This document shows, in pieces, positions 1-64,000 of a DNA stretch of 64,000 nt. Position 1 is the stretch's first letter; each line of letters opens with the position of its first letter. The notes below the pieces were generated by a model. It saw only the letters and a program-made list of their open reading frames with translations, was not told the origin of the DNA and did not search any database. Source of the DNA: Thraustochytrium sp. TN22. Taxonomy: Eukaryota > Sar > Bigyra > Thraustochytrida > Thraustochytriidae. The stretch is taken from the NCBI GenBank assembly GCA_013306675.1, contig JABLUY010000055.1, forward strand, positions 96,471-160,470, read 5' to 3'. The position numbers were made by a program, and so were the translations under genes.

Positions 1-1816
1 CGTTCTCTTGCTCAACATGGTTGGGGCCCTGGTGGCGGCGCTGCGGGTTCATGCGCTGCATGGTGGCAATGGAAGCGAGAAAAGCGTCGAGGCGCGGCAG
101 GCGCGCATTGGGGTCGAGGGCATCTGCCGGGGAGACAAAAGGGTGCTTGACCAGGCGCAGGACGTATCTCGCGTTGACAACGTAGGTGAAGTAGTGGTTG
201 GCGCGCAGGGCCTTGCTATCGAGGTCCAGCGCGGCGAGGCGGCGTGGAGCCGGGCCGCCCGGCGTGATGGCGTCGTCGCGGTAGCTGCAGGTCCAGAAGA
301 AGTGTTTGATGATGTCGAGCGAGGCGACGACGACGTCGCCGCCCCGCGCCGCGAATTCGCGGTCGACACGCTCGACCACGCTGGGTACGGTGAGCAGCTG
401 CACTGCGAGTGCGGTGGAGGTCTCCTCGCGCGTGCCGAGGCCGGCGCTGAAGGCGGAGGCAATGCGCGCGAGCGCCTCCATGAAGGCGGAGCCCAGCGCT
501 TGCTTGAAGTCAATGTGGGTGAGGAGGCCGAGCCAGAGCGCCTGCATGCGCTTCACGAGCTGTTTGGGCATGAGCACGTCGTAGAAGAGCGCGGCCTCCA
601 GCAGCGTGCGGCGGTAGCCGTTGCTGGCGACGATGGAAAGGCGCGGCCAAAAGTACTCGTCGCCGCATCGCGTGCGCATGTAGGCCTCAGCGTAGAGACA
701 GTCGATGGCGTCGGCGTCGGGGGCGCGCAGGAAACGCTCGACGATGCAGCGCGCGAGGCCCTGTGAGAGCTGGGCCATCTCGAGCATCCAGACGAGGCCG
801 GCCACGGCGCGGCGCTCGAGCATGAGCTGGCGGCCTCGGGAGATGCAGACGACGAGCTTGGCAGCCTCGAGCTGCTTGCGAACTCGGCTGACCTTGACAA
901 GGGCGGCCACGAGCGACTCTTCAGAGGTGAAGGGGACCTGGAAGATGGGCGCGCGACCGTGTTTGTCGATCAGCACCGTCTTGTCATCGATGGCACCTGG
1001 GCCAGGCAGACGGGCGTCGCCGCGGAGATCGCTCAGGGCGAACTTGACGTCGTCAAAGGTATGGACATCGTCGTTGTTGAGCACGACGTTGAAGGTGTCC
1101 CGGGGCATCGCTGCGTCAACCTCGTCAGGCACCGCCAGGTCAGCGGCCTCGCAGCCGCGCACGAATGATCGAAAGACCTCTTCGAGCGCACCGTGCAGGC
1201 TGGCAAAAATGGCGTCCAAAATGGGCTCAAACTGGGCCCGCACGGTGGGCGGCAGGCTGTCGCGCGGGTCTTCCGCCTCGTCGACGTGCTGCGAGCCGTG
1301 CTGCGAGCAGAAACCAGCCGGGGCCCAGGCTTCCTCGTCGCCACAGTCGCAACAGCCGCCGGGCTCCGTGTGGTGGAAGCTGACCTCGTGGCCCGTGTGG
1401 TCGCTCTCCTCGAAGCAGTCCTCGCAGATGACGCAGGTGCTGTCGACCTGGCACGTCAGGCAGTTGTAGGCGAGGTCGCCATTGCGGAAAAGCTTGCCGC
1501 AGCGCACCTGGCGGTTCTCGCCTTTGAGCTTGCGGATACCCTCGGGGCCGCGCAGCACGGGGCCGCCGCCGCTGCCGCCGCCGCCGCCGCCCTCGTTGCG
1601 CGGCGTGCGCGCAAAGAGCAGGTCATTGAGGCAGGCGGTCGAGGCGCTGCCCAGGTCGAGCGCCGCCTCCGCCACCTCGCGCACCTCGGCGTCAGGGAAG
1701 GCCTCCTGGCGCGCGGTCTTTAGGCCCAGCGCCACGACCTGCTGCCGCACCGGGGCGGCGGCGCTCGTGGACGCCGTGCCCAGCGACGTCGTCGAGCCTG
1801 CCCGCGCCCGCTGCAT
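1..1816 (-). CDS. UBR1-family N-degron E3 ubiquitin ligase, N-terminal 605 codons (runs off the left edge)
   Basis: The minus strand is open from an ATG at 1816 to the window edge with no stop. An in-frame stop lies upstream near 1946, so 1816 is the first possible Met. Residues about 106-175 form a UBR box: many paired Cys/His with the motifs YNCLTCQ, CVICEDCF, HTGHEVSFHH and CCDCGDEEAW. From about residue 238 a ClpS-like segment follows (FNVVLNNDDVHTFDDV). UBR box followed by ClpS-like domain is the UBR1/UBR2 order; the box binds basic N-terminal residues and the ClpS-like part binds bulky hydrophobic ones, and the ligase marks such proteins for the proteasome. The RING and C-terminal cap would lie left of the window. 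A Gly run encoded by GCC repeats (about residues 76-85) precedes the UBR box. Family call firm; start moderately sure. Confidence 0.88.
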   Translation of the reverse strand, partial: MQRARAGSTTSLGTASTSAAAPVRQQVVALGLKTARQEAFPDAEVREVAEAALDLGSASTACLNDLLFARTPRNEGGGGGGSGGGPVLRGPEGIRKLKGENRQVRCGKLFRNGDLAYNCLTCQVDSTCVICEDCFEESDHTGHEVSFHHTEPGGCCDCGDEEAWAPAGFCSQHGSQHVDEAEDPRDSLPPTVRAQFEPILDAIFASLHGALEEVFRSFVRGCEAADLAVPDEVDAAMPRDTFNVVLNNDDVHTFDDVKFALSDLRGDARLPGPGAIDDKTVLIDKHGRAPIFQVPFTSEESLVAALVKVSRVRKQLEAAKLVVCISRGRQLMLERRAVAGLVWMLEMAQLSQGLARCIVERFLRAPDADAIDCLYAEAYMRTRCGDEYFWPRLSIVASNGYRRTLLEAALFYDVLMPKQLVKRMQALWLGLLTHIDFKQALGSAFMEALARIASAFSAGLGTREETSTALAVQLLTVPSVVERVDREFAARGGDVVVASLDIIKHFFWTCSYRDDAITPGGPAPRRLAALDLDSKALRANHYFTYVVNARYVLRLVKHPFVSPADALDPNARLPRLDAFLASIATMQRMNPQRRHQGPNHVEQEN

Positions 1817-2822
1817 GGTGCTCTCAGCAGCACGAGCCCGGGTCGGCGCGTGGGCAGGCGGCCGGCCGAGCGGGTCGGCCGCGTAGCGCGCGAACGCGAC
1901 GCGCGACTTTCTCCTCTCCCCCCCGGGCCTTTTTTTCGAAAAACCCTAGCTCGCTCCGCCTACGTACAAGCCGCCAGCTCGCTCACGAGCCGATCCTCGC
2001 TCCGCCGGAAAGCGCGCGCCCCGGCCAGCAGCGCCGCTCGCGCCGCCCCGCGCGCCCGCGCCGCGCCGCGCCTGGACTTTGACTCTGCTGCGCCGAGCCG
2101 CACAGCACCGCGCCGTGGCCGCCCCGCCCCGCGGCGGCCTCGCTCGTCTCCCGCCGGCGGCGGGGCCGCGGCGGCCTGGGCCGCCGTCGGCGCCGAGGCC
2201 CACCGCTCGCCCATGATATCCTTCTTTGTTCGTGATTTCCGCCTTTCGAAGACTCGTTTATCCTTGATATTTCATCATATCCTGGCCGGGGGAACTTGGC
2301 TTGGGCCCAGGGCCCCGGATGGATAATCCGTCGTAGAAATGCAGAAAAGCAAGGGGGGAGCTAAACATCACATCATGGAAAGGTTCAATCTGATTCTTCT
2401 TCTTCTTCTTCTTCTTCGTCTATGCGGAGGAAGTGGGTTGGTACTACTACACTGTGTGGCAAATAACGAGGCTGCCGTGGCGAGCGGCCTCGGTGTGGAG
2501 CTCAGGAGGGGCCGCGGCGGCACGTGCTGCGTGCCGCTGCGACACGTTCTTGCCGACGGCCCCGGGGTCGCGAGAAACCCCGCACGGCCGTCCTACCTGA
2601 CGTCTGATCAAAACTTGGTGGTGTGTGCGTCGGTGCTCAAGGTGAGCTAAGCTGGGCTGGGCAGCCGCCAGCGCGCCCGGGATCGGCTCAGCGTGCCGTG
2701 GCCAGCCGCTCTCGCGTGATGGCGACGGCGCAAAACTCTCTCTATCGTACGAAAGCGCCCTGTGCTCTGGGCGCTCCTCTTGGTTGCTGTGTCTCTTGTG
2801 TTCAAGCAGCAGCAGCAGCTGG

Positions 2823-2853
<31 letters not shown>

Positions 2854-2860
2854 TCGGCTT
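1817..2860. other. Intergenic region with simple repeats
   Basis: Lies between the 5' end of the UBR1-like gene and the 3' end of the polyQ gene, so it should hold the UBR1 promoter on its left side. It has extremely GC-rich stretches, a lower-GC patch at 2215-2330, a (CTT)n run at 2395-2418, and a CAG/CTG-rich run at about 2808-2852. I see no gene supported by conserved sequence on either strand. Confidence 0.6.
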
Positions 2861-3680
2861 TTAGACGACCGAGGCCTCGCGAAAGTCGCGGATCATCCGG
2901 TCGATGTAGCGCTTAGAGGCGTGCGTGAGCACAAGGCCGTTGACACTGATCTCGGCGCAGTCCTGTGCGAGCGCGTCGCTGACCCGCTGCAGCTTGATGA
3001 CAAGGTCCGCACGAAGGTCGCGCTGCGGCGCGTGGTGAAGCAGCTGCTCCGAGGTGGTCACCTGGCCAGTGAAGACCGCGAGCAGCAGGCGAATGGCGTG
3101 TACTGAGGCAGAGGCGTCATACGTCTTGACGTCCTCGGCGAAGACCACGTTCTTGGGGCGCGGCGAGTCGGCGCGCGTCACCTGGGTGGCCATGATGTTG
3201 TTGTTGCTGCTGCTGCTGCTGCCGCTGCTCCCTCTGCGCTCAAGGGCGTGGACCTTGTCCTTGGCGCACCACGGCGCTGGCTTCTGTTTCTGGTGCTCTG
3301 TGTAGCTGCAAAGCGGGGTGAGCAGGTCGTGCTCCTCCTCGCGCTTGTTGAGCTGGTGCTGGATGTAGCGGGTGTCCTCCTCAACGCTGCTGTTCCGTCG
3401 CTTCTCCTCCTCCTCCTCGCCCGAGGAGCTGCTCTCACTGCCAGCGCGGTCCCACCGCGAGGACGCCAGGCAGCTCTTGCGCGGCACCTGATGGCGGTGC
3501 TGCGGCTGCGGCTGGAGATGCTGCTTTGCCTCGACCGGATGCGTCACCGGCGCCGGGGCCGCCGAAGCTGACGGCGCCGCGTGCTTCTTGCCGAGCTCGC
3601 CAGCGACTTCCTGCGCCAGTGCGGGCGTCTGGGGCGCCGCCCGGTGCTCTTCCTTGAGCTTGGTCTTTTGCGTTTGACGA

Positions 3681-3716
<36 letters not shown>

Positions 3717-4009
3717 GCGGAGAGCTTGAGCGCCTCGAGCTGGTGCTCCGCGTCCCGCCACCGCGCGCGCTGGTCCTTGCCGGCGCCGCTGCTGCTCCCG
3801 ATGCAGAACTGCTTTCGCATGGCGCGCATGGTCCTGGCTCTGGTCCCCACGTGGCTCAGGGGTATCCTCCGCCTTTCCCCTTCTGTTCCGCGCGTGACAC
3901 CCTTCGAGGCCCTGCGTGCGTGGCACGGGACCCGGTGTGCGTCGCGCCGGAGTCGGCCCCTGCCCCCGCCGAAGCCGCGCGCACCACCCGCGGAAGGGCG
4001 CCTCGCCAC
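2861..4009 (-). CDS. Glutamine-rich hypothetical protein
   Basis: An open frame of up to 382 aa. The first 60 residues are Arg/Gly-rich and look like translated GC-rich leader; Met at 3829 (MRAMRKQFCIG) is a plausible true start, giving about 322 aa. A pure run of about 11 Gln comes from a (CAG)n tract at 3682-3716. It is followed by basic, acidic (EEEEE) and Ser-rich (SSGSSSSS) low-complexity segments. The last 100 residues are the most protein-like, with KNVVFAEDVKTYD and a predicted helical, hydrophobic-patterned C-terminus. I recognise no domain. Codon pattern and length favour a real gene, but no family supports it. Confidence 0.5.
3682..3716 (-). repeat. (CAG)n trinucleotide tract coding polyglutamine
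   Basis: An uninterrupted CTG run on the plus strand, read as CAG on the minus strand, encodes the polyQ run of the gene around it. Related CAG/CTG runs occur at 2808-2852, 3200-3225 and 20996-21040. Confidence 0.9.
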
Positions 4010-5256
4010 GCCTCGAGTCCGGGCCTCCAGGCCCCAGGCCCTCCGCTTTCAGCCGCGCCGCGCTCTCGCCGCCGGCCAGGCCAGGCCAGGCTCCTCTCCT
4101 CGGCCCGCCTCGCCTCGCCTCGCCGCCTCGCCCCCCGTGCCGGCGCTGCGTCCGGGCCGGTCTGGTCCCGGTCTGCTGCGGCGCGGCGGCGCGTGAGCGG
4201 GCGTGTCCGAGTCCGAGCGCGGTGGCTCTCGCGCCGCGCAACCTCACTGAGGCGCGGACCAAAGCTTCGCAGCTTCAAGCTCCACACTACCGGCGAAGCC
4301 GCCGGGAAGCGCTGTGACCTGCCCCTGGCTGACTGTGAGCGGCGCCGCGCAAGTCGGCTATCCGTAGTGCAGTATCCTATCCGCGCAAGTCGCGACCGCG
4401 AGGCGAGGCGGACGCCGGCGCCGCTTCTTGGCCCGCACTCCGCCGAGCACCCTGGCAGCCGGCGAGCGAGCGGGCGAGCGAGCGAGCGAGCGAGCGAGCG
4501 AGCGAGAGCTTGCGCGCCGCCTCGCCGCGCCGCGCCGCGCCGCGCCGCGCGCGCTATGCGACGCGTGCGTGCTGCGCTCGGGCTGCGCTGCGCGGCCGCC
4601 GTGCTGCGGCGCTGCGCTGCGAGACGAAGCGAGCGGGGCGCACAGCCAGCACTTGGCAGGCAAGCCTTGAGCTGCTCTAACTTAGCACCGGCCAACCAAA
4701 AGGCAGGCGGGCACGAGGACCGGCGGGCTTTCCGGTTTGCTGGTCGGCGAGCGTCGGCGAGTCGGCGCGCGCGCTGCCTGCAGTGCCAGCTGGCTGCAAG
4801 GGGGCAGTGCAGTGCAGAGCGCGCTGGCCGGCCGCCCCGGGGTCCGGAGGCCTAGCTAGCTAGCCTAGCTATTGACAGTAGGCGCGAGCGAGCTAGCTGG
4901 AGCTAGCAGTGGCGGTGAGGCACTGCCTCACAGCTTCCACAGTGGCCCGCTCCCCGGAGGCCGCAGCCCAAAGCAGACATGCTCCCACAGCACCACCGCT
5001 GTGAGGGTCATGTCAGCTTCACAAGTTCACAACTGGCTGCTGTGCGAACGGACCGCCCACCTCCTTGGGGCTTCTTGGGGCTCCTTGATGATGACTCAAG
5101 GTGGGCGGGCTCATTGGGGGGCTGCCTGTCAAGGGCTCGTGCCGCAGCATCCTGCGTGCGCAAGGCAGCGCACTGCAACACAGCGCAACACAGCGCAGCA
5201 CAGCGCAGCGCACGCCGGCGACGGGACATTGCTTGCTTACTTGTCAGAGAAGTCGA
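4010..5256. other. Intergenic region with (GAGC)n repeat
   Basis: Separates the 5' side of the polyQ gene from the 3' end of the C2-domain gene. It contains a (GAGC)n tetranucleotide run at about 4463-4507, a CTAGCTAG-rich patch at 4853-4905, and a short imperfect repeat of GCGCAACACA/GCGCAGCACA units at about 5175-5210. The open frames here are antisense or low-complexity and none shows a conserved motif. Confidence 0.6.
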
Positions 5257-6004
5257 TCACTGGCAGGCCTCAGCCGCCTCACGGATTTTGCGGGAGACGA
5301 TCAGCGTCGGGTCCGAGGGCTCGAGGCGGTGGTAACGTGCCTTGTCCATGGCGGAAGGCGCGCGCAAGAGCACCTCGAGCGCGCGCAGGTACGGGATGGA
5401 CCAAGACTCGCGGCGCAGCACGAAGCGAAACCAGAATTCTTCGGCGAAGCGCAGGTAGCCCAGCAGAAGGAAGACGACGTTGAGAGGAACCAGAAAGAGG
5501 ACGAGCGTCTCGACGGCAAGGATAACGATGACGGTGCGAGTCAGGAGTGGTGTTTCGAAGCTCGCGATGTTGCACGCGCGCTCCAGCAAGGAGGCCACCA
5601 CGCTCAGCAAGTTCTGCACGTGGCGGCCGATGCGGAGCAGGATGCGGATCTGCTGGATGGGAGGCTTCTGCAAAAAAGCGAATTCCTTGTCTGGCAGCGC
5701 GGCGCGCACGTCGCCCGGGACACTGCGGATGCGAGTCCGTAGTGCGTCGGTCCAGGCCGTGATCGACACGAGGTCTCGCACTCGGCCACGCACGCCTCCG
5801 CGTACAAACCCAGCCTCGGCTTCACCCCACACGGCGCCGTCGGTCGGCGCGCCCCCGTCGGTCAGCGCGCCCCCGTCGACATCCAGGGCCAGGGCCTCGT
5901 CCACGGGCCGGACGGCCCCGCGTGCGTCAACGGCGCCGCCGACCAGCAGGCACTTGTTGTTGCCGTCGTCGTCGACGATTTCGTCGATGTCCTCCTCCTC
6001 CTCG

Positions 6005-6036
<32 letters not shown>

Positions 6037-8109
6037 TTTCTCACCATCCTCGTCGTTGCTTTCGTCCTCACCATCGTCCGCGCTGCTGCCCGTGCTGCGG
6101 CGGCGCGCCAAATGGTCCATGACGCTGTCCAGGGGGTCGTCCGCGCCCTCCGTGTAGCTCGAGGACACGTTGCCCTCCTCGTCGACCCGCGTCGTGGCCT
6201 CACTCTTGCCCAGATCAAGCCCATTGTAGACGCCGATCAAGATCAGTGCAGCCAACGGCACCATCCAGGCGCGAAAGAAGAGGCACACCAGGGTCCAGAT
6301 GCAAATGGCCAGCAACGTGTGTCGTGGCTCGTAGCGCCAGCTGATGATGCGCTGAAGGACCACAAGCGCCTCGAGGGTGAAGATAATGTACGGTAGCACG
6401 CGCGTGGCAGCGTTGAGCAGCTGCGACACCGAGAAGGGCTCCGACTTGAACGTGTGGTGGCCCGGCCCGCGCGCCGCGAGTACGCCGGCGCATGCCGGGA
6501 GCAGCTTGTACGTCAGGACTCCGGCCACCTGAATCTCACCCTTGGCCGGCTTGAGCAGGTTGCGCTGCTTGAGCGGGTACCACTGCGCCTCGTCAGATTG
6601 CAGCGAGAGCAACGGGATTCGAACGGCGCCCAGAAAGTCCGCCGCCGTCACGTCATCATGGTCAAATACGAAGAGGTCCACGTGCGTGAAGATGTCCCAC
6701 ACCGGCAGCTCCACGAGCCGGTCCCACTCCGGGTGCAGCGTGCGCCGCTCCGTGTGCGTGCGCACGCGGGTGACGCCGAGTCGGATTTCCACGAACGGGT
6801 CCGAAGTCCCGGTCCAGTCCGCTGCGCGAAGGTCCTTGGCCTGGAGGAGGTGCAGCTTGAGCGTCGCCACCGTCTCGGCGCGCTGCTCCGGCGTCAGCAC
6901 CAGGTCGCCGTTCGTCATAAATACGGTCGCCTCCACATTGAGCATCCCGGCGCTCGCCCCGTCCAGCTGCACCGGCGCCCATAAGCTGTGGACGGTATTG
7001 GGCATCAGGTTCGTCAGGTCCAGCTCCGCGTGGCCCATCAGGTCATCCTTCGACAGAAGGTCGCGGTCCATCACGCACAGCTTGAGCCGAAGCGCCAAGT
7101 TCTCTGGCACGAGGAACTCAAAGTGCTGCTTCCGCCACTTGGGTTTGAGCGTCTGCACCACCGTGCGGCTGCGGTACTGCTTCTTGCCTATGGTGAGCAG
7201 CACATACGGGTCGCTCAGCCCATTTGAGTCTCGCGCCTTGAGCCCGCGTCCGCGTACAAGCTTCACCCTCACCGTGCGCATCGGCGCCTCCGGCGCGGGC
7301 CCCGAGGCCGTCGCCGCGCAGGTCTCCGTCGCCCATCGCACCTGCAGCGTCAGCGTTCCAGTCGCCTCCCCGTTTCGCTGCAGCTGCACGACCAAGTTAC
7401 GGAATTCGTCGCGGGGCACATCGCCTGGATGGATCTCCGCGCTCCCCAAAAGGTCGTCCGAAAACCAAAAGTCCTTGTCCATCACCTGCACTTGCAGCGC
7501 GAAAGAGGTCTGTGCCGGCGCCGGAATGAAGATGTGCTCACCGTTCCAGCGCGGCTCCAGCGTGCGCTTGCGCACCGTCGACTTGCGCTTGATGCGCTTG
7601 CCCACGCGGAACACCACGTACGGGTCCGCCTTGCCGTTCCTGTCCGCCGGTGGCAGTCCGGAAGCGCGGTCCAGCACCACCAGAAAGCCGCTCACCTCCC
7701 GCGGCCCGCTCACAATTGGCTTAGGCTCCGAGATGCTTCGTCCTGGCGCGGCGGCTCGCAGATCACCGACTTTCGTCTGAGCGTTCCGAGCCTCATTTTC
7801 ATCCTCGTTCTCCGAGTCCTTTTCGTGCTGGCCGAAGATGGGCAAGCACGCCGTCAAACCGTGCTGGTGCTGGTGCTGGTGGTGCTGGCGCTGCTGGCGC
7901 TGGTGCGAGCGCCGCTCCGGCTCGGGCCGGTCCTGCGCTGTCACCGGCTCGGGAACCTGCTTGTTCCAAGCGCCCGGACTCGCCTTGGGCACGTCGTGCT
8001 CCTCGCGCTCGCCGCGGCGCTCCGGCAGTAGCCGGTGGCGCAGTCCACCCAGCGCCTCCCGAACCTGTCGCCGCCGCCGCCCGCTCGCAGACGGCGGCGA
8101 GCTCATCAC
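5257..8109 (-). CDS. MCTP-like protein: three C2 domains plus C-terminal membrane segments
   Basis: 950 aa. A disordered His/Gln-rich N-terminus (1-135) precedes three C2 domains at about 138-260, 277-395 and 413-535. Each keeps the first-loop Asp pattern (DRNGKADPYV, DSNGLSDPYV, DWTGTSDPFV) and a second-loop VMDKD, VMDRD or VFDHD, so Ca2+-dependent phospholipid binding is expected. A hydrophobic hairpin lies at about 598-628 and another long hydrophobic segment near 865-900. Between them is a Ser/Asp/Glu-rich loop with a Gly run coded by GCC repeats (6010-6034). Tandem C2 domains followed by a C-terminal hairpin is the plan of MCTP proteins, which tether ER to other membranes. Extended synaptotagmins are less likely because no SMP domain is seen. 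Family call good; exact role inferred. Confidence 0.82.
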
Positions 8110-8436
8110 GGGCGCCGTTGAGTCGTCGCTTGATGCAGTTCTGCTCGCCCCGTCATCCCCTCCTCAGGCTCCTCTCCACCTGCCAGTGGGACACCACGGA
8201 TCTTTCGGCACAATCGTGACCGAGGCGCAGCTTCGTCAGCCAAGAGAGAGCGACCTACAACTCCTACAACTTACAAGCAGAGGGACGAGCGGGTATCGCC
8301 GTGCTTCGACTGCGAGTAAGTTAACGAGGAGCGGGCAAGCCTGCGTCAACTCGACGGTTCCTGTTGTGAGTTAGCTACCTTGGCTCTTCTAGGCGCCGCT
8401 TAGCGCTTGGCAGAGGAACGGAATCGTCAGTGGCGA
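8110..8436. other. 5' flank of the MCTP-like gene up to the transposon
   Basis: About 330 bp of host DNA upstream of the C2-domain gene (minus) and left of the mobile element. It probably carries the promoter of the C2 gene. Nothing else is recognisable, and the insertion lies about 330 bp from that gene's start codon. Confidence 0.5.
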
Positions 8437-8451
8437 ATGGACCCTGCGCCG
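8437..8451 (+). repeat. Left terminal inverted repeat of the transposon (with AT)
   Basis: ATGGACCCTGCGCCG. It is a perfect inverted match to 15097-15111. The outer AT may be the target duplication rather than part of the repeat. No longer imperfect extension is visible inward. Confidence 0.75.
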
Positions 8452-8587
8452 GCATCAACCCCCGGGTCGAATCCACCATATAAATGTATTAGGGAATGAA
8501 GGGAAATGGGAGCCTGTTAAGGTTGTCATTTTCGCCTGCTTGGCTCATATTAGACCTTCGACTTGACATGAGTTTGACTTAAGCACG

Positions 8588-8746
8588 ATGTTTGGGCGTC
8601 GAATCCTGGTGGCGCGCCGCCCCGCGTCGAATCCCGGTGTCGCGCCGCCCCGCGCCGCCAGGGAGGTGAAGCGTTTGGACCCAGAGCCGCGCGGCGGCCG
8701 AGCTGTGGTCTTAGAGCGGCGTGGAGGCTGTGCGGAGCCGATCACC
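8588..8746 (+). promoter_or_regulatory. Transposase leader with 28-bp tandem duplication and repeated GTCGAATCC motif
   Basis: A 28-bp unit is present twice in tandem (8597-8624 and 8625-8652), each starting CGTCGAATCC. The same GTCGAATCC word also occurs at 8466-8474, so three copies lie within about 170 bp of the left end. The segment is open in frame with the transposase but precedes the Met that aligns with the FEN1 N-terminus, so it is more likely leader DNA. Repeated subterminal words like this are often binding sites for a transposon-encoded DNA-binding protein; that role is inference. Confidence 0.45.
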
Positions 8747-11700
8747 ATGGGCGTGTTGCGCTTCGGGGAGTACATCGGAAAGTACGCTCCGACTGCGCCA
8801 TTGCCGAAGTTCTGGACAAAGCGGATCGAGAGCGTACGCATCGTCTTCGACTTTGGCGCTGCCTTCGCGGCCTGCAAGAGCACGGAGGCCGTGCGCGAGC
8901 AGTGGCAGAGTCCAGGTAGCTTCTCTCCTGCTGTCGTGAGGCGCCTCATGGACGTGGTGAAGCAGCTGAAGAAGTGCTGCGGTAAGCTGTTCATCGTCAT
9001 GGACGGGGCAAACAGCAAGTGGACACCAAAGTCGAAGGAGGCGACGGACCGCGCACGTATTGCACGGCGTGCTCTCGGACGTTGGGCTGTCGCCACGACC
9101 CTCACGCGGAGCTCTGGGTTGAGACTTCTCCGCCTGGCTGTCAACAAGATTTGCGCGATGGTCAGGACGGCTCGTGCCAGCTCTACGGGCGTGAAAGGCC
9201 TGGAGAGCTCTTTGGAGGCTTGCCTCGCCGAGGCCGGTGGCGTGGAAGTCCTGGATGCGTGGCTCGTGGCAGCAGGAGGTCGTGTCGAGGGGCAGCGCCA
9301 GGCCGGACCAACCTGGTTCGACGATCAGTGGAAGTGGCCAGCCGACCTGTCCAGAGGTGGTGGCGAGACGCTAAGCGACCAGGCCTGGGTCGCCCTAGTG
9401 CTTCGTGCAATGGAGCTTCGGCCGTCCACGTGGGCGCGCGTGGTCTGGAATTGCCTGGAGAACAATATGTGGGCTGCACTAGAGGAGACTTCGGCCGGCC
9501 AGGCTGCAGCCATCGAGCTCGTGCGAGGCCTTCTGACGGGCATCTTGGAAACGCAGAAGGCTCAAGCGGTGCGCTGGAACACGCACACTCTCCGCGAGTT
9601 CTACAGACGGGCCACGCAAGAATGGAGCACCGATAAAGTCGTTTTCGTCGGCTCGCTCTACGAAGCAGATGCCCAGGTCGTGGCCACTCGCGACCTTCTG
9701 GCGGTAGCCGAGCCCGATAGCGAGGTTTTTGTCGTCGGCCTCGACTCTGACCTTTACATTCTCGCGAAGGACAAAGAGCATGTCTTGCTCGGCTTCAAGT
9801 ACCGTGGGAACTCGCACCTGCCTGAAGCGTACAAGATCACAGACGCCGTCCTGGAGCATGTCGGCATGAGCAACTTTTCTGATGAGGACTTCCGCCTTCT
9901 TGCCGCCTTCTTAGGGAACGACGTGAGCCCCGGCGTGAAAATGGGTAAGGGAGGCCCAGAAGGGGGAACGGCGCAGCAAGCCGTGACGGAGTGCGTGCGA
10001 GTATACTCGGAAGTTGTCTCCAACACAATCGGGGAGATCGATGGTGACAGTCTCGACTTTTACGATTGCCGCGACAACCTGCTCTCCCAATGCGTCGACC
10101 AGTGGCGCGAGATTATCGGTCAACGTTCACATCCGGACACGCTCTGGAGCGACGAGTCACTCCTGGTCGAACAGCTCGCCCACTCCATGGTCGTCTTCGA
10201 GTCCTACCCTGTGATTGTCTGCGTGTCCCAGGACGAACCCCAGCGGCCGCAGCTGCTCCCGCCGTCCTCGGTGCTGGGCCCTCTTCCACCACTCAGCTGG
10301 CGCCTGGTCTGCTTGAGCGATGTGAGCCGCGTTATACCCATGACGGCGGCCTCGCGCACTGTGCAAGTCCTAACCTACTTGAAGGTCGACACCGTGCACG
10401 CGTTCAACTGCTGTACCGAGGGAGTGTACTCATACTCGCACAAGGCCACGAATGCTGAACGCTTCGATCCTCCGAGGGCTCCGGATATCGCCCTGCTCGC
10501 AAATCGGGGAGCGGATAAGCCCCTGGACATCTGGACGAAGAGCGAGATTGCAAACTTCTTGTCATGGCGCGGATTCTCGCTCGAGTCGTCGTGCTCTGTG
10601 TCGACGGCGCGAGACACATTGAAGAAGTTCTTCGAGATCCACGGCCGGGGGGCCAGGCACCTTTGCATCAGCATGCCGTCCCTGCTGGCCTTCGACTCAT
10701 ATACTCCCGTCGCTCTCCAATACGTGTTGCAGAAGAACGCTCTTCCGGTTGGACTCGCAGGGCTGCTTGAGCTCGCGGAGAATCGAGTTGCCAGGATCGA
10801 CGCTCAGGCTCTCGATGACTTCGCGCCCCGTTTCCCGACAACGAAGGATCGTGGGATGCGTCTCATCAACGGTGGCCACCTCGTGCTCGGCACGGTCAAG
10901 GTCTTTACACAAGGCGCGGCAGCCTGGTTCACGGAGGCGCCGCCGGGCTTTCGTGACAACGTACCACCCATGGTGGTGCACATTCGTTGCCACTCAAGCA
11001 TGAAGAGCACGCAGCAAGCGGCGGTCGTCTTATTCGCTGTGCGCGAGAACTCGGACGCGCTGGTACCGCTACCCTATCCATACTCACGGTGTACATGTTG
11101 GCAGCAGACCTCGCTCTGCAGCCATCAATTTGCGGTTGTGCTCCTCGTTGCGATTCTACAGCGCTGCCGAGCAGCGTGGAACCTGCCTCCCGAAGACTTC
11201 GCCAAGGCAATCCAGGATCGCTTCCCGCCTGACGTGAGACGCTTGATTGACACAATCCAGACCACTGACTCGTACAGCCGAAAGACCGAGAGCGCAAGGC
11301 GGGCCTGGCAGGCCTCGGCTGACGCGCTCACCGAGTCGGAGCGGAGTGGGTCGTTGGAAGTGGACTCGGACGACGAGGATGCCCTCATCATACCAACACT
11401 CGGGGAGCAACATGGACGGCAAAGCCATCAGAAGGAGAGGCCGCGCAAAAGAGCGCGCCCAGCACGGCAGACGCAAGATGCAGCCGCGGCCCAGATGAGA
11501 CTCGATGGCACCGTCAGCGATGGTTCCAAGCTGATAAGACAGGTGGATGTTTTCCTTCATCGGCAAAGGCAACCTGAGCTCACCAGTGCCGGTGCTGCAG
11601 CCGAAGCCGGCTTTGCCCAGCGCCAACTCGATGGCCCATTTGCGTGGTCGAAGGCCATGTTCAAATTGCAGGTGCATGTTTTGCGTCAGCTCCAGCGCAA

Positions 11701-12895
11701 CTACATTGCCTGGCTTGCCAGGAAGCCTGAGATTAAGCGCGAGCAGCGCTGCAACTCTCTCCTCGGCTTTCCCTCGAGCGAGCACTTCGTGCGCTTCTTC
11801 CAATCGGTCTTTCATCCAACCTCGGAGGAGCTCTGGCGGCGCGTTCTCGAAGATGGAATCGATGTAAAGGGTGAGATGCCCGTGCTCGAGTCTCCCAACG
11901 ACGTACGCGCAGTCATGAAGGAGCTATTTCCCGACTTTCTGGCCAACCCGCGGTCGATGATCTACTGCATGATGGTCCTGCGCCTTGGCTTGACCAATGG
12001 GGCGCTTGCTGCCCTGGAAGGATTTACTTCGCCCAAGCCGGTGCAAACTCGCATCAAGCGCTTCTTCCCTGTTCTAGGGGTCGTGGGACAGCTACTTACC
12101 AGCTTCGACTATCTCCCAGAGTGCCTCTTAGAAGTGAATCCGGACTCATTCAAGGAGGGCGACCTCACCGACATCCTTTGTGTGGGCGACTGCAGTGACT
12201 TCCCTTGCGCCAGCATCAACGGCAACTTTGACATTGAGGTCTACTCGGACAAGGTCGGAGGCCCGGCGTTGCGCGGTCTCATCCTTGCGCTCCCCAACGG
12301 CATGGTTCACACCGCAAGCCCACTCGTCCTGGCTCGAGCAAGCGAGGCGAGCCTCATCGAGGCTGTCGCATCCAAGCGCCTCAGCAAGCTCAAACCGCAC
12401 CTTCGCCTGCTGTACGACAAGGGCGCGTCGAACGTTGGCCTCCGGCTTCCAAACATGAACAACGTCGCATCACCAGCACATAAGATCACGTTCGGCAAGA
12501 AGAAGGATCATTTTCTGCCGGAGGAGGTGAACCAGAACCGGGAGAACTCGGCCAAGCGTGCTTTCGTGGAACACAGGTTTGGGGATATCAAAGCTTTCCA
12601 TTTCCTCTCTCACTGTGTGAACAAGCAGAACATGCAGCGCGCCAACCATGCATGGTATTTCCTTCTCGGGCTCACTAACTTTGTGGGCGCCCCCAGCTGC
12701 AAACGTCGCGATCGTCCGGGCCAGATCACAACCACCGATAAGTACGACCGATTCGACGTCTGTCATGCGAGTCTGTACCTCTTGCGCTCAGCCTATACCG
12801 CGAGGATGAAGCGGTGGCTCGCGCTCTTAGACACCAGCGATGCAGCTCCTGAGAAGCGCGCCAAGCTACCAGCCTTCTTGCACCACCTCATCTGA
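8747..12895 (+). CDS. Transposase fusing FEN1/XPG-type nuclease, SWIM zinc finger and DDE core
   Basis: 1382 aa from ATG 8747 (context CACCATGG). This start gives MGVLRFGEYI, matching the MGIxGLxxxI N-terminus of FEN1/XPG; an in-frame ATG at 8588 would add 53 unconserved residues. The nuclease residues are all present: D35 (VFDFGAAF), D86 (MDGAN), E306 and D308 (YEADAQ, as in EXO1), D333 and D335 (GLDSDL), and D392 in the LGNDVSPG turn. The N and I halves are separated by an insert longer than in FEN1. A SWIM finger CxCx6CxH spans 782-793. A basic KRARPARQ stretch follows near 950. The DDE core has D1148 or D1151 (GDCSDF), D1224 (LLYDKGAS) and E1275 (FVEHRFGDIKAF), the last two in DDE_Tnp_4-like context. 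No internal stop or frameshift. It should cut and join its own ends; the nuclease may trim flaps or nick ends. Domain calls are by eye. Confidence 0.82.
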   Translation: MGVLRFGEYIGKYAPTAPLPKFWTKRIESVRIVFDFGAAFAACKSTEAVREQWQSPGSFSPAVVRRLMDVVKQLKKCCGKLFIVMDGANSKWTPKSKEATDRARIARRALGRWAVATTLTRSSGLRLLRLAVNKICAMVRTARASSTGVKGLESSLEACLAEAGGVEVLDAWLVAAGGRVEGQRQAGPTWFDDQWKWPADLSRGGGETLSDQAWVALVLRAMELRPSTWARVVWNCLENNMWAALEETSAGQAAAIELVRGLLTGILETQKAQAVRWNTHTLREFYRRATQEWSTDKVVFVGSLYEADAQVVATRDLLAVAEPDSEVFVVGLDSDLYILAKDKEHVLLGFKYRGNSHLPEAYKITDAVLEHVGMSNFSDEDFRLLAAFLGNDVSPGVKMGKGGPEGGTAQQAVTECVRVYSEVVSNTIGEIDGDSLDFYDCRDNLLSQCVDQWREIIGQRSHPDTLWSDESLLVEQLAHSMVVFESYPVIVCVSQDEPQRPQLLPPSSVLGPLPPLSWRLVCLSDVSRVIPMTAASRTVQVLTYLKVDTVHAFNCCTEGVYSYSHKATNAERFDPPRAPDIALLANRGADKPLDIWTKSEIANFLSWRGFSLESSCSVSTARDTLKKFFEIHGRGARHLCISMPSLLAFDSYTPVALQYVLQKNALPVGLAGLLELAENRVARIDAQALDDFAPRFPTTKDRGMRLINGGHLVLGTVKVFTQGAAAWFTEAPPGFRDNVPPMVVHIRCHSSMKSTQQAAVVLFAVRENSDALVPLPYPYSRCTCWQQTSLCSHQFAVVLLVAILQRCRAAWNLPPEDFAKAIQDRFPPDVRRLIDTIQTTDSYSRKTESARRAWQASADALTESERSGSLEVDSDDEDALIIPTLGEQHGRQSHQKERPRKRARPARQTQDAAAAQMRLDGTVSDGSKLIRQVDVFLHRQRQPELTSAGAAAEAGFAQRQLDGPFAWSKAMFKLQVHVLRQLQRNYIAWLARKPEIKREQRCNSLLGFPSSEHFVRFFQSVFHPTSEELWRRVLEDGIDVKGEMPVLESPNDVRAVMKELFPDFLANPRSMIYCMMVLRLGLTNGALAALEGFTSPKPVQTRIKRFFPVLGVVGQLLTSFDYLPECLLEVNPDSFKEGDLTDILCVGDCSDFPCASINGNFDIEVYSDKVGGPALRGLILALPNGMVHTASPLVLARASEASLIEAVASKRLSKLKPHLRLLYDKGASNVGLRLPNMNNVASPAHKITFGKKKDHFLPEEVNQNRENSAKRAFVEHRFGDIKAFHFLSHCVNKQNMQRANHAWYFLLGLTNFVGAPSCKRRDRPGQITTTDKYDRFDVCHASLYLLRSAYTARMKRWLALLDTSDAAPEKRAKLPAFLHHLI

Positions 12896-12914
12896 AACAC
12901 TGGGTACCATGGTA

Positions 12915-14138
12915 CTAATAATTATCGCAACTCTCAATATCCGAGGCGAGCACCGGATCAGCAGCATCACCCGTAGCATCACCCAAACTCGCTTGCCGGT
13001 CGGCGTCGGCCAACATGCGACCCCTCGCTTCGAGGAACCCCTCGTGGAATGGCGTGACCACTCCACACACTCCACGCTGCCCTTTAAATAGGCTGACTTG
13101 GTCCTGCAGGTCTCGACGAGCTTGTCGAGCGCAATCCTCCCGCTCCTCCGCCTCCCTGATCCTTGCCGTGGCGCTGTCCACATCCCTCCGCAACGCCTGG
13201 AGCTCCTCTTCATCCGTGGACCTGGACGCCTCGAAGAGGGCGCTCGCCGCGTCGTGGAGACGTTTTGTTTCGCGGGCTGAGGCTTCGGTTGCTTTCAGGT
13301 CAGATTGCGCCTTGGCAAGCTGTGCAGACGCAATTGCAAACTGCACCTCCATAGCGTGCTCGGCGTCGTACTTCTCAGCTTCGACCTCCTCATTCAGGGC
13401 AAGCACTTCCGTAATATCTACAAGCGCATTTGCGAGGGCTTTCTCCGCGTCATCGCGCCGCGTCCGTTCCTCGTCGGCACGTTCACCTTCTACCATGACG
13501 AGCCCCGCTAGGACGCCAAGAGCCGAGGCGACATGCCTCGGGCTTTCCAGCCCGTGCGACTTCAGTGCAGCTGTGCTGGCCCGATCCAGGCGAGAGGAAG
13601 TGAGAGCAGTGCCCGTGCGCGGCGACACACAAGCAGAAAACTTAACGTCCGGGACGACAATCGCAGCTGGTCTTGGACGCGATATATTTCTCGAATGGGT
13701 CGTGAGGGTGAATTTGTCGGCCGGGTCCGTCCGGGCTGAAACATCCACGTAGAAGAGCAGTCTGCGAGCGCAATTGGAGTAGTCTGTGGAGTCTGGCCCA
13801 ACTGGAGGAACGCTGTCATCTAAGCGCACGAAGCATTCAGGCCGGAAATGCCGATATCCAACATACTGACTGGTTGGCGCCACCTCCCTCAACTGGGACT
13901 CTTGGATGCCGAGGTGCTTTAGCCAGCGAGCACGCACGTTGATCCCATTATGCGCACGCTTTGCTCCAGGAAGCTTGACTAAGTACCCCGACACCGTAAG
14001 CTCGCCACCGTCACGATCGGCCTCTTGGCATGCACCAACTCTGGCACGTGCCACCACCTTGGTGCACAAACAACTGCCCTTCGGCGAGCGACGAGTGCGC
14101 CGCTTCTTCTGAGAAGGCTCCGCGTCGTCTTGATCCAT
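12915..14138 (-). CDS. THAP-like N-terminus plus coiled coil; second transposon protein
   Basis: 407 aa, convergent with the transposase. The basic start (KKRRTRRS at 11-18) looks like a nuclear signal. Residues about 23-103 resemble a THAP DNA-binding domain: early C23 and C25, VKLPG at 54-58, ARWLKHLG at 70-77, and RHFRPECF at 96-103, matching the family's FP, W and C-x2-H-F...CF landmarks. The expected third zinc ligand before H97 is Gly94 instead of Cys, so the domain may be degenerate or fold without standard zinc binding. Residues about 215-355 are Ala/Glu/Arg-rich heptad-like sequence, probably a dimerising coiled coil. A separate DNA-binding partner encoded beside the transposase recalls the Myb-like second protein of Harbinger elements. 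Gene real with good confidence; THAP assignment moderate. Confidence 0.6.
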   Translation of the reverse strand: MDQDDAEPSQKKRRTRRSPKGSCLCTKVVARARVGACQEADRDGGELTVSGYLVKLPGAKRAHNGINVRARWLKHLGIQESQLREVAPTSQYVGYRHFRPECFVRLDDSVPPVGPDSTDYSNCARRLLFYVDVSARTDPADKFTLTTHSRNISRPRPAAIVVPDVKFSACVSPRTGTALTSSRLDRASTAALKSHGLESPRHVASALGVLAGLVMVEGERADEERTRRDDAEKALANALVDITEVLALNEEVEAEKYDAEHAMEVQFAIASAQLAKAQSDLKATEASARETKRLHDAASALFEASRSTDEEELQALRRDVDSATARIREAEEREDCARQARRDLQDQVSLFKGQRGVCGVVTPFHEGFLEARGRMLADADRQASLGDATGDAADPVLASDIESCDNY

Positions 14139-15096
14139 GTCTTGGCCAGTAGCGGCCGCACGCAGATCACCTGCTTGTTGATGGCAGGCACCCAGATGGA
14201 GTTCAGGTGCGCCTCAGACCTCCAAAGCGCCACTTTGGCCCTGGAATCACCTCGTAAGAGTCACGGCAGGCCCTGGTCTACGTCCTAGCTGCTCAATCGC
14301 TCCCAAGGCCACGGCAGAGCTCGACGTGGGGACCTCCTTTTGAGTCCCTCAGGCCAATGACCCGCACAGCGCCTATGTAGGCTTTCAAAAGCCCACAATT
14401 CGCTTTGGAGAACGTTCAGGTATAGGTCCACCTGATGTGAAGGTCTTTGCGACTAATCAAAGCCTGTGGCGAGACTGAGCGGGACACCAAGGAGAGACTT
14501 TTTTTGGACTTCCTTCGAACTCCTCTGCCGAAGCCGTCGAGGCGTCTCAGAAGCTAGCACACGAGTATCAGAGCCTCCAACCACCCTCTCAGCCGTAGCC
14601 AAGACGCGCCGGGGCACCAGGAGAGCGTGCGAGCTCAGGAGAGCACCACCAAAATCGTCAAGATCGACGTCTCGCCACCTCCTAGGGGCAATTCCGACGT
14701 CTCGACCCAGTATGGTGGGCTGACGTAGTGGCGGGATGTCGAGGGTGATGTATAGAAGCCCTAGAGCAGCCCCAACACGAACCCGAAGCCCTCACTCCTG
14801 TGCACCAAGTGCTCGAAGTAGGCGTCCAAACCGTGGATGAGCCCGCCCAATGTCGGTTCGCCGCCGCCTTCAGCGGGACCGCGAAGCCTCGGCACGCGCA
14901 CCAGCGCGGCCTCACACCACCACACGCCGACTAGCCCCGCCCGTCAGCGCGCCCCCTCCCCGCCACGCCCGCACGAGCGCACGAAGCCATCCACGCGCAA
15001 GCAGGCATTTCTGCTGCTTCACTGGGAATAGACGCCGAGCTTCGCTGCCGGCCCCCCGGCGCAGGTGCGCCTTAACACGTATTATACATATTGAGA
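14139..15096. other. Right non-coding arm of the transposon
   Basis: About 960 bp between the THAP-like gene start and the right terminal repeat. It should contain that gene's promoter. No long open frame shows conserved motifs. Base composition is less GC-skewed than the host DNA to the right, except for a C-rich patch at 14920-14975. Confidence 0.5.
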
Positions 15097-15111
15097 CGGC
15101 GCAGGGTCCAT
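15097..15111 (-). repeat. Right terminal inverted repeat of the transposon (with AT)
   Basis: CGGCGCAGGGTCCAT, the exact inverse of 8437-8451. Host sequence resumes with GGGAACC; beyond the AT there is no match to the left flank (GGCGA), so any target duplication is limited to AT. Confidence 0.75.
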
Positions 15112-15643
15112 GGGAACCAGGAAGGTCAGGGGCGCCAGTGCAGCCCAGTGCAGGCCGATCGTGTGGAGATTCTTGCTCCAATGTTAGCCAGCAGAGTGAC
15201 GTAAAAGCGAGCCGAGCCCTCGCTTCAAGAAGGAGGCAGCTGCGTGCTCCAATTCACTTGACTCTCATGCTTGCAAGACCGTGACTTCTGCATGAACCAT
15301 GCGGTAGGATACCATGGTGGGTAGTAACTTAGGTTTGGGTAGTCATCAGGAAACTAGCACGCTGACTGTAGACGACTCGGATGTTTTTCATCCTGGCATC
15401 TGCATCCTCATGGTCACGTCCACGGCCTCGGCGCCAAGCACAAGGGCAGCATCATCTGACACAGATCTCGATCGCCGCCTCGCGTGCGAAGGCCGCACGG
15501 GCGTGGCAGCGGCGCGCGGCAGCGCGGCAGCGCCTCGCGCGGAGCCTGGTGGCGGTGGTTGGTACCACAGGTAGTACGACCACTCACGCTGAGCGAGGGC
15601 GTCGAGGTCGTCGGCGGCGGCGACGTCCTCCATCACCACCGCC
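15112..15643. other. Intergenic region between transposon and seipin-like gene
   Basis: About 530 bp of host DNA that should hold the seipin-like promoter. No gene, RNA or clear repeat was recognised. Confidence 0.5.
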
Positions 15644-17074
15644 ATGGAGGACGAGGAGGCCCTGCGCGAGGGCTTCGGCGGGCCAGCGGGCCAGCGCGAG
15701 GAAGCCCGGAGCGTGCGCAGGAGAGCCTTCCCGCAGCAGGAGGGCTGGGCGCCTCGCCGCCAGCCAGAGGACTGGGAGGAGGAGCGCGGCTGGGGCGGAG
15801 CGGGCAGTGGCGCGTACGGGACGCAGTCGCAGCCGCAGTCGCAGCAGGACAAAAGCCGCCGCAAGCCCTGGATCCCGACAGGCGCGCGCAAGCTCGTGGT
15901 CCGCGTAACCGCGGCCTTTGGCATCGCGTCGGTGCTGCTGACGCTCGCGGCGCTCGTGGCGCTTGTGGCGTACATCTTCGTGTACGTGCAGTCCATGCCG
16001 CACGCGTTGAACATGGAGGCAGAGCTCTTCTTCGATTTTGATCCCGAGGACCAAGGCCAGGTGGCGCTGGACGCCGCGGCCTTGGCGCCCGGCGCGCTGC
16101 CGCGGGCCGAGGTGGACCTACACCGGGCGTCCAAGCAGTGGTCCGGCCGGCACGAGGACGACGCGAGCCACCAGGCCTCCGTAGACGTGGCGCTGAGCCC
16201 GGGTTTCCTGTACGACGTTCAGCTGCAGCTAGCGCTACCTGAGCCTGATCAATACATGCGACGCATAGGTAACTTCATGGTGGCGACAAGGCTGCTCTCG
16301 CGTCGCAAGCACGAACTCGCGCGATCGAAGCGGCCATTGTTGGCGCACGCAAGGCCAGAGCCCAAGCGCTGGCGCGCGCGGTCCTGGCTTGCGTACTTGA
16401 TCCCGCTCTGGGGCGGCGAGGAGTTCGATCCGGTCCAGGAGCACGCCCTCGCGGCCAAGGCGCATCAGCTCGTGGACCTGGATGTCTTCGAGGGCTTTCG
16501 CGAGCGCTACGAGGCCGAACACCGCGTTCGGTTCGTGCACGTGCACCTCAGCACACCATTGGTGCAGCTCTACGCCGCCAAGCTACAATTTCACTGCCGC
16601 CTCGAGGGCCTCGCATACTACATGCACCACTACTTCTTCACGAGCTTCGCCATTTATATGATTTCGGTATGCGGCACGGTGGCCATGGCGCTCTACGGCA
16701 CAGCAGCCGCCTTTAGCGTCTTCTCCGCGGTTGCCCTTTCCCTCCCGGACGATGGCGACGATGAGGCGCTTTATGAGACCGCGGCCGGCGACGTCGATGA
16801 CTTCAACGCGGACGCGCGTACCGGCTTTGGCGGCCGGGGCGGAGCGCGCGGCTTCGGCGGGGGTGGCTTCCCTGCCTTCGACGAGGACGAGGACGAGGAC
16901 GAAGAGGATGACTTTCTGCGCGGCCGGCGCGCCCGCGCCAGGCACCGTGGGGCGCGTGGCCGCCGACCCGCTGCCAACACAGCGCCGCGCACACGGGAGG
17001 ACCCAGGGATGGACGCCTTCGACCTGGGTGGCATCGACCCACCGCCCACGCCGGCCTCAGCAGTGGACGCCTGA
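15644..17074 (+). CDS. Seipin-like lipid droplet protein
   Basis: 476 aa, starting at an ATG in context GCCATGGAG. After a disordered cytosolic N-terminus, a first transmembrane helix spans about 88-116. The lumenal part carries the seipin signature: LSPGFLYDVQLQLALPEPDQY at about 184-204 followed by IGNFMVATRLLS (208-219). A second transmembrane helix lies at about 330-358 (FAIYMISVCGTVAMALYG). The long C-terminal tail is Gly-rich, then acidic (DEDEDEDEEDD), then Arg-rich. Seipins form ER rings that control triacylglycerol flow into nascent lipid droplets, which would suit an oil-storing protist. The stop codon sits inside the first unit of a tandem repeat. The lumenal motif and two-helix topology make the family call good. 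Confidence 0.8.
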   Translation: MEDEEALREGFGGPAGQREEARSVRRRAFPQQEGWAPRRQPEDWEEERGWGGAGSGAYGTQSQPQSQQDKSRRKPWIPTGARKLVVRVTAAFGIASVLLTLAALVALVAYIFVYVQSMPHALNMEAELFFDFDPEDQGQVALDAAALAPGALPRAEVDLHRASKQWSGRHEDDASHQASVDVALSPGFLYDVQLQLALPEPDQYMRRIGNFMVATRLLSRRKHELARSKRPLLAHARPEPKRWRARSWLAYLIPLWGGEEFDPVQEHALAAKAHQLVDLDVFEGFRERYEAEHRVRFVHVHLSTPLVQLYAAKLQFHCRLEGLAYYMHHYFFTSFAIYMISVCGTVAMALYGTAAAFSVFSAVALSLPDDGDDEALYETAAGDVDDFNADARTGFGGRGGARGFGGGGFPAFDEDEDEDEEDDFLRGRRARARHRGARGRRPAANTAPRTREDPGMDAFDLGGIDPPPTPASAVDA

Positions 17075-17148
17075 GGGCTTGTGCGCCTGAGGGTTTGGAC
17101 GCCTGAGGGTTTGGACGCCTGAGGGCCTGGACGCCTGAGGGCTTGCGC
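17069..17148 (+). repeat. Five-copy 16-bp minisatellite spanning the seipin stop codon
   Basis: GCCTGAGGG recurs at 17069, 17085, 17101, 17117 and 17133, a regular 16-bp period with a unit close to GCCTGAGGGTTTGGAC. The seipin-like stop TGA (17072-17074) lies within the first copy. Confidence 0.9.
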
Positions 17149-17195
17149 TATTCCCGCTCGCCCAACCGACTGCCCGACCGACCGACTAACACCTC

Positions 17196-18617
17196 TCACT
17201 CAGCATGCACCGCCGCTGCCGCCCCCGCCGCCGCCCCCGCCCACATCACGTAGGCGGCCTCGAACAGCACGAGCAGCACGAGCAGTGCAAAGACGGGTGC
17301 ACAGCGGCGCGGGCCGGCGTGACCCAGTGCGCGGATGCGCGGGCCTGCGCGCTGGTCCCAGTGCGCATCCCAGCGCTCCGCGACGCTGGCCTCGACGCCA
17401 CGCCGCAAGGCAGCGAGGCGCGCCTCGCTGCCGTCCTCGAAAAGCAGGCTCGCCAGCTGGTCCGCGAGCTGCGCCTCGGTGCGGAAGACGAGGCCGTTCT
17501 TCTCGTGCTGCACGAGCTCGTCTAGGCAGGCAAAGTCGACCGCGCACACCGGCAAGCCGGCGCCAAACATGTCGACCACCTTCATGGGCAGATCGAGCCC
17601 AGACGAGGAGGTGTGCAGGCAGACGCCGAGGTCCATGCAGGCCAGTAGCAAGGGGTAGTCAGCATGTTCGAGCCAGACGGAGCGCACCGCCACGTTGCGC
17701 ATGCCCAGCGCCTCCGCGCGCGCCAGATACATGTCGCGCTGCGGGCCCTTGCCCGTGACAACGCAGATGGCGCCGCGGGCCGCGACGGCCGGGTGCGCGT
17801 CCAGGCGCGCGAGCGCTGCCAGCAGGATGCCAAAGTCCTCGTCGGGCGTCCAGCTCGTCGACGACACGATGAGCGCCGGACGGTCGCTGCGCAGCGTCGC
17901 CGCGCGCCCGCGCACAGCGCGCTGCGAAAAAATATTGCCGCGGCCGCCCGAGATGAGGTCGCCCAGGCGCTCCCAGACCTCGTGCTGCTCCGCGGGCTGC
18001 AGCGGACGGAAAATCGCCGGCGGCTTATCGTAAAGAACCTGCACGCTGTCCTCTCGAATGCTAAAGTTGGCGCCCAGCCATTGTCGCAGCGCGTTCGTCA
18101 CGCACAGATGCGCGTCGCCGATGGCGCGGCCCAGCACGCGCTCGTAGGCTCGAGCGAAGCGCACGGCCGGGTGCTTTTCGCCGCTCGCGAACGAGAGCGC
18201 CAGGATCGTGAAGCCCAAGTTGTGCCAGTCCACCACGATGCGCGTGCCGCGCAGCCAGCGCAGCGCCGCCAGGACGAGAAAGGTCGGGATGCAGGGCGGA
18301 TTCTGCACGATGACCACGTCAAGCTCGCGCTCGCCTGCGAGCGCCGCGAAGACCTGCCACACCTGCTGCGCCACCTTGACCGGCGCGTACAGCAGGAGCA
18401 GGCGTCGAGGCAGCCCGCTTGTGACCGGGTCGGCGAGTCGCGTCTCGTGCACCTTGGCGTTCTCCGTCAGCTCCTGCACACACGGACTGCCCTTGGCACC
18501 GACCACCGCGACGCTCGCCACCCAGTCCTGCCGCGCCAGCGAGAGCGCGTGGTACTGCATGCGCGGCGACCTGCCCACGTCGCCCAGCACAAGGACGGCG
18601 GCATGCAGACCGCTCAT
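17196..18617 (-). CDS. ALG1: ALG1-type chitobiosyldiphosphodolichol beta-mannosyltransferase
   Basis: 473 aa from ATG 18617 (MSGLHAAVLVLGDVGRSPRMQ); the frame stays open to 18833, but the extra 72 residues are Arg/Ala-rich and unconserved. The GDVGRSPRMQYHALSLA opening, DVVIVQNPP, IVVDWHNLG, SSTSWTPDEDF and GLDLPMKVVDMFGAGLPVCA are hallmarks of ALG1, a GT33/GT-B enzyme that adds the first mannose to dolichol-PP-GlcNAc2 on the cytosolic ER face. ALG1 usually has an N-terminal anchor. Here the clear hydrophobic helix is at the C-terminus (FALLVLLVLFEAAYVMWAG), so either the topology differs or an upstream exon is missed. Its start codon overlaps that of the deaminase gene on the other strand. 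Confidence 0.9.
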   Translation of the reverse strand: MSGLHAAVLVLGDVGRSPRMQYHALSLARQDWVASVAVVGAKGSPCVQELTENAKVHETRLADPVTSGLPRRLLLLYAPVKVAQQVWQVFAALAGERELDVVIVQNPPCIPTFLVLAALRWLRGTRIVVDWHNLGFTILALSFASGEKHPAVRFARAYERVLGRAIGDAHLCVTNALRQWLGANFSIREDSVQVLYDKPPAIFRPLQPAEQHEVWERLGDLISGGRGNIFSQRAVRGRAATLRSDRPALIVSSTSWTPDEDFGILLAALARLDAHPAVAARGAICVVTGKGPQRDMYLARAEALGMRNVAVRSVWLEHADYPLLLACMDLGVCLHTSSSGLDLPMKVVDMFGAGLPVCAVDFACLDELVQHEKNGLVFRTEAQLADQLASLLFEDGSEARLAALRRGVEASVAERWDAHWDQRAGPRIRALGHAGPRRCAPVFALLVLLVLFEAAYVMWAGAAAGAAAAVHAE

Positions 18618-20024
18618 GGCACCTGCCGCCGCGGCCGCAACGGCGCGCGCGCTGCGCGTGGCGCGCCGCTTGCCCGCGCTCGAGCTGCACCTGCACCTCG
18701 GTACGTCACGGCGGCACGCGCCGCGTGCGCACGCAGCGGCAACGCAACGCAACGCACGCAGCGCGACCGGGTTTGCCGCGGCAAACCGGCCGCTGCTGTG
18801 CGGCACACAGCGGGCGGCCCGCATGGCGGCCACCGCTGCTGCTGCTCTGCTCGCGCCTCGAGTGCTACTACGAAGTCACCATTCCTTGTTTGGAGAGAGC
18901 TAACGACCACACTCGCGACCGACGCAGACGGCTCGCTGCCGGCGGGCTTCGTGCGGCGTCGCGCTCCCGCCCGAGGTCTGGCCGCGGCCTCGCAGCTCGA
19001 GCCGGACGACCATGAGGACGCCAACGGAGCCGGCGCCGCCAGGGCCGCCGCCAGGGCCGCCAGCGCTGGCAGGGCTGCCGCGGCCTCCGCCTTCGCGCCG
19101 AGCAAGGTCCGCTCGTGGCTGCATGGCGTGAAGCGCGGTCAGACCGCGACCATGGAAAAGGGCGGGAACTGGGCCGTCTTCGACCTGTGCAACGAGATGC
19201 TGCAGAGCGAGGACGAGCTGCGCGAGGCCACCGTGGCTGCGGCCGAGGCCTTCCGCGACGGCCTCGGCGGCCGCCACCTGGAGCTGCGCTTCTGCCCGCA
19301 GCTGCACACCAAGGAGGGTCTCTCGACGGAGGCCGTGCTGGGGGCAGTGACGCACGCGCTGCGGGACGTGCCGGGTCTTTCGGGCGGCGTGATCGTCTGC
19401 GGGCTGCGCTCGCACGCGCCCCGGGACGTGCGCTTTGCGGCGGACCTGGCCTCCGCGCACCGCGAGCACGGCGTCATAGGCTTCGACATTGCCGGCGATG
19501 AGGCCACCTTCCCCCTGCGGCCGCACGCGGACGCGGTGCGCGCCGCGCAGCGCGCCGGCCTGATGGTCACTGTGCACGCCGGCGAGACCGGTCTGGCATC
19601 CGACATGGACAACCTGCGCCTGGCTCTGGCGCTGGGCGTCGACCGCATTGGCCACGGTTGGGCCATTGTCAAGGACCGCGCGCTCCTGCGCGAGGCGGTG
19701 CAGCAGCGCGTCGTCTTCGAGTGCTGCATGACATCCAACCTGCGCCCGGACTGCGTACGCACCTATGCTGCGCACCCGGTGCGCCACTTGATGCGCGAGG
19801 GCGCCTGCGTGACGCTCAACTCGGACAACTTCATGCTCTCCGGCACCGCCAAGGACCCCGCCCCGACGCCGTGGACGGAGCGCGAGGCCGCCGTGCGCCA
19901 CCTCGACTTTTCTGCCGAGGATCTCGTGCGCGTCACGCTCAACGCCGTGCGCGCAGCGTGTGGCATCTCGGACGCGCAGCGCGCCGGCCTCGCCGCCGAG
20001 GTCCTGCAAGCACTCGAGGATTGA
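18616..20024 (+). CDS. Adenosine deaminase-like protein, two exons (18616..18700, 18928..20024)
   Basis: 393 aa after removing one intron. Exon 1 ends in LPALELHLHL and exon 2 starts the rest of the metal motif, so splicing restores HLHLDGSLP (H25, H27, D29); without it the metal-binding motif is lost. Further ADA-family signatures: LRFCPQLHT, GFDIAGDE, VTVHAGE (H245, catalytic E248), IGHGW (H271), CCMTSN and LNSDN (D328). Length and motifs fit adenosine or N6-methyl-AMP deaminase-like enzymes, which hydrolyse the 6-amino group with one zinc; I cannot separate ADA from ADAL by eye. The second exon's frame stays open far upstream, antisense to ALG1, which could mislead automatic annotation into a 786-aa fusion. 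Confidence 0.88.
18701..18927 (+). other. Intron of the adenosine deaminase-like gene (227 bp)
   Basis: It starts GTACGT and ends GACGCAG, splitting an Asp codon after its first base (G|AC). Placement is fixed by conserved HLHLDGSL across the junction. Confidence 0.88.
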
Positions 20025-20199
20025 CTTAGCTTGTTACCACCTTGCAAACCCAAGGAGAAGAGTGCACTGCACTGGTGCGGTGTACCACCACCACCAAGTG
20101 ACTAGAGCCGGCGGATCGCACCGCAAGGCACGCACGCATGCCGCGTGCGCTCGGGAGACTCGGAAGGTGACGGGAGTAGTTAGCCACCACACAAAAAAG

Positions 20200-21819
20200 T
20201 TAGGACAGCTGCATGTTCTCCAGCATTTTCGGGTCCTGGGGCAGCATGAGGTGCGGGCCGACAAAGGCCTCGAAGACGCCGTGCGCGAGGTAGAGGCTGG
20301 AGACAATGATGAGCGCAAGCGAGAACTTCTGGTCGACGCAGGCTTGGTCGTCCGATGGGCAATGGTCCTTGAGCGAGCTGAACGTGAGCGAGATGCTGAG
20401 GATGACGATCGAGTCGATGATGCTAATGGCCGGGCCGACGAAGCCGAAAATCTTGCTAGCGCCCTCCACCGAGGTGACCATGCCCTGCAGCAGCGTCTCA
20501 AAGCCGATGCGCGGCGCGGTGGAGAGGAGGAAGAAGAGCAAGACGCTCAGCACGACGAGCGCGCGCGAGATCCAGCTCGTGGCGCTATGCACCGACACAT
20601 CCGGGTTGCCGATCTCCATGCTGTGTGCGAAGAGAAGGATCCACACTGCCGCGCTGGCGATGAGCACCGAAAAGAAGAGCGGGCGAAAGCCGGCCTTGCG
20701 CGTGGGCGGCGTCCAGAACGAGTGCATGAAGACGCCCGCGGCCACAGCGCCCAGCTTGCCGAGCGCCACGATGACGGCGGTCGACAGGTTGGTGCGTGTC
20801 GGGTCACCGTTGCCAAAGAAGCGCGACGTGTAGGCGTACTCGGTGACCACTACCGAAACCATGGCATCCTCGGCCGCCACCTCAAGGCCGAGGAAGAGCA
20901 GGCGCCAGCGAATGGGCCGTGTCTGCCAGGTCAGCTTAGCGCCCTCCCAGATGCTTCCAAGCAGGCTCCCAGACTCCTCTTGGCTCGTGCCCGCCTGCTG
21001 CTCCTGCTCCTGCTGCTGCTGCTGCTGCTCTTCCGTGCCGGCCTCGTCCTCCTCAAGCAGGCCGACGCGCTCTTGCGCCGCGGGGTCCCCGCGGCGGATG
21101 CCGACCAGGTAGCACCAGAGCGAGACGAGCGAGGTGAGCAGAAAGACAGCCGCAAACATGAAGACGAGCACTCCAGACTTGATCGAGTTCTCATCCTCCG
21201 GTGACGTGCCCTCCTTGACGGCGCGCTCGCCCAGGTACCAGGCGAGCACGGCCACAGCGGGCGTGAAGACCAGAAAGGCAGTGTCCATGGCAATGTGGAA
21301 GGTCGAGTTGATCTTGTTGCGCATGCCATCCGTCACGGGAAGCTCCATCTGCGCGCCCAAGGTGTCCGTGCCGCCCATGTCCACGTCCACGACGTTGGCG
21401 AAGGCGACATTGGCGCCGTCCACGAAGAGCAGAAAGACCACCATGCCGTACACCGCGCCCGGCGCGTGCCACACGGCCAGCGGCGACACGAAGAAGAACC
21501 AGATGAGCGGCAGCAGCACCACGTAGATGATGGCGCGCCCCACAGTCGTCACGCTGAGAATCTTGACCAGGCTGTAGCGCTCCGCATACACGCCGGCCAG
21601 CGGGCTCAGCAGCAGCAGCGACAGGTTGAACGAGACGCGCACCGCGCCCAGCACATTCTCGCTGCCCACCAGCGCCAGCGCCAGCGGCGACAGGCCCGTC
21701 CACCAGAGCGCCACGCGCAGTCCGTACGCGCACTGGCCCGTCAAGTAGCTCCGGAACACCGGCCCCAGCCGCGACGTGTCTTCGCCCAGCAGCGCCTCCG
21801 TCGCGCTCGACTCCGCCAT
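20200..21819 (-). CDS. MFS-type multi-pass transporter, substrate unknown
   Basis: 539 aa, polytopic. I count about ten to twelve hydrophobic helices, with a charged cytosolic loop near the middle that includes a QQQQQQ run coded by CAG repeats (20996-21040). The first loop has SPLAGVYAERYSLVKIL, which resembles the MFS loop between helices 2 and 3 (G-x3-D/E-R-x-G/S-R). The middle loop joining two similar halves also fits the 12-helix MFS plan. No residue set points to a particular substrate, and I would not exclude another 12-helix family. Its start lies about 3 kb from the next gene on the right and its stop 175 bp from the deaminase stop (convergent). Confidence 0.62.
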   Translation of the reverse strand: MAESSATEALLGEDTSRLGPVFRSYLTGQCAYGLRVALWWTGLSPLALALVGSENVLGAVRVSFNLSLLLLSPLAGVYAERYSLVKILSVTTVGRAIIYVVLLPLIWFFFVSPLAVWHAPGAVYGMVVFLLFVDGANVAFANVVDVDMGGTDTLGAQMELPVTDGMRNKINSTFHIAMDTAFLVFTPAVAVLAWYLGERAVKEGTSPEDENSIKSGVLVFMFAAVFLLTSLVSLWCYLVGIRRGDPAAQERVGLLEEDEAGTEEQQQQQQEQEQQAGTSQEESGSLLGSIWEGAKLTWQTRPIRWRLLFLGLEVAAEDAMVSVVVTEYAYTSRFFGNGDPTRTNLSTAVIVALGKLGAVAAGVFMHSFWTPPTRKAGFRPLFFSVLIASAAVWILLFAHSMEIGNPDVSVHSATSWISRALVVLSVLLFFLLSTAPRIGFETLLQGMVTSVEGASKIFGFVGPAISIIDSIVILSISLTFSSLKDHCPSDDQACVDQKFSLALIIVSSLYLAHGVFEAFVGPHLMLPQDPKMLENMQLS

Positions 21820-21823
21820 CCTC

Positions 21824-21860
<37 letters not shown>

Positions 21861-24771
21861 ACCGCCCGCGCTCGCTCTGCGCTGCGGGTCTGCCTCGCCG
21901 CCCTCGCGCCCGGAAATGGAGAGGTCGACCACGAGGATCTTGGCTGGCTGGGCTGGCTGCCGCGAGGACCCCGCCGGCACAACTCGAAGATTATTGCAAC
22001 AAGTGCGCCAACTTGAACTGTTAGAAGCAACTTAGAACTGTAGGGGTACACAGCACTGGCACTGCACTGGCAGCCAGCCAGACTCCTGTGGAGCGCGGTC
22101 AAGTTGATTGTGCAAGTTGGCGTGAAGACGACGAATTCACAGAGGGCAAGGGCGTGCCAATACGCAAGTCGCGTGGGTGGGCGGCGTTGGGCGTGGGCGG
22201 CAGCGGCCGGGCCACGGCGTCGCTTGAGTCGGATTCCGAGCCGTACTTGAAGTCGGCCCGGGTGAGTTGACATTTTCGTCAGGCAAGACATGCCATGCCA
22301 CGCCATTGGGGCATGCCATGCCATGCCATGCCATGGGAGATGCGATCGATCGATCACGAGGTGGAGGCTTGAGGCTTGGCTTGAACAAGGCCAGGGTGTA
22401 GGCAGCCTTGAAGAGTCGACAAATCTGTCTTTGGCTTTGGCCCTCAGCCTTGATACAGGGCTCCCGGGTTTTGGCTGGCTGTACCTGGACGTTGCAGTCC
22501 GCCATGGCCTTGGTCATCGCCAAGGTCTGGAATATGTGCGCACAAGTGGGGCTTTGCGCTAGTCCTGCGATTGACGTTTCATTTGGCTAGTCTGCCCAGA
22601 CAGGGCATGTTCACATGCTCGTTCGGTGTTCTTGGAGTCGGCACTACCGTACCATCCAACCCAGGCAGCTTTTTCGGACCGACGCATCCTCCTCCTATGG
22701 GGTTCCGAAGCAGGGTCCTGCCGACCGTGATCCCGTCTGAGCCACGAAGCCTACACGAATTAAGGTGTGATTCAAAGCACTCTCTCCGGGAATGTCGTTA
22801 ACCGTGGCAGCGCGCTATGCTCGGGGACGAGCAGCGCAGGACACAGAAGTGGTGTGGTACGAGAGCCGAATTCTTCCCAAAGGACGATTGTCCACGAGCG
22901 CAAGGCGGAGCGAACGTTCGGGACAAGATCGGCGTCTGTAAAAGGGTCAACTCCACATGAGGACGGCTTCGCAGCTCCGCTCGAGAGCGCCACTCGGCTC
23001 GAAAGAAGCACAGTTGTTGGGATGGTCCGGCTTCATGTCAGCAAGCGACAGTCGACATACTTGCAGTTTGATCCAACTGAGGGCTGATGTCCTGACAGCT
23101 GATCGTTGAGCTAGCGGGCTGCTCTTCTTTCCCCACCCCCTTCTGTAGTACTCGCAACGGCAACTCAGCCAGCCGCGCCATCTGTGTAACGCAACGCACC
23201 CAGCCATCGTTGCAACCTTGGTGCTTTCCACTTACCACATGGTGGAACGATCATCTCAACCCGTGGCTGCGAGTGAGGACACGCGGGACGCTTACACTTA
23301 TGGAAGAGAAGTGGTAAAGACAGAGGCCGGGCCGCATTGTTGCGAGACCGATTGGCCGGGGCCGCCGGGGCCGCCGGGGCCTTGGAGCCCTAAATGCAAG
23401 CAGGCCCCTACCATGGTAGCGACGTCGAGCTGAAAGCGAGCAGCGCCCGGAAGCTCGCCGCCGTTAGCATTCGCGCTAACAGCAACTTAGCCGCCAGCCT
23501 GTACCTCCAGAAGAAGCATTCGGTAGCTCGAATGCAATGATGCAGCCCCAAGTTCCCAACCGCAACTTGAGGCAGCGGCCAGGCGATCACCCTTTCAAGA
23601 CGCACCCAGCGCGACTCGGAGTAGCCAAATCAGCCAACCCGCCACAAGTCATCGCTCCCAGTCGCCACGCAAGAACTGCATCGCGCCAAGCCGCTTGCTT
23701 CTTCCAGTTTCTGCGGCCCCAGCTCTTGCGGAAGTTCGGCCTCAGGCTGTCCAGGCCGTGACGGTCGGCCCCAGGGCCGGGTCAGTGAGTCCCGAGAAGA
23801 TGACTCGGAGCTGCCCTTCGGCGCGGCGTTGCGGCAGTGGTGCAAGGCTTGCAAGCTGCCGCCGCACATCGCACCGGCGCGCGCTTCGCTGAATCCGCCA
23901 ACCTGATCCTCTATAGGCGAAAGGCGCGGCCCTGGCCTTGCCCGGTTTGTACCACGTTTGCAGCCTGACTCCAGGTAGGTGTGTGGCAACGGCAATATTC
24001 CGAGCCAGCCGTGCCAGTGAAGTGCGAGCCTCGTCCCCGCCACTAACTCTGGGCGTCGGGGCTCGGCCTTCTTTTCTCTCTTGAATCAGTCAGGTCGACA
24101 GGCTCCGCCGAAATGGAGAGCGGGGAGAGCCAAGCATCAACGGGGCGAGGGCGAGTCGGCTTGGTCCAGGGCCGCGCGGCTCCGGTGGCGCGAGCGAGGC
24201 TTTGAGTCGGACGTAAGGTCGTCGGCGTCCAGCCTGGTCCAGAGAAACGGCCCTCCCCCCTCTCCACCATGATGCCTATTGACCAAACTTGAGGACCCTT
24301 TCGTGTCAGCGAGACGCCGTGCTGGACTTGGTGCCCGACATGCCGATCGAGGACGTAACGTCCGGCGCTTTCCTGGGTCTTCCGACTCACCTGAGCGGAA
24401 GCCTGAGAGATGGCGCGAGTGCCAATGTACGCAAGTGCTGGGGTTGGTTCGGGCTACGTGAGGGTGGATACCACACTGTTTTGCCGCAACCAAGGAAAAC
24501 AAGCACCCACCATGGAAGCTGGGGACGACAGCCTGCCAGCAGACCCGCTCCGCTCCGCTCCGCTCCGCTCCGCTCCGCTGGGTGCGGCGCTGTGCCACAG
24601 CGCGCCACGCTCTTCGACCACCACCGCTGTCTGCTTCCTTTACTCGAGAGCGGGGCGTGGGCCGGGCACCGATCAGCTCAAGGACGAGGCTTCGAAGACC
24701 CTTCGAGGACCTGCGGTCCAGCATTGCGCTGCTGCAGCGCGCAGCCATCGTAGCTCACAACACCGGAAGAC
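21820..24771. other. Long gene-poor interval with pentanucleotide repeats
   Basis: Nearly 3 kb between divergent genes: the transporter (minus) and the Frizzled-like gene (plus). The left part has a GCC run at 21827-21860 just before the transporter start. A CATGC/CCATG repeat lies at 22289-22336 and a (CCGCT)n repeat at 24545-24580. The stretch 22570-24070 is visibly less GC-rich than its surroundings. Open frames are short and show no conserved motif. I see no tRNA or transposon ends. Confidence 0.5.
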
Positions 24772-26928
24772 ATGCGGACGCCACTGCTGCAGACCGCAGC
24801 AGCCTTGCTGGTGCTGACAACGCTGACGCCCGGCGTGACAGGCCAGCTCGTCGGAGAACACGAGAGCGGCGAGTGCGTGACGTACCCGAGCGACGGCGCG
24901 TGCGGAGCCTACGGGCTCGGCGGTCAGAGCGTCTTTGTCTGGGGCAATGCAACGACAAACATGCCCATCCTCGAGGCGCAATTGGCAGCGCGCCTGGTCA
25001 CGCTGGGCCAGGCCGGCAGCAGCCTGTCCGGCGGCACCCTGTGCTTGTACAACTTTCTCCGCATCAACTGCCTGGGTACGTATCCGCTCTGCGACGAGGC
25101 CACTGGTCTGCCTCGCCGCCCCTGCATGGACTACTGTGAGACCGTGTGGAGCACGACCTACTGCGGTGCAGCCTTTAGTACGTTTCATCAAGGACTTGCT
25201 CCTCGCAAGCAGGGTCCGCCGCTGCTGCACGTATACTGACCAAGTGATACCCTTGTAGCCGTCGTGATCTCCTCGCCAACGGGCCAGGTCATCTTCCAGT
25301 GTGACGACGTCATCGGCGTTGCGGAGTCCAACACAGCAAATGGCATGTACACCAATTACCTCCCCGGGTGGGTTGGCGAGCCAGTCTTTGAAACGAATAC
25401 GTATTCAGAGAGCAACACAACGGTCGCCTGCGTTCCGGAGGAGGCACTGAGCGCCTCGGCCTGCGCAGCCAATGACTGCGCCTGGGGCATGACTGAGATG
25501 CGGTACCCGATCGAGACGGACGGCACCACGGGCTTAATCGACTTCGTGAACCCGGAGGACATGGACTACTGCGTCAACAGCGCCGTTGTCGGGAGCGGGA
25601 GCTACAATGAGTCACTTGACTGCGATCGCTGCGCCTCGGTTTGTGACATCCGCTGCCCGCTCCCTTTCATCTATTCCGACGGGCAGTACTCCTTCATGTG
25701 GGTCATGACCTGGCTGCCCGGCACGCTGGCCTTTCCGCTCGCCGTCCTGGTCGTCTTCTCAGAGCGCGCGCGCCTGCGCAAGCTCAAGAAGCGCGACTTC
25801 ACTGACTACTTCATCGCCATCAGTGGCGTGCTCTGCATCCTGCTCTTCTTCATCTCCTCGCTTCCGAGCGCCATTCTCGCCGAGGACATTCGCTGTAACG
25901 GCTACGATACCATGAACTTCCGCACCAATACGTACGCCCACCCGTACTGTGAGGTGGGCAAGATTCAGCCGCACATTCTGCAAGCGCTCATGATATGCAT
26001 CACCGTCACGCTCTACAAGATCTACCGCCAGCTTCAGGCGTCCAGCAAGATGGCGCGGTACACGCCATCGCTGGTATTTCAGCGCATCTCACCCGTGCTC
26101 ATCTTCTTTGTTCCGGCGATGTTCGCGGCCTGCTCCTACATCTTTGAGGCGGACCAGCTGTACATGACCTCCACCAACTACCGCCTCGCGCAAGGCGGCA
26201 GCTACGAGGAGCCAATGATGTACCTGCCCAATATGATCCGCTACGCCTTCACTTGCGGTCCTCTCTTTGAGTCGGAGACGGAGGAGTTCATCTTCGTTCA
26301 GGGGCCGCTGCTCTTCGCCGGTGCTTGCAGCATTCTGTTGGCCTTCCAACTGCTCCGCACCGTGAAGAAGCTGCTGGGTCCCCTCGGCTCTTACAAGTCC
26401 GGCGTTTCCGGGGGCAAAAAGGCTCCGAGCAAGACCATGATTTCGCTCGCCGTCAATATGCTGCGCTTCGCGTATATTGCCACCACCTTGGTGCTCATCA
26501 ACGCCGTCGCCACCTTCAAGTTTCTACCATATGCCCAAACATTCGGGTCCGAGGTCAACTCATGGATCCGCTGCGCCCGCTCCGGGATCAATTGGAATGA
26601 TGTGCCCGAAGGTGCAACAGACGTTTCCGAATACATTAGCACGAACAAGACGCAGGCCGGGATCGAGGAGCACTGTGGCGTGCTCAGTGATGTGGCGCCC
26701 ACCTTTTCTGTCGTCATGCTGCAAGTCGTCTCGCAGACCTTTCCTCCCCTTTTCTTCGGCTTCATCTTTTCGCTTCCGGCTCTCAGGCAGCTCCGCTCCA
26801 AGATCAAGATCACGTCCAAGTCCGGACGGGTCATTCCGCGCCACGCCGGCGACACAGGCGGCACTTCAGAGGCCATCAATGGCGGCGGAACTGCACCTTC
26901 TGAAGGTACGATGGCAAGTGAGTACTGA
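24772..26928 (+). CDS. Frizzled/Smoothened-like seven-helix receptor, two exons (24772..25177, 25259..26928)
   Basis: 691 aa after removing an 81-bp intron. A signal peptide (LLQTAAALLVLTTLTPGVTG) is followed by a Cys-rich ectodomain at about 25-150 with LYNFLRINCLGTYPLCD and PCMDYCETVW, the pattern of a Frizzled CRD. Exon 2 continues with more Cys pairs, then seven hydrophobic helices between about residues 281 and 640, starting FMWVMTWLPGTLAFPLAVLVV and ending in FPPLFFGFIFSLPALRQL. The cytosolic tail is short and basic, then Gly/Thr-rich. Frizzled-like receptors outside animals are known from Dictyostelium and some fungi; ligand and signalling here are unknown. Family call good, function open. 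Confidence 0.82.
25178..25258 (+). other. Intron of the Frizzled-like gene (81 bp)
   Basis: It starts GTACGT and ends TTGTAG, with a likely branch site TACTGAC at 25232-25238. Splicing joins A|CC as a Thr codon and restores one frame from the signal peptide through the seven helices. Unspliced, the exon 1 frame ends within the intron. Confidence 0.85.
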
Positions 26929-27141
26929 TTAGCTTCCGACTAGCTGTGGGCCTCCTCGTTGTCCGGAGTTGCGTTTCAGATGGGGAAAGCGCGAGCTGGA
27001 AAGCTGGTCCGCCACGCTCTCGCTCGCTTGGCACGACTTCCTCGAGTGCCTGCAGTCCAGTGCGCGTAAGTCTTAGCACCATCGTAGCCAGCGAGATTTT
27101 CATTTACGATACGATTTTATGAGTGCCGTGCCTCCTTGATC

Positions 27142-30100
27142 CTACGTCGACGTATCCCGCTCCACCTCCTTGGCAGTCTCCAATTCTTGCACCACAGGAC
27201 CCGCGGTCTCGCCATCGTCTTCACCTTCGTCCTTCTTCGCCTCGGGCGAGGCCCGCGGGCTGCTGACCTTGGACTTGCCGCTAGAGTTTTTCTTGCCGCT
27301 GTGGTTGGACTTGCTGCTCCTCGAGCTGGCCTTCGACTTGCTCGATGCATCTTTGGCAGCGGTGGGGCCAAAGGGCAAGAAACGGCGATTCGCGGCCTCA
27401 GCCTGACGATCGGCACGCTCGTCTGAGAAAGGAGGTTCCGCCACGAGCTCGTGGTCACTCTCGTCGGAGCTGTAGACCTGCTCAATTCGCGCCCCGTCCA
27501 GAGCGCGACGCCCGCCGCGATTCGTCTCCGGCACTACGCTTGGCTCACTTTCATCCCACTTGGCCTCGCCGGTATGCGGATGCACGAGGTATTTGCGCCC
27601 GGAGGATGCGTCCAGGGTCTCGATCCATGCGACCTTGTCGCGGCCCCGGCGGCGCGCATTCGACGAGGACTCTGTGCGAAGCAAGTCCACGTCCGATGTC
27701 ACGTCGCCAACCAGCTGCGGCTGCTGCGCCTTGACAGCTCCGCTGGGCAGCAGGACTTTGGGTGTCACGTCCTCGAGGGACCGGAGGACGGTCTGCAACT
27801 TGCGCACATGACCCGGACGCAGGCCTGCGTGGCGAAGGTCGTCCTCGCTCGCGAGGAGCAGCTTGTCGGTCGAGTCGAAGCCCTGCGAGCGCAAGCCCTC
27901 CGAGTACCTCCCGAGCTGGTACGTGGCAAGGAAGATCTCGAAAGGCGGCAGTGTCGCCCGCAGCGTGTCCGCCATGCGCTTTGTGTCCGCTTCGAAGGCA
28001 CGCAGCTTGTGCTCCTGCAGTGACTTATGCGCCTGGAAGACGGCCAAGGCTTCTGCCTTGTCCTTTTCCGCCTTGGCGACAGACTCCTCACACTCCCCGA
28101 CGAGTGCACGGTGATCCGCTTCGCGCTCCGCCTCCATCTGCTCGATCGTTGAGGCCATTTCCTCCTCAAGCTGCTCGGTGCGCGCTCGGTGCTCAGACTT
28201 GATGCGGTGCAGCGCGTCCATGAAATCCTCATCCATCTCGCCGGTGATGGGGTCGATGCGGTGCTCCTCAATGATGCGGGTTAGCTCCGCATTCTCGCGA
28301 AGCACCACCTGAATGCGCTTCTCCAGAACCATGTACATCTCCGGGGACCTGTACGCGAGCCCGCGCTTAAGCGGGTCGTGCATCTCGTGTGGGTCACGCG
28401 CCACCTCCGTTTCGGGCGCTGGAAAGTCTGCAAGGCGGTTCAGGTCTTGCATGTTCTCCAGATGAACTTGGTGGCGCCGGCTCACAGGCGCCACCACGGA
28501 CAGACGCGCCGCGCCGGCCCGCAAGGCGCCCTGTACGGGTGGCAGTACCGCAGACACCCGCCTGACCGCCGTCATGCTCGGCGCATGCTTGCGTGCCACG
28601 TCCACCATCGCGGCAACCATCTCGGTGCCGCGCCGCAGACGTCCGCTGGCACCAAGAGGATTGCCGCCGGTGGCAGCTGCCGCAGCGGCCGCCGCCACGG
28701 ACGCCTCGCTGGGCGACAGCAAGGCGCTCGGTCGCGGGTCGCGCGGACGCGGCGCCACCTTGGAGCGCTTGCGTTGCGCCTCCGCGAATACGCGCGGCAT
28801 ATCGGCGACCGGGTCGCCCACCGCGAGGGAGGGGTCGCCCGTCGGGTGCACCAAGCCGAGCTTGAAGTTATTGATCTCCGGCTCGTACAGGTGCACACGT
28901 AGCTTGGGCATGATCAGCGTGCCGAGGACCACCCAGCACGTGGCGAGCGCCACGACCGAGATCAGCAAAAATTTGGCCTGCTCACGGGGCGAGTCGACCA
29001 ACTGCGCCGCCAGATATCCTGGCCCCGCGACTCCTAGGAGGCCGGCGCTGGCCAGCACGAGGTGATGGCCCTCGTTGAAGTATGTTGGCTTGAGGCGTAG
29101 CTCCAACGCCGTGCGCAGGTTCATAATGGCCAGCCACGTGCAGCTCACGAGCAGGATGGCCTCAAAGGCCGCCAGCTGGCTACCGTACTCGCACGAAGCG
29201 TACTTGAGCCACACGCGGTCGCTGAGACGCGTCTCCGAGGTACCCGGCGTGAAGAGCAGGAACCAAAGCGCAAAAAGACAGGCGAGGAAGCCACCCAGCG
29301 GCTTGAGCGTCTCGTTCAGATTCTCGGTGTTCATTGCGAGCCGCACCTTCTTGCGCTGCAATTTCGTGAAGATGGCGCCCTGAATCATCGCGAAGGGGAC
29401 CGCCAGCACGACGGGCCGCAGCATGCAGTGTACGACCGTCACAGGGCCGGCCCACACGAGCGGCGTGAGCGCCGCCATGCCTGTGCTCCGGAGCAGAATC
29501 TCCAGGAACCATGGATGTGCGGTCTGAAAGACAACCGAGGTTTGCGCATGCTGCTTGAGGAGGCGCCGCGCGCGAGAGACGTAAAGCAGCGTTGCAACCT
29601 GCAGCCCGAAGGCGACCCAGAACACCATGTGCTTGCCGATGATGACATTGAGGAGGTCCGGGTCTACCAGGCCTGAACAATCGTCGCCCACGTAGCCCTG
29701 GTCGCACTCGCAGACGCCAGCATTGGGATGTAGGCGGAGGACCTCGCTGGTGGCGACGCAGACGCCATGACCAGAGCAGTTGCCGGCCGGATGGGACGCC
29801 GAGGAGGAAGATTCCAGGTCAGCCTGCGCGAAAGGGTCAACAAGCTCGCCCAAACAGCGCACCTTGTGCGAGGTGGGCGGCAGCCAGGCCGTCCAGATGT
29901 CGCTGTTGTTGCGAATCCAGTCGCAAGCGATGGTGCGCGCGCGCGTCGGGGCCACCATGGCCCGATACACCGGGTCGTAGTCGTAGGCGGCGAGCATACG
30001 CTCCTGTTGGTCGCGCGTGAGCGAGAATCGGCGCAAGAAGCTATAGGCCTCGGGCGCATAGCTCCGCAGATTGGCAGCGAAGACCTTGTACATGATCTGG

Positions 30101-32093
30101 CTCTGGTAGCCGCACTGCAAGTCGGACTGCACGTTGGCGGGCGTGGACCCATCCGCGGGGCAGCGGTCCTCGAAGTGGCGCTGCGACCCCTTGCATTCGG
30201 CGTCTGACGGGTAGTCCGGCAGCTGGACCTTGTCCAGCTCGAAGCCCACGCCAGAATAGTTGCCCCAGGACTCATCTGCCAGCGTGTACTCATGCCGCAA
30301 GAAGAGGCTGTCGGGGCGCGACCAGCTGATGAGCACTGGCGACGCATTGGGAGACTGACTCTGCGTGAGCCGCGCCGAGACCTCCAGGACGTCTCGCACG
30401 TTGCTTCGCATGTTGTACGGGCGCAGGCGCAGGCCATGTGAGGAGATGATGTCCGCGTCGCGGTTCTGGAAACGGTCGTAGCCTGCCTCGCCCTGATCCT
30501 GCCACGACGTCCATGCCTCGGCGGAGGGTGTTGTGTCCATGAGCGCCGAGTTTGGGCAGCTCGTCGACTGCAGGACGCCATCGCCGTCGCTGTCCACGAA
30601 AGCGCCTCGGTACAAGAAAATCTCATTGTCGAAGCCTTGGCGGATGAGCTGTGTCTCGGCCACAGGCAGTGCGTACTGGAGGTCCTCCACTGTGACCCAG
30701 TACTGCGTACAAAGCTCGTAAAAGACGAACCGGGAGGTCACATTCGTGTTGGTAGCGCATCGCTGCAGCATCTCCGTGCGCGTGTCAAAGTACGCTTGGC
30801 GCGTCGCGGCGGTCTGCGCTGAGTAGACCAGGTCGTATTCGGCCAAGAGCGCGTATTCGAAGAAGTGATGGCAAAATGCGACTCAATGGAGGGATCGAGC
30901 GCGAAGGGGTCATCGTCCGCCGCTACGCCGCCCCACTCGTCCAGCGTGCGCAGGCAATACTCGCCGAAGGTCAGCGGGTACCTGAAGACGGCCGTGCTAT
31001 TAGTTTCGCGCATGCCGCGGAAGGAAGAGAGTGTAGGTTGCTCGTCCAGCGCGGCCTTGGTGGCCCACCACCCGAACTCGCCAATGGAGCCAAGCCGACC
31101 GCCGTCCTCCACGGTCTTGCGCTGCAGCACGTACTCGTCGTAGTTGGCCTCCTGCCCGTTCGGCCAGACCTCGAGCATAGCATGCGCGCAGGGCAGGCAG
31201 TTCTCCGTACAGCCGGCATCCTGGAGGTCCTGCGGGATCTCCCCACCGTAGAGCGCCCGATAGCCTTCGGAGCAGTCCATCGAGCCGCTCGAGGCCATGT
31301 GCAGAGCATCCCAACTGTACACGCGGCCGTCAAGCTTGTCGAGCTCCCGGTTGTTATAGTACCAATAAGGCGTGGAACCTCCGTGTACGTTTTCGATGCG
31401 GACCGGCACTTGGAGCTGCTCCTCCAGAAGAATCTGTGCCACCCAAAGGTTGAAGAGACTGGCCTGCCAAGCCGCGCCAGTCAGGATGACTGTGGCACGC
31501 TCGAGCTGATTTTTACTGCACAGGAGCGTCGCGTTTCCCGTGGTCTCCGCGCCGGCGTAAGGGTCTTCATCCTCGCCGCAGACGCGGAGGCGGTCCGTGC
31601 ACTGGGGCGCCCACGTCATGACCGCCTGCACGCAGCTCCGCGTGTCCAGCAGGGCCAGCACCGTTGCCACGACGACCCAGAGAACTGCCGTCGTCCTGCG
31701 GCCATTACCGGGAGGTTGGTGCTGCTGTCGTCGGTGTCGTCGTCGTTGTCGTTGTCGTTGTTGTCGTTCCTCTCGCGCGAACGGGGGCGGGGACGCCTGC
31801 GCTGACTGGAGCGAGCGCGTCGTGGAGAGGAGGCGCCGCGAGCTCAATGACAGTGGCGCGGCCGCGTCTGGTGTTGGAGTGGGCGGCGTGCACGAGGCGC
31901 AGCCAGGCCGCGCGCGCTGCTGCTGCGGCAGCGCGGGCGCCGCGGCTCTCCTGCGCCCACGCTTCCGGTGCATGGGGCAGTCTGTACCGCGCGCGTGGAG
32001 CGCTCGCGCGCTGCCGGCTCCGCCCGAGCGCGCTCCACGCGAAGCCGGGCCGCCGGCCGCAGGCTCGCGCGGCCCGTCGCTGCCGCGGCCCAT
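27142..32093 (-). CDS. Class C GPCR-like receptor with periplasmic-binding, EGF, SAM and WW parts; apparent frameshift
   Basis: The gene appears as two overlapping minus-strand frames that join at 30873-30876 by a -1 shift. The start is uncertain (32093 or Met at 31973), and a signal-like helix (VLWVVVATVLALLDT) comes before the ectodomain. About 31550-30880 encodes a region like ABC-type substrate-binding proteins (WQASLFNLWVAQILLEEQL). An EGF-like unit (CSGHGVC...CECDQGYVGDDC) lies at about 29790-29680. Seven hydrophobic helices of class C type follow at 29650-28900, with an MNTENLNETLK-like cytosolic loop. Then come an Ala run, a coiled coil (28350-28000), a SAM domain (about 27945-27770), a WW-like motif (VAWIETLDASSGRKYLVHP, about 27640-27560) and a Lys/Ser-rich tail. 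Likely a small-molecule receptor with a scaffolding tail; ligand unknown. Confidence 0.78.
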
Positions 32094-32487
32094 GCGCAGC
32101 GGAGTTCATGGGACTCTGCTCGCGCGGGTGAGAAAGAAGAAAGCCCAAGGAAGGGTAGGCAACTTGAAGCCTGAGCACTGGCAGCACTGGCAGGCGTCCT
32201 GACCGTTACGCGCGGACCCGGTGTGCAAGTTTTGCGAGCCCGGTCCGCCGGGCCCAGTGGCAGCCACTGACATGTGAATGCAGCTTGCCATTGACAGTGA
32301 AGCAAGCCTTGGTAGTAACCAGTAGCTTGCCATTGAGACGCAACGTGAAGAAGCATCCATTCGCTCACAAATAGTTCCAGTCAAAGAAGTGAATCAACAG
32401 TTTGCAATTATTACTTAGAAGTGGTGAGCTGAGGAGGCTCGCATAGCCTCCAGTCGCGCCGTTGCGCGCGCACGGTGAGCTAGATCA
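32094..32487. other. Intergenic region
   Basis: About 390 bp between the 5' end of the class C receptor and the 3' end of the metzincin gene. It contains a short palindromic-looking stretch with repeated CTTGCCATTGA words at 32284-32340. No gene seen. Confidence 0.5.
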
Positions 32488-34044
32488 TTAGCAAGAGTCC
32501 GAGGGAATGTGGGCGGAGCAGGAGCCGCAGTCGCTGGAGGAGACGCAGTCGTGCGTGTCATAGTCGTAGGGGCCCCAGTAGGCGACGAGGAGCGGGCTCT
32601 GAATGTTGGCGCCGTTGTCGCGCGAGTTGCGGCGCGGGTTGTCGCGCTTCCAGCCAGAGCCGCACATGAGCGTGCCGGTGGAGCCGTCAGCGAAGGTGGC
32701 ATGGCCCGTGCCGGGGTGCATGATGCCAATGGCGTGGCCGAGCTCGTGGGCAAGGTGAGTTTTGTCGACGTTGCACGGGACCTGCTCGTCGGAAGTGATG
32801 ATCTTGGCGCTCGAGGTGCCACTGCCCCAGCAGGCGCCGCCGCCATGCAGGGAGGACGGCGAGAACTTGGGCACGAAGAAGACCTCGACGCAACTGGGCG
32901 AGTCGTATTCCGCGCGCAGGGAAGACTCCTCAGAACCCTCCGTCACGACCTTGTACTTGCCGGCGTTGTCGTAGATGGTGACCCAGGGCTGCCAGTTGAA
33001 GGTGACATCGACCTTGCCCCACTGCAGGTCCGCGCCGGGGCGGCCAAAGTTGAGACCAGCACCCGAGTACGTGTACGACCAGGTGCCAAAGCAAATGCCG
33101 AGGAAGAGGGACCCATTGCAGGTGCGATGACGGATGCGGACTGGCTGCACACAGATGCGGTAGTTCCGCTCCAGAATGTGCCACGGGTAGATGACGACCG
33201 GGGGGATTTCGAGCCCCGGGTACGGAAGGCGCGACCACTCGCCAGAGAGCGCGGGAAAGTCGGCATCCAGCTGCAGCTGCGCGAGCTCCCTGGCCAGGAC
33301 GTCGTGGGCTTTGAGGACGCGGACGCGGATCTTGGCCCAGAGCTCGGACCGCACGGTGCCGCTGAGGTTGTTCTCGTCCTTGAGGAGCTCCTGCAGCTTG
33401 CTGTTGTCAGCGTCGTTCTGCCACTCGATCTCAATCTCCGCATCCGCCATCTCGCTGGCGAAGACACCGTCTTCGAGCTGGATGGGTTCCAGGACCTCAT
33501 CCACCCACGGGCTGCTCAAGCTGCCGCGCACCACGGCGCGGCAGGTCTCCTTGTCGCACTCCGGCTTGGCGTCCTGATCGGGCAGCGAGTGAAAGCTCCA
33601 GGTGCCGGGCGAGCCGTCCGGGCCGGTGCCCAGGGCCGCGAGGTTGAGGCGCTCCAGACCGTCCTCGCCCACCACCATGCTCATGTCTGGGCCGGAGAGC
33701 AGGAGGCGGGCCTCGAGTGGAACCTCAAAGCCGGAGAGCTTCTCCATGAGTGCCTTCTCGGTCATGCTCTTGTCCTCCTTGGCGAAGCAGCAGCCGCAGG
33801 TGCCGTCGGCAACATCCTTGGCGGCGCAGAACTCGGGGTGCGATTCGATCCAGCGGAAGTCGCTGCCCTGCTTGAGGCAGTCCTCCTTGGCCATGCAGCG
33901 GCCCTTGAGCTCTTCGCAGCGAGGGAGCACCTCGCAGGTGCCCTCCTCCTTGGTCTCGTCCTGCAGCTCGCGGCGCAGACTGGGTGTGGCCTCGGCGATG
34001 GCCAGTACGGCGGCCAGCGCCGCCAACGTCACGGTGGTCCTCAT
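32488..34044 (-). CDS. Secreted metzincin-type zinc metalloprotease
   Basis: 518 aa from ATG 34044, chosen because it places a clean signal peptide (TVTLAALAAVLAIAEA) at the start; the open frame upstream is low-complexity. The active site is HELGHAIGIMH (H433, E434, H437, H443), followed by LMCGSGW, whose Met460 serves as the Met-turn. HExxHxxGxxH plus a Met-turn defines metzincins. The ectodomain is Cys-rich near the N-terminus (about 35-85), and the extreme C-terminus is Cys-rich too. The His is followed by P rather than D or S, so I cannot assign a specific subfamily by eye. It probably acts outside the cell or in the secretory path, for example in osmotrophic feeding; that role is inference. 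Confidence 0.8.
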   Translation of the reverse strand: MRTTVTLAALAAVLAIAEATPSLRRELQDETKEEGTCEVLPRCEELKGRCMAKEDCLKQGSDFRWIESHPEFCAAKDVADGTCGCCFAKEDKSMTEKALMEKLSGFEVPLEARLLLSGPDMSMVVGEDGLERLNLAALGTGPDGSPGTWSFHSLPDQDAKPECDKETCRAVVRGSLSSPWVDEVLEPIQLEDGVFASEMADAEIEIEWQNDADNSKLQELLKDENNLSGTVRSELWAKIRVRVLKAHDVLARELAQLQLDADFPALSGEWSRLPYPGLEIPPVVIYPWHILERNYRICVQPVRIRHRTCNGSLFLGICFGTWSYTYSGAGLNFGRPGADLQWGKVDVTFNWQPWVTIYDNAGKYKVVTEGSEESSLRAEYDSPSCVEVFFVPKFSPSSLHGGGACWGSGTSSAKIITSDEQVPCNVDKTHLAHELGHAIGIMHPGTGHATFADGSTGTLMCGSGWKRDNPRRNSRDNGANIQSPLLVAYWGPYDYDTHDCVSSSDCGSCSAHIPSDSC

Positions 34045-36444
34045 GCTCGCACTTCGCGCTTGGTCTGGTTCCCTCGGCCTTTGGTTGCGCCTTTGGCTTC
34101 TTTGCTCGCTTGGCTTGTTTCGGTTCTGCTGCAAGCTTTGCTGCGCCGCCGCGAGCCGCACGAGCCGTCGCCCCAGGCGAAGGCGCGAGCCACCTGACGC
34201 CTGGGGACAGCTGCTCCCTGTCCTCTGACTGCCCCGCTGGTCGCCGACTGTCATCATCACTGTCTGTCTGCAGAGAACGCCTGCCAGTGGCTGGGCAGTG
34301 GCACGCGGAGGCATGGGTCTGATGGGCCAACCCTTTCGCACGCCCAGACTGAGCACAGAGGAGGCGCGGACGAGCCAGCGCCGCCCGCCGGCAGACGTGG
34401 AGCTTCGCTCCCTCACTCCCTCACTCCCTGCAGCATTCTAGCTAGTTCTTGCGCAGGTCGTGGAGGGAGTCAGCCACCTGGAAGCCAGAGGCCGGGCCTG
34501 CCGCACCATCTTGCGCGTGCCGCATGGCCGTGGCATATGCACTGTGCGCCGTTGTGCATCGCGCGCCACCGCCGCCACCGTGGTCCGTCTGCTGCAATCT
34601 GAGAGGTGACCCCCACGCCCGGTCCCGCGGCTTCCCCTCCGGTCACCACCGTGGACCTCACTGGCAGGTGGTGGTGGATGCCAGTGCCAGTGGAGCGAGC
34701 TGAGCGAGCGGGTGCGGGACCACGCGCAGACGGCCGTCGACTGGCCGCCCGGCGTCGAGTCGAGTCGAGTCGAAGCGAGTCGAGTCGAGCCGAGTTGTGG
34801 CGGGTCGAAGTCGAGAGACGAGCCTGGACTCCGAGTCTTGGTCTTAGAGTTGGCTCTCTATACCTAAGGAAGTCACGCTGGTGGTCCTGAGCGAGGCTCC
34901 TGGTACTTTGCTGCTGCACGCGAGCCAGCAGCCAGGCCCGGCCCTCATCGTAATCCGTCCAAGGCTCATGCGCGAGATGCACGCAAACAAGCGAGCGCGC
35001 GAACGCGCGAGCGAGCGAGCGAGCGAGCTAGCCTAGCTTGTGGACGGACGAGCATGCGAACGGTAGCAAACAGTACGCTCGTCGTAACTAAGATAAGAAG
35101 CTTGCGTGAGCTTGCATGAGCTTCCTTCGAACTTGCGAACCTAAACAGCTAAACAGGATGCTGGCTCCGCCTGGCTCCGAGCTCGTGCCGCCCGCGGCAG
35201 CCCCACTTACCCACCCTCCGCGACCCGCCCGCCTGCCTGCCCGCCCGCCCGCCGGCGCCCGCCCGCCCATCTCAGGCGATCTGATCTACCCACGCGCCGT
35301 CCCTCGGTGCGAAGAGCCTGCAGGCACTCAGCTTGCGGGACATGGAGGTGCAACGATCGATCTCGCCGTCTTGCGCGCAGAGCTCATCCTGGCCTAGCCT
35401 AGCCCACGGCACCTCGCGGTACATGGGTGGTACGTAGACCCGGCTGCTGGCTGGCGCTGGCCGGCACTGCACGCCAGCGCCACAGCGGCGACCACGAAGC
35501 GCAGCCTGCCGGAGGGCCGGCTCGCTGGCCACGCTGGGCCGCGCTGGCCATGCCATCATGATGATGGTGGCTGTGGCCATGGCTGGTTTTCTGGACGCAC
35601 GCACGCTCGACACCAGGGACGCCTGCGAGAACCCGAGCCCCGCCCAGGCCGGTCTGCCTGCCTGGCGCTGCCTGGCCGAGGTTTGCAGGTTCACGGTCCT
35701 CCGGACGACTTCTAATCAGCGCGCCATCTGGCTCTCATTTGCAGTGGTGATGTACCGCCGAGAGCAGAACGGTCTTGGAAGCGCACACCCACGCACACCC
35801 GGTCCGCGCGGCGTCCCGCGCACGCCGTGCATGCACCGACACGAGCGAGCGACATGAGCGCGAGCGCGAGCGCGAGCGCGGCGCGCGCGGCGGCCTGGCC
35901 GGGGCGGCCAGCGCGGCGGCGCGCGCGGCCGGCACTGGCAGCCCCGGCGGCCAGGCCGCCCCCGGCGACGCGACGCGACGCGACGCGACGCGACGCGGAC
36001 TCGGGGCGGCAGCGGGGCGGGCGGGGGGCCAGCTGGCCCAGTGCTGGCTCCTGCAATGGCTCGCGCGGGCTCGCGGGCGCGGGCGCGCGGGCGCGCGGGC
36101 GGCGGGCGGGACGCGATCGCCGGCCAGCCAGCCAGCCAGCCCGCGGCCGGCCGGCCAGCGAGTCAGCCAGCGAGTCAGCCAGCCAGCCGGCTGGCGGCGT
36201 GCGTGCGGCGCTGGCCCTGGCGAGCTCGGCAAGCGCGGCGTACGAGCACGAGGCGGCCGCGCAGGACGCGCGGTGGCCCGGCTCGCGGAAAGCTTGCACA
36301 TGATGAACATCGTTGCGCACGCGCCGGCGGCGACTTATGGCCTCCGGCTTGGCTCGCTGGAGAGAGAGGGCTCGCTCGCCAGCTGGCTGGAGCTGGCCCG
36401 AGATTGTTAGGGCTGGGCGGCGGCGGCAGCGGCGGCGGCCTAGG
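34045..36444. other. Gene-poor interval with tetra- and pentanucleotide repeats
   Basis: About 2.4 kb holding the metzincin promoter on the left and the 3' flank of the SLC35-like gene on the right. Repeats: (CGAGT)n-like at 34752-34795, (GAGC)n at 35005-35030, a CGACG run at 35966-35998, and CCAGC-type runs at 36120-36192. The region from 35830 to 36300 is extremely GC-rich, which leaves all six frames open; no frame there shows a conserved motif. Confidence 0.5.
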
Positions 36445-37668
36445 CTACTCGAGCTTGAGCTTGTGCGCGAGGGAGGCGAGGCCGGAGCGCGCCGAGGCGG
36501 CGAGCTCGCGCAGAGCGTCCGGGTCGGCGTCGCGCATGACGTCCTTGGCGTCCTCGAGCGCCTCCTCGACGCGTGCGCGCTGCGGCGCCGGGCTGCTGTA
36601 CAGAGTGACGGCGACGGCGACGAGCGCGCCGCCGAGCACGAAGAGCGGCGTGGGACGGAAGCCGAAGACGAGCACCGAGACGAGGGAGGAGGTGACCATG
36701 GAGATGGCCGTGGCGAAGGTCTTGGCCATGTTGCTGGTGTAGCGCAGAACGGCGCCGATGAGCAAGCCGCCGATAGCCTGCACGAGCACGACGAGCCAGA
36801 CCAGTGCGGAGAAGCCGTGGAAGAAGCCTTGGCGGCGCACGGCCTCGCCATCCTTCTGCAGCACCATGGCGGCGCCCAGCACGCAGGAGAAGCCGGCCAG
36901 GACGAAGTTCTTGAACCAGATGGAGGACGAGACCTGACCCAGGTTCGCGTTGGACTTGAAGAGCTTCTCTGTAAAGGTGCCGGCCGCGGCGCTGAGCACG
37001 GCCGCGGCCAGCGTCGCTGCCAGCCCGAGGCCCGTGTTGAGCGACCGCGCCCCGCGCGCCGCGTCCTTGGCGGCTGCCGCGCTCCCCGCGGAGGGCTGCG
37101 CGGTGGAAAGTGCCACAAGCACGACGCCCAAGAACAGCAGGCCGATGGACAGCTGGCTCACGGTGTCGACGTCCCTGTTGAGCATCAGGTGCGCAGCGAC
37201 CGCTGCGAAGACCACCTTGAGCTGATACATGACCTGGAAGACCGCGGCGTCCAGGTAGCCGAGCGCCAGAAACGTAAGGTTGTTCTGCACTAGGTAGAGG
37301 AAGGACGGGATCCCGAGCATGAGCACCTCCTTGTTGCGCAGCGCGCCCACGACCTCGCGCACGATGCGACCCGGGTGCTCCGGGTCGCCCATGACGAGCG
37401 CCACCAGCGACAGCAGCAGCTTGACGACCTCTGTCACAAGCACGACCGCGCTCGTCAAAAAGGGTGCCGACCCGGCCTTGCGCCGCGCCAGGGCCATGAG
37501 GATGACCACCAGCGTGTTCTGCGCCACCAGGCCCACCAGGATGACCGCGTCGCGCCCTGCGGCGCCGCCCAGCGCGCGCTTCGCCTTGCCCAACGCGCGC
37601 TCCAGCGCGCGCTCCGCCTCCTGGAGCGCGCCCTGGAGAGCGCGGTCCGCGCCGGATCCGCTCGCCAT
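36445..37668 (-). CDS. SLC35A-type nucleotide-sugar transporter
   Basis: 407 aa from Met at 37668 (MASGSGAD); a longer frame to 37800 adds only an Arg-rich stretch. Ten or so helices carry SLC35A hallmarks: LTSAVVLVTEVVKLLLSL, PSFLYLVQNNLTFLALGYL followed by DAAVFQVMYQLKVV, and GGLLIGAVLRYTSNMAKTFATA near the end. Family members carry UDP-galactose, UDP-GlcNAc or CMP-sialic acid into the Golgi lumen in exchange for the nucleoside monophosphate; substrate cannot be read here. A basic, Ala-rich cytosolic N-terminus (about 1-45) and a charged C-terminal helix (about 360-407) extend the usual length. Confidence 0.88.
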   Translation of the reverse strand: MASGSGADRALQGALQEAERALERALGKAKRALGGAAGRDAVILVGLVAQNTLVVILMALARRKAGSAPFLTSAVVLVTEVVKLLLSLVALVMGDPEHPGRIVREVVGALRNKEVLMLGIPSFLYLVQNNLTFLALGYLDAAVFQVMYQLKVVFAAVAAHLMLNRDVDTVSQLSIGLLFLGVVLVALSTAQPSAGSAAAAKDAARGARSLNTGLGLAATLAAAVLSAAAGTFTEKLFKSNANLGQVSSSIWFKNFVLAGFSCVLGAAMVLQKDGEAVRRQGFFHGFSALVWLVVLVQAIGGLLIGAVLRYTSNMAKTFATAISMVTSSLVSVLVFGFRPTPLFVLGGALVAVAVTLYSSPAPQRARVEEALEDAKDVMRDADPDALRELAASARSGLASLAHKLKLE

Positions 37669-38692
37669 CCTGCCGACCAGCCGGCCGAGCCTCGCCGCCG
37701 CAGTGGCTCGCCGACCTGCGCGGCCGACCTGGCGCTTGCCGCGCGCTGCGCGCCGCCGAGGCGGCCGCCTCTCAGCCTGCGCTTGCCGGACTACGCGCAC
37801 GCGCTGTGACGCCTCGACGAGGCAACGACCCTAAACCGCGTCATCACGCAGTCACAATGTGACTGACATGATGACTCACAGGCTGTCCGAGTCACGATTG
37901 TCTTCAAGTTCGAGTCATGCTCGCATGCAGTGCAGTGATGTCCGTCACGGTCAAGGTCTCAGCGGCTTTCACAGTCAGGAGCCGCAGGCCGTGCTCGTGC
38001 TAATAACCGCGGCGCGCAGTTGGCATGCGACGGGGCGAGTCAGGCATCGATTTTACAGTGAGGAGGACACCACGTGGCCGATCCCAGCCGTCAAAAGGAC
38101 GCGAAGCGCAAAGGCAGAGGCCTGAGAGACGTCAAAAGCCAAGGCGACGGTGCGCTCCGTGGAGACCGGTTCGAGCTCTACCTGTAGGCTCGTTCCTTTG
38201 CTCCTTCTTTGAGCTGCTTGCACTGTGCGTCCTCGTCGAGCGAGAAACCAACGCCGCACCTTTGTGCGCTTCGCTCTCTCGTCGCTTGCGCGCTCTCGGG
38301 CTCCACGCCTCAGATAAGACTCAACACGCGTTGTTTGAGATTTCGGAGCTGTGCCTGCCTCCCAGTAGCGGAAGGACTGCACCGGGTGCAATGTCCCATC
38401 TCGGCCTGTATGGTTCGGATTCTCGAGGGGCGCTTACAGGCCGTCATAGCGAGCGAGCGAGCGAGCGAGCTAGCCTTCGAGCTTCACAGCGGTCGAGGCC
38501 CGCGCCGTGCGGCTCGTGGCCGCTGGTGGCCGCTGGTGGGCAAGGTATGGGATGCTTCCGCGCTGCTCTCCTCGGTGCTCACACTTCACGTAGCAGAGCG
38601 TCTCGTCGCTCCGGCTGCCGACGTGGCAAGCCGCAAAAAGGCAACTCGGAGCGAGGCCTTGGCTTCGCCCCGCGCAAGGCTCGCGCAGCACG
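37669..38692. other. Intergenic region between two divergent genes
   Basis: About 1 kb shared by the SLC35-like gene (minus) and the phosphatase gene (plus), so both promoters should be here. It has a short (GAGC)n run at 38451-38470. Several short open frames are present but none is conserved. Confidence 0.5.
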
Positions 38693-40273
38693 ATGCGCGG
38701 CGCGGCGGTGCGGGCTGCGCTGGCAACCGCGTGCCTCGCGGCCGTGGCGGTAGCGAAGGCGGCAGCAGATGATCCAGCAGCGGCAGGGTCGACTACACCA
38801 GCCGCATGGGCCTGGCTGGGCGGCCTGGAGGCTACGCGCGCCGTCCTCAAGACGCGCGTGGGCGGCGGCACGGGCGTCAAGGTGGACGTGAAGTGGACCG
38901 CGGAGGATGGCTCGACGCAGACGAAGCGCTACGAAGAGAGCGACGCGGCGGAGTTCGGCAAGGTCGCAACCGTGGAGCTCGAGGACCTCGCGCCGCGGAC
39001 GCGCTACTCGTACGAAGTGGTGGGCGGGGCCGACGAGAGCGAGAGCGCGGTGCTGCAGGGGAGCTTCAGCACACCAGGCCCGGTCGGCGAGGCGCTCAAC
39101 TTCTCCTTCGGCTTCGCGTCGTGCGCGGACAACCACTCGAACGCGGTGACTTTCGATGTAATCCGCGAGCACGAGCCGCTCTTCTTCATGCACACGGGCG
39201 ACCTGCACTACGGCAACGTGGACCGCAACGACCGGCGTATGTTCTTTCACATGTACGACCAGGTGATGGCCAACGAGCGGCAGGCGCGATTTTTCCGCGA
39301 AGTGCCGGTCGCATACATGTTCGACGACCACGACTTTGGGCCGAACAACAGCGACGAGAGCTCGCCGGGCCGGCAGGCGTCCATTGCGGCGTACCTCGAG
39401 GCGGTGCCGACGTACCCTCTGGCGGCCTACAAGGGCAAGGAAAGCCCCCTGCCCGCCTTTGGGAGCGAGCCCGTGGTGCCGGCGACGCCGCGGCTGTCGA
39501 GCGTCTACTACAACTTCTCGATCGGGCGCGTGCGCTTCCTAGTGACGGACACGAGCTCGTCGAAGCGCGGCGAGGAAACTGCTCTGGGCGAGGAGCAGCT
39601 GACATGGTTTGTGGGCGCGCTGCGCGACGCCGCGCGCGACAAGAATGTGGGCCTCATCGTCTGGGTCACCACCATGCCGTGGATCACCTCGCACGACAAG
39701 TGGGGCGTCTTCCGCAAGGACCGCGAGCGCATCGTGGCCACCATCTCGTCGCTGAGCGTTAGCAAACGTCTCGTGCAGCTCTCGGGCGACGCGCACATGC
39801 TTGCAGTGGACGATGGCTCGAACTCGGCAGGCAACTTCGTCGTGCTGCAGGCGGCCGCGCTAGACGCCAAGCCAACGTGCAAGGGCGGGCCCTACTCGCA
39901 CGGCATCTATCCGGGCCGCGGCCAGTACGGCTGGCTCGACGTGCAAGACAAGGACGGCTTCGTTTGTTACACCTTCGAGGGCCGCCGCGTGGACCTCGAC
40001 TCGGGCGCGGAGCGCACCATGCTGCGCTTCAGCACGTGCGACCCCTCGCTCAACACGGCGCGCACGCCGTACACGCCTAGCCCGCCGTGGGTCGAGCGGA
40101 TCTGGAAGGACTTCAAGAAGACCTACATTCCGCCCGAGTACATGGTCCTCGTGGACAGCCTGACATTTTCCGCATACATGGCTGTCGGCCGCATTGTAGT
40201 GGCCATGTTGACGGGCCTGGCGCTGCTCTGGGGCGGCGCTGCTGTGCGTCGTGCGATGCGCGCCAGCAAGTAG
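38693..40273 (+). CDS. PhoD-like metallophosphatase, membrane-anchored
   Basis: 526 aa. A signal peptide (about 1-25) is followed by a fibronectin-like beta domain at about 40-125 (VELEDLAPRTRYSYEVV), then the catalytic domain. Motifs of the PhoD/metallophosphatase fold: FASCADN, FFMHTGDLHYGN, YMFDDHDFGPNN, and LVQLSGDAHMLAVDD near residue 365. These place the metal-binding Asp, His and Asn residues. Near the C-terminus a hydrophobic helix (YMAVGRIVVAMLTGLALLW) suggests an anchor, with the enzyme facing the lumen or outside. PhoD enzymes cleave phosphodiesters or monoesters with Ca2+/Fe3+; substrate here is unknown. A GA microsatellite follows 20 bp after the stop. Confidence 0.87.
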   Translation: MRGAAVRAALATACLAAVAVAKAAADDPAAAGSTTPAAWAWLGGLEATRAVLKTRVGGGTGVKVDVKWTAEDGSTQTKRYEESDAAEFGKVATVELEDLAPRTRYSYEVVGGADESESAVLQGSFSTPGPVGEALNFSFGFASCADNHSNAVTFDVIREHEPLFFMHTGDLHYGNVDRNDRRMFFHMYDQVMANERQARFFREVPVAYMFDDHDFGPNNSDESSPGRQASIAAYLEAVPTYPLAAYKGKESPLPAFGSEPVVPATPRLSSVYYNFSIGRVRFLVTDTSSSKRGEETALGEEQLTWFVGALRDAARDKNVGLIVWVTTMPWITSHDKWGVFRKDRERIVATISSLSVSKRLVQLSGDAHMLAVDDGSNSAGNFVVLQAAALDAKPTCKGGPYSHGIYPGRGQYGWLDVQDKDGFVCYTFEGRRVDLDSGAERTMLRFSTCDPSLNTARTPYTPSPPWVERIWKDFKKTYIPPEYMVLVDSLTFSAYMAVGRIVVAMLTGLALLWGGAAVRRAMRASK

Positions 40274-40291
40274 CACTTGCTCTGGGCCTTC

Positions 40292-40331
40292 GGAGAGAGA
40301 GAGAGAGAGAGAGAGGGAGGGAGAGAGAGAC
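40292..40331 (+). repeat. (GA)n microsatellite in the phosphatase 3' region
   Basis: A near-pure GA run interrupted by GGGAGG, just past the phosphatase stop at 40273 and before the convergent gene ending at 40421. Confidence 0.95.
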
Positions 40332-40420
40332 ATGATTTTGATAGCGAAAGAGTCATAAAGAGAAAGGGAGAGGTCTGGTGTGTGGACTAGCCTGCACGAA
40401 GGAGGCTTGTCATGGCGCGC

Positions 40421-42559
40421 CTACACGCTCTCGTCTGCTGCGTCCCAGGCGGTCTCGAGCATGACGCGCTCGTGCAGGTCGAGGTCCTGGGTGAGCACGG
40501 TCGTGACAAAGGTGGGCGCGAAGGAGTAGGGCGCGTTGAGGAAGACGCCAACCATGGCGGCAACGTTGACGAGCGAGGAAACGCCGCCCAGAAAAAGCTG
40601 GGCCTCGGCGCTCTCGAGCCAGACGGTATGAGCCGCGATCTTGGCGACCTCGTGCAGGCCGACGATCATCATGCAGCCGGTGGCCGCGACCCGCCCGTAG
40701 CGCATCGCCATGGCGCGCTTCCAGGTGCCGGATGCCGAAGTGGCGGACGACTGGGCTCCGGCGGCCGCCGCGCCGCCGCCAGCGGGCGGCGGTGGGGCCT
40801 GCGGCGGATGCACTCCATGCGCAGCCGTCGAAGGCCCTGCCGGGGCGTGGGCCTGGTTCGGAAATGAGCCGGGGTGGTGGGCCTGCTGCGGCGCGAGGCC
40901 GGGAGGTGGCAGGCCGCCCGGCGGCGCCGCGGCGGGCGGGGGTGCAGCCGCATTGGGCGCCTGCGGCATGCCCCTCGCACTGTAAATGGACGCCGAGGAA
41001 GCAGCGCCTTGGCCCAGCACGGGCGGCGGCGCGTTGGGCGGCGTGTGCGGCACGGGCGTGTGCGTGGCGGGCTGTGCTGGTGCGGCGGGCGTCGTAAAGG
41101 CCGGGCGGTGCGGCTGCGGCGGGTGCGTGGTGTGGCCGACGCCGGGCGAGGGCCCAGAGGCGTAGGAGTCGAGCCAGGACGGCGGCGGGCGCTCCATGAT
41201 GGTGGCTGGGTCCGAGACGCCGCGCAGCGCGACGAAGGTGCGCATGAGGCCCCAGAAGAAGCCGAGCGCACCGGCGGCCGCCACGGCCAAGAAGGGGTCA
41301 AGGTACTCCTCAGCCTTTTCGAGGCGACGCACGAAGCGCATCCAGTACGAGCGGTCGATCTCCTCGAAGATGGGCCGCAGACGGCGCACGTAGGCCCAGT
41401 CGGCCGGCGACACGCCATCGGGCGGCGTGGTGGGAGCCATGTCGGGCAGATGCTTGAATATCTCCAAGCCGAGGTCCAGCATGGGGCTGGTGAGGAGCAC
41501 CTCGTCCCAGTCGGGCCCGAGCAGGCTCTCATACAGGTCGGAGGCGCCGAGGCCGCGCGAGAGTGCGGCAAGCGCCGGGACGAGGTCCGGCGCGCTCTCG
41601 GGGTGCACGCGCGCGATGCTCTCGCTGAGTTGCAGCAACGCGAAACCGAGCTCCTGGTACCAGAGCTCGAGGCGCAGGTCGTCGTTGTGCGCCATACGGT
41701 TGGGCGAGCGCGAGAGCGCGCCGCCACCGCTGCCCCAGACGCGCCCCTCGATGCGCAGCGCGCCGCCGGTGGCGAGGCCGCCGGTGAGGAGGGACTCGCG
41801 CAGGTCGGCGCGGCCCTTTTCCACGAGCGCGGCGAGCTGATTCACAACGCCGATGAGGCGCGGCACATGCTTGGTAAGGCGAGGCACGCGCGAGTGGCTC
41901 TTGTCGCCCAGTTGCTCCTCTGCGTCAATCTCCGCGAGCGAGGCGGCGCTGCGCACCAGGACATCGAGCGCCGAGACCGGGTCGCCGCAGTCCAGGCAGG
42001 TGCTCTCGTGCCACTCGTGCAGCGCTTTGAAGAGCGCATCAGAGAGGTCGTCGTCGGCGAGCGCCTGCCTTGCGACGCGGCGCTGCGTCAGCAGCTCGCT
42101 AAACAGATTGGCGGCTGCGTCGACGATGTGCGGGTCCTCGGAGCGCAGCCCGGGCAGGACGGCCTGGTGCAGCACGCCGTGCTTGAGGAGCAGGGGCGCG
42201 GCGTTCATGAAATCGGACGCGGGAGTGCCCCTGTTCGCCACCAGACTCTCGCGCAGGTCAAGCAGCGCATCCACGGTGCGCTGCACGCCCCACGCCTCGC
42301 CCTGCGCCTTGCGGATCCACGCCTCCGCCTCGGCGTCGGTGCGCGCCAGCTCGAGCGCGTGGAAGACGAACTGGGACCCACCCCAGACCGTCACCACCAG
42401 CCCCAGCACGAGGCTGGGCCGCGGCGGGAACTCCACCTGCCGGTAGAACGCCATGCCCCTGCGCTGCTGCCACGCGTGCTGGCCGCGCCTCCGCGCGAGC
42501 TTCGCCGTCGCCGCCGCCGCCGTCGTCCGCGCGCCCAGCGCGCTCATCCTCCCCAGCAT
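40421..42559 (-). CDS. Membrane protein of unknown function with helical-repeat and Pro-rich parts
   Basis: 712 aa. The N-terminus is Arg/Ala-rich without acidic residues (1-35), like a mitochondrial or plastid-type presequence, followed by a hydrophobic helix at about 49-67 (LVLGLVVTVWGGSQFVF). Residues about 80-390 are alpha-helical with armadillo-like Leu patterns (LLLKHGVLHQAVLPGL, VDAAANLFSELL). A second hydrophobic stretch (FLAVAAAGALGFFWGLM) comes before a Pro/Ala/His-rich disordered region at about 455-610. Two more hydrophobic segments are near the C-terminus. I recognise no family. Its start is 406 bp from the U2AF gene start on the other strand, so they share a promoter region. Confidence 0.65.
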   Translation of the reverse strand: MLGRMSALGARTTAAAATAKLARRRGQHAWQQRRGMAFYRQVEFPPRPSLVLGLVVTVWGGSQFVFHALELARTDAEAEAWIRKAQGEAWGVQRTVDALLDLRESLVANRGTPASDFMNAAPLLLKHGVLHQAVLPGLRSEDPHIVDAAANLFSELLTQRRVARQALADDDLSDALFKALHEWHESTCLDCGDPVSALDVLVRSAASLAEIDAEEQLGDKSHSRVPRLTKHVPRLIGVVNQLAALVEKGRADLRESLLTGGLATGGALRIEGRVWGSGGGALSRSPNRMAHNDDLRLELWYQELGFALLQLSESIARVHPESAPDLVPALAALSRGLGASDLYESLLGPDWDEVLLTSPMLDLGLEIFKHLPDMAPTTPPDGVSPADWAYVRRLRPIFEEIDRSYWMRFVRRLEKAEEYLDPFLAVAAAGALGFFWGLMRTFVALRGVSDPATIMERPPPSWLDSYASGPSPGVGHTTHPPQPHRPAFTTPAAPAQPATHTPVPHTPPNAPPPVLGQGAASSASIYSARGMPQAPNAAAPPPAAAPPGGLPPPGLAPQQAHHPGSFPNQAHAPAGPSTAAHGVHPPQAPPPPAGGGAAAAGAQSSATSASGTWKRAMAMRYGRVAATGCMMIVGLHEVAKIAAHTVWLESAEAQLFLGGVSSLVNVAAMVGVFLNAPYSFAPTFVTTVLTQDLDLHERVMLETAWDAADESV

Positions 42560-42895
42560 CGCGCCGCCGCCGCGGGCGCGGGCACGGGCAAGGGCGCGGC
42601 CAGGCGCGGCCAGGCGCGGCTCGCTGGGCCGTCGCGCGCAGCGCAGCGCAGCGCAGCCCAGCGCAGCCCAGCGCAGCGCAGCGCAGCCCAGCCCAGCGCC
42701 GCCCAGCCTCGGCTCTGCCGCCGCGTTCCGGAGCCGCCTTGCTGACAGTGATGGTGAGTGAGTCTTTTAAACACCACATGGGTTGACCCGGAAAGACCAC
42801 ATTGGTCGCCCGTGGCCGGAGAGTGCTGCCAGCAGCCTGCAGCAGCAGAACGCAGCCGAGCGGGGCGTGCTCGCGCGCGGCGGCGACTCGCGGCG

Positions 42896-42933
<38 letters not shown>

Positions 42934-42965
42934 GCGGCGCGGCGGCGCTGCCCTCGCCGGACAGC

Positions 42966-43904
42966 ATGGACCGGCGCGCGTGGGGCGGCGGCGGCGGCGG
43001 CGGCGGAGGAGGAGGTGGAGGGTATGGCGGTGGCGGCGGCGGCGGCGGCGGCTTCGGGGGCCCGCGCGAGCGCTTCGAGCGGTACCCCGGCGGCAGCGGC
43101 AGCGGGCAGGAGCCGCGGCGGAACTTTGGCGGCGGCGCGAGAGGGCTGGCGCGCATGCACGGCACGGATGCGGACCGCCTCAACTGCCCATTCTACGTCA
43201 AGATGGGCGCGTGCAGGCACGGCGACAAGTGCGGCAGGAAGCACAACAAGCCGGCGTTCAGTCAGACCATCATGGTCCCGGGCATGTACCCGAACCCGAA
43301 TGCTGCGCAGGCCGCGAGCCGCGACGGTGCCGCGGCGCAGGCAGGTGGGCGCGGGCGCGAGGAGGACGATTTTGAGGAGTTCTTCATCGACATGTTCGAG
43401 GAGGTGAGCAAGGCTGGCGAGATCGCGGAGGTGGTGGTGTGCGACAATCTGTGCGACCACATGCTGGGCAACGTGTACATCAAGTTCTACGACGAGACAG
43501 ACGCTGGCAAGTGCTTGCAGCTGATCAAGGGCAGGTACTTTCAGGGCAAGCAGCTGGAGCCTGAATTCAGTCCGGCAACCGACTTCACTGCCGCGCGTTG
43601 CAGCCAGTTCGACCGCAAGGAGTGCTTCCGCGGCGCCACGTGCAACTACATGCACGTGAAGCCCGTACCGCGTGGCCTGGAAATGGACCTCTTGCGCGAC
43701 CAGCCATACCGCGGTCATCGCAGCGACGAGCTGCGACGAGGGCGGTCGCGGTCGCGCAGCCCGTCGTATCGTCGATCGCGCGGGTCGCGGTCGCGCGGGT
43801 CGCGGTCGCGGCCAAGGTCGAATTCGCGGTCTCGCTCATACGTGCGGTCGCGCAACGGGCGGTCGCGGTCGCCGGCCGGACCGCCTCGTTCCTCGTATGA
43901 TTGA
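42966..43904 (+). CDS. U2AF small subunit (U2AF35) splicing factor
   Basis: 312 aa from ATG 42966 (MDRRAWGG); the frame is open from 42783 but that part is low-complexity. After an unusual Gly-rich N-terminus (about 6-50), the canonical plan follows: first CCCH finger (CPFYVKMGACRHGDKCGRKH, about 74-93), the UHM domain at about 120-205 (FFIDMFEEVSKAGEI, GNVYIKFYDETDAGKCL), a second CCCH finger (CSQFDRKECFRGATCNYMH, about 212-230) and an RS tail to the end. U2AF35 recognises the AG at 3' splice sites, consistent with the three AG-ended introns in this window. The animal and plant proteins lack such a long Gly-rich leader. Confidence 0.9.
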   Translation: MDRRAWGGGGGGGGGGGGGYGGGGGGGGGFGGPRERFERYPGGSGSGQEPRRNFGGGARGLARMHGTDADRLNCPFYVKMGACRHGDKCGRKHNKPAFSQTIMVPGMYPNPNAAQAASRDGAAAQAGGRGREEDDFEEFFIDMFEEVSKAGEIAEVVVCDNLCDHMLGNVYIKFYDETDAGKCLQLIKGRYFQGKQLEPEFSPATDFTAARCSQFDRKECFRGATCNYMHVKPVPRGLEMDLLRDQPYRGHRSDELRRGRSRSRSPSYRRSRGSRSRGSRSRPRSNSRSRSYVRSRNGRSRSPAGPPRSSYD

Positions 43905-43950
43905 TAGTTGATGAACGTGGGTTTACTGTTCGCTCTTCAAGTTGAAAGGG

Positions 43951-43953
<3 letters not shown>

Positions 43954-43987
<34 letters not shown>
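43954..43987 (+). repeat. (GA)n microsatellite between convergent genes
   Basis: A GA run about 50 bp past the U2AF stop, in the 264-bp space shared with the tubulin 3' end. A second purine-rich run lies at 44125-44160. Confidence 0.95.
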
Positions 43988-43991
<4 letters not shown>

Positions 43992-44168
43992 ACCAAAGGT
44001 TCCGAAATCGAGCAAGCATTGATGTGATCGGAAAGAGTTTTCAAAAGAAAGGCAAAAGAGTGTAACAAAGCGCGAATTGTCATGTTAGAATGAACAACAA
44101 GGCAGCAGGGTGGTTGGTTGGTAAGTAGTAGAGTAGAAAGAGAAAAGAGAGACAGCAGGAGAGTGCGC

Positions 44169-45747
44169 TTAGAACTCCTCGCCCTCCTCCTCGTCCTCGC
44201 CCTCGGCGGTCTCGGCGCCGACCTCCTCGTAGTCCTTCTCGAGGGCAGCGAGATCCTCGCGAGCCTCGGAGAACTCACCCTCCTCCATGCCCTCACCGAC
44301 GTACCAGTGGACGAAGGCACGCTTGGCATACATGAGGTCGAACTTGTGGTCCATGCGGGAGGTGACCTCGCCGATGGCGGTGGTGTTGGAGATCATGGTG
44401 ACAGCGCGCTGCACCTTGGCGAGGTCGCCACCCGGGACAACAGTGGGCGGCTGGTAGTTGATGCCGACCTTGAAGCCAGTGGGGCACCAGTCGACGAACT
44501 GGATGGTGCGCTTGGTCTTGACGGTGGCGATGGCGGCGTTGACGTCCTTGGGGACGACGTCGCCGCGGTACATGACGCAGCAGGCCATGTACTTGCCGTG
44601 GCGCGGGTCGCACTTGACCATCATGTTGGCCGGCTCGAAGACCGAGTTGGTGATGTCGCCCACCGACATCTTCTCGTGGTAGGCCTTCTCGGCGGCGATG
44701 ACGGGCGCAAAGGAGCACAGCGGGAAGGAAATGCGCGGGTACGGCACCAGGTTGGTCTGGAACTCGGTGAGATCGACGTTGAGCTGGCCCTCGAAGCGGA
44801 GCGAGGCCGTGATGGAGGAGATGCACTGGGCGACCAGGCGGTTGAGGTTGGTGTAGGTGGGGCGCTCAATGTCGAGGTTGCGGCGGCAGATGTCGTACAT
44901 GGCCTCGTTGTCAATCATGAAGGCGACGTCGGAGTGCTCGAGCATGGTGTGCGAGCAGAGCACCGAGTTGTACGGCTCCACGACGGCGGTGGACACCTGC
45001 GGCGACGGGTACACGGCGAACTCGACCTTGGACTTCTTGCCGTAGTCGATCGAGAGGCGCTCCAGGAGGAGCGAGCCGAAGCCGGCGCCGGTGCCGCCAC
45101 CGAACGAGTGGAAGACCATGAAGCCCTGGAGGCCGGTGCAGTTGTCGGCGAGCTTGCGAATGCGGTCGAGCACGAGGTCGACGATCTCCTTGCCGATGGT
45201 GTAGTGGCCGCGGGCGTAGTTGTTGGCGGCATCCTCCTTGCCGGAGATGAGCTGCTCCGGGTGGTACAGCTGGCGGTACGTGCCGGTGCGGACCTCGTCC
45301 ACGACGGTGGGCTCCAGGTCCACCATCACGCAGCGGGGCACGTACTTGCCGGCGCCCGTCTCGCTGAAGAAGGTGTTGAACGAGTCATCGACGTTGCCGT
45401 CCGCCTCCTGCGAGCAGCTCGGCTTCTGGCCGTCCGGCTGGATGCCGTGCTCCAGGCAGAAGAGCTCCCAGCAGGCGTTACCGATCTGGCAACCGGCCTC
45501 TGCGTGTGGTCGGTCAGTCAGTCTGTCTGTTCTTGCGGGCCCGGTGCGCGGCGCGGCGCACGTTGCCGCGAGGCGAGCGAGCAAGGAGAGAGAGATGCGC
45601 CCCGCCCCGCCCCTTCTCAACGAGCAAACCGGGCGATCCTGCCATGCGCCAGCAGCTCTGGCCGGAGCGCCGGCACGGAGGCCGGCGCTGCCGGGCCAGG
45701 TAGAAGAAGAACTTACGGCCGAGGTGGATGAGAAGGACCTCACGCAT
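44169..45747 (-). CDS. Alpha-tubulin, two exons (45717..45747, 44169..45499)
   Basis: 453 aa after removing one intron. Exon 1 encodes [10 protein letters not shown], and exon 2 resumes [31 protein letters not shown] (GTP-binding), [20 protein letters not shown] and the [22 protein letters not shown] segment are typical alpha-tubulin. Two oddities: the loop after PDGQ reads [12 protein letters not shown], so residue 40 is Ser rather than the acetylated Lys, and the tail ends EEEGEEF with Phe in place of Tyr. Exon 2's frame runs on upstream through the intron to 45983 by chance. It polymerises with beta-tubulin into microtubules. Confidence 0.95.
45500..45716 (-). other. Intron of the alpha-tubulin gene (217 bp)
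   Basis: It reads GTAAGT at the 5' end and CACGCAG at the 3' end on the minus strand. Splicing forms CAG (Gln11) from C|AG and gives the invariant HxGQAG start of tubulins. An intron this close to the start codon is common in tubulin genes. Confidence 0.93.
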
Positions 45748-48066
45748 GGTGCCGACCTGGAGCTAGTGCTTGCTGAGCGAGTGCTTGCTGCGCGAGCGCG
45801 ACGGCCGCGGGGCAATCGAAGCGATGCGATGCGAGCAGGCAGGCGAAGCAGGTTTGCCGTGCCGCGTCTGTTTCCCTCGCGCCCGCCTCTTTGGCCTCCT
45901 TTTCTCAACCGACATGCGCACTCTCCCGCAGCGGGTCTTGCGCCGCGTCCCCTCGTCCCCTCGTTCTCCCTTCTGCGCGCCACTGGCCCGGCCCCTCCCC
46001 CTCCGCTTCCCTTTCGGCTCCAGAGGCCTGAGTCTGCGCCTCCGCTTTTTCCGCTGCGTTGCCGCTACCGCGCGCCCCCCATCCCAGTGTGCCGCTTTCC
46101 CCCCCGCCGCTTGCGAGCGTTGGCCCGCTCTCCCCTCTGCCCGCACCGCCCCCCTGCCACGCTCCACAGCGGCCAGAGCCGCTGCGCCCCGCAAGCAGGC
46201 CCTATGCCCGCTGCGGGAGACCCGGCGCCCGCGCCCCGGGGCGCCCCACTGGCCGCGGCCCGACGCCGCGCGCCCCAGTGGCGCGCTCCGCGCCCTTCCA
46301 ACTGACCAGCGGAAACCCCGGGGCCCTCCCCTTTCAACGGATCACCGCGCGGCGCGGAGAGGGCGCGTCCCAAGGGGGCCTGCTCCGCGGCGCCTGCGCG
46401 AGTGGCGCGGGCTGGGCTGCACTTGGCGCCGGCTGGGCTGCACTTGGCGCGGCGCGGCGCAAGTGGCCATGGCGGGCGGCGGTGCCTTGCGCGGCGCGTT
46501 GGCGCGCTTTCTTCCTTTTCTTCTGTTTTTCTTGCTTGCTTGCTTGCTTTCTTTCTTTCTTGCTTGCTTTCTGAGTCGTGGTCGGCGGCCGAGACGTTAG
46601 CCGGCGAGGCGCAGGCGCTGCTGGCGGGCAGGCAGCTGGCTGCGCGGGCGCGGCGCGGCGCGGAAGGGCGCGGCCAGGCCAGGCAGGCAGGCGGTGAGGG
46701 AGTGAGTGAGGCAGGTGCCGCGGAGGTGCCGTGCCTCCCTGGCTCCCTGCTGACTGACTCGCGCGCGGAGGGCCAGGACGACGGGGAGCAGGCGAGCCGG
46801 AGCAGGAGCAGCGCAAGCAACGGAGCGAGCGAGCGGCGCAAGTGGAGCATGCGAGAGCGGGGCGAACTTGGCGTGCAGTTGGAGGGAGCTCGTGGCGCGA
46901 AACGACATGCGCTGCACGAGCGAAGAGGAAGGTGCGGGCGCTCAACGACTTTGTCCTGGTCTTGTCGTACGCTAAGCTAAAGCGGAGTTGTGACAGGACG
47001 GGAAACGACGGGTAGTCAGCAGGCAGGCTGGCTGATGATGAGCTTGCTGCCAAGAGCGATGAGCTAGCTAGCTACTAGAGGCTACTGCACGAGAAGAAGA
47101 AGCCCGGATGACTGAAGGATTTGAACCGAGCTGCGCTGGCCAGAGGCGCCAAGCGGTCAGGACGGACATGCTTGTATTGCTTGGAACACGGTGAGCATGC
47201 GCCACGTGCGCGCACATGGGACGAACTGCGAGATAAGCGCGAGATAGATAGGAGGTGCCATGGGGATGGCACCGGACACGCACGAAACACGGCGCACAGC
47301 ACATGGGCCGACTGCGAGCGAGCCCTCCTGCAAGCGAGTCAAGCACTTCGGACAAGTAGGCAGCCAAAGCTTCCAAGCTCTGTCTTCTTCATCTTGCAGG
47401 TCCGGCGCACGCGCGTGCCATGGCCGGAACTGTGCCAAGATCCAGATCCTTCGACCCCTGCGCACCGCAAATCGCGCAGACCGACTGCGAGGTGATCTAG
47501 CCCACCACAGACGCCCTGACCCCGGCGACGACGGCCGCGTGCGTCTCCTCCTTGTACTCGTTCAACGCGATCTGCTCCTTGTCCTCGCTCAAGCACTCGT
47601 CGCCTCGCCTTCTCTCTTCGCATCGCAAGCCCACCCGCGGCCGCCCTCGCCGCAGCGGCGCGGCGCGGCGCAGCGCAGCGCAGCCCGCGCGCGCGTGGGG
47701 GGGCGCGGGCGGGCGGCGGCGGCGCGGCGAGCCCCGCGCGCAGCGGCCCCGCGCGCCCGCGCCGGCGCCCGGCGCCTGCCGTCCGTCGCCCGCGCGGCCG
47801 CCTCTGCCTGCCTTCTGACGCTGCTCTGCTCCGCTAAGCTGCTTGTGGGCCTGTGACTGCCGCGGCAGGCGCGCTGTCAGTGGGCGCCGCGCGGAGGCCG
47901 TGTTGCGGCGGTGGATACCGCCCTTGCGCGGCGCGGCGCAAGTGGGGCTGACGGGAGGAGGCGAAGGAGAGGAGGAGAGGAGGAGGAGGAGAGGAGGCGG
48001 AGGAGGAGAAGGGAGCAGACGGCGATCGCGCGCGGCGGGTGGCGGCGGCCGGCGCGGCGGCGGCGC

Positions 48067-48107
<41 letters not shown>

Positions 48108-48297
48108 CCTCCCGCGGCGCGGCGCGGCGAGGCGCGGCGCGCGGTGGGCTCGCCCCCCCTCCCCAAAACCACCGCGGTCGGGCGCGGCCAGCGAGCGGCC
48201 ACGGCGACGCGCGCGCGGCGGGGCGGGACGCAGCGGCGCGGCGCGGCGCGGCGGCGGGCGCGGAGGCGCGGGCGGTGGACCGGTGTGCCTGACGGTC
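45748..48297. other. Intergenic interval, GC-rich with CTTG and GCGGC repeats
   Basis: About 2.5 kb shared by the divergent tubulin (minus) and CK2 beta (plus) genes. It holds a (CTTG/CTTT)n run at 46528-46575, GCGGCGCGGC-type runs at 47655-47760 and 48040-48260, and C-rich blocks near 46065-46360. A GGATTTGAACC word at 47117-47127 resembles a tRNA T-loop on the minus strand, but its stems do not pair. No supported gene. Confidence 0.5.
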
Positions 48298-49044
48298 ATG
48301 GGCGATCGGCGCGTGCTCATGTCCTCGAGCAGCGAGGGCGACTCATCGGGCGTGGAGAGCTGGATCGAGTGGTTCTGCAAGCAGGAGGGCAATGAGTTCT
48401 TCTGCGAGGTGGACCGCAGGTACATCGAGGACAGCTTTAACCTTTACGGGCTTCGCGAGATCATCGGGCAGAACTTCAAGCGCTGCCTGGACGTCATCCT
48501 GGACCGCATCGAGCCCACCAGCAGCGATGAGGCGCTCGAGCGCCAGGTCCAGGACCTGTACGGGCTCATCCACGCGCGCTTCATCATCACCAAACGCGGC
48601 CAGGACAAGATGAGGAGGAAAATGAAGGACATCGACTTCGGCGTCTGCCCCCGCTTGCCCTGCCAACAGCAACCCGTCTTGCCAGTAGGGCTCAAGGACG
48701 AGATCGATGTGTCGGGCGTCATGGTGTACTGTCCCCGCTGCAACGATGTCTTCCTCCCGGCCAACCGCTGCGGCTACCGCAGCGACGACATGGACCTCGA
48801 CGGCGCCTACTTTGGCACCACCTTCCCGCATCTCTTCATGATGCAGTTCCCCGAACTCTGGCCTCCCGCGCCCATTCGAGTAGAGCCCTATGTGCCGCGC
48901 GTCTTTGGCTTCAAGGTGCGCCTTCCGCCACGACCGCTTGCCGACGAGGACACCGTCATGCACGACGAGAGCAAGCCTGTCGCCGACAAGGTTGCGCAGG
49001 ACGCCCAGCAGCAGGCCGCCGCTGCCGACGCAAACAAGAAGTGA
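48298..49044 (+). CDS. Casein kinase 2 beta (regulatory) subunit
   Basis: 248 aa from ATG 48298; a second Met eight codons in (MSSSSEGD) aligns with the usual family start and may be the true one. Family signatures: WIEWFCKQEGNEFFCEVD, YIEDSFNLYGL, DLYGLIHARFIITKRG, and a four-Cys zinc site (C117, C122, C145, C148; CPRLPC and CPRCNDVF) that mediates the beta dimer. The C-terminal GTTFPHLFMMQFPE and PRVFGFKVRL segments are also typical. It docks on CK2 alpha and tunes substrate choice of this constitutive kinase. A serine/acidic N-terminus (SSSSEGDSS) keeps the usual autophosphorylation site. The frame stays open far upstream through Ala/Arg low-complexity DNA, which is not conserved. Confidence 0.93.
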   Translation: MGDRRVLMSSSSEGDSSGVESWIEWFCKQEGNEFFCEVDRRYIEDSFNLYGLREIIGQNFKRCLDVILDRIEPTSSDEALERQVQDLYGLIHARFIITKRGQDKMRRKMKDIDFGVCPRLPCQQQPVLPVGLKDEIDVSGVMVYCPRCNDVFLPANRCGYRSDDMDLDGAYFGTTFPHLFMMQFPELWPPAPIRVEPYVPRVFGFKVRLPPRPLADEDTVMHDESKPVADKVAQDAQQQAAAADANKK

Positions 49045-49098
49045 GCGAGGACCGTTCGTCTGTCTACGTCCGGACTCTGTTTGCTCCGAGCCCGGCCT

Positions 49099-49198
49099 CG
49101 GCTCTCTCTCCCTCTCTCCTTCGTTCTTCGTTCCCCTCCCTCTCTCTCTCTTTCTCTCACACCCACACTCCCTCTCCCTCTCCCTCTTTCTCTTCCCG
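49099..49198 (+). repeat. CT-rich microsatellite in the CK2 beta 3' region
   Basis: CTCTCT and CCCTCT runs begin about 55 bp past the CK2 beta stop. Confidence 0.9.
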
Positions 49199-50582
49199 CA
49201 CTCCTTTCCATACCTCGTGAGCCCAACCACCTGCAGGCGTCGACGGGCGAAGCGGGCCTCGTTCGTCTTCGCTCTGCCAGCCTGCCTGCCTGCACGGCCT
49301 GCTGGCGCGTCCAGCACACCCAGTGTCATGACTTGACATCACCTATTCTGTGTGTGCCCCTGGATGCGTGCGCTTTCCACGTTCAAGCAGCAATTCAAGT
49401 CAGAACGCAAAGCAGGCATCCCATCCACGCGAGCATGGTCGCAAGCAGGCAAACCTCGCTTCTCATCTGCTCGCTTCCGGAGCACCTGCGCGAATACGAT
49501 CGCTAGCTTGGTGTGCCACACTGCCAGTGTGCCTGTGCTCGTGAACTGACAGCAACATCATCCTGGCGCTTCACTCGCGCGCGCTCTGTGTTGACGTCGC
49601 TTTTGGTCGCAGACTATTTGCGCGCCCGCGCTGTTGCTTTGCTCAAGGAAAAAAATCTACGTAAACATCATTCGCACGCCAAATCCTTTCCTGTGTGGCG
49701 AAGCAGGGTTTACGCGCGTGCGTGCGTGCGGGCGTGCTTGCTTGCTTGCTTGCTCACTTGTCAACAAATGCGGAAAAAGGCCAAGCAATGGTTGGGAACT
49801 TTTTTGGCATGCTTTGCGTGTGCTTTTGCTCGTCAAGGCCTTGGTTTCGTAGGCCAATGCGTTGTTTCGTACGCCAAGGTGTTCGTTTCGCATCACCTAG
49901 CTCGAGAAGAGGCGTTCTTTTCATAAAAAGCACGCCTCTCTGCAGGCCTCGTTGATCGTCATAGCATGTATGTGCACAGTGAGTTTGGCCCCGAGTGGAG
50001 CTTTGACAAGTCGCGCTCCTTGCGGCATCTTCCTTCACTCCAGAGTTTTCAATGACATGACACTGGCGTCGGCGCCCGCGCAGCTTCCTCTTGACCGTTG
50101 ACAAGCCGCGCGTTACCCATGCTCTCTGTAAGGCGGCTTGGCCCGCAACACGACTTGATCACAACGCTAAGTTTCGCTCCCCCTTGGTTCACAGCGAGCG
50201 CGAGCACACGCGCGCAAGTTCCCAGTAAGTACGGCCTGCTGACGGCCCGCCGACGGCTTGCCGACGGTCCTTCCGCGTCCGGGTCCGCCAGCGGTTGAAA
50301 CGCACCGCGCCGCGGCGTGCCGCCCCCCTTGACTGATTAGCGCCGCTGCGCAAAAGAGAGAGACGTTCAACGGCCACGAAGCAAAGGGGCGCGAGCAGAC
50401 GTGGCCGTTTCGCAGCGCCGCGGCGCGCTAGAGACGCTTGAGCAGCTGGCAGCGACAGCAGTGCCGCATCAACGTGCTCGCTCGCCTGCCTGCTCGGAGG
50501 CTCGCGGCGCGCTCGCACGCAAGCAACGCAAGCAAGCAAGGTTCTCCCTCCCGTCGCTCGCGCGCGTTTGCACCTCGCAAAA
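49199..50582. other. Intergenic interval, mixed composition
   Basis: About 1.4 kb between two plus-strand genes. It has a short (CTTG)n run at 49735-49753 and a patch of lower GC content at 49640-49950. Near 50500 it becomes a likely promoter or leader of the EGF gene. No conserved coding sequence or RNA gene seen. Confidence 0.5.
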
Positions 50583-51398
50583 ATGATGGGCCGCACTGTC
50601 GTGCTGGCTGTCGCGCTCGCGGCCGTCTTTGGTGTCGCCAACGCCGAGTGCCCGAACCAGTGCAGCGGCCATGGCCGCTGCTCGAACTACGCCATGATCT
50701 TCTCCACGGCGAGCGCAACGGTGCCTACGATCAAGGTCCCGTCTGGCGCCACCCCGACCGGCGGCACGTACAGCATCTACGGCTGGGATACGGACGTGCC
50801 CAAGAAGGACAGCTGCACCTGCTTCACGCGCGTCGAAGATGGCGTCACCGTGTACGCCTGGCAGGGCGCTGACTGCTCGGAGCGCACTTGCCCGTACGGC
50901 AAGTCCTGGGACGCCGCTCCGTTCGCTGACAACAGCCACGACATTCAGACGGAGTGCTCCAGCCGCGGCCTCTGTGACCGCAGCACCGGCGTTTGCGACT
51001 GCTTCCCGGGCTACGAGGGCAAGGGCTGCCGCCGTGCCTCCTGCCCCAACGACTGCAGCGGCCACGGCCGCTGCAAGACGCTGCACGAGATTGCCAAGCT
51101 CCGCTCCGAGAACACTGGCTGGAACTCCCTCACCGAGTTCGACCAGACTCTCATCACCTACGACACCGCCTGGGACGCCAACAAGATTCAGGGCTGCGAG
51201 TGCGACGAGGGCTTCAAGGGCGCCGACTGCTCGCTTGTCGAGTGCCCCACCACTGCTGACCCCATGGGCGGCTACGGTGGCGACGAGGGCCGCGAATGCT
51301 CTGGTCGTGGCATCTGCGACTACAGCTCTGGTACCTGCAGCTGCTTTGACACCTACGGTGGCGACAAGTGCGAGATCCAGAAGCAGTCCTATCTCTAA
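50583..51398 (+). CDS. Secreted EGF-repeat (tenascin-like) protein
   Basis: 271 aa. Two adjacent ATGs at 50583 and 50586 in the context AAAAATGATGG; the signal peptide ends at about residue 21 (FGVANA|ECPNQC). Cys-rich EGF-like units follow: CPNQCSGHGRC, CSSRGLCDRSTGVCDCFPGYEGKGC, CPNDCSGHGRC, CECDEGFKGADC and CSGRGICDYSSGTCSCFDTYGGDKC. Such CSGHGRC-type secreted repeats are abundant in stramenopiles and presumably sit in the cell surface or extracellular matrix. There is no transmembrane helix, so it is likely released or wall-bound. Function unknown. Confidence 0.85.
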   Translation: MMGRTVVLAVALAAVFGVANAECPNQCSGHGRCSNYAMIFSTASATVPTIKVPSGATPTGGTYSIYGWDTDVPKKDSCTCFTRVEDGVTVYAWQGADCSERTCPYGKSWDAAPFADNSHDIQTECSSRGLCDRSTGVCDCFPGYEGKGCRRASCPNDCSGHGRCKTLHEIAKLRSENTGWNSLTEFDQTLITYDTAWDANKIQGCECDEGFKGADCSLVECPTTADPMGGYGGDEGRECSGRGICDYSSGTCSCFDTYGGDKCEIQKQSYL

Positions 51399-51555
51399 TT
51401 TGATTGTTTGAATCACAATGGAACCAAGGTGCTTGTTTCGATGAGGAAGGAGAGTCGCGCCTCTTGTCTCACCCTGCAACAGGCAGGCGCGTGTGCTTTG
51501 TGACGAAACCGATGCACTTGCGGAACCTCGAGCGCAATTTGAGGATGGCCATTTA

Positions 51556-52141
51556 GTTTGGCCACAGCCACAGAAAAAGAAGGCAACGCGCATCGCCATG
51601 AAGGGCCAGCTTGCAAGGCTCTTATGCCTCGGTGCGCCACCACTAGGGCACAACTCATTGCATCGGTGCAGCGGCCAAGTGAACCTTTAACCTGGCCACC
51701 TGGCCAGGCCGCGACTTCTGCAAAGGGTTCTATTCCATGCCAAGCTATGGCCGTCGCGCAGCCAAAGCACAGTCGCGGGCAGCATGTGACGTGGGTCACG
51801 AGGACAACACTGAAGTTGTGTCCCAGAGGCGCATCGAGGCATAAGAGCCTGGGCACGCTGGCCAGAGAAAAAAACTGGCAATGCGCACAGGGCCAGCCTG
51901 CCTTGGCTCTTGTGCCTCGGTGCGTCACTGGGGCACAAGTACTCAGGGTATCACATGAGGATTTAGTTGTGCCCTAGTGGTGGCGCACCGAGGCATAAGA
52001 GCCTTGCAAGCTGGCCCTTCATGGCGATGCGCGTTGCCATCTTTTTCTGTGGCCAAACTTGGCTCCGCACCGAGGCATAAGAGCCTTGCAAGCTGGCCCC
52101 CGCTTGGCGATGCGCGTTGCCATCTTTTTCTGTGGCCAAAC
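51556..52141. repeat. Foldback-like cluster of inverted repeats
   Basis: A 100-bp segment at 51556-51655 recurs inverted at 51965-52058, identical except for one 6-bp insertion (CAGCCA) and one base change. A third, shorter inverted copy follows directly at 52067-52141. A diverged pair facing each other lies between at about 51815-51863 and 51890-51939. All share the core GGCTCTTATGCCTCGGTGCG or its inverse. The spacer between the main arms is about 310 bp. No coding potential. This could be a foldback or MITE-like element or a local palindromic duplication; no target duplication is obvious. Confidence 0.8.
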
Positions 52142-52750
52142 TGATTTGGTGTGCGAGAGTGTAGCGGAGAATGACTGGTTGCGGACAGGTGAAGCGACCC
52201 ACGGCTCTCGGCTGTAGCGACAGGGTCCAAGCTAAAGAAGAGTCATTCCTTCATCTATTCGAAGTACACATCAGCAGACTGAGCGCTCTGCACAAAGAGG
52301 CGGAGAGGGGGTGGAAGGAGGACCTCACTCGGTGGGCGCAGGCGATCGCTACGGTGCGCTAACTGCGCCACGCAGCAAGCCGTAAATGCGCACTGCCTGC
52401 AAATATCATCCTCGCCGAGGCTTTTGCGTGCCTCGATTTGGGCCGCGGAGTTTGGCCCCGGGTTCCACGGGCTCTACTCGGTGCACAGCACCGGGCTGCT
52501 TTTCTTGTTGCGTCCCTGGTGATGCCGCGCCAGCAGGTCTCTTTCTCATTGATCTTTCTGCCCGTTCGCTTGCCTGTCTCGTGGCGCGACTCGCGGCGCA
52601 TGCCATTCGTCATCGACGTCGGCCGAGCATCAGGAAGAGCTCCTTGGTCTATCCTTGCTTTTGCTCTTGGTAAAAGAGCCCGATGACTTCTGCGAGGCGC
52701 CCAATGCGCCAGATTTGTAAAATCTGCCTTGCTTCCTTAGTATTACCAAG
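52142..52750. other. Intergenic region
   Basis: About 600 bp between the repeat cluster and the 3' end of the coiled-coil gene. It has a tRNA box-A-like word (TGGCGCAGTTAGCGCA on the minus strand at about 52354-52369), but no cloverleaf can be completed. Confidence 0.45.
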
Positions 52751-53293
52751 TCAGTATGAGTGATGATCAATCGCGCTCTCGCCGGCGAGCAGCCCGCGCC
52801 GCCGCTCCTCGATCTCCTGAACCGCAAGCCGATACGCGATGTTGCGCTCCTGGCTGTCCTGGATCTTCGTCTGCAGGTTTGCAAAGTGCTTCGCTTGCCG
52901 TGCGCGCTCCTGTCGCCTGCGCTTCTCCAGGTCGCGAACCTTGACGTTCTCGTGAGCCAGCCGCTCCACCAGCAACTTGTCCAGGTGCAGCGGCCTGCGG
53001 CTCGCGTCCTCCTCCACGCCGCGCAGCCTCACCGACCGCGACTGCGAGTCATCCTCCAGCGCGGCGTAGCGGGCGTCGCGCTGCATCATCGCATTCACGT
53101 CGTCCAGTGTGGCCTTCATGCGTGCACCATTCTGCGTGCGCAGCCACCGCACGTACGCCAGCTCCACCTCGAGCTGCTCCTTCCTGGACTTGCGCGTCTG
53201 CATCGACAGCAGTTCATCCTGATCCGAGCTCGCCTCGAGCGCGGCCTCCCCCAGCCCTTGCTGCGTCTGGGCCGCTCCGGTCTCCGCGCTCAT
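52751..53293 (-). CDS. Small coiled-coil protein, unknown
   Basis: 180 aa. The N-terminus is acidic and Gln-rich, then long amphipathic helices rich in Arg, Glu, Leu and Lys run almost to the end (for example KLLVERLAHENVKVRDLEKR and QAKHFANLQTKIQDSQERN). The protein is balanced in charge and free of low-complexity GC-driven runs, which suggests a real gene. No transmembrane segment or known motif. Axonemal and centrosomal proteins look like this, but no specific similarity is claimed. Confidence 0.6.
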   Translation of the reverse strand: MSAETGAAQTQQGLGEAALEASSDQDELLSMQTRKSRKEQLEVELAYVRWLRTQNGARMKATLDDVNAMMQRDARYAALEDDSQSRSVRLRGVEEDASRRPLHLDKLLVERLAHENVKVRDLEKRRRQERARQAKHFANLQTKIQDSQERNIAYRLAVQEIEERRRGLLAGESAIDHHSY

Positions 53294-54532
53294 CGTGAGC
53301 CCGCGCGGGCGATCGTGTCTCGCCCCTTGCGATGCGGGCGGTCAGCCACCGCGGCCTGCAGCGCACGAGCTCCGCCGCCCGCTCCGCGTCCTCCATCTAG
53401 GTCCCTATCTTACCTTCGCTTGGCGCGCGTGGAGCGCGCTGCGCTTCGCCTTGACACGTGATCTTGAACTCAAGTTCTTTCCGTGCGCCGCATTTTCATA
53501 ACGGACTGCGCACCCCGTGTGTGCCTGGATTTGGGCCACGTGCAGTGCTCATGCCTGCTCCGAGTTGGCACGAGGCGGCACGAGGCGGCACGAGGCGGCA
53601 CCAGCCGGCACCAGCCGGGCCCGGACGCCTGCTCGCTTCCGCTCGCCGACCGCTTCCACGCTGGCCGCTGGAAGCTTCCGCTCAAGCTGCGAGCGGGTTG
53701 CGGCAGGCCACGGCGCGCGGCGGCCAGCGGCGGTCAGCGGCGAGCGCCGGCCAGCGCCGTTCCCACGGCCTCACATTACTGACACTGCACGATCAGGCTC
53801 ACGCGCCAGCGACGCTGGAGAGTGGCCCTCCGAAGCGTCCTCGCGCGGCGCCAGCGCTGGCCTTGGCTTCGTCCGTGATGAGAGGCGCCTTCCTATCCTT
53901 GCGGGCCGCTGAATGCCTCAGGCTTTCTGTGAATCTGTGGCCAGCCATGGCCAGCCCTTGCCCTGAAGGCTTGCCAAGAATCACAAGTTGGCGGGCGGAT
54001 GAAGGCCGCTGACCTCGCCACCTCGCCGTGTGCGCGTCGACGACGATGCTAGCGAAGAAGCGCGGCAAGGACTGCAAAGGAGGAGGACGAAGATGGAGCT
54101 TCCCAAGCACGGTCAGCGCAGCTCAGCGCATGCCGGGCACCGCCAGGCAGCGCAAGTTCGAGAAACAACCCAAAACCAGAGAAATCCTCAGCTGCCCCGT
54201 CGCCCGGGTTGCCTTCGGTTCTTCAAGCTCACGCAGACCGCGAAGACGCCGTTTCAGAGGTGCGGTATGCGTCTGCTCTTGGTATCAGAGCTCGGACGGC
54301 GTGTCGAGCGGGAAGTCGGACCCAGGATCCTGCGCTGCGCTGTCCGAGGCCAGATCGCCGGCCTGGCCGCGTAGCAAATCGCAAAGGCAAGGCCGCTCCG
54401 CTCGCAACCCCGCCGCCCGAGTCCGCGCTCGCCTGCCAGTGCCTGCGTCGCGCTCGGAGCGCTCGCTCGTCCGCCGCCCGGCCAGGCAGGCAGCCGTCGT
54501 AGACGAGAAGGAGAAGAAGGAGACACGGGAGG
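53294..54532. other. Intergenic region
   Basis: About 1.2 kb between two divergent genes. A 10-bp tandem repeat (GGCACGAGGC then GGCACCAGCC units) lies at about 53567-53616. Short open frames are not conserved. Confidence 0.5.
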
Positions 54533-55720
54533 ATGCTGGGGCGCCTGGGCGGTACGATGGCGTCGGTCGCGATGCCGCGGCGCATGATGGTGGGCGGCGG
54601 CGCCGTGGAGAAGATCGGCGAGCTGGTCAAGGTGGCCAAGTCCAGCAAGCCGCTCGTGGTGGCCGACCCCTTCATGGAGAGCTCCGGCCTGCTGGACAAG
54701 GTGAGCAACGCTCTGGGCGAGGCCGGCGTGAACCACGGGTGCTTCACGGATACGGTGCCGGAGCCGACGACGGACGCCGTGGAGCGGTGCCGCGCGGAGC
54801 TGGAGAAGGGCGGCTACGACTCCATCGTGGCGCTTGGTGGCGGCTCTCCCATGGACACGGCCAAGGCCGCCGGCGTGCTGCACGTGCACAAGGGCCAGAT
54901 GCGCGACTACAAGGCGCCCGTGCAGACGGATACACCGGCGCTCCCGCTCTTCGCCATCCCCACGACGGCTGGCACGGGCTCCGAGGCCACCAAGTTCACC
55001 ATCGTCACGGACTCCGAGACCGGCGAGAAGATGCTCTGCATCGGCCTCGCCTTCTTGCCAGAGTATGCCATCATCGACTATGAGCTGACCATGTCCATGC
55101 CCTGGGAGCTCACGGCCGCCACGGGCATTGACGCCATGTGCCACGCCATGGAGGCTCACGTCAGCGCCAAGCGCAACCCGTTCTCCTCCGGCTTGGCGCT
55201 CAGCGCGCTCGGCAGGATCGGCCACAACCTTCGCGGCGCCTGTGAGGATCCCACCAACGTGCAGGCGCGCGAGGCCATGATGCTCGCCAGCACCGAGGCC
55301 GGCATCGCCTTTAGCAACTCTAGCGTCACCCTCATCCATGGCATGAGCCGGCCCATTGGCGCGCACTTCCACGTGCCGCATGGCCTCTCCAACGCCATGC
55401 TGGCGCCCAGGGTCACCCAGTTCTCCATCGACAGCGCCGTGGAGGCCTACGGCGAGGCCGCTGTTGCCCTCGGCATGGCGCCGGTCGGCGCTAGCGGGGA
55501 GGACGCCGCCAGCGCTCTCATCAAGGGTCTCTACAAGCTCAACGCCGACCTCAAGGTGCCCACCATGGCGCAGTGGGGCATCGACAAGACTGCCTTCCAC
55601 GCCGCCGTCCCGCAGATGGCGCAGGAGGCCCTGGCGTCCGGTTCGCCCAACAACAACCCGTACGTGCCCACCCAGGAGGAGATTGAGGCGCTCTACCTCG
55701 CCATCTACACTGGCCTCTAA
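54533..55720 (+). CDS. Iron-containing (group III) alcohol dehydrogenase
   Basis: 395 aa. The dinucleotide-binding half has LGGGSPMDTAK (101-111) and IPTTAGTGSEAT (142-153), both signatures of the Fe-ADH family. Metal ligands are D200, H204 (GIDAMCHAMEAH), H269 and H283 (HGMSRPIGAHFHVPHG). The all-helical C-terminal half is complete, and length is standard. It oxidises an alcohol or reduces an aldehyde with NAD(P)H; the substrate cannot be read. The first 18 residues (MLGRLGGTMASVAMPRRM) are basic and free of acid, possibly a short mitochondrial targeting signal. Sequence near the active site looks bacterial in style, as is common for these genes in protists. Confidence 0.93.
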   Translation: MLGRLGGTMASVAMPRRMMVGGGAVEKIGELVKVAKSSKPLVVADPFMESSGLLDKVSNALGEAGVNHGCFTDTVPEPTTDAVERCRAELEKGGYDSIVALGGGSPMDTAKAAGVLHVHKGQMRDYKAPVQTDTPALPLFAIPTTAGTGSEATKFTIVTDSETGEKMLCIGLAFLPEYAIIDYELTMSMPWELTAATGIDAMCHAMEAHVSAKRNPFSSGLALSALGRIGHNLRGACEDPTNVQAREAMMLASTEAGIAFSNSSVTLIHGMSRPIGAHFHVPHGLSNAMLAPRVTQFSIDSAVEAYGEAAVALGMAPVGASGEDAASALIKGLYKLNADLKVPTMAQWGIDKTAFHAAVPQMAQEALASGSPNNNPYVPTQEEIEALYLAIYTGL

Positions 55721-55853
55721 TAAGAGGGCTGCCGATGTCACATTTCGCACCTCGGCCAACTAAGTTGGGCTTGCTAGGGAGGGAGTGAAAGCGAGAGTGG
55801 GAATCAATGAGAGAGAGTGCGGCCCCAAAAGCCGAAATTGACACCAATGATGA

Positions 55854-55875
55854 CGAGAGAGAGAGAGGGAGAAAA
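55854..55875 (+). repeat. GA-rich tract between convergent genes
   Basis: GAGAGAGAGAGAGGGAGAAAAG about 130 bp past the dehydrogenase stop, in the 300-bp gap to the next convergent gene. It has the same character and position as the GA tracts behind the phosphatase and U2AF genes. Confidence 0.9.
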
Positions 55876-56021
55876 GAAATCACACGCACCATGCGCGGAA
55901 AGAAAACACAAAAAAGTAATTTGCGTCCTGTCCAAGAGAATACTCGTGTGCCATGCCTCGTACGTCCAGTCCAGTCCAAGCCAAGCCAGAGTGCCTGCCT
56001 ACCAGTGAAGTGACCAAATGA

Positions 56022-59000
56022 TTATCGGCTCGGCATCATTTCAAAGGCTGTCTCGACCGCACGACGCAGCAAGGTCTGGGAAGGCCCCGCAGCCTCGCTC
56101 GTGCGCTCCACACGTCGCCGCGCGCGCTCCAATTCCGAGCGAAAGGCATGCACGAGGCGTAACTCGCGCGACGCGGCCCCAGATACCTTATCCAGAGCGC
56201 GCACCGAAATATTGTACTCACGGGTCACCTGCACGGCGTCCCGCGCGAAGATGTCCTGCAATTCTGCCTGGAGCTTTTCGCGCCACGCGGCATACAGCTG
56301 CGCGGCGGCCTTGGCGGCCTCCGCGTCTTCCGCCTGCTCGGCTGCCTTGGCAGCCTCCACCGCCGCGTCCCAGTGCAGGGTGGCCCGCTCCACCTCGACG
56401 CGAGCGAGACTCTGAAGGCGCTCCTCGCGCGCCCACGCGCAGGCCGCCTGTGAGAAGCACCCAAAGCTGCGCCGCGCCTGTGAGCATGCGCCCTGGCCAG
56501 CACGAGCGCGCAGCACGCGCCAGAGCTCGCGGTTGACTTCGTCGCCGGGTACGACGGCGGCCACCTGCTCCAGGGTGAACCCTGCGACCGGCGTCGCCAC
56601 ACACATGTCCATGACCTCCTTGTTTGCTCGGCCGCCGAGCTCCGCCTGCAGAGCGTCAAGCTGCCGCAAAAGCAGCGCCTGCGCGTCCAGGAGCGCCTTG
56701 CGCCGCTGCAGCTTGGGCATAGCAAATCCAGACTTGTGTAGCAGTAGCTGCCAGCCGCGCTCCTGCACCGAGGGGACGCCGTGCGCGGCCGCCGCCCGGG
56801 GCACGTCCTGGCGCAGTCGCTCCCAGAGCGCAGAGATATCCTCCTCGAAGCGCACCTCGAGCGCCTCGCGGTCCTGCACCGCAAGGCGCCGCGCCTGCGC
56901 AACCATGCTGCGCTCGCGCTCTTTGCTCGTTGTCACCGTCACCTGCAGCAGCTTGCGCACCGCCACGAGCTCCCCAGCCCACGACCCCGCCCGCGAGACG
57001 GCCGAACGAAGCGGCGCGAAGTCATCGACGAGGCGGCCCAAGTCCTCAGGCACCTGCAAGCCCGGCGAGACATCCTGCACTTTGAAGTGTTCGCGCATCA
57101 GCTCTTGCATTACGGCGTTCTTACGTTGCGCCGCCCTCGCCAATTCGCGCAGACCAAGGTCCTCGTCCACGCCCGAACTGTTCGAGTCCCAGGCCGCGGT
57201 TGTGACAGCCACCATGGCGCGCTCGAAGACGGCGACCAGTGCCTCGCTCGCTGCGCGCCCGGCCTCGCGGCCGCGCAGCGTCGCTCGCACGCTCGCCGCG
57301 GCCATAAAGGCGTTGCGCGCCGCCAGCGCGCTCCGCGCGCGGTACACTTGCGCCAGGACCTGCCAGCGCCAGCGGGACTTGCGCTCCGCCTCCACCTCAC
57401 GGAGCGCGGCGGCCTCGCGGGCGGCCCTCTCGCGGTGCTTCTCGCGCCGCGCCAGCTCCTGCTTGGCTGCCTTGAGTCGCTCGCGATTCCGCTGCCGCAC
57501 GAGCTCCTCGTCGCGGAGATACTGCGCCTCGTATGCCTCCACGTCCGCTTGCCACGCGGACCGCACCTCGTCCAAGTTCTCCACAAAGGTCTCCGCCTGC
57601 CCAAGGTCCCAGGGCGCCGCCGGGAGCGGGTCTCCGGCGGCCCCTGGCCGCACGATGTGCACGGGCACCTGAGCCTTGCTCGTGGCCTTGGTCGCCGCCA
57701 GCTTCTTGTTGTTAGTCACCAAGTGCACGGCGTGGAGGGGCGCGTGCAGGTCCGCGGCGGCGCGCACGGCCTCGAGCAAGCCGCGAGACGTGCCCTCGGC
57801 TTCCCGCGTCAGCTCTGTGCAGAGACCCGCGACCCAGCGCTGCGCGTCCGCGACACGGTCGGCGGAACCCACATCTGTGAGCTCGAAGCTCGCGCCGCCC
57901 GCCACGAGAATGACCGCGCCGCCGTGGCCGAAGACGCGGCGGACCTGCTCGGCCAGTAGCTGACGCACCAAGTACTTTGCGCGCTGCCAGGCCTCCCCGT
58001 CCAGCATGCGGGCGTCGCAGTCCAGCAGCACGACGGCGCGGTAGCCGCGGCCGCAGGTCCGCAGGCGGTCCTCCGGGAATGCAGGCGGCTCGCGCGCGTA
58101 CATCTCCTCGAGGCCGGCCTCACGTACAAGTGCCTCGACCTCGGACTGTCGCTCATCCGCAGTTGGCGCTGCAGGGACGAAGACGGGTCGCAGGGGATAG
58201 TCCGCAATCATGCCGCGGCGAAGCAGCGCCACCGGCGCTACGGTGCCGGCGCGGCCCACCCAGGCCTCGTGCAGCGCCCGCCAGCGAAGCACGGTGGCGG
58301 CCTCCACCGGCGCTTGAAGACGGAGCACGAAGCCGGCCGCAGAGAGGCCCTCCAGATGCACGTCAGCCGACGTCTGGATGAAGTCCACGTGCGGCGCGAG
58401 GCCCAGGTCGCACGAGAAGGCGACGTGGGCGAAGTTCTGACCGGGCAGCAGGGTTACAGTGCCCGATGCGGAAGCGGGCTCCGCGCGCACCAGGTCAGGG
58501 ATCTCCGCGGTCTGCGGGAAGACGCGACCGCGCGCCGCGCAGGCGCGCGCAGTCCACCGCTCGCGCAGAGCACGCACCTCGTCGCCGCCCATGACAAGCG
58601 AGACGGGCGCCGCGCGAGAGGCGGCTCGGCGCACCGCTTGCGAAGCGCCCTTCTGCGCCTCGTGCGCCGGGTCGACCAGCGTCCAGCCCTCGCTCTCAAT
58701 CATCTCGAGCAGATCCCTGGCTCTGGCCGAGTGGTCAAGCAGACCAGCGAGTGCGCGGGCGCGCTCCTCCAGCGCGCGGGCGTGCACTGTGTCGGCCTCT
58801 GGATCGCGCACCACAAGCGACTCGAGCGAGGCGCGGAGGCCTGCCTTGGCCTTGGGTATCCAGCGCAGAGAGGACCTTGGGCGCCGTCGCGAGGCGGTCA
58901 TCTCCGACGCGAAGGCTGGCCCAAAGCCGCCCTCCTCGAAGACCGCATCGATATCCAGCTGCGGCTGCTTGAGCTTCCAAGCCGCGCCCTTGGCCCCGGC

Positions 59001-59342
59001 CGGAGGCTGCAGGCGGCGCAGGCGCTGCGCGAGGCGGTCCAGGTGCTCCTCGACTTGCTCCCAGGTCCCGTGGAAGCTGCCGCGCAGCCGCCTGCCGTTT
59101 GGCAGCAGGATGACGTCGTTCTTGCCGCCAGGCCCGCCGGAGCCACCGCCATGCTGCGGACCGCGCTGCCAGAGGCGCTCCAGCACGGCAAGCAGCGTGC
59201 GGGGCTCGTCGTCGTCGTCGCCGAGCGCCTGCGAGGCGACCTCAGCTGCCCTCTGCCTGCGCAGCACGCGCGTCCTGGCGGCCTCGGTGGCCTTGGCCAC
59301 GCGCTCGCGCAGCGCCTCCTCGGCGCCTGCGGCCGCGGCCAT
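56022..59342 (-). CDS. Large coiled-coil protein with a VWA-like domain
   Basis: 1106 aa from Met at 59342 (MAAAAGAEEALRER); the frame is open to 59462 but that stretch is Arg/Ala leader. The N-terminal third has two compact blocks (NDVILLPNGRRLRGSFHGTW; FAHVAFSCDLGLAPHVDF). A von Willebrand A-like fold follows at about 430-570: YRAVVLLDCDARMLDGEAW, a helix, then GAVILVAGGASFEL and LHAVHLVTNN. The MIDAS DxSxS is altered to DCDAR, so metal binding is doubtful. The rest is coiled coil, strongly basic at about 590-640 (RERLKAAKQELARREKHRER). Domain order recalls VWA3-type proteins, but I assign it only loosely. No membrane segments. Confidence 0.68.
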   Translation of the reverse strand: MAAAAGAEEALRERVAKATEAARTRVLRRQRAAEVASQALGDDDDEPRTLLAVLERLWQRGPQHGGGSGGPGGKNDVILLPNGRRLRGSFHGTWEQVEEHLDRLAQRLRRLQPPAGAKGAAWKLKQPQLDIDAVFEEGGFGPAFASEMTASRRRPRSSLRWIPKAKAGLRASLESLVVRDPEADTVHARALEERARALAGLLDHSARARDLLEMIESEGWTLVDPAHEAQKGASQAVRRAASRAAPVSLVMGGDEVRALRERWTARACAARGRVFPQTAEIPDLVRAEPASASGTVTLLPGQNFAHVAFSCDLGLAPHVDFIQTSADVHLEGLSAAGFVLRLQAPVEAATVLRWRALHEAWVGRAGTVAPVALLRRGMIADYPLRPVFVPAAPTADERQSEVEALVREAGLEEMYAREPPAFPEDRLRTCGRGYRAVVLLDCDARMLDGEAWQRAKYLVRQLLAEQVRRVFGHGGAVILVAGGASFELTDVGSADRVADAQRWVAGLCTELTREAEGTSRGLLEAVRAAADLHAPLHAVHLVTNNKKLAATKATSKAQVPVHIVRPGAAGDPLPAAPWDLGQAETFVENLDEVRSAWQADVEAYEAQYLRDEELVRQRNRERLKAAKQELARREKHRERAAREAAALREVEAERKSRWRWQVLAQVYRARSALAARNAFMAAASVRATLRGREAGRAASEALVAVFERAMVAVTTAAWDSNSSGVDEDLGLRELARAAQRKNAVMQELMREHFKVQDVSPGLQVPEDLGRLVDDFAPLRSAVSRAGSWAGELVAVRKLLQVTVTTSKERERSMVAQARRLAVQDREALEVRFEEDISALWERLRQDVPRAAAAHGVPSVQERGWQLLLHKSGFAMPKLQRRKALLDAQALLLRQLDALQAELGGRANKEVMDMCVATPVAGFTLEQVAAVVPGDEVNRELWRVLRARAGQGACSQARRSFGCFSQAACAWAREERLQSLARVEVERATLHWDAAVEAAKAAEQAEDAEAAKAAAQLYAAWREKLQAELQDIFARDAVQVTREYNISVRALDKVSGAASRELRLVHAFRSELERARRRVERTSEAAGPSQTLLRRAVETAFEMMPSR

Positions 59343-59689
59343 CGCGTTGTAGCCTCGCGCGCGCGCACGCGCGCGCAAGGGCGGAGTCTGATCGTGGCAC
59401 GCGCGCCGCGCCGCGCCGCGCCGCGCGCTGCCAAGGCCACGCACGTCCGGGCTTCTTGGCATGGCAAAAGCTCAGCCAAAACGGTCATTTTTTTTCTGCA
59501 ACCTCTCCCGAGTCCGAGTGGCCCCGAGTCCAACCAACCAAGTCTGCCCATGCCTTGCCTGCCACCATGGCCAGTGCCATGGCCAGTGGTCCTTGGGGAT
59601 GGCAGAGCCCAAACTAGTCCGCGTGAGACGCTTGCGCTGCACTGAAAGCGAAAAGGATCGGGCTCTTGGTTTTCGTTCACTGTGGTCAG
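59343..59689. other. Intergenic region
   Basis: About 350 bp separating two minus-strand genes: leader of the VWA gene on the left, 3' end of the bZIP gene on the right. It holds a (GC)n-type purine-pyrimidine run at 59357-59378. No gene seen. Confidence 0.5.
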
Positions 59690-62600
59690 TCAGGTGGGGC
59701 GCTGGAGGACGCCGAGCTGCTCGAGGATGTGCGTAGCATTCCATGAGATCTCGACCTCGGTGATCTTGTTGCGCTCGCCGAAGGCAACGAAGATGGTGGC
59801 GTTGAACTCGAACGGCTTGGGCTCGCGCACGAGCATGCCTGTGTACAGACCCTTGACGACGCAGCCCATCTGCGTGCGCGCCGACAGGGGCACCTCCTCC
59901 GCATCGGCGTCCTCGGCGTTGTTCTTAGACTTGGTCGAGGCGGACGTGGCACGGCTGCGCTTCTTGCCGCGCTTGCGCTTCTTGAGCGAGACGAAGTTGT
60001 GCCGCGTGAGCGTGAGCTCCGAGAAGGCCTTGCGCAGGCGGCGCACGTAGTTGACGCACTCGTCGATGCCGTGGAAGGCGCCGCCCATGTTGGCGTCCTG
60101 GAAAACGCAGGACTCGTCCAGGAGCTCATCCGCGAGCTCGATGCGCTCATCCGGCGTGGCAAGCTCGAAGATTTTGGTCATTTGGATGCAGAGCTTCTCG
60201 CGCAGCTTCTGGTCCAACTTGGGCGTGGGCGGCTGCACGGAGCCGGGCGAGAACGGCTGCCCAGGGCTGCTGAGGTCGGCGTCGCTCTGCGCTTGGCCGG
60301 GCGAGCTGCCGTCCGTGACGGCCTGGGCGCCCGGCTTGGCAGCCCCCGACGCTGCGGCGGATTCGCTGCCCGTTTCGCCGTTGCCGGCATCGGCGGCCGC
60401 CTGCCCCTCGGCCTCCTTGTTGGCGCGCGCTGCGGCGGCCTCCTCGGCCTCGCGCTTGGCGCGCTCGAGCATGCGGTCCCCGATCGTCTTGCTGAAGCTG
60501 TCCGGAAGGAGGCCGAGCTGCCGCATGACGTCCAAGGCGGCCCAGCTCACCATGAGCTGCTGGATCTGCGCACTGCCGGGCACGAACTTGTATGCAATAA
60601 TCACGCGGAAGGAGACCTTCTTGCCCTCGGGCTTTTGCACAGCCTGCGTGGCAGCCTTGATGATGGGCCCTAGCTCCGGGTTCGCCTTGAAGGTGCTGCC
60701 CTTGCTCTTGTCGGAGCTGCGGCCCAGCCCGTAGTAGGTGCCGGTCAGCGTCCAGCGGCCTCGCGCCACGTTCTTGCGCGTCATAAAGTTCTCTTCCTTG
60801 GCCACGAGTCCAGAAAAGGACGTGCGGATGCGGCGGATGTACTTGAGCACCTTTTCGATGCCGCGGATCACGCGCACAGTGTTGGGATCGTACAGGTCGA
60901 TGTCCGGCGCCAGTGCCGCGTCTGCATAACCGCGCAGTTCCTCTTCGGGTCGCTCGAAGAGTTGCTTGAGCACGATGGCGCTCTTGTGTCGGTTGCGCAG
61001 GAGCTCCTCGTTTTGGATGGGCGACATGGGGTCCTGCTCGGGCTGCGCGCCACTGCCGGCGGCCCCCTCGCTCGCCGCCTCGCCGGTGGCCACGACGGGC
61101 GCCGCTGCCGCTGTTGCCTCCTTGCCGTTGCTCTCGGCCTTGGCGCTGCCCTTGGCGGCCTCCGCAGCCTCCGTGGCCTTGCCGTTGCTGCCGTTCTTGG
61201 CGGCGGCGGCGGCGGCGGCGGCAGAGGAGGACGAAGAAGAAGACGAAGACGCGAAGCTGTCGTCTATGATGGACTCGGAGCCAGGGTTGTGCACGACCCA
61301 CTGGCCGGTGCGGTTGAGGCCCTCGCCGTCAAGCACTGGGTCGAAGGACTCCAGGTAGGCGGCCCAAGACTGCTTGTGCTCGGGTGCCTCGTAGTTGAAT
61401 GCATGCACGAACACCACGAAGCGCGCAAGCTGCTCTGGAGTGAGCTCCTTGGCCAGGCCCCGGAAGAGCGTCGTCTCCGCGGAGAGGCGGCGCTTCTTCA
61501 TAACCAGCGTGTGCAGGTTCTCGAGTTTGTTGAGCACGGATGCGATGTCCTTGCACTTGGCGATGACGTACTCGCGGCGCTCGCGAAGCTTGATCTTTTG
61601 CTCGCGGGTTAGCTGCAAGCGGTTGCAGAGCTCCTCCCACAGGCCGCCAGGCGTGCGAAAGTAGGACTCGTCCTGCGCGCATTGCCAGAGATACATTTTG
61701 GTCACGTGCGTGGGCTCCACCTGGCGGATGAGGCGCGAGAGGATGTGCTTGCTGGCCTCCTCGCGGTTGCGGCCCTGGTCCACGTGCGTCTGCAGGTAGC
61801 CGTCCGTGAGCTCGTCGAGCGCACCGGGCTTCTCCGCAGATGGATCAGCCTTCCCGATCGGGCCCACGAGGCCCTTGAGCTGGCCCACGAGTTGCTCGCA
61901 CTGCGTGCGCATGCTCTCCTGCATCTCCTCGGAGCCCAGCTTGAGCTGCAGCCGCAGCCGCTCGTTTTCCTCGAGCAGCATGGCCTCGCGGTCCATGAGC
62001 TTCTGCGTGTATTCGCGCTTGCGCCGGCGGCAGTTCCGCACGGCCTCGCGATTCTTCTCGCGCTGCGCAAGACTGCGCGGGGACATGGGCGCGTCGGCAG
62101 TGCCCTTGCGCTTGCGGTTGCCGGCGGCCGCCGCGGCCGCCGCGCCGGCGCCGGCGCCGGCGCCGCGGCCCGCATCGCCGTTGCCCTTGGCTTCCTCCAT
62201 GCTCATGTCGCTGCTGCTGCTGCTCGTTCGGCTGGCGGCCGCCATGGCGCGCCGCTTGGGCGGCGGCATGCCCATGGGCAGTTGCGGCTCAGGGCTCGCG
62301 CCCTCCGGCGTCTCGGACGACGGCGGGAGCGGCATGAGCGGCGGGCTGGGATCAAAGCCGCCCAGGCCCATGTCATCGTCGTCGCCGAGGCCGCCCAAAG
62401 GCGAAGTCGGGTCATATGCTGAGGCGTCGGGCGGCACGACGCCGTCGCCGTACGGGTCGCCGGGATGCGACTCCGCCATAGCGCCTGGGAGCGACTGGTG
62501 CGACTGGTGCTCCAGCGAAGCCAGCGAGGCCAGCGAGGTGGAAGACGCGCCGCCGTGTGCGAGGCGACCTGCGTGATATGGGCCCAGGCTGTAGCCCTGC

Positions 62601-63400
62601 GTATTGGCGCGCTGGTTCTGATAGTATGCCGTGCCGCGGCGGCGCGCGCCCGAGGCGGCCTCGGTCGCAAACTCGTGCATGGCGGGCGCGAGCCCGGGCG
62701 GCTGATCGCCGCGCGAGCCGCCCATGACCACATCCATGGCACCACCCAGGTCGTCGGTGAGCGGGACCACCTCGGGGAGGGTGGAGTCCCACAGCAGCGA
62801 CGGGCTGTCGTCCAAAAGGCCGTCAGCCCACCCAAATGCGCCGCCGGCCTGCGCCGGGTCCGCGTACGCGGGCGGCAGACGCGCTGCGCGGCCCATGCCC
62901 TGCTGCGAGTGCTGCTGCGGCGGCTGTTGCTGTTGCTGTAGCTGGTACTGCGAGTGCAGGTGCTGCGGCGCCTGGTGCTGGAGCTGCTGGAGCTGCTGGT
63001 GCTGCTGGTGCTGTTGGTGCGAATGCGCGTGCGGGTTCGGGAGGCGCTGGTGGTCTGGCGGCGGCGGCGGCGGCGGCGGCAGCGGCACGTGCTGCGGCTG
63101 GCCGGCGGCGGGTGGCACGCCCATCTCTGGAGCCAAGTCGCCGCCCATATGTTGATGTTGCGGATGGTACTGCGCATGCTGCTCGTGCTGCTGCTGCGGC
63201 GGCGGGAGATGTTGCGACGGCGCGTGCGCATGGTGCTGCGGCGCCATGTTCGCGTCATGCATGGGCGCCCCCATGTAGGCGTCCGGCGGCGCATCATGCG
63301 GGCCGCCTACGGCTGCGTAGCCGCCGTCCAGGCCGGCAGCGCTCCCGTGCAGCAGCCACTGGAACACGTCCCCCTCATCGTCGTTCTCCCACGACTCCAT
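59690..63400 (-). CDS. bZIP transcription factor with two NTF2-like C-terminal repeats
   Basis: 1236 aa. The N-terminal third is His/Gln/Pro-rich and disordered, a probable activation region. A bZIP lies at about 440-500: basic part REKNREAVRNCRRRKREYTQK with the invariant N-x7-R spacing, then leucine heptads (LMDREAMLLEENERLRLQLKL). A helical block follows at about 560-690. Two similar alpha-beta modules occupy about 800-970 and 1073-1233, each with a helix followed by strands (FSGLVAKEENFM..GRWTLTGTYYG; FSELTLTRHNFV..GCVVKGLYTGM) and ending in VSWAALDVMRQLGLLP or ISWNATHILEQLGVLQ. They look like a tandem NTF2/SnoaL-like fold, perhaps a ligand sensor. Target genes unknown. Confidence 0.82.
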   Translation of the reverse strand: MESWENDDEGDVFQWLLHGSAAGLDGGYAAVGGPHDAPPDAYMGAPMHDANMAPQHHAHAPSQHLPPPQQQHEQHAQYHPQHQHMGGDLAPEMGVPPAAGQPQHVPLPPPPPPPPDHQRLPNPHAHSHQQHQQHQQLQQLQHQAPQHLHSQYQLQQQQQPPQQHSQQGMGRAARLPPAYADPAQAGGAFGWADGLLDDSPSLLWDSTLPEVVPLTDDLGGAMDVVMGGSRGDQPPGLAPAMHEFATEAASGARRRGTAYYQNQRANTQGYSLGPYHAGRLAHGGASSTSLASLASLEHQSHQSLPGAMAESHPGDPYGDGVVPPDASAYDPTSPLGGLGDDDDMGLGGFDPSPPLMPLPPSSETPEGASPEPQLPMGMPPPKRRAMAAASRTSSSSSDMSMEEAKGNGDAGRGAGAGAGAAAAAAAGNRKRKGTADAPMSPRSLAQREKNREAVRNCRRRKREYTQKLMDREAMLLEENERLRLQLKLGSEEMQESMRTQCEQLVGQLKGLVGPIGKADPSAEKPGALDELTDGYLQTHVDQGRNREEASKHILSRLIRQVEPTHVTKMYLWQCAQDESYFRTPGGLWEELCNRLQLTREQKIKLRERREYVIAKCKDIASVLNKLENLHTLVMKKRRLSAETTLFRGLAKELTPEQLARFVVFVHAFNYEAPEHKQSWAAYLESFDPVLDGEGLNRTGQWVVHNPGSESIIDDSFASSSSSSSSSAAAAAAAAKNGSNGKATEAAEAAKGSAKAESNGKEATAAAAPVVATGEAASEGAAGSGAQPEQDPMSPIQNEELLRNRHKSAIVLKQLFERPEEELRGYADAALAPDIDLYDPNTVRVIRGIEKVLKYIRRIRTSFSGLVAKEENFMTRKNVARGRWTLTGTYYGLGRSSDKSKGSTFKANPELGPIIKAATQAVQKPEGKKVSFRVIIAYKFVPGSAQIQQLMVSWAALDVMRQLGLLPDSFSKTIGDRMLERAKREAEEAAAARANKEAEGQAAADAGNGETGSESAAASGAAKPGAQAVTDGSSPGQAQSDADLSSPGQPFSPGSVQPPTPKLDQKLREKLCIQMTKIFELATPDERIELADELLDESCVFQDANMGGAFHGIDECVNYVRRLRKAFSELTLTRHNFVSLKKRKRGKKRSRATSASTKSKNNAEDADAEEVPLSARTQMGCVVKGLYTGMLVREPKPFEFNATIFVAFGERNKITEVEISWNATHILEQLGVLQRPT

Positions 63401-64000
63401 GGCGTCCCTCGCGAGGATCCTCGCGCGTGAGGGCGTCCAGCCGCCGCGCTGCGCGCTCGCCGCCGGCGCCGCCGACGGAGGCGGCGAGCTGATGGATGGA
63501 TTCGCTTCGCTCCGCCGATCCCGCCGCGCGGCGCGCCGGCGCCAGCCCGGACGGGCGCGGCCCGCCGCTGCGCCGCGGCGCCCGCTCTCCCCTGCTCCCG
63601 CGCGCGCGCGCGGCGGCGGCCCCGGACCCCTCGCGCGCGGCGCGGCGGCGCGGCGCGGCGCGGCGCGGCGCGGCGATCAATTCAAAAAAACCAGATTGCC
63701 GCCTCCGAGTCAAGGTCAGTCAGAGAGAGGCACCCGCGCCCTCCCTCCGCGCCTTTCTCTTTTGGCTTCCGCGCCGGCAAGTGCCGCTCCCGCGCCCGCA
63801 AATGCCGCTTCCGCGCCGGCAAGTCGCTATTCCCGGCGCGCGCCCTTTCAAGCCGCGCTTTTTTCCCTTGCTCGGGCGCGGCGCTGCGCTGCGCTGCGCT
63901 GCGCGGCGCGGCGCGGCGAGGCGCGGCGGCACGGCGCGCAGCCAGCCGCGGCCACGCGCGCGCGCGCAGCCAGCCGACCCGGCCCGGCCCGGCCCGGCCC
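63401..64000. other. GC-rich 5' flank of the bZIP gene
   Basis: About 600 bp of extreme GC content with GCGGCGCGGC runs at 63635-63676 and 63895-63930, and CCGGC repeats at the edge. It should hold the bZIP promoter. No supported gene before the right edge. Confidence 0.5.

Follow-up and report, generated by a model that had tools for sequence, protein, structure and literature searches.

The frame at 8747-12895 of the window (the whole 64,000-nucleotide stretch of Thraustochytrium sp. TN22 DNA analysed here) belongs to a DNA transposon. Judged from its sequence, this element is probably an ISL2EU-like cut-and-paste transposon in which a FEN1/XPG-type nuclease, acting on 5' ends, stands in the place of YqaJ and, with a SWIM-type finger, is fused ahead of a DDE_Tnp_4 domain.

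Features of the transposon, with positions in the window
Feature	Positions	Strand	Remarks
Whole transposon including AT on each flank	8437..15111		6,675 bp; span exactly matched by the copy on C277
Left terminal inverted repeat, GGACCCTGCGCCG	8439..8451	+	13 bp; AT directly before
ORF1, putative nuclease-finger-DDE fusion, 1382 aa	8747..12895	+	alternative upstream ATG at 8588
XPG N-like block, residues 1-130 (MGV, D35, D86)	8747..9136	+	residues; hhalign against FEN1 N region
Insert separating N-like and I-like blocks, residues 131-255	9137..9511	+	dN/dS 0.47
XPG I-like block and H3TH-like stretch, residues 256-420 (E306, D308, D333, D335, D392)	9512..10006	+	hhalign
SWIM-type finger CxCx6CxH, residues 782-793	11090..11125	+	motif
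HTH_Tnp_4-like stretch ahead of DDE domain	11954..12097	+	hhalign to split transposase
DDE_Tnp_4 catalytic domain, with D1148, D1224 and E1275 as its likely triad	12188..12679	+	Pfam match and residues
ORF2, 407 aa, CLC...C...HFxPxxF motif, then coiled-coil-like tail (by eye)	12915..14138	-	convergent with ORF1
Right terminal inverted repeat	15097..15109	-	13 bp; AT directly after

A copy on contig C277 is 100% identical to the window element over exactly 8437-15111 and lies between unrelated flanks. The left end of a third copy, with the same start base, was found at the end of contig C252. Both identical complete copies end in AT-GG...CC-AT. A more distant element on C27 (39% identical) has its own terminal inverted repeat (TIR), GGAGCTGAGTCC, and is likewise flanked by AT. 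AT was present on each end in all three fused elements with both ends located (C404, C277 and C27), and the TIRs of the two fused families, GGACCCTGCGCCG and GGAGCTGAGTCC, both start with GG. End repeats were also looked for around the fused copy C136, and none were found. The TIR search, with one mismatch permitted, returned 16 places as compared to 14 for the reversed control, and the five exact ones alone were used. No empty site was seen for the fused elements; therefore, the AT may be part of the TIR. A host-gene origin of the frame was ruled out by the identical full-length copies, the TIRs and the unrelated flanks.

The unbroken 1382-aa frame with an MGV start reported in the preliminary description was borne out. 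ORF1 can be read from the ATG at 8588, giving 1435 aa, but the start that is conserved is the MGV at 8747. The frame is more than a chance product, since a 100% identical copy exists elsewhere and dN/dS between the window and C136 is 0.31 overall, a sign of purifying selection. This ratio falls to 0.24 in the N-like block and 0.21 in the I-like block, as compared to 0.47 in the intervening insert.

The N-terminal region resembles the cellular FEN1/EXO1/XPG (Rad2) nucleases in its MG-[VI] start, in the order of seven acids and in an H3TH-like glycine stretch. The seven acidic positions (D35, D86, E306, D308, D333, D335 and D392) were found where the preliminary description had placed them, and are invariant in all three aligned fused proteins (window, C136 and C27); the decayed copy C413 also retains all seven. 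D35 and D86 are separated by 51 residues in the window protein, and by 52 at the corresponding positions of human FEN1. Unlike the Rad2 enzymes, the fused protein has about 150 extra residues between its N-like and I-like blocks, and it is fused to finger and DDE domains; identity to these enzymes is very low.

The same description spoke of a complete FEN1/XPG-type nuclease, which Pfam did not uphold: XPG models matched neither the window protein (E<=1) nor the C136 and C27 proteins (E<=5). A search of the PDB with a profile of the three fused N-terminal regions returned no chain at E<=10. Because the XPG models fail on the fused protein, an outcome that the preliminary description had itself named as counting against its reading, the nuclease call relies on profile-profile comparison, residues in register and context. 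Using hhalign, the fused N-terminal third scored 35.0 against a profile of FEN1, EXO1 and the XPG protein of a split family (described below), the best of 150 column shuffles scoring 26.2. The acids of the I-region were in register with the FEN1-family profile (0/150 shuffles as high), as was D86 when the N-like block was aligned to the FEN1 N region (4/200 shuffles as high). The hhalign probabilities for the nuclease region were low, from 1.3 to 21%, with a query built from few sequences. Aligned to the split XPG protein alone, the region gave an E of 0.039 over 39 columns, and BLASTP found no significant similarity between fused and split nucleases. Global hhalign of the region was dropped, its register being meaningless. 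A loose FEN1-type pattern, designed with knowledge of the fused proteins and missing the split XPG proteins and most archaeal FEN1, matched 9 of 242 frames as compared to 1 of 20,000 shuffles. Six of the nine were frames of the fused family, drawn from loci that overlap; the others were the host FEN1, the host EXO1 and one FEN1 from an archaeon. Scanning of prokaryote contigs yielded one FEN1 sequence, and no relatives were confirmed in viral contigs, whether the query was the window protein, the XPG protein of the split family or alignment A1.

SWIM zinc fingers have the motif CxCxnCxH. The finger C782-x-C784-x6-C791-x-H793 announced in the preliminary description is present and invariant in all three aligned fused proteins. 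Its assignment to SWIM stands as far as the motif goes, but Pfam SWIM models matched neither the fused proteins nor the SWIM-type protein of the split family. The DDE_Tnp_4-like domain was confirmed by a Pfam match above its cut-off (5.3e-9). D1148 is most likely the first catalytic D of this domain, because the Pfam match starts there; in copy C136 this residue is G. The HTH_Tnp_4-like stretch of the fused protein was seen by hhalign alone and has no Pfam match of its own.

The same genome houses a second DDE_Tnp_4 transposon family in which nuclease, SWIM-motif protein and transposase are separate proteins. Its nuclease, which matches XPG_N (2.8e-15) and XPG_I (3.6e-7) in Pfam, is by these matches unmistakably a predicted XPG nuclease. 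In phmmer it retrieved 28 PDB sequences, all of them Rad2, EXO1, XPG or FEN1 (best 1.1e-11). The split transposase matches DDE_Tnp_4 (1.1e-33) and HTH_Tnp_4 (3.1e-12), and a separate 371-aa protein (C88) carries the SWIM-type motif CxCx8CxH. Unlike those of the fused families, the TIRs begin with AG. AT is missing at the ends of copy C267, and active-site acids have been lost in copy C73. The DDE regions of fused and split proteins were aligned by hhalign over 217 columns (E 1e-4), and the split and Harbinger-like DDE regions were also aligned (E 0.001). A DDE tree of seven rows with long branches resolved three groups and left the sisterhood of fused and split undecided. In the XPG tree, the split nuclease stood beside the host EXO1 with 87% SH-aLRT and very long branches; this tree was not used for origin.

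The ORF2 product is, as predicted from its residues, a small finger-like and coiled-coil-like protein, for which no Pfam family scored above cut-off. The THAP signature includes C-x2-H. Membership of ORF2 in THAP was not accepted: Pfam THAP matched none of the proteins of the window element, and the C of C-x2-H is absent before HFxPxxF.

ISL2EU elements, one of the PHIS groups, are characterised by a 5'-AT-3' target site duplication, TIRs that usually begin with GG, a transposase with DDE, HTH and THAP, and a second protein with the YqaJ exonuclease that defines them. In the consulted parts of PMC4482050 and PMC9179366, ISL2EU elements share with the window element the AT flanks and TIRs starting with GG (both given in PMC4482050), a DDE_Tnp_4-type transposase, two genes and an accessory DNA nuclease. 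The flanking A and T of the PMC4482050 account were inconsistently present at the elements studied here. ISL2EU elements differ in having YqaJ where the window element has a FEN1/XPG-like nuclease, in that nuclease and finger are here fused to the transposase, and in that the finger-like domain, which they bear on the transposase, is here found in ORF2. No YqaJ match was detected in ORF1 or ORF2 with Pfam; the single match genome-wide at E<=1 was on contig C78, where DDE_Tnp_4 was not found. The earlier suggestion that a flap endonuclease replaces YqaJ is thus favoured by the AT/GG ends and by the clear XPG protein of the split family, but the fused protein itself matches no XPG model. In the open literature, a scope that leaves Repbase reports aside, no XPG-bearing Harbinger or ISL2EU element was found. 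Harbinger was paired with XPG in no paper, and with flap endonuclease in off-topic papers only; among the matches listed, none joined Academ or ISL2EU with XPG. The consulted part of PMC9587614 provides a precedent for differing accessory nucleases inside one transposon superfamily: among KolobokE, KolobokD and KolobokP there are lambda-exonuclease-like, DEDDh and His-Me finger nucleases. However, Kolobok has a transposase of another superfamily, and an XPG nuclease is not named in that part.

Several other readings were weighed. Academ transposons combine an XPG-like nuclease with a DDE transposase, as the window element appears to do, and this shared nuclease type would fit a divergent Academ member. 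Such a membership is very improbable, since the catalytic domain matches DDE_Tnp_4 (Academ being compared by its general description), the split relative also has HTH_Tnp_4, both domains being known from the Harbinger/ISL2EU side, and the element ends in AT-GG. It is unlikely, too, that the N-terminal region is a non-XPG domain with FEN1-like acids gained by chance or convergence, which would leave only the finger-DDE part understood. The silence of the Pfam and PDB profile searches would agree with this, as would fused and split nucleases that cannot be aligned by BLASTP and barely by hhalign. However, the order, spacing and identity of the seven acids, together with MGV and the H3TH-like stretch, the scarcity of shuffles scoring as high as the two blocks (0/150 and 4/200) and the lower dN/dS of these blocks relative to the insert all argue for a nuclease.

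The XPG-like part might instead be dispensable to the transposon, either a passenger acquired by capture or a domain in decay, with the DDE domain alone driving transposition. According to the part of PMC4482050 consulted, other PHIS groups have a Myb/SANT protein in the place of the accessory nuclease, or the transposase only in the case of Spy, and the split copy C73 has lost active-site acids. We give this little credence: in the fused proteins the acids are invariant (3/3) with low dN/dS in both blocks, and the set of nuclease, finger and DDE domain recurs in two very distant families. A separate lineage is also doubtful, in which the flap endonuclease, covalently part of the transposase, would itself catalyse a step of transposition, for instance cleavage of the non-transferred strand or of a branched intermediate. 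If this were true, the DDE site would need to act on one strand only.

We therefore return to an ISL2EU-like lineage, which we read as having exchanged its accessory nuclease and, in one branch, joined it to the transposase. YqaJ/lambda-type exonucleases and FEN1/EXO1 nucleases all act on 5' ends; thus, the FEN1/EXO1 and YqaJ types may be interchangeable. By analogy, the nuclease probably processes 5' ends at transposon-target junctions or at the donor break. The transposase would cut at the GG ends and insert at AT, and the fusion would tether the nuclease to the same DNA ends. There it might trim short 5' flaps and gaps at new junctions, resect the 5' strands of the donor break, or both, while the two fingers, the SWIM-type one and that of ORF2, would aid DNA binding.

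The role of the accessory second proteins of PHIS elements is given as unknown in the consulted part of PMC4482050. An XPG-type nuclease in the YqaJ place, once separate and once fused, amounts to a natural swap experiment. That this place is filled by a FEN1/XPG-type nuclease suggests that what these transposons need at their ends is the 5'-end or flap nuclease activity in itself. The occurrence of the same pieces fused and, in a cousin, separate suggests that a DNA-processing tool of their own travels with transposons of this kind. With the fusion, the role of the nuclease at transposon ends becomes testable in one protein.

The nuclease-finger-DDE frame of the window (ORF1) was claimed in the preliminary description to be unbroken, and this was borne out; it can be extended 5' to an upstream ATG. 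Its DDE_Tnp_4 context was confirmed by profile search, DDE_Tnp_4 being the single Pfam domain at E<=1 (5.3e-9). With the ORF1 protein as query, the genome (37.9 Mb, 453 contigs) yielded 10 matches, spread over 7 contigs: the window's own (C404), an identical copy (C277), C136 (87% identity), C27 (39% identity), and C413, C150 and C66, where the matching pieces are decayed or short. In the window and C277, the left end reads AT-GGACCCTGCGCCG and the right end CGGCGCAGGGTCC-AT. A third left end is found where contig C252 ends. As the C277 copy is identical and its flanks are unrelated, the window element probably moved recently. The C27 element, spanning 7,025 bp, has its own TIR, GGAGCTGAGTCC, and is also AT-flanked. 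End repeats were looked for in C136 and not found. Given its substituted DDE residue and the stops in its ORF2 match, the C136 copy is probably immobile, though its nuclease acids remain. At E<=0.1, ORF2, the convergent 407-aa finger-like protein of the same element, had 18 genome matches, a total that counts ORF2 itself and its C277 copy; another of the 18 is in the C27 element (28% identity). The same genome holds a 3044-aa polyunsaturated-fatty-acid synthase frame matching PfaA (2,540 bits with in-frame neighbours), over a cut-off passed by none of 14 control genomes; such a frame points to a labyrinthulid protist.

Coordinates of the features in the window and in other contigs (C) and loci (L) of the same genome (G000)
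Feature	Location	Strand	Observation
ORF1	window 8747-12895	+	1382 aa; upstream ATG at 8588
Tandem units	window 8596-8651		two of 28 bp, just 5' of the conserved start, within the optional N-terminal extension
Identity with C277	window 8437-15111		flanks unrelated
Frame adjoining the insertion	window 5257-8109	-	950 aa; apparently a host gene; several C2-like repeats and membrane stretches (by eye)
Fused copy, C136	L020, 2992-7323		full frame kept; likely first catalytic D of DDE domain is G; ORF2 match contains 6 stops
Split XPG copy, C73	L031, 1060-2364		still open; active-site acids lost (FAGAP, YEANH)
XPG stop overlapping ATG	C88:23560-23900		ATGGCTGA
Below-cut-off XPG_I match	C123:38927-39163		503-aa frame distinct from presumed host FEN1, EXO1 and XPG
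ORF2-finger frame	C22:48557-50893		1676 aa, open; the N-terminal finger of ORF2 matches it four times in tandem; perhaps a multi-finger protein made from a transposon domain

The N-terminal region of ORF1 had been described as a complete FEN1/XPG-type nuclease. The claimed acidic positions (D35, D86, E306, D308, D333, D335, D392) were found and, like the N-terminal MGV, are invariant in 3/3 proteins of this fused family; 7/7 acids also occur in the decayed copy on C413, whose alignment starts at residue 24. The spacing of the first pair (D35, D86) matches FEN1 as claimed, but the fused proteins have about 150 extra residues between the two nuclease blocks. The XPG models of Pfam did not match the fused proteins, and a three-sequence profile of their N-terminal regions found no PDB chain at E<=10. 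Therefore, a FEN1-family profile was built for hhalign from 16 archaeal FEN1 (30 loci, 14 left out for having no frame, or none full-length with the usual start), host FEN1, host EXO1 and three XPG proteins of the split family described below. In this unguided alignment, E306/D308, D333/D335 and D392 fall on FEN1 positions. Once the C413 piece was included, the alignment scored 35.0; the highest of 150 column shuffles was 26.2. The N-terminal block alone scored 20.7 with D86 in register, a score that 4 of 200 shuffles equalled or exceeded. For a query of just 3-4 sequences, hhalign's own probabilities were 1.3-21%; with just the three split XPG proteins as target, E was 0.039 over 39 columns. 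A loose FEN1 pattern, composed with the fused proteins in view, matched 9/242 frames and 1/20,000 shuffles. The nine comprise six frames of the fused family, taken from overlapping loci, together with host FEN1, host EXO1 and a single archaeal FEN1; the split XPG proteins and most of the archaeal FEN1 escaped the pattern. The acids, first-pair spacing and hhalign register stand; the Pfam XPG models and PDB profile search do not support the description; the region is very probably a FEN1/XPG-type nuclease.

Between the window and C136, itself partly decayed, dN/dS from small counts per block was 0.24 (XPG N), 0.47 (insert), 0.21 (XPG I), 0.22 (finger region) and 0.36 (DDE), 0.31 overall. dN was 0.058 in both XPG I and DDE, and 0.071 in XPG N. 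These values indicate constraint on the nuclease blocks; we claim only this, and not constraint beyond that of the DDE domain.

At E<=10, XPG_I had 10 matches in the genome, among them three host genes (FEN1, and XPG and EXO1 by sequence reading) and six loci of a repeated, split family, C425 being below cut-off. Of the six loci, five (C88, C177, C398, C425, C267) adjoin a DDE_Tnp_4 match; the contig of the remaining one, C73, carries no such match. The split family encodes a 678-aa DDE + HTH transposase and, convergently, two further proteins: an XPG protein of 433 aa and one of 371 aa with a SWIM-type motif (678 and 371 aa counted from GTG). The 433-aa protein is, by its profile matches, unmistakably an XPG nuclease (Pfam XPG_N 2.8e-15, XPG_I 3.6e-7; PDB matches to Rad2, EXO1, XPG and FEN1 chains). 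The SWIM-type protein matched no Pfam family. Six full-length copies of each of these two proteins were found. Thus the three modules of the window's single frame are three frames in a relative from the same genome, and the order of nuclease and finger is shared. On C88, the ATG at the XPG stop could start the SWIM-type protein if an intron of about 54 nt (GT-AG, by eye) is removed. The TIR of the split family, AGATGAGATGCGC, lacks an initial GG. AT lies 3' of the right end in C88, C177, C398 and C425. Left flanks were read for C88 and C398, which both have AT there, and for C267, which lacks AT at both ends; the C177 left flank is masked.

Fused and split DDE regions aligned by hhalign at E 1e-4 (217 columns, no shuffle control), the split side comprising C88 and C216. 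The latter (L007) belongs to a third family, with DDE_Tnp_4, HTH_Tnp_4 and an HHFxPxxF motif; its contig breaks off before the point where a nuclease gene might be seen. Against two Harbinger-like DDE proteins of the same genome, E was 0.14 for the fused and 0.001 for the split DDE. A 7-row DDE tree left the branching unsettled.

Academ transposons carry an XPG nuclease. No paper combining 'Harbinger' with 'XPG' was found in the open literature. Passages of PMC4482050 give ISL2EU an AT duplication and TIRs usually starting GG; most autonomous candidates have one ORF with DDE, HTH and THAP and another with a YqaJ exonuclease, the additional ORFs being of unknown function according to these passages. 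The fused element shows TIRs starting GG, DDE and flanking AT, which may be a target duplication or part of the TIR, but YqaJ is missing from it; the genome's sole YqaJ match lies on C78, a contig in which the DDE_Tnp_4 search had no match. We therefore call the element, from these predicted features, ISL2EU-like rather than ISL2EU, its THAP status being ambiguous. The proposal that a flap endonuclease stands in for YqaJ agrees with the absence of YqaJ and the ISL2EU-type ends, but the XPG models are silent on the fused protein.

YqaJ/lambda-type and FEN1/EXO1 nucleases have action on 5' ends in common, which would explain how either type might take the other's place. Passages of PMC9587614 give Kolobok lineages different accessory nucleases; one of these, the KolobokD DEDDh enzyme, is described there as degrading from 3' ends and is at odds with such a 5'-end exchange. 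In the fused element, the modules co-occur and are conserved, and the element is present unchanged at another site. The DDE domain would cut and join the transposon ends, and the nuclease would reach the same ends through the fusion. There, at the junctions or at the donor break, it might trim 5' flaps or resect 5' strands, a role that we put forward tentatively, as somewhat short of an even chance.
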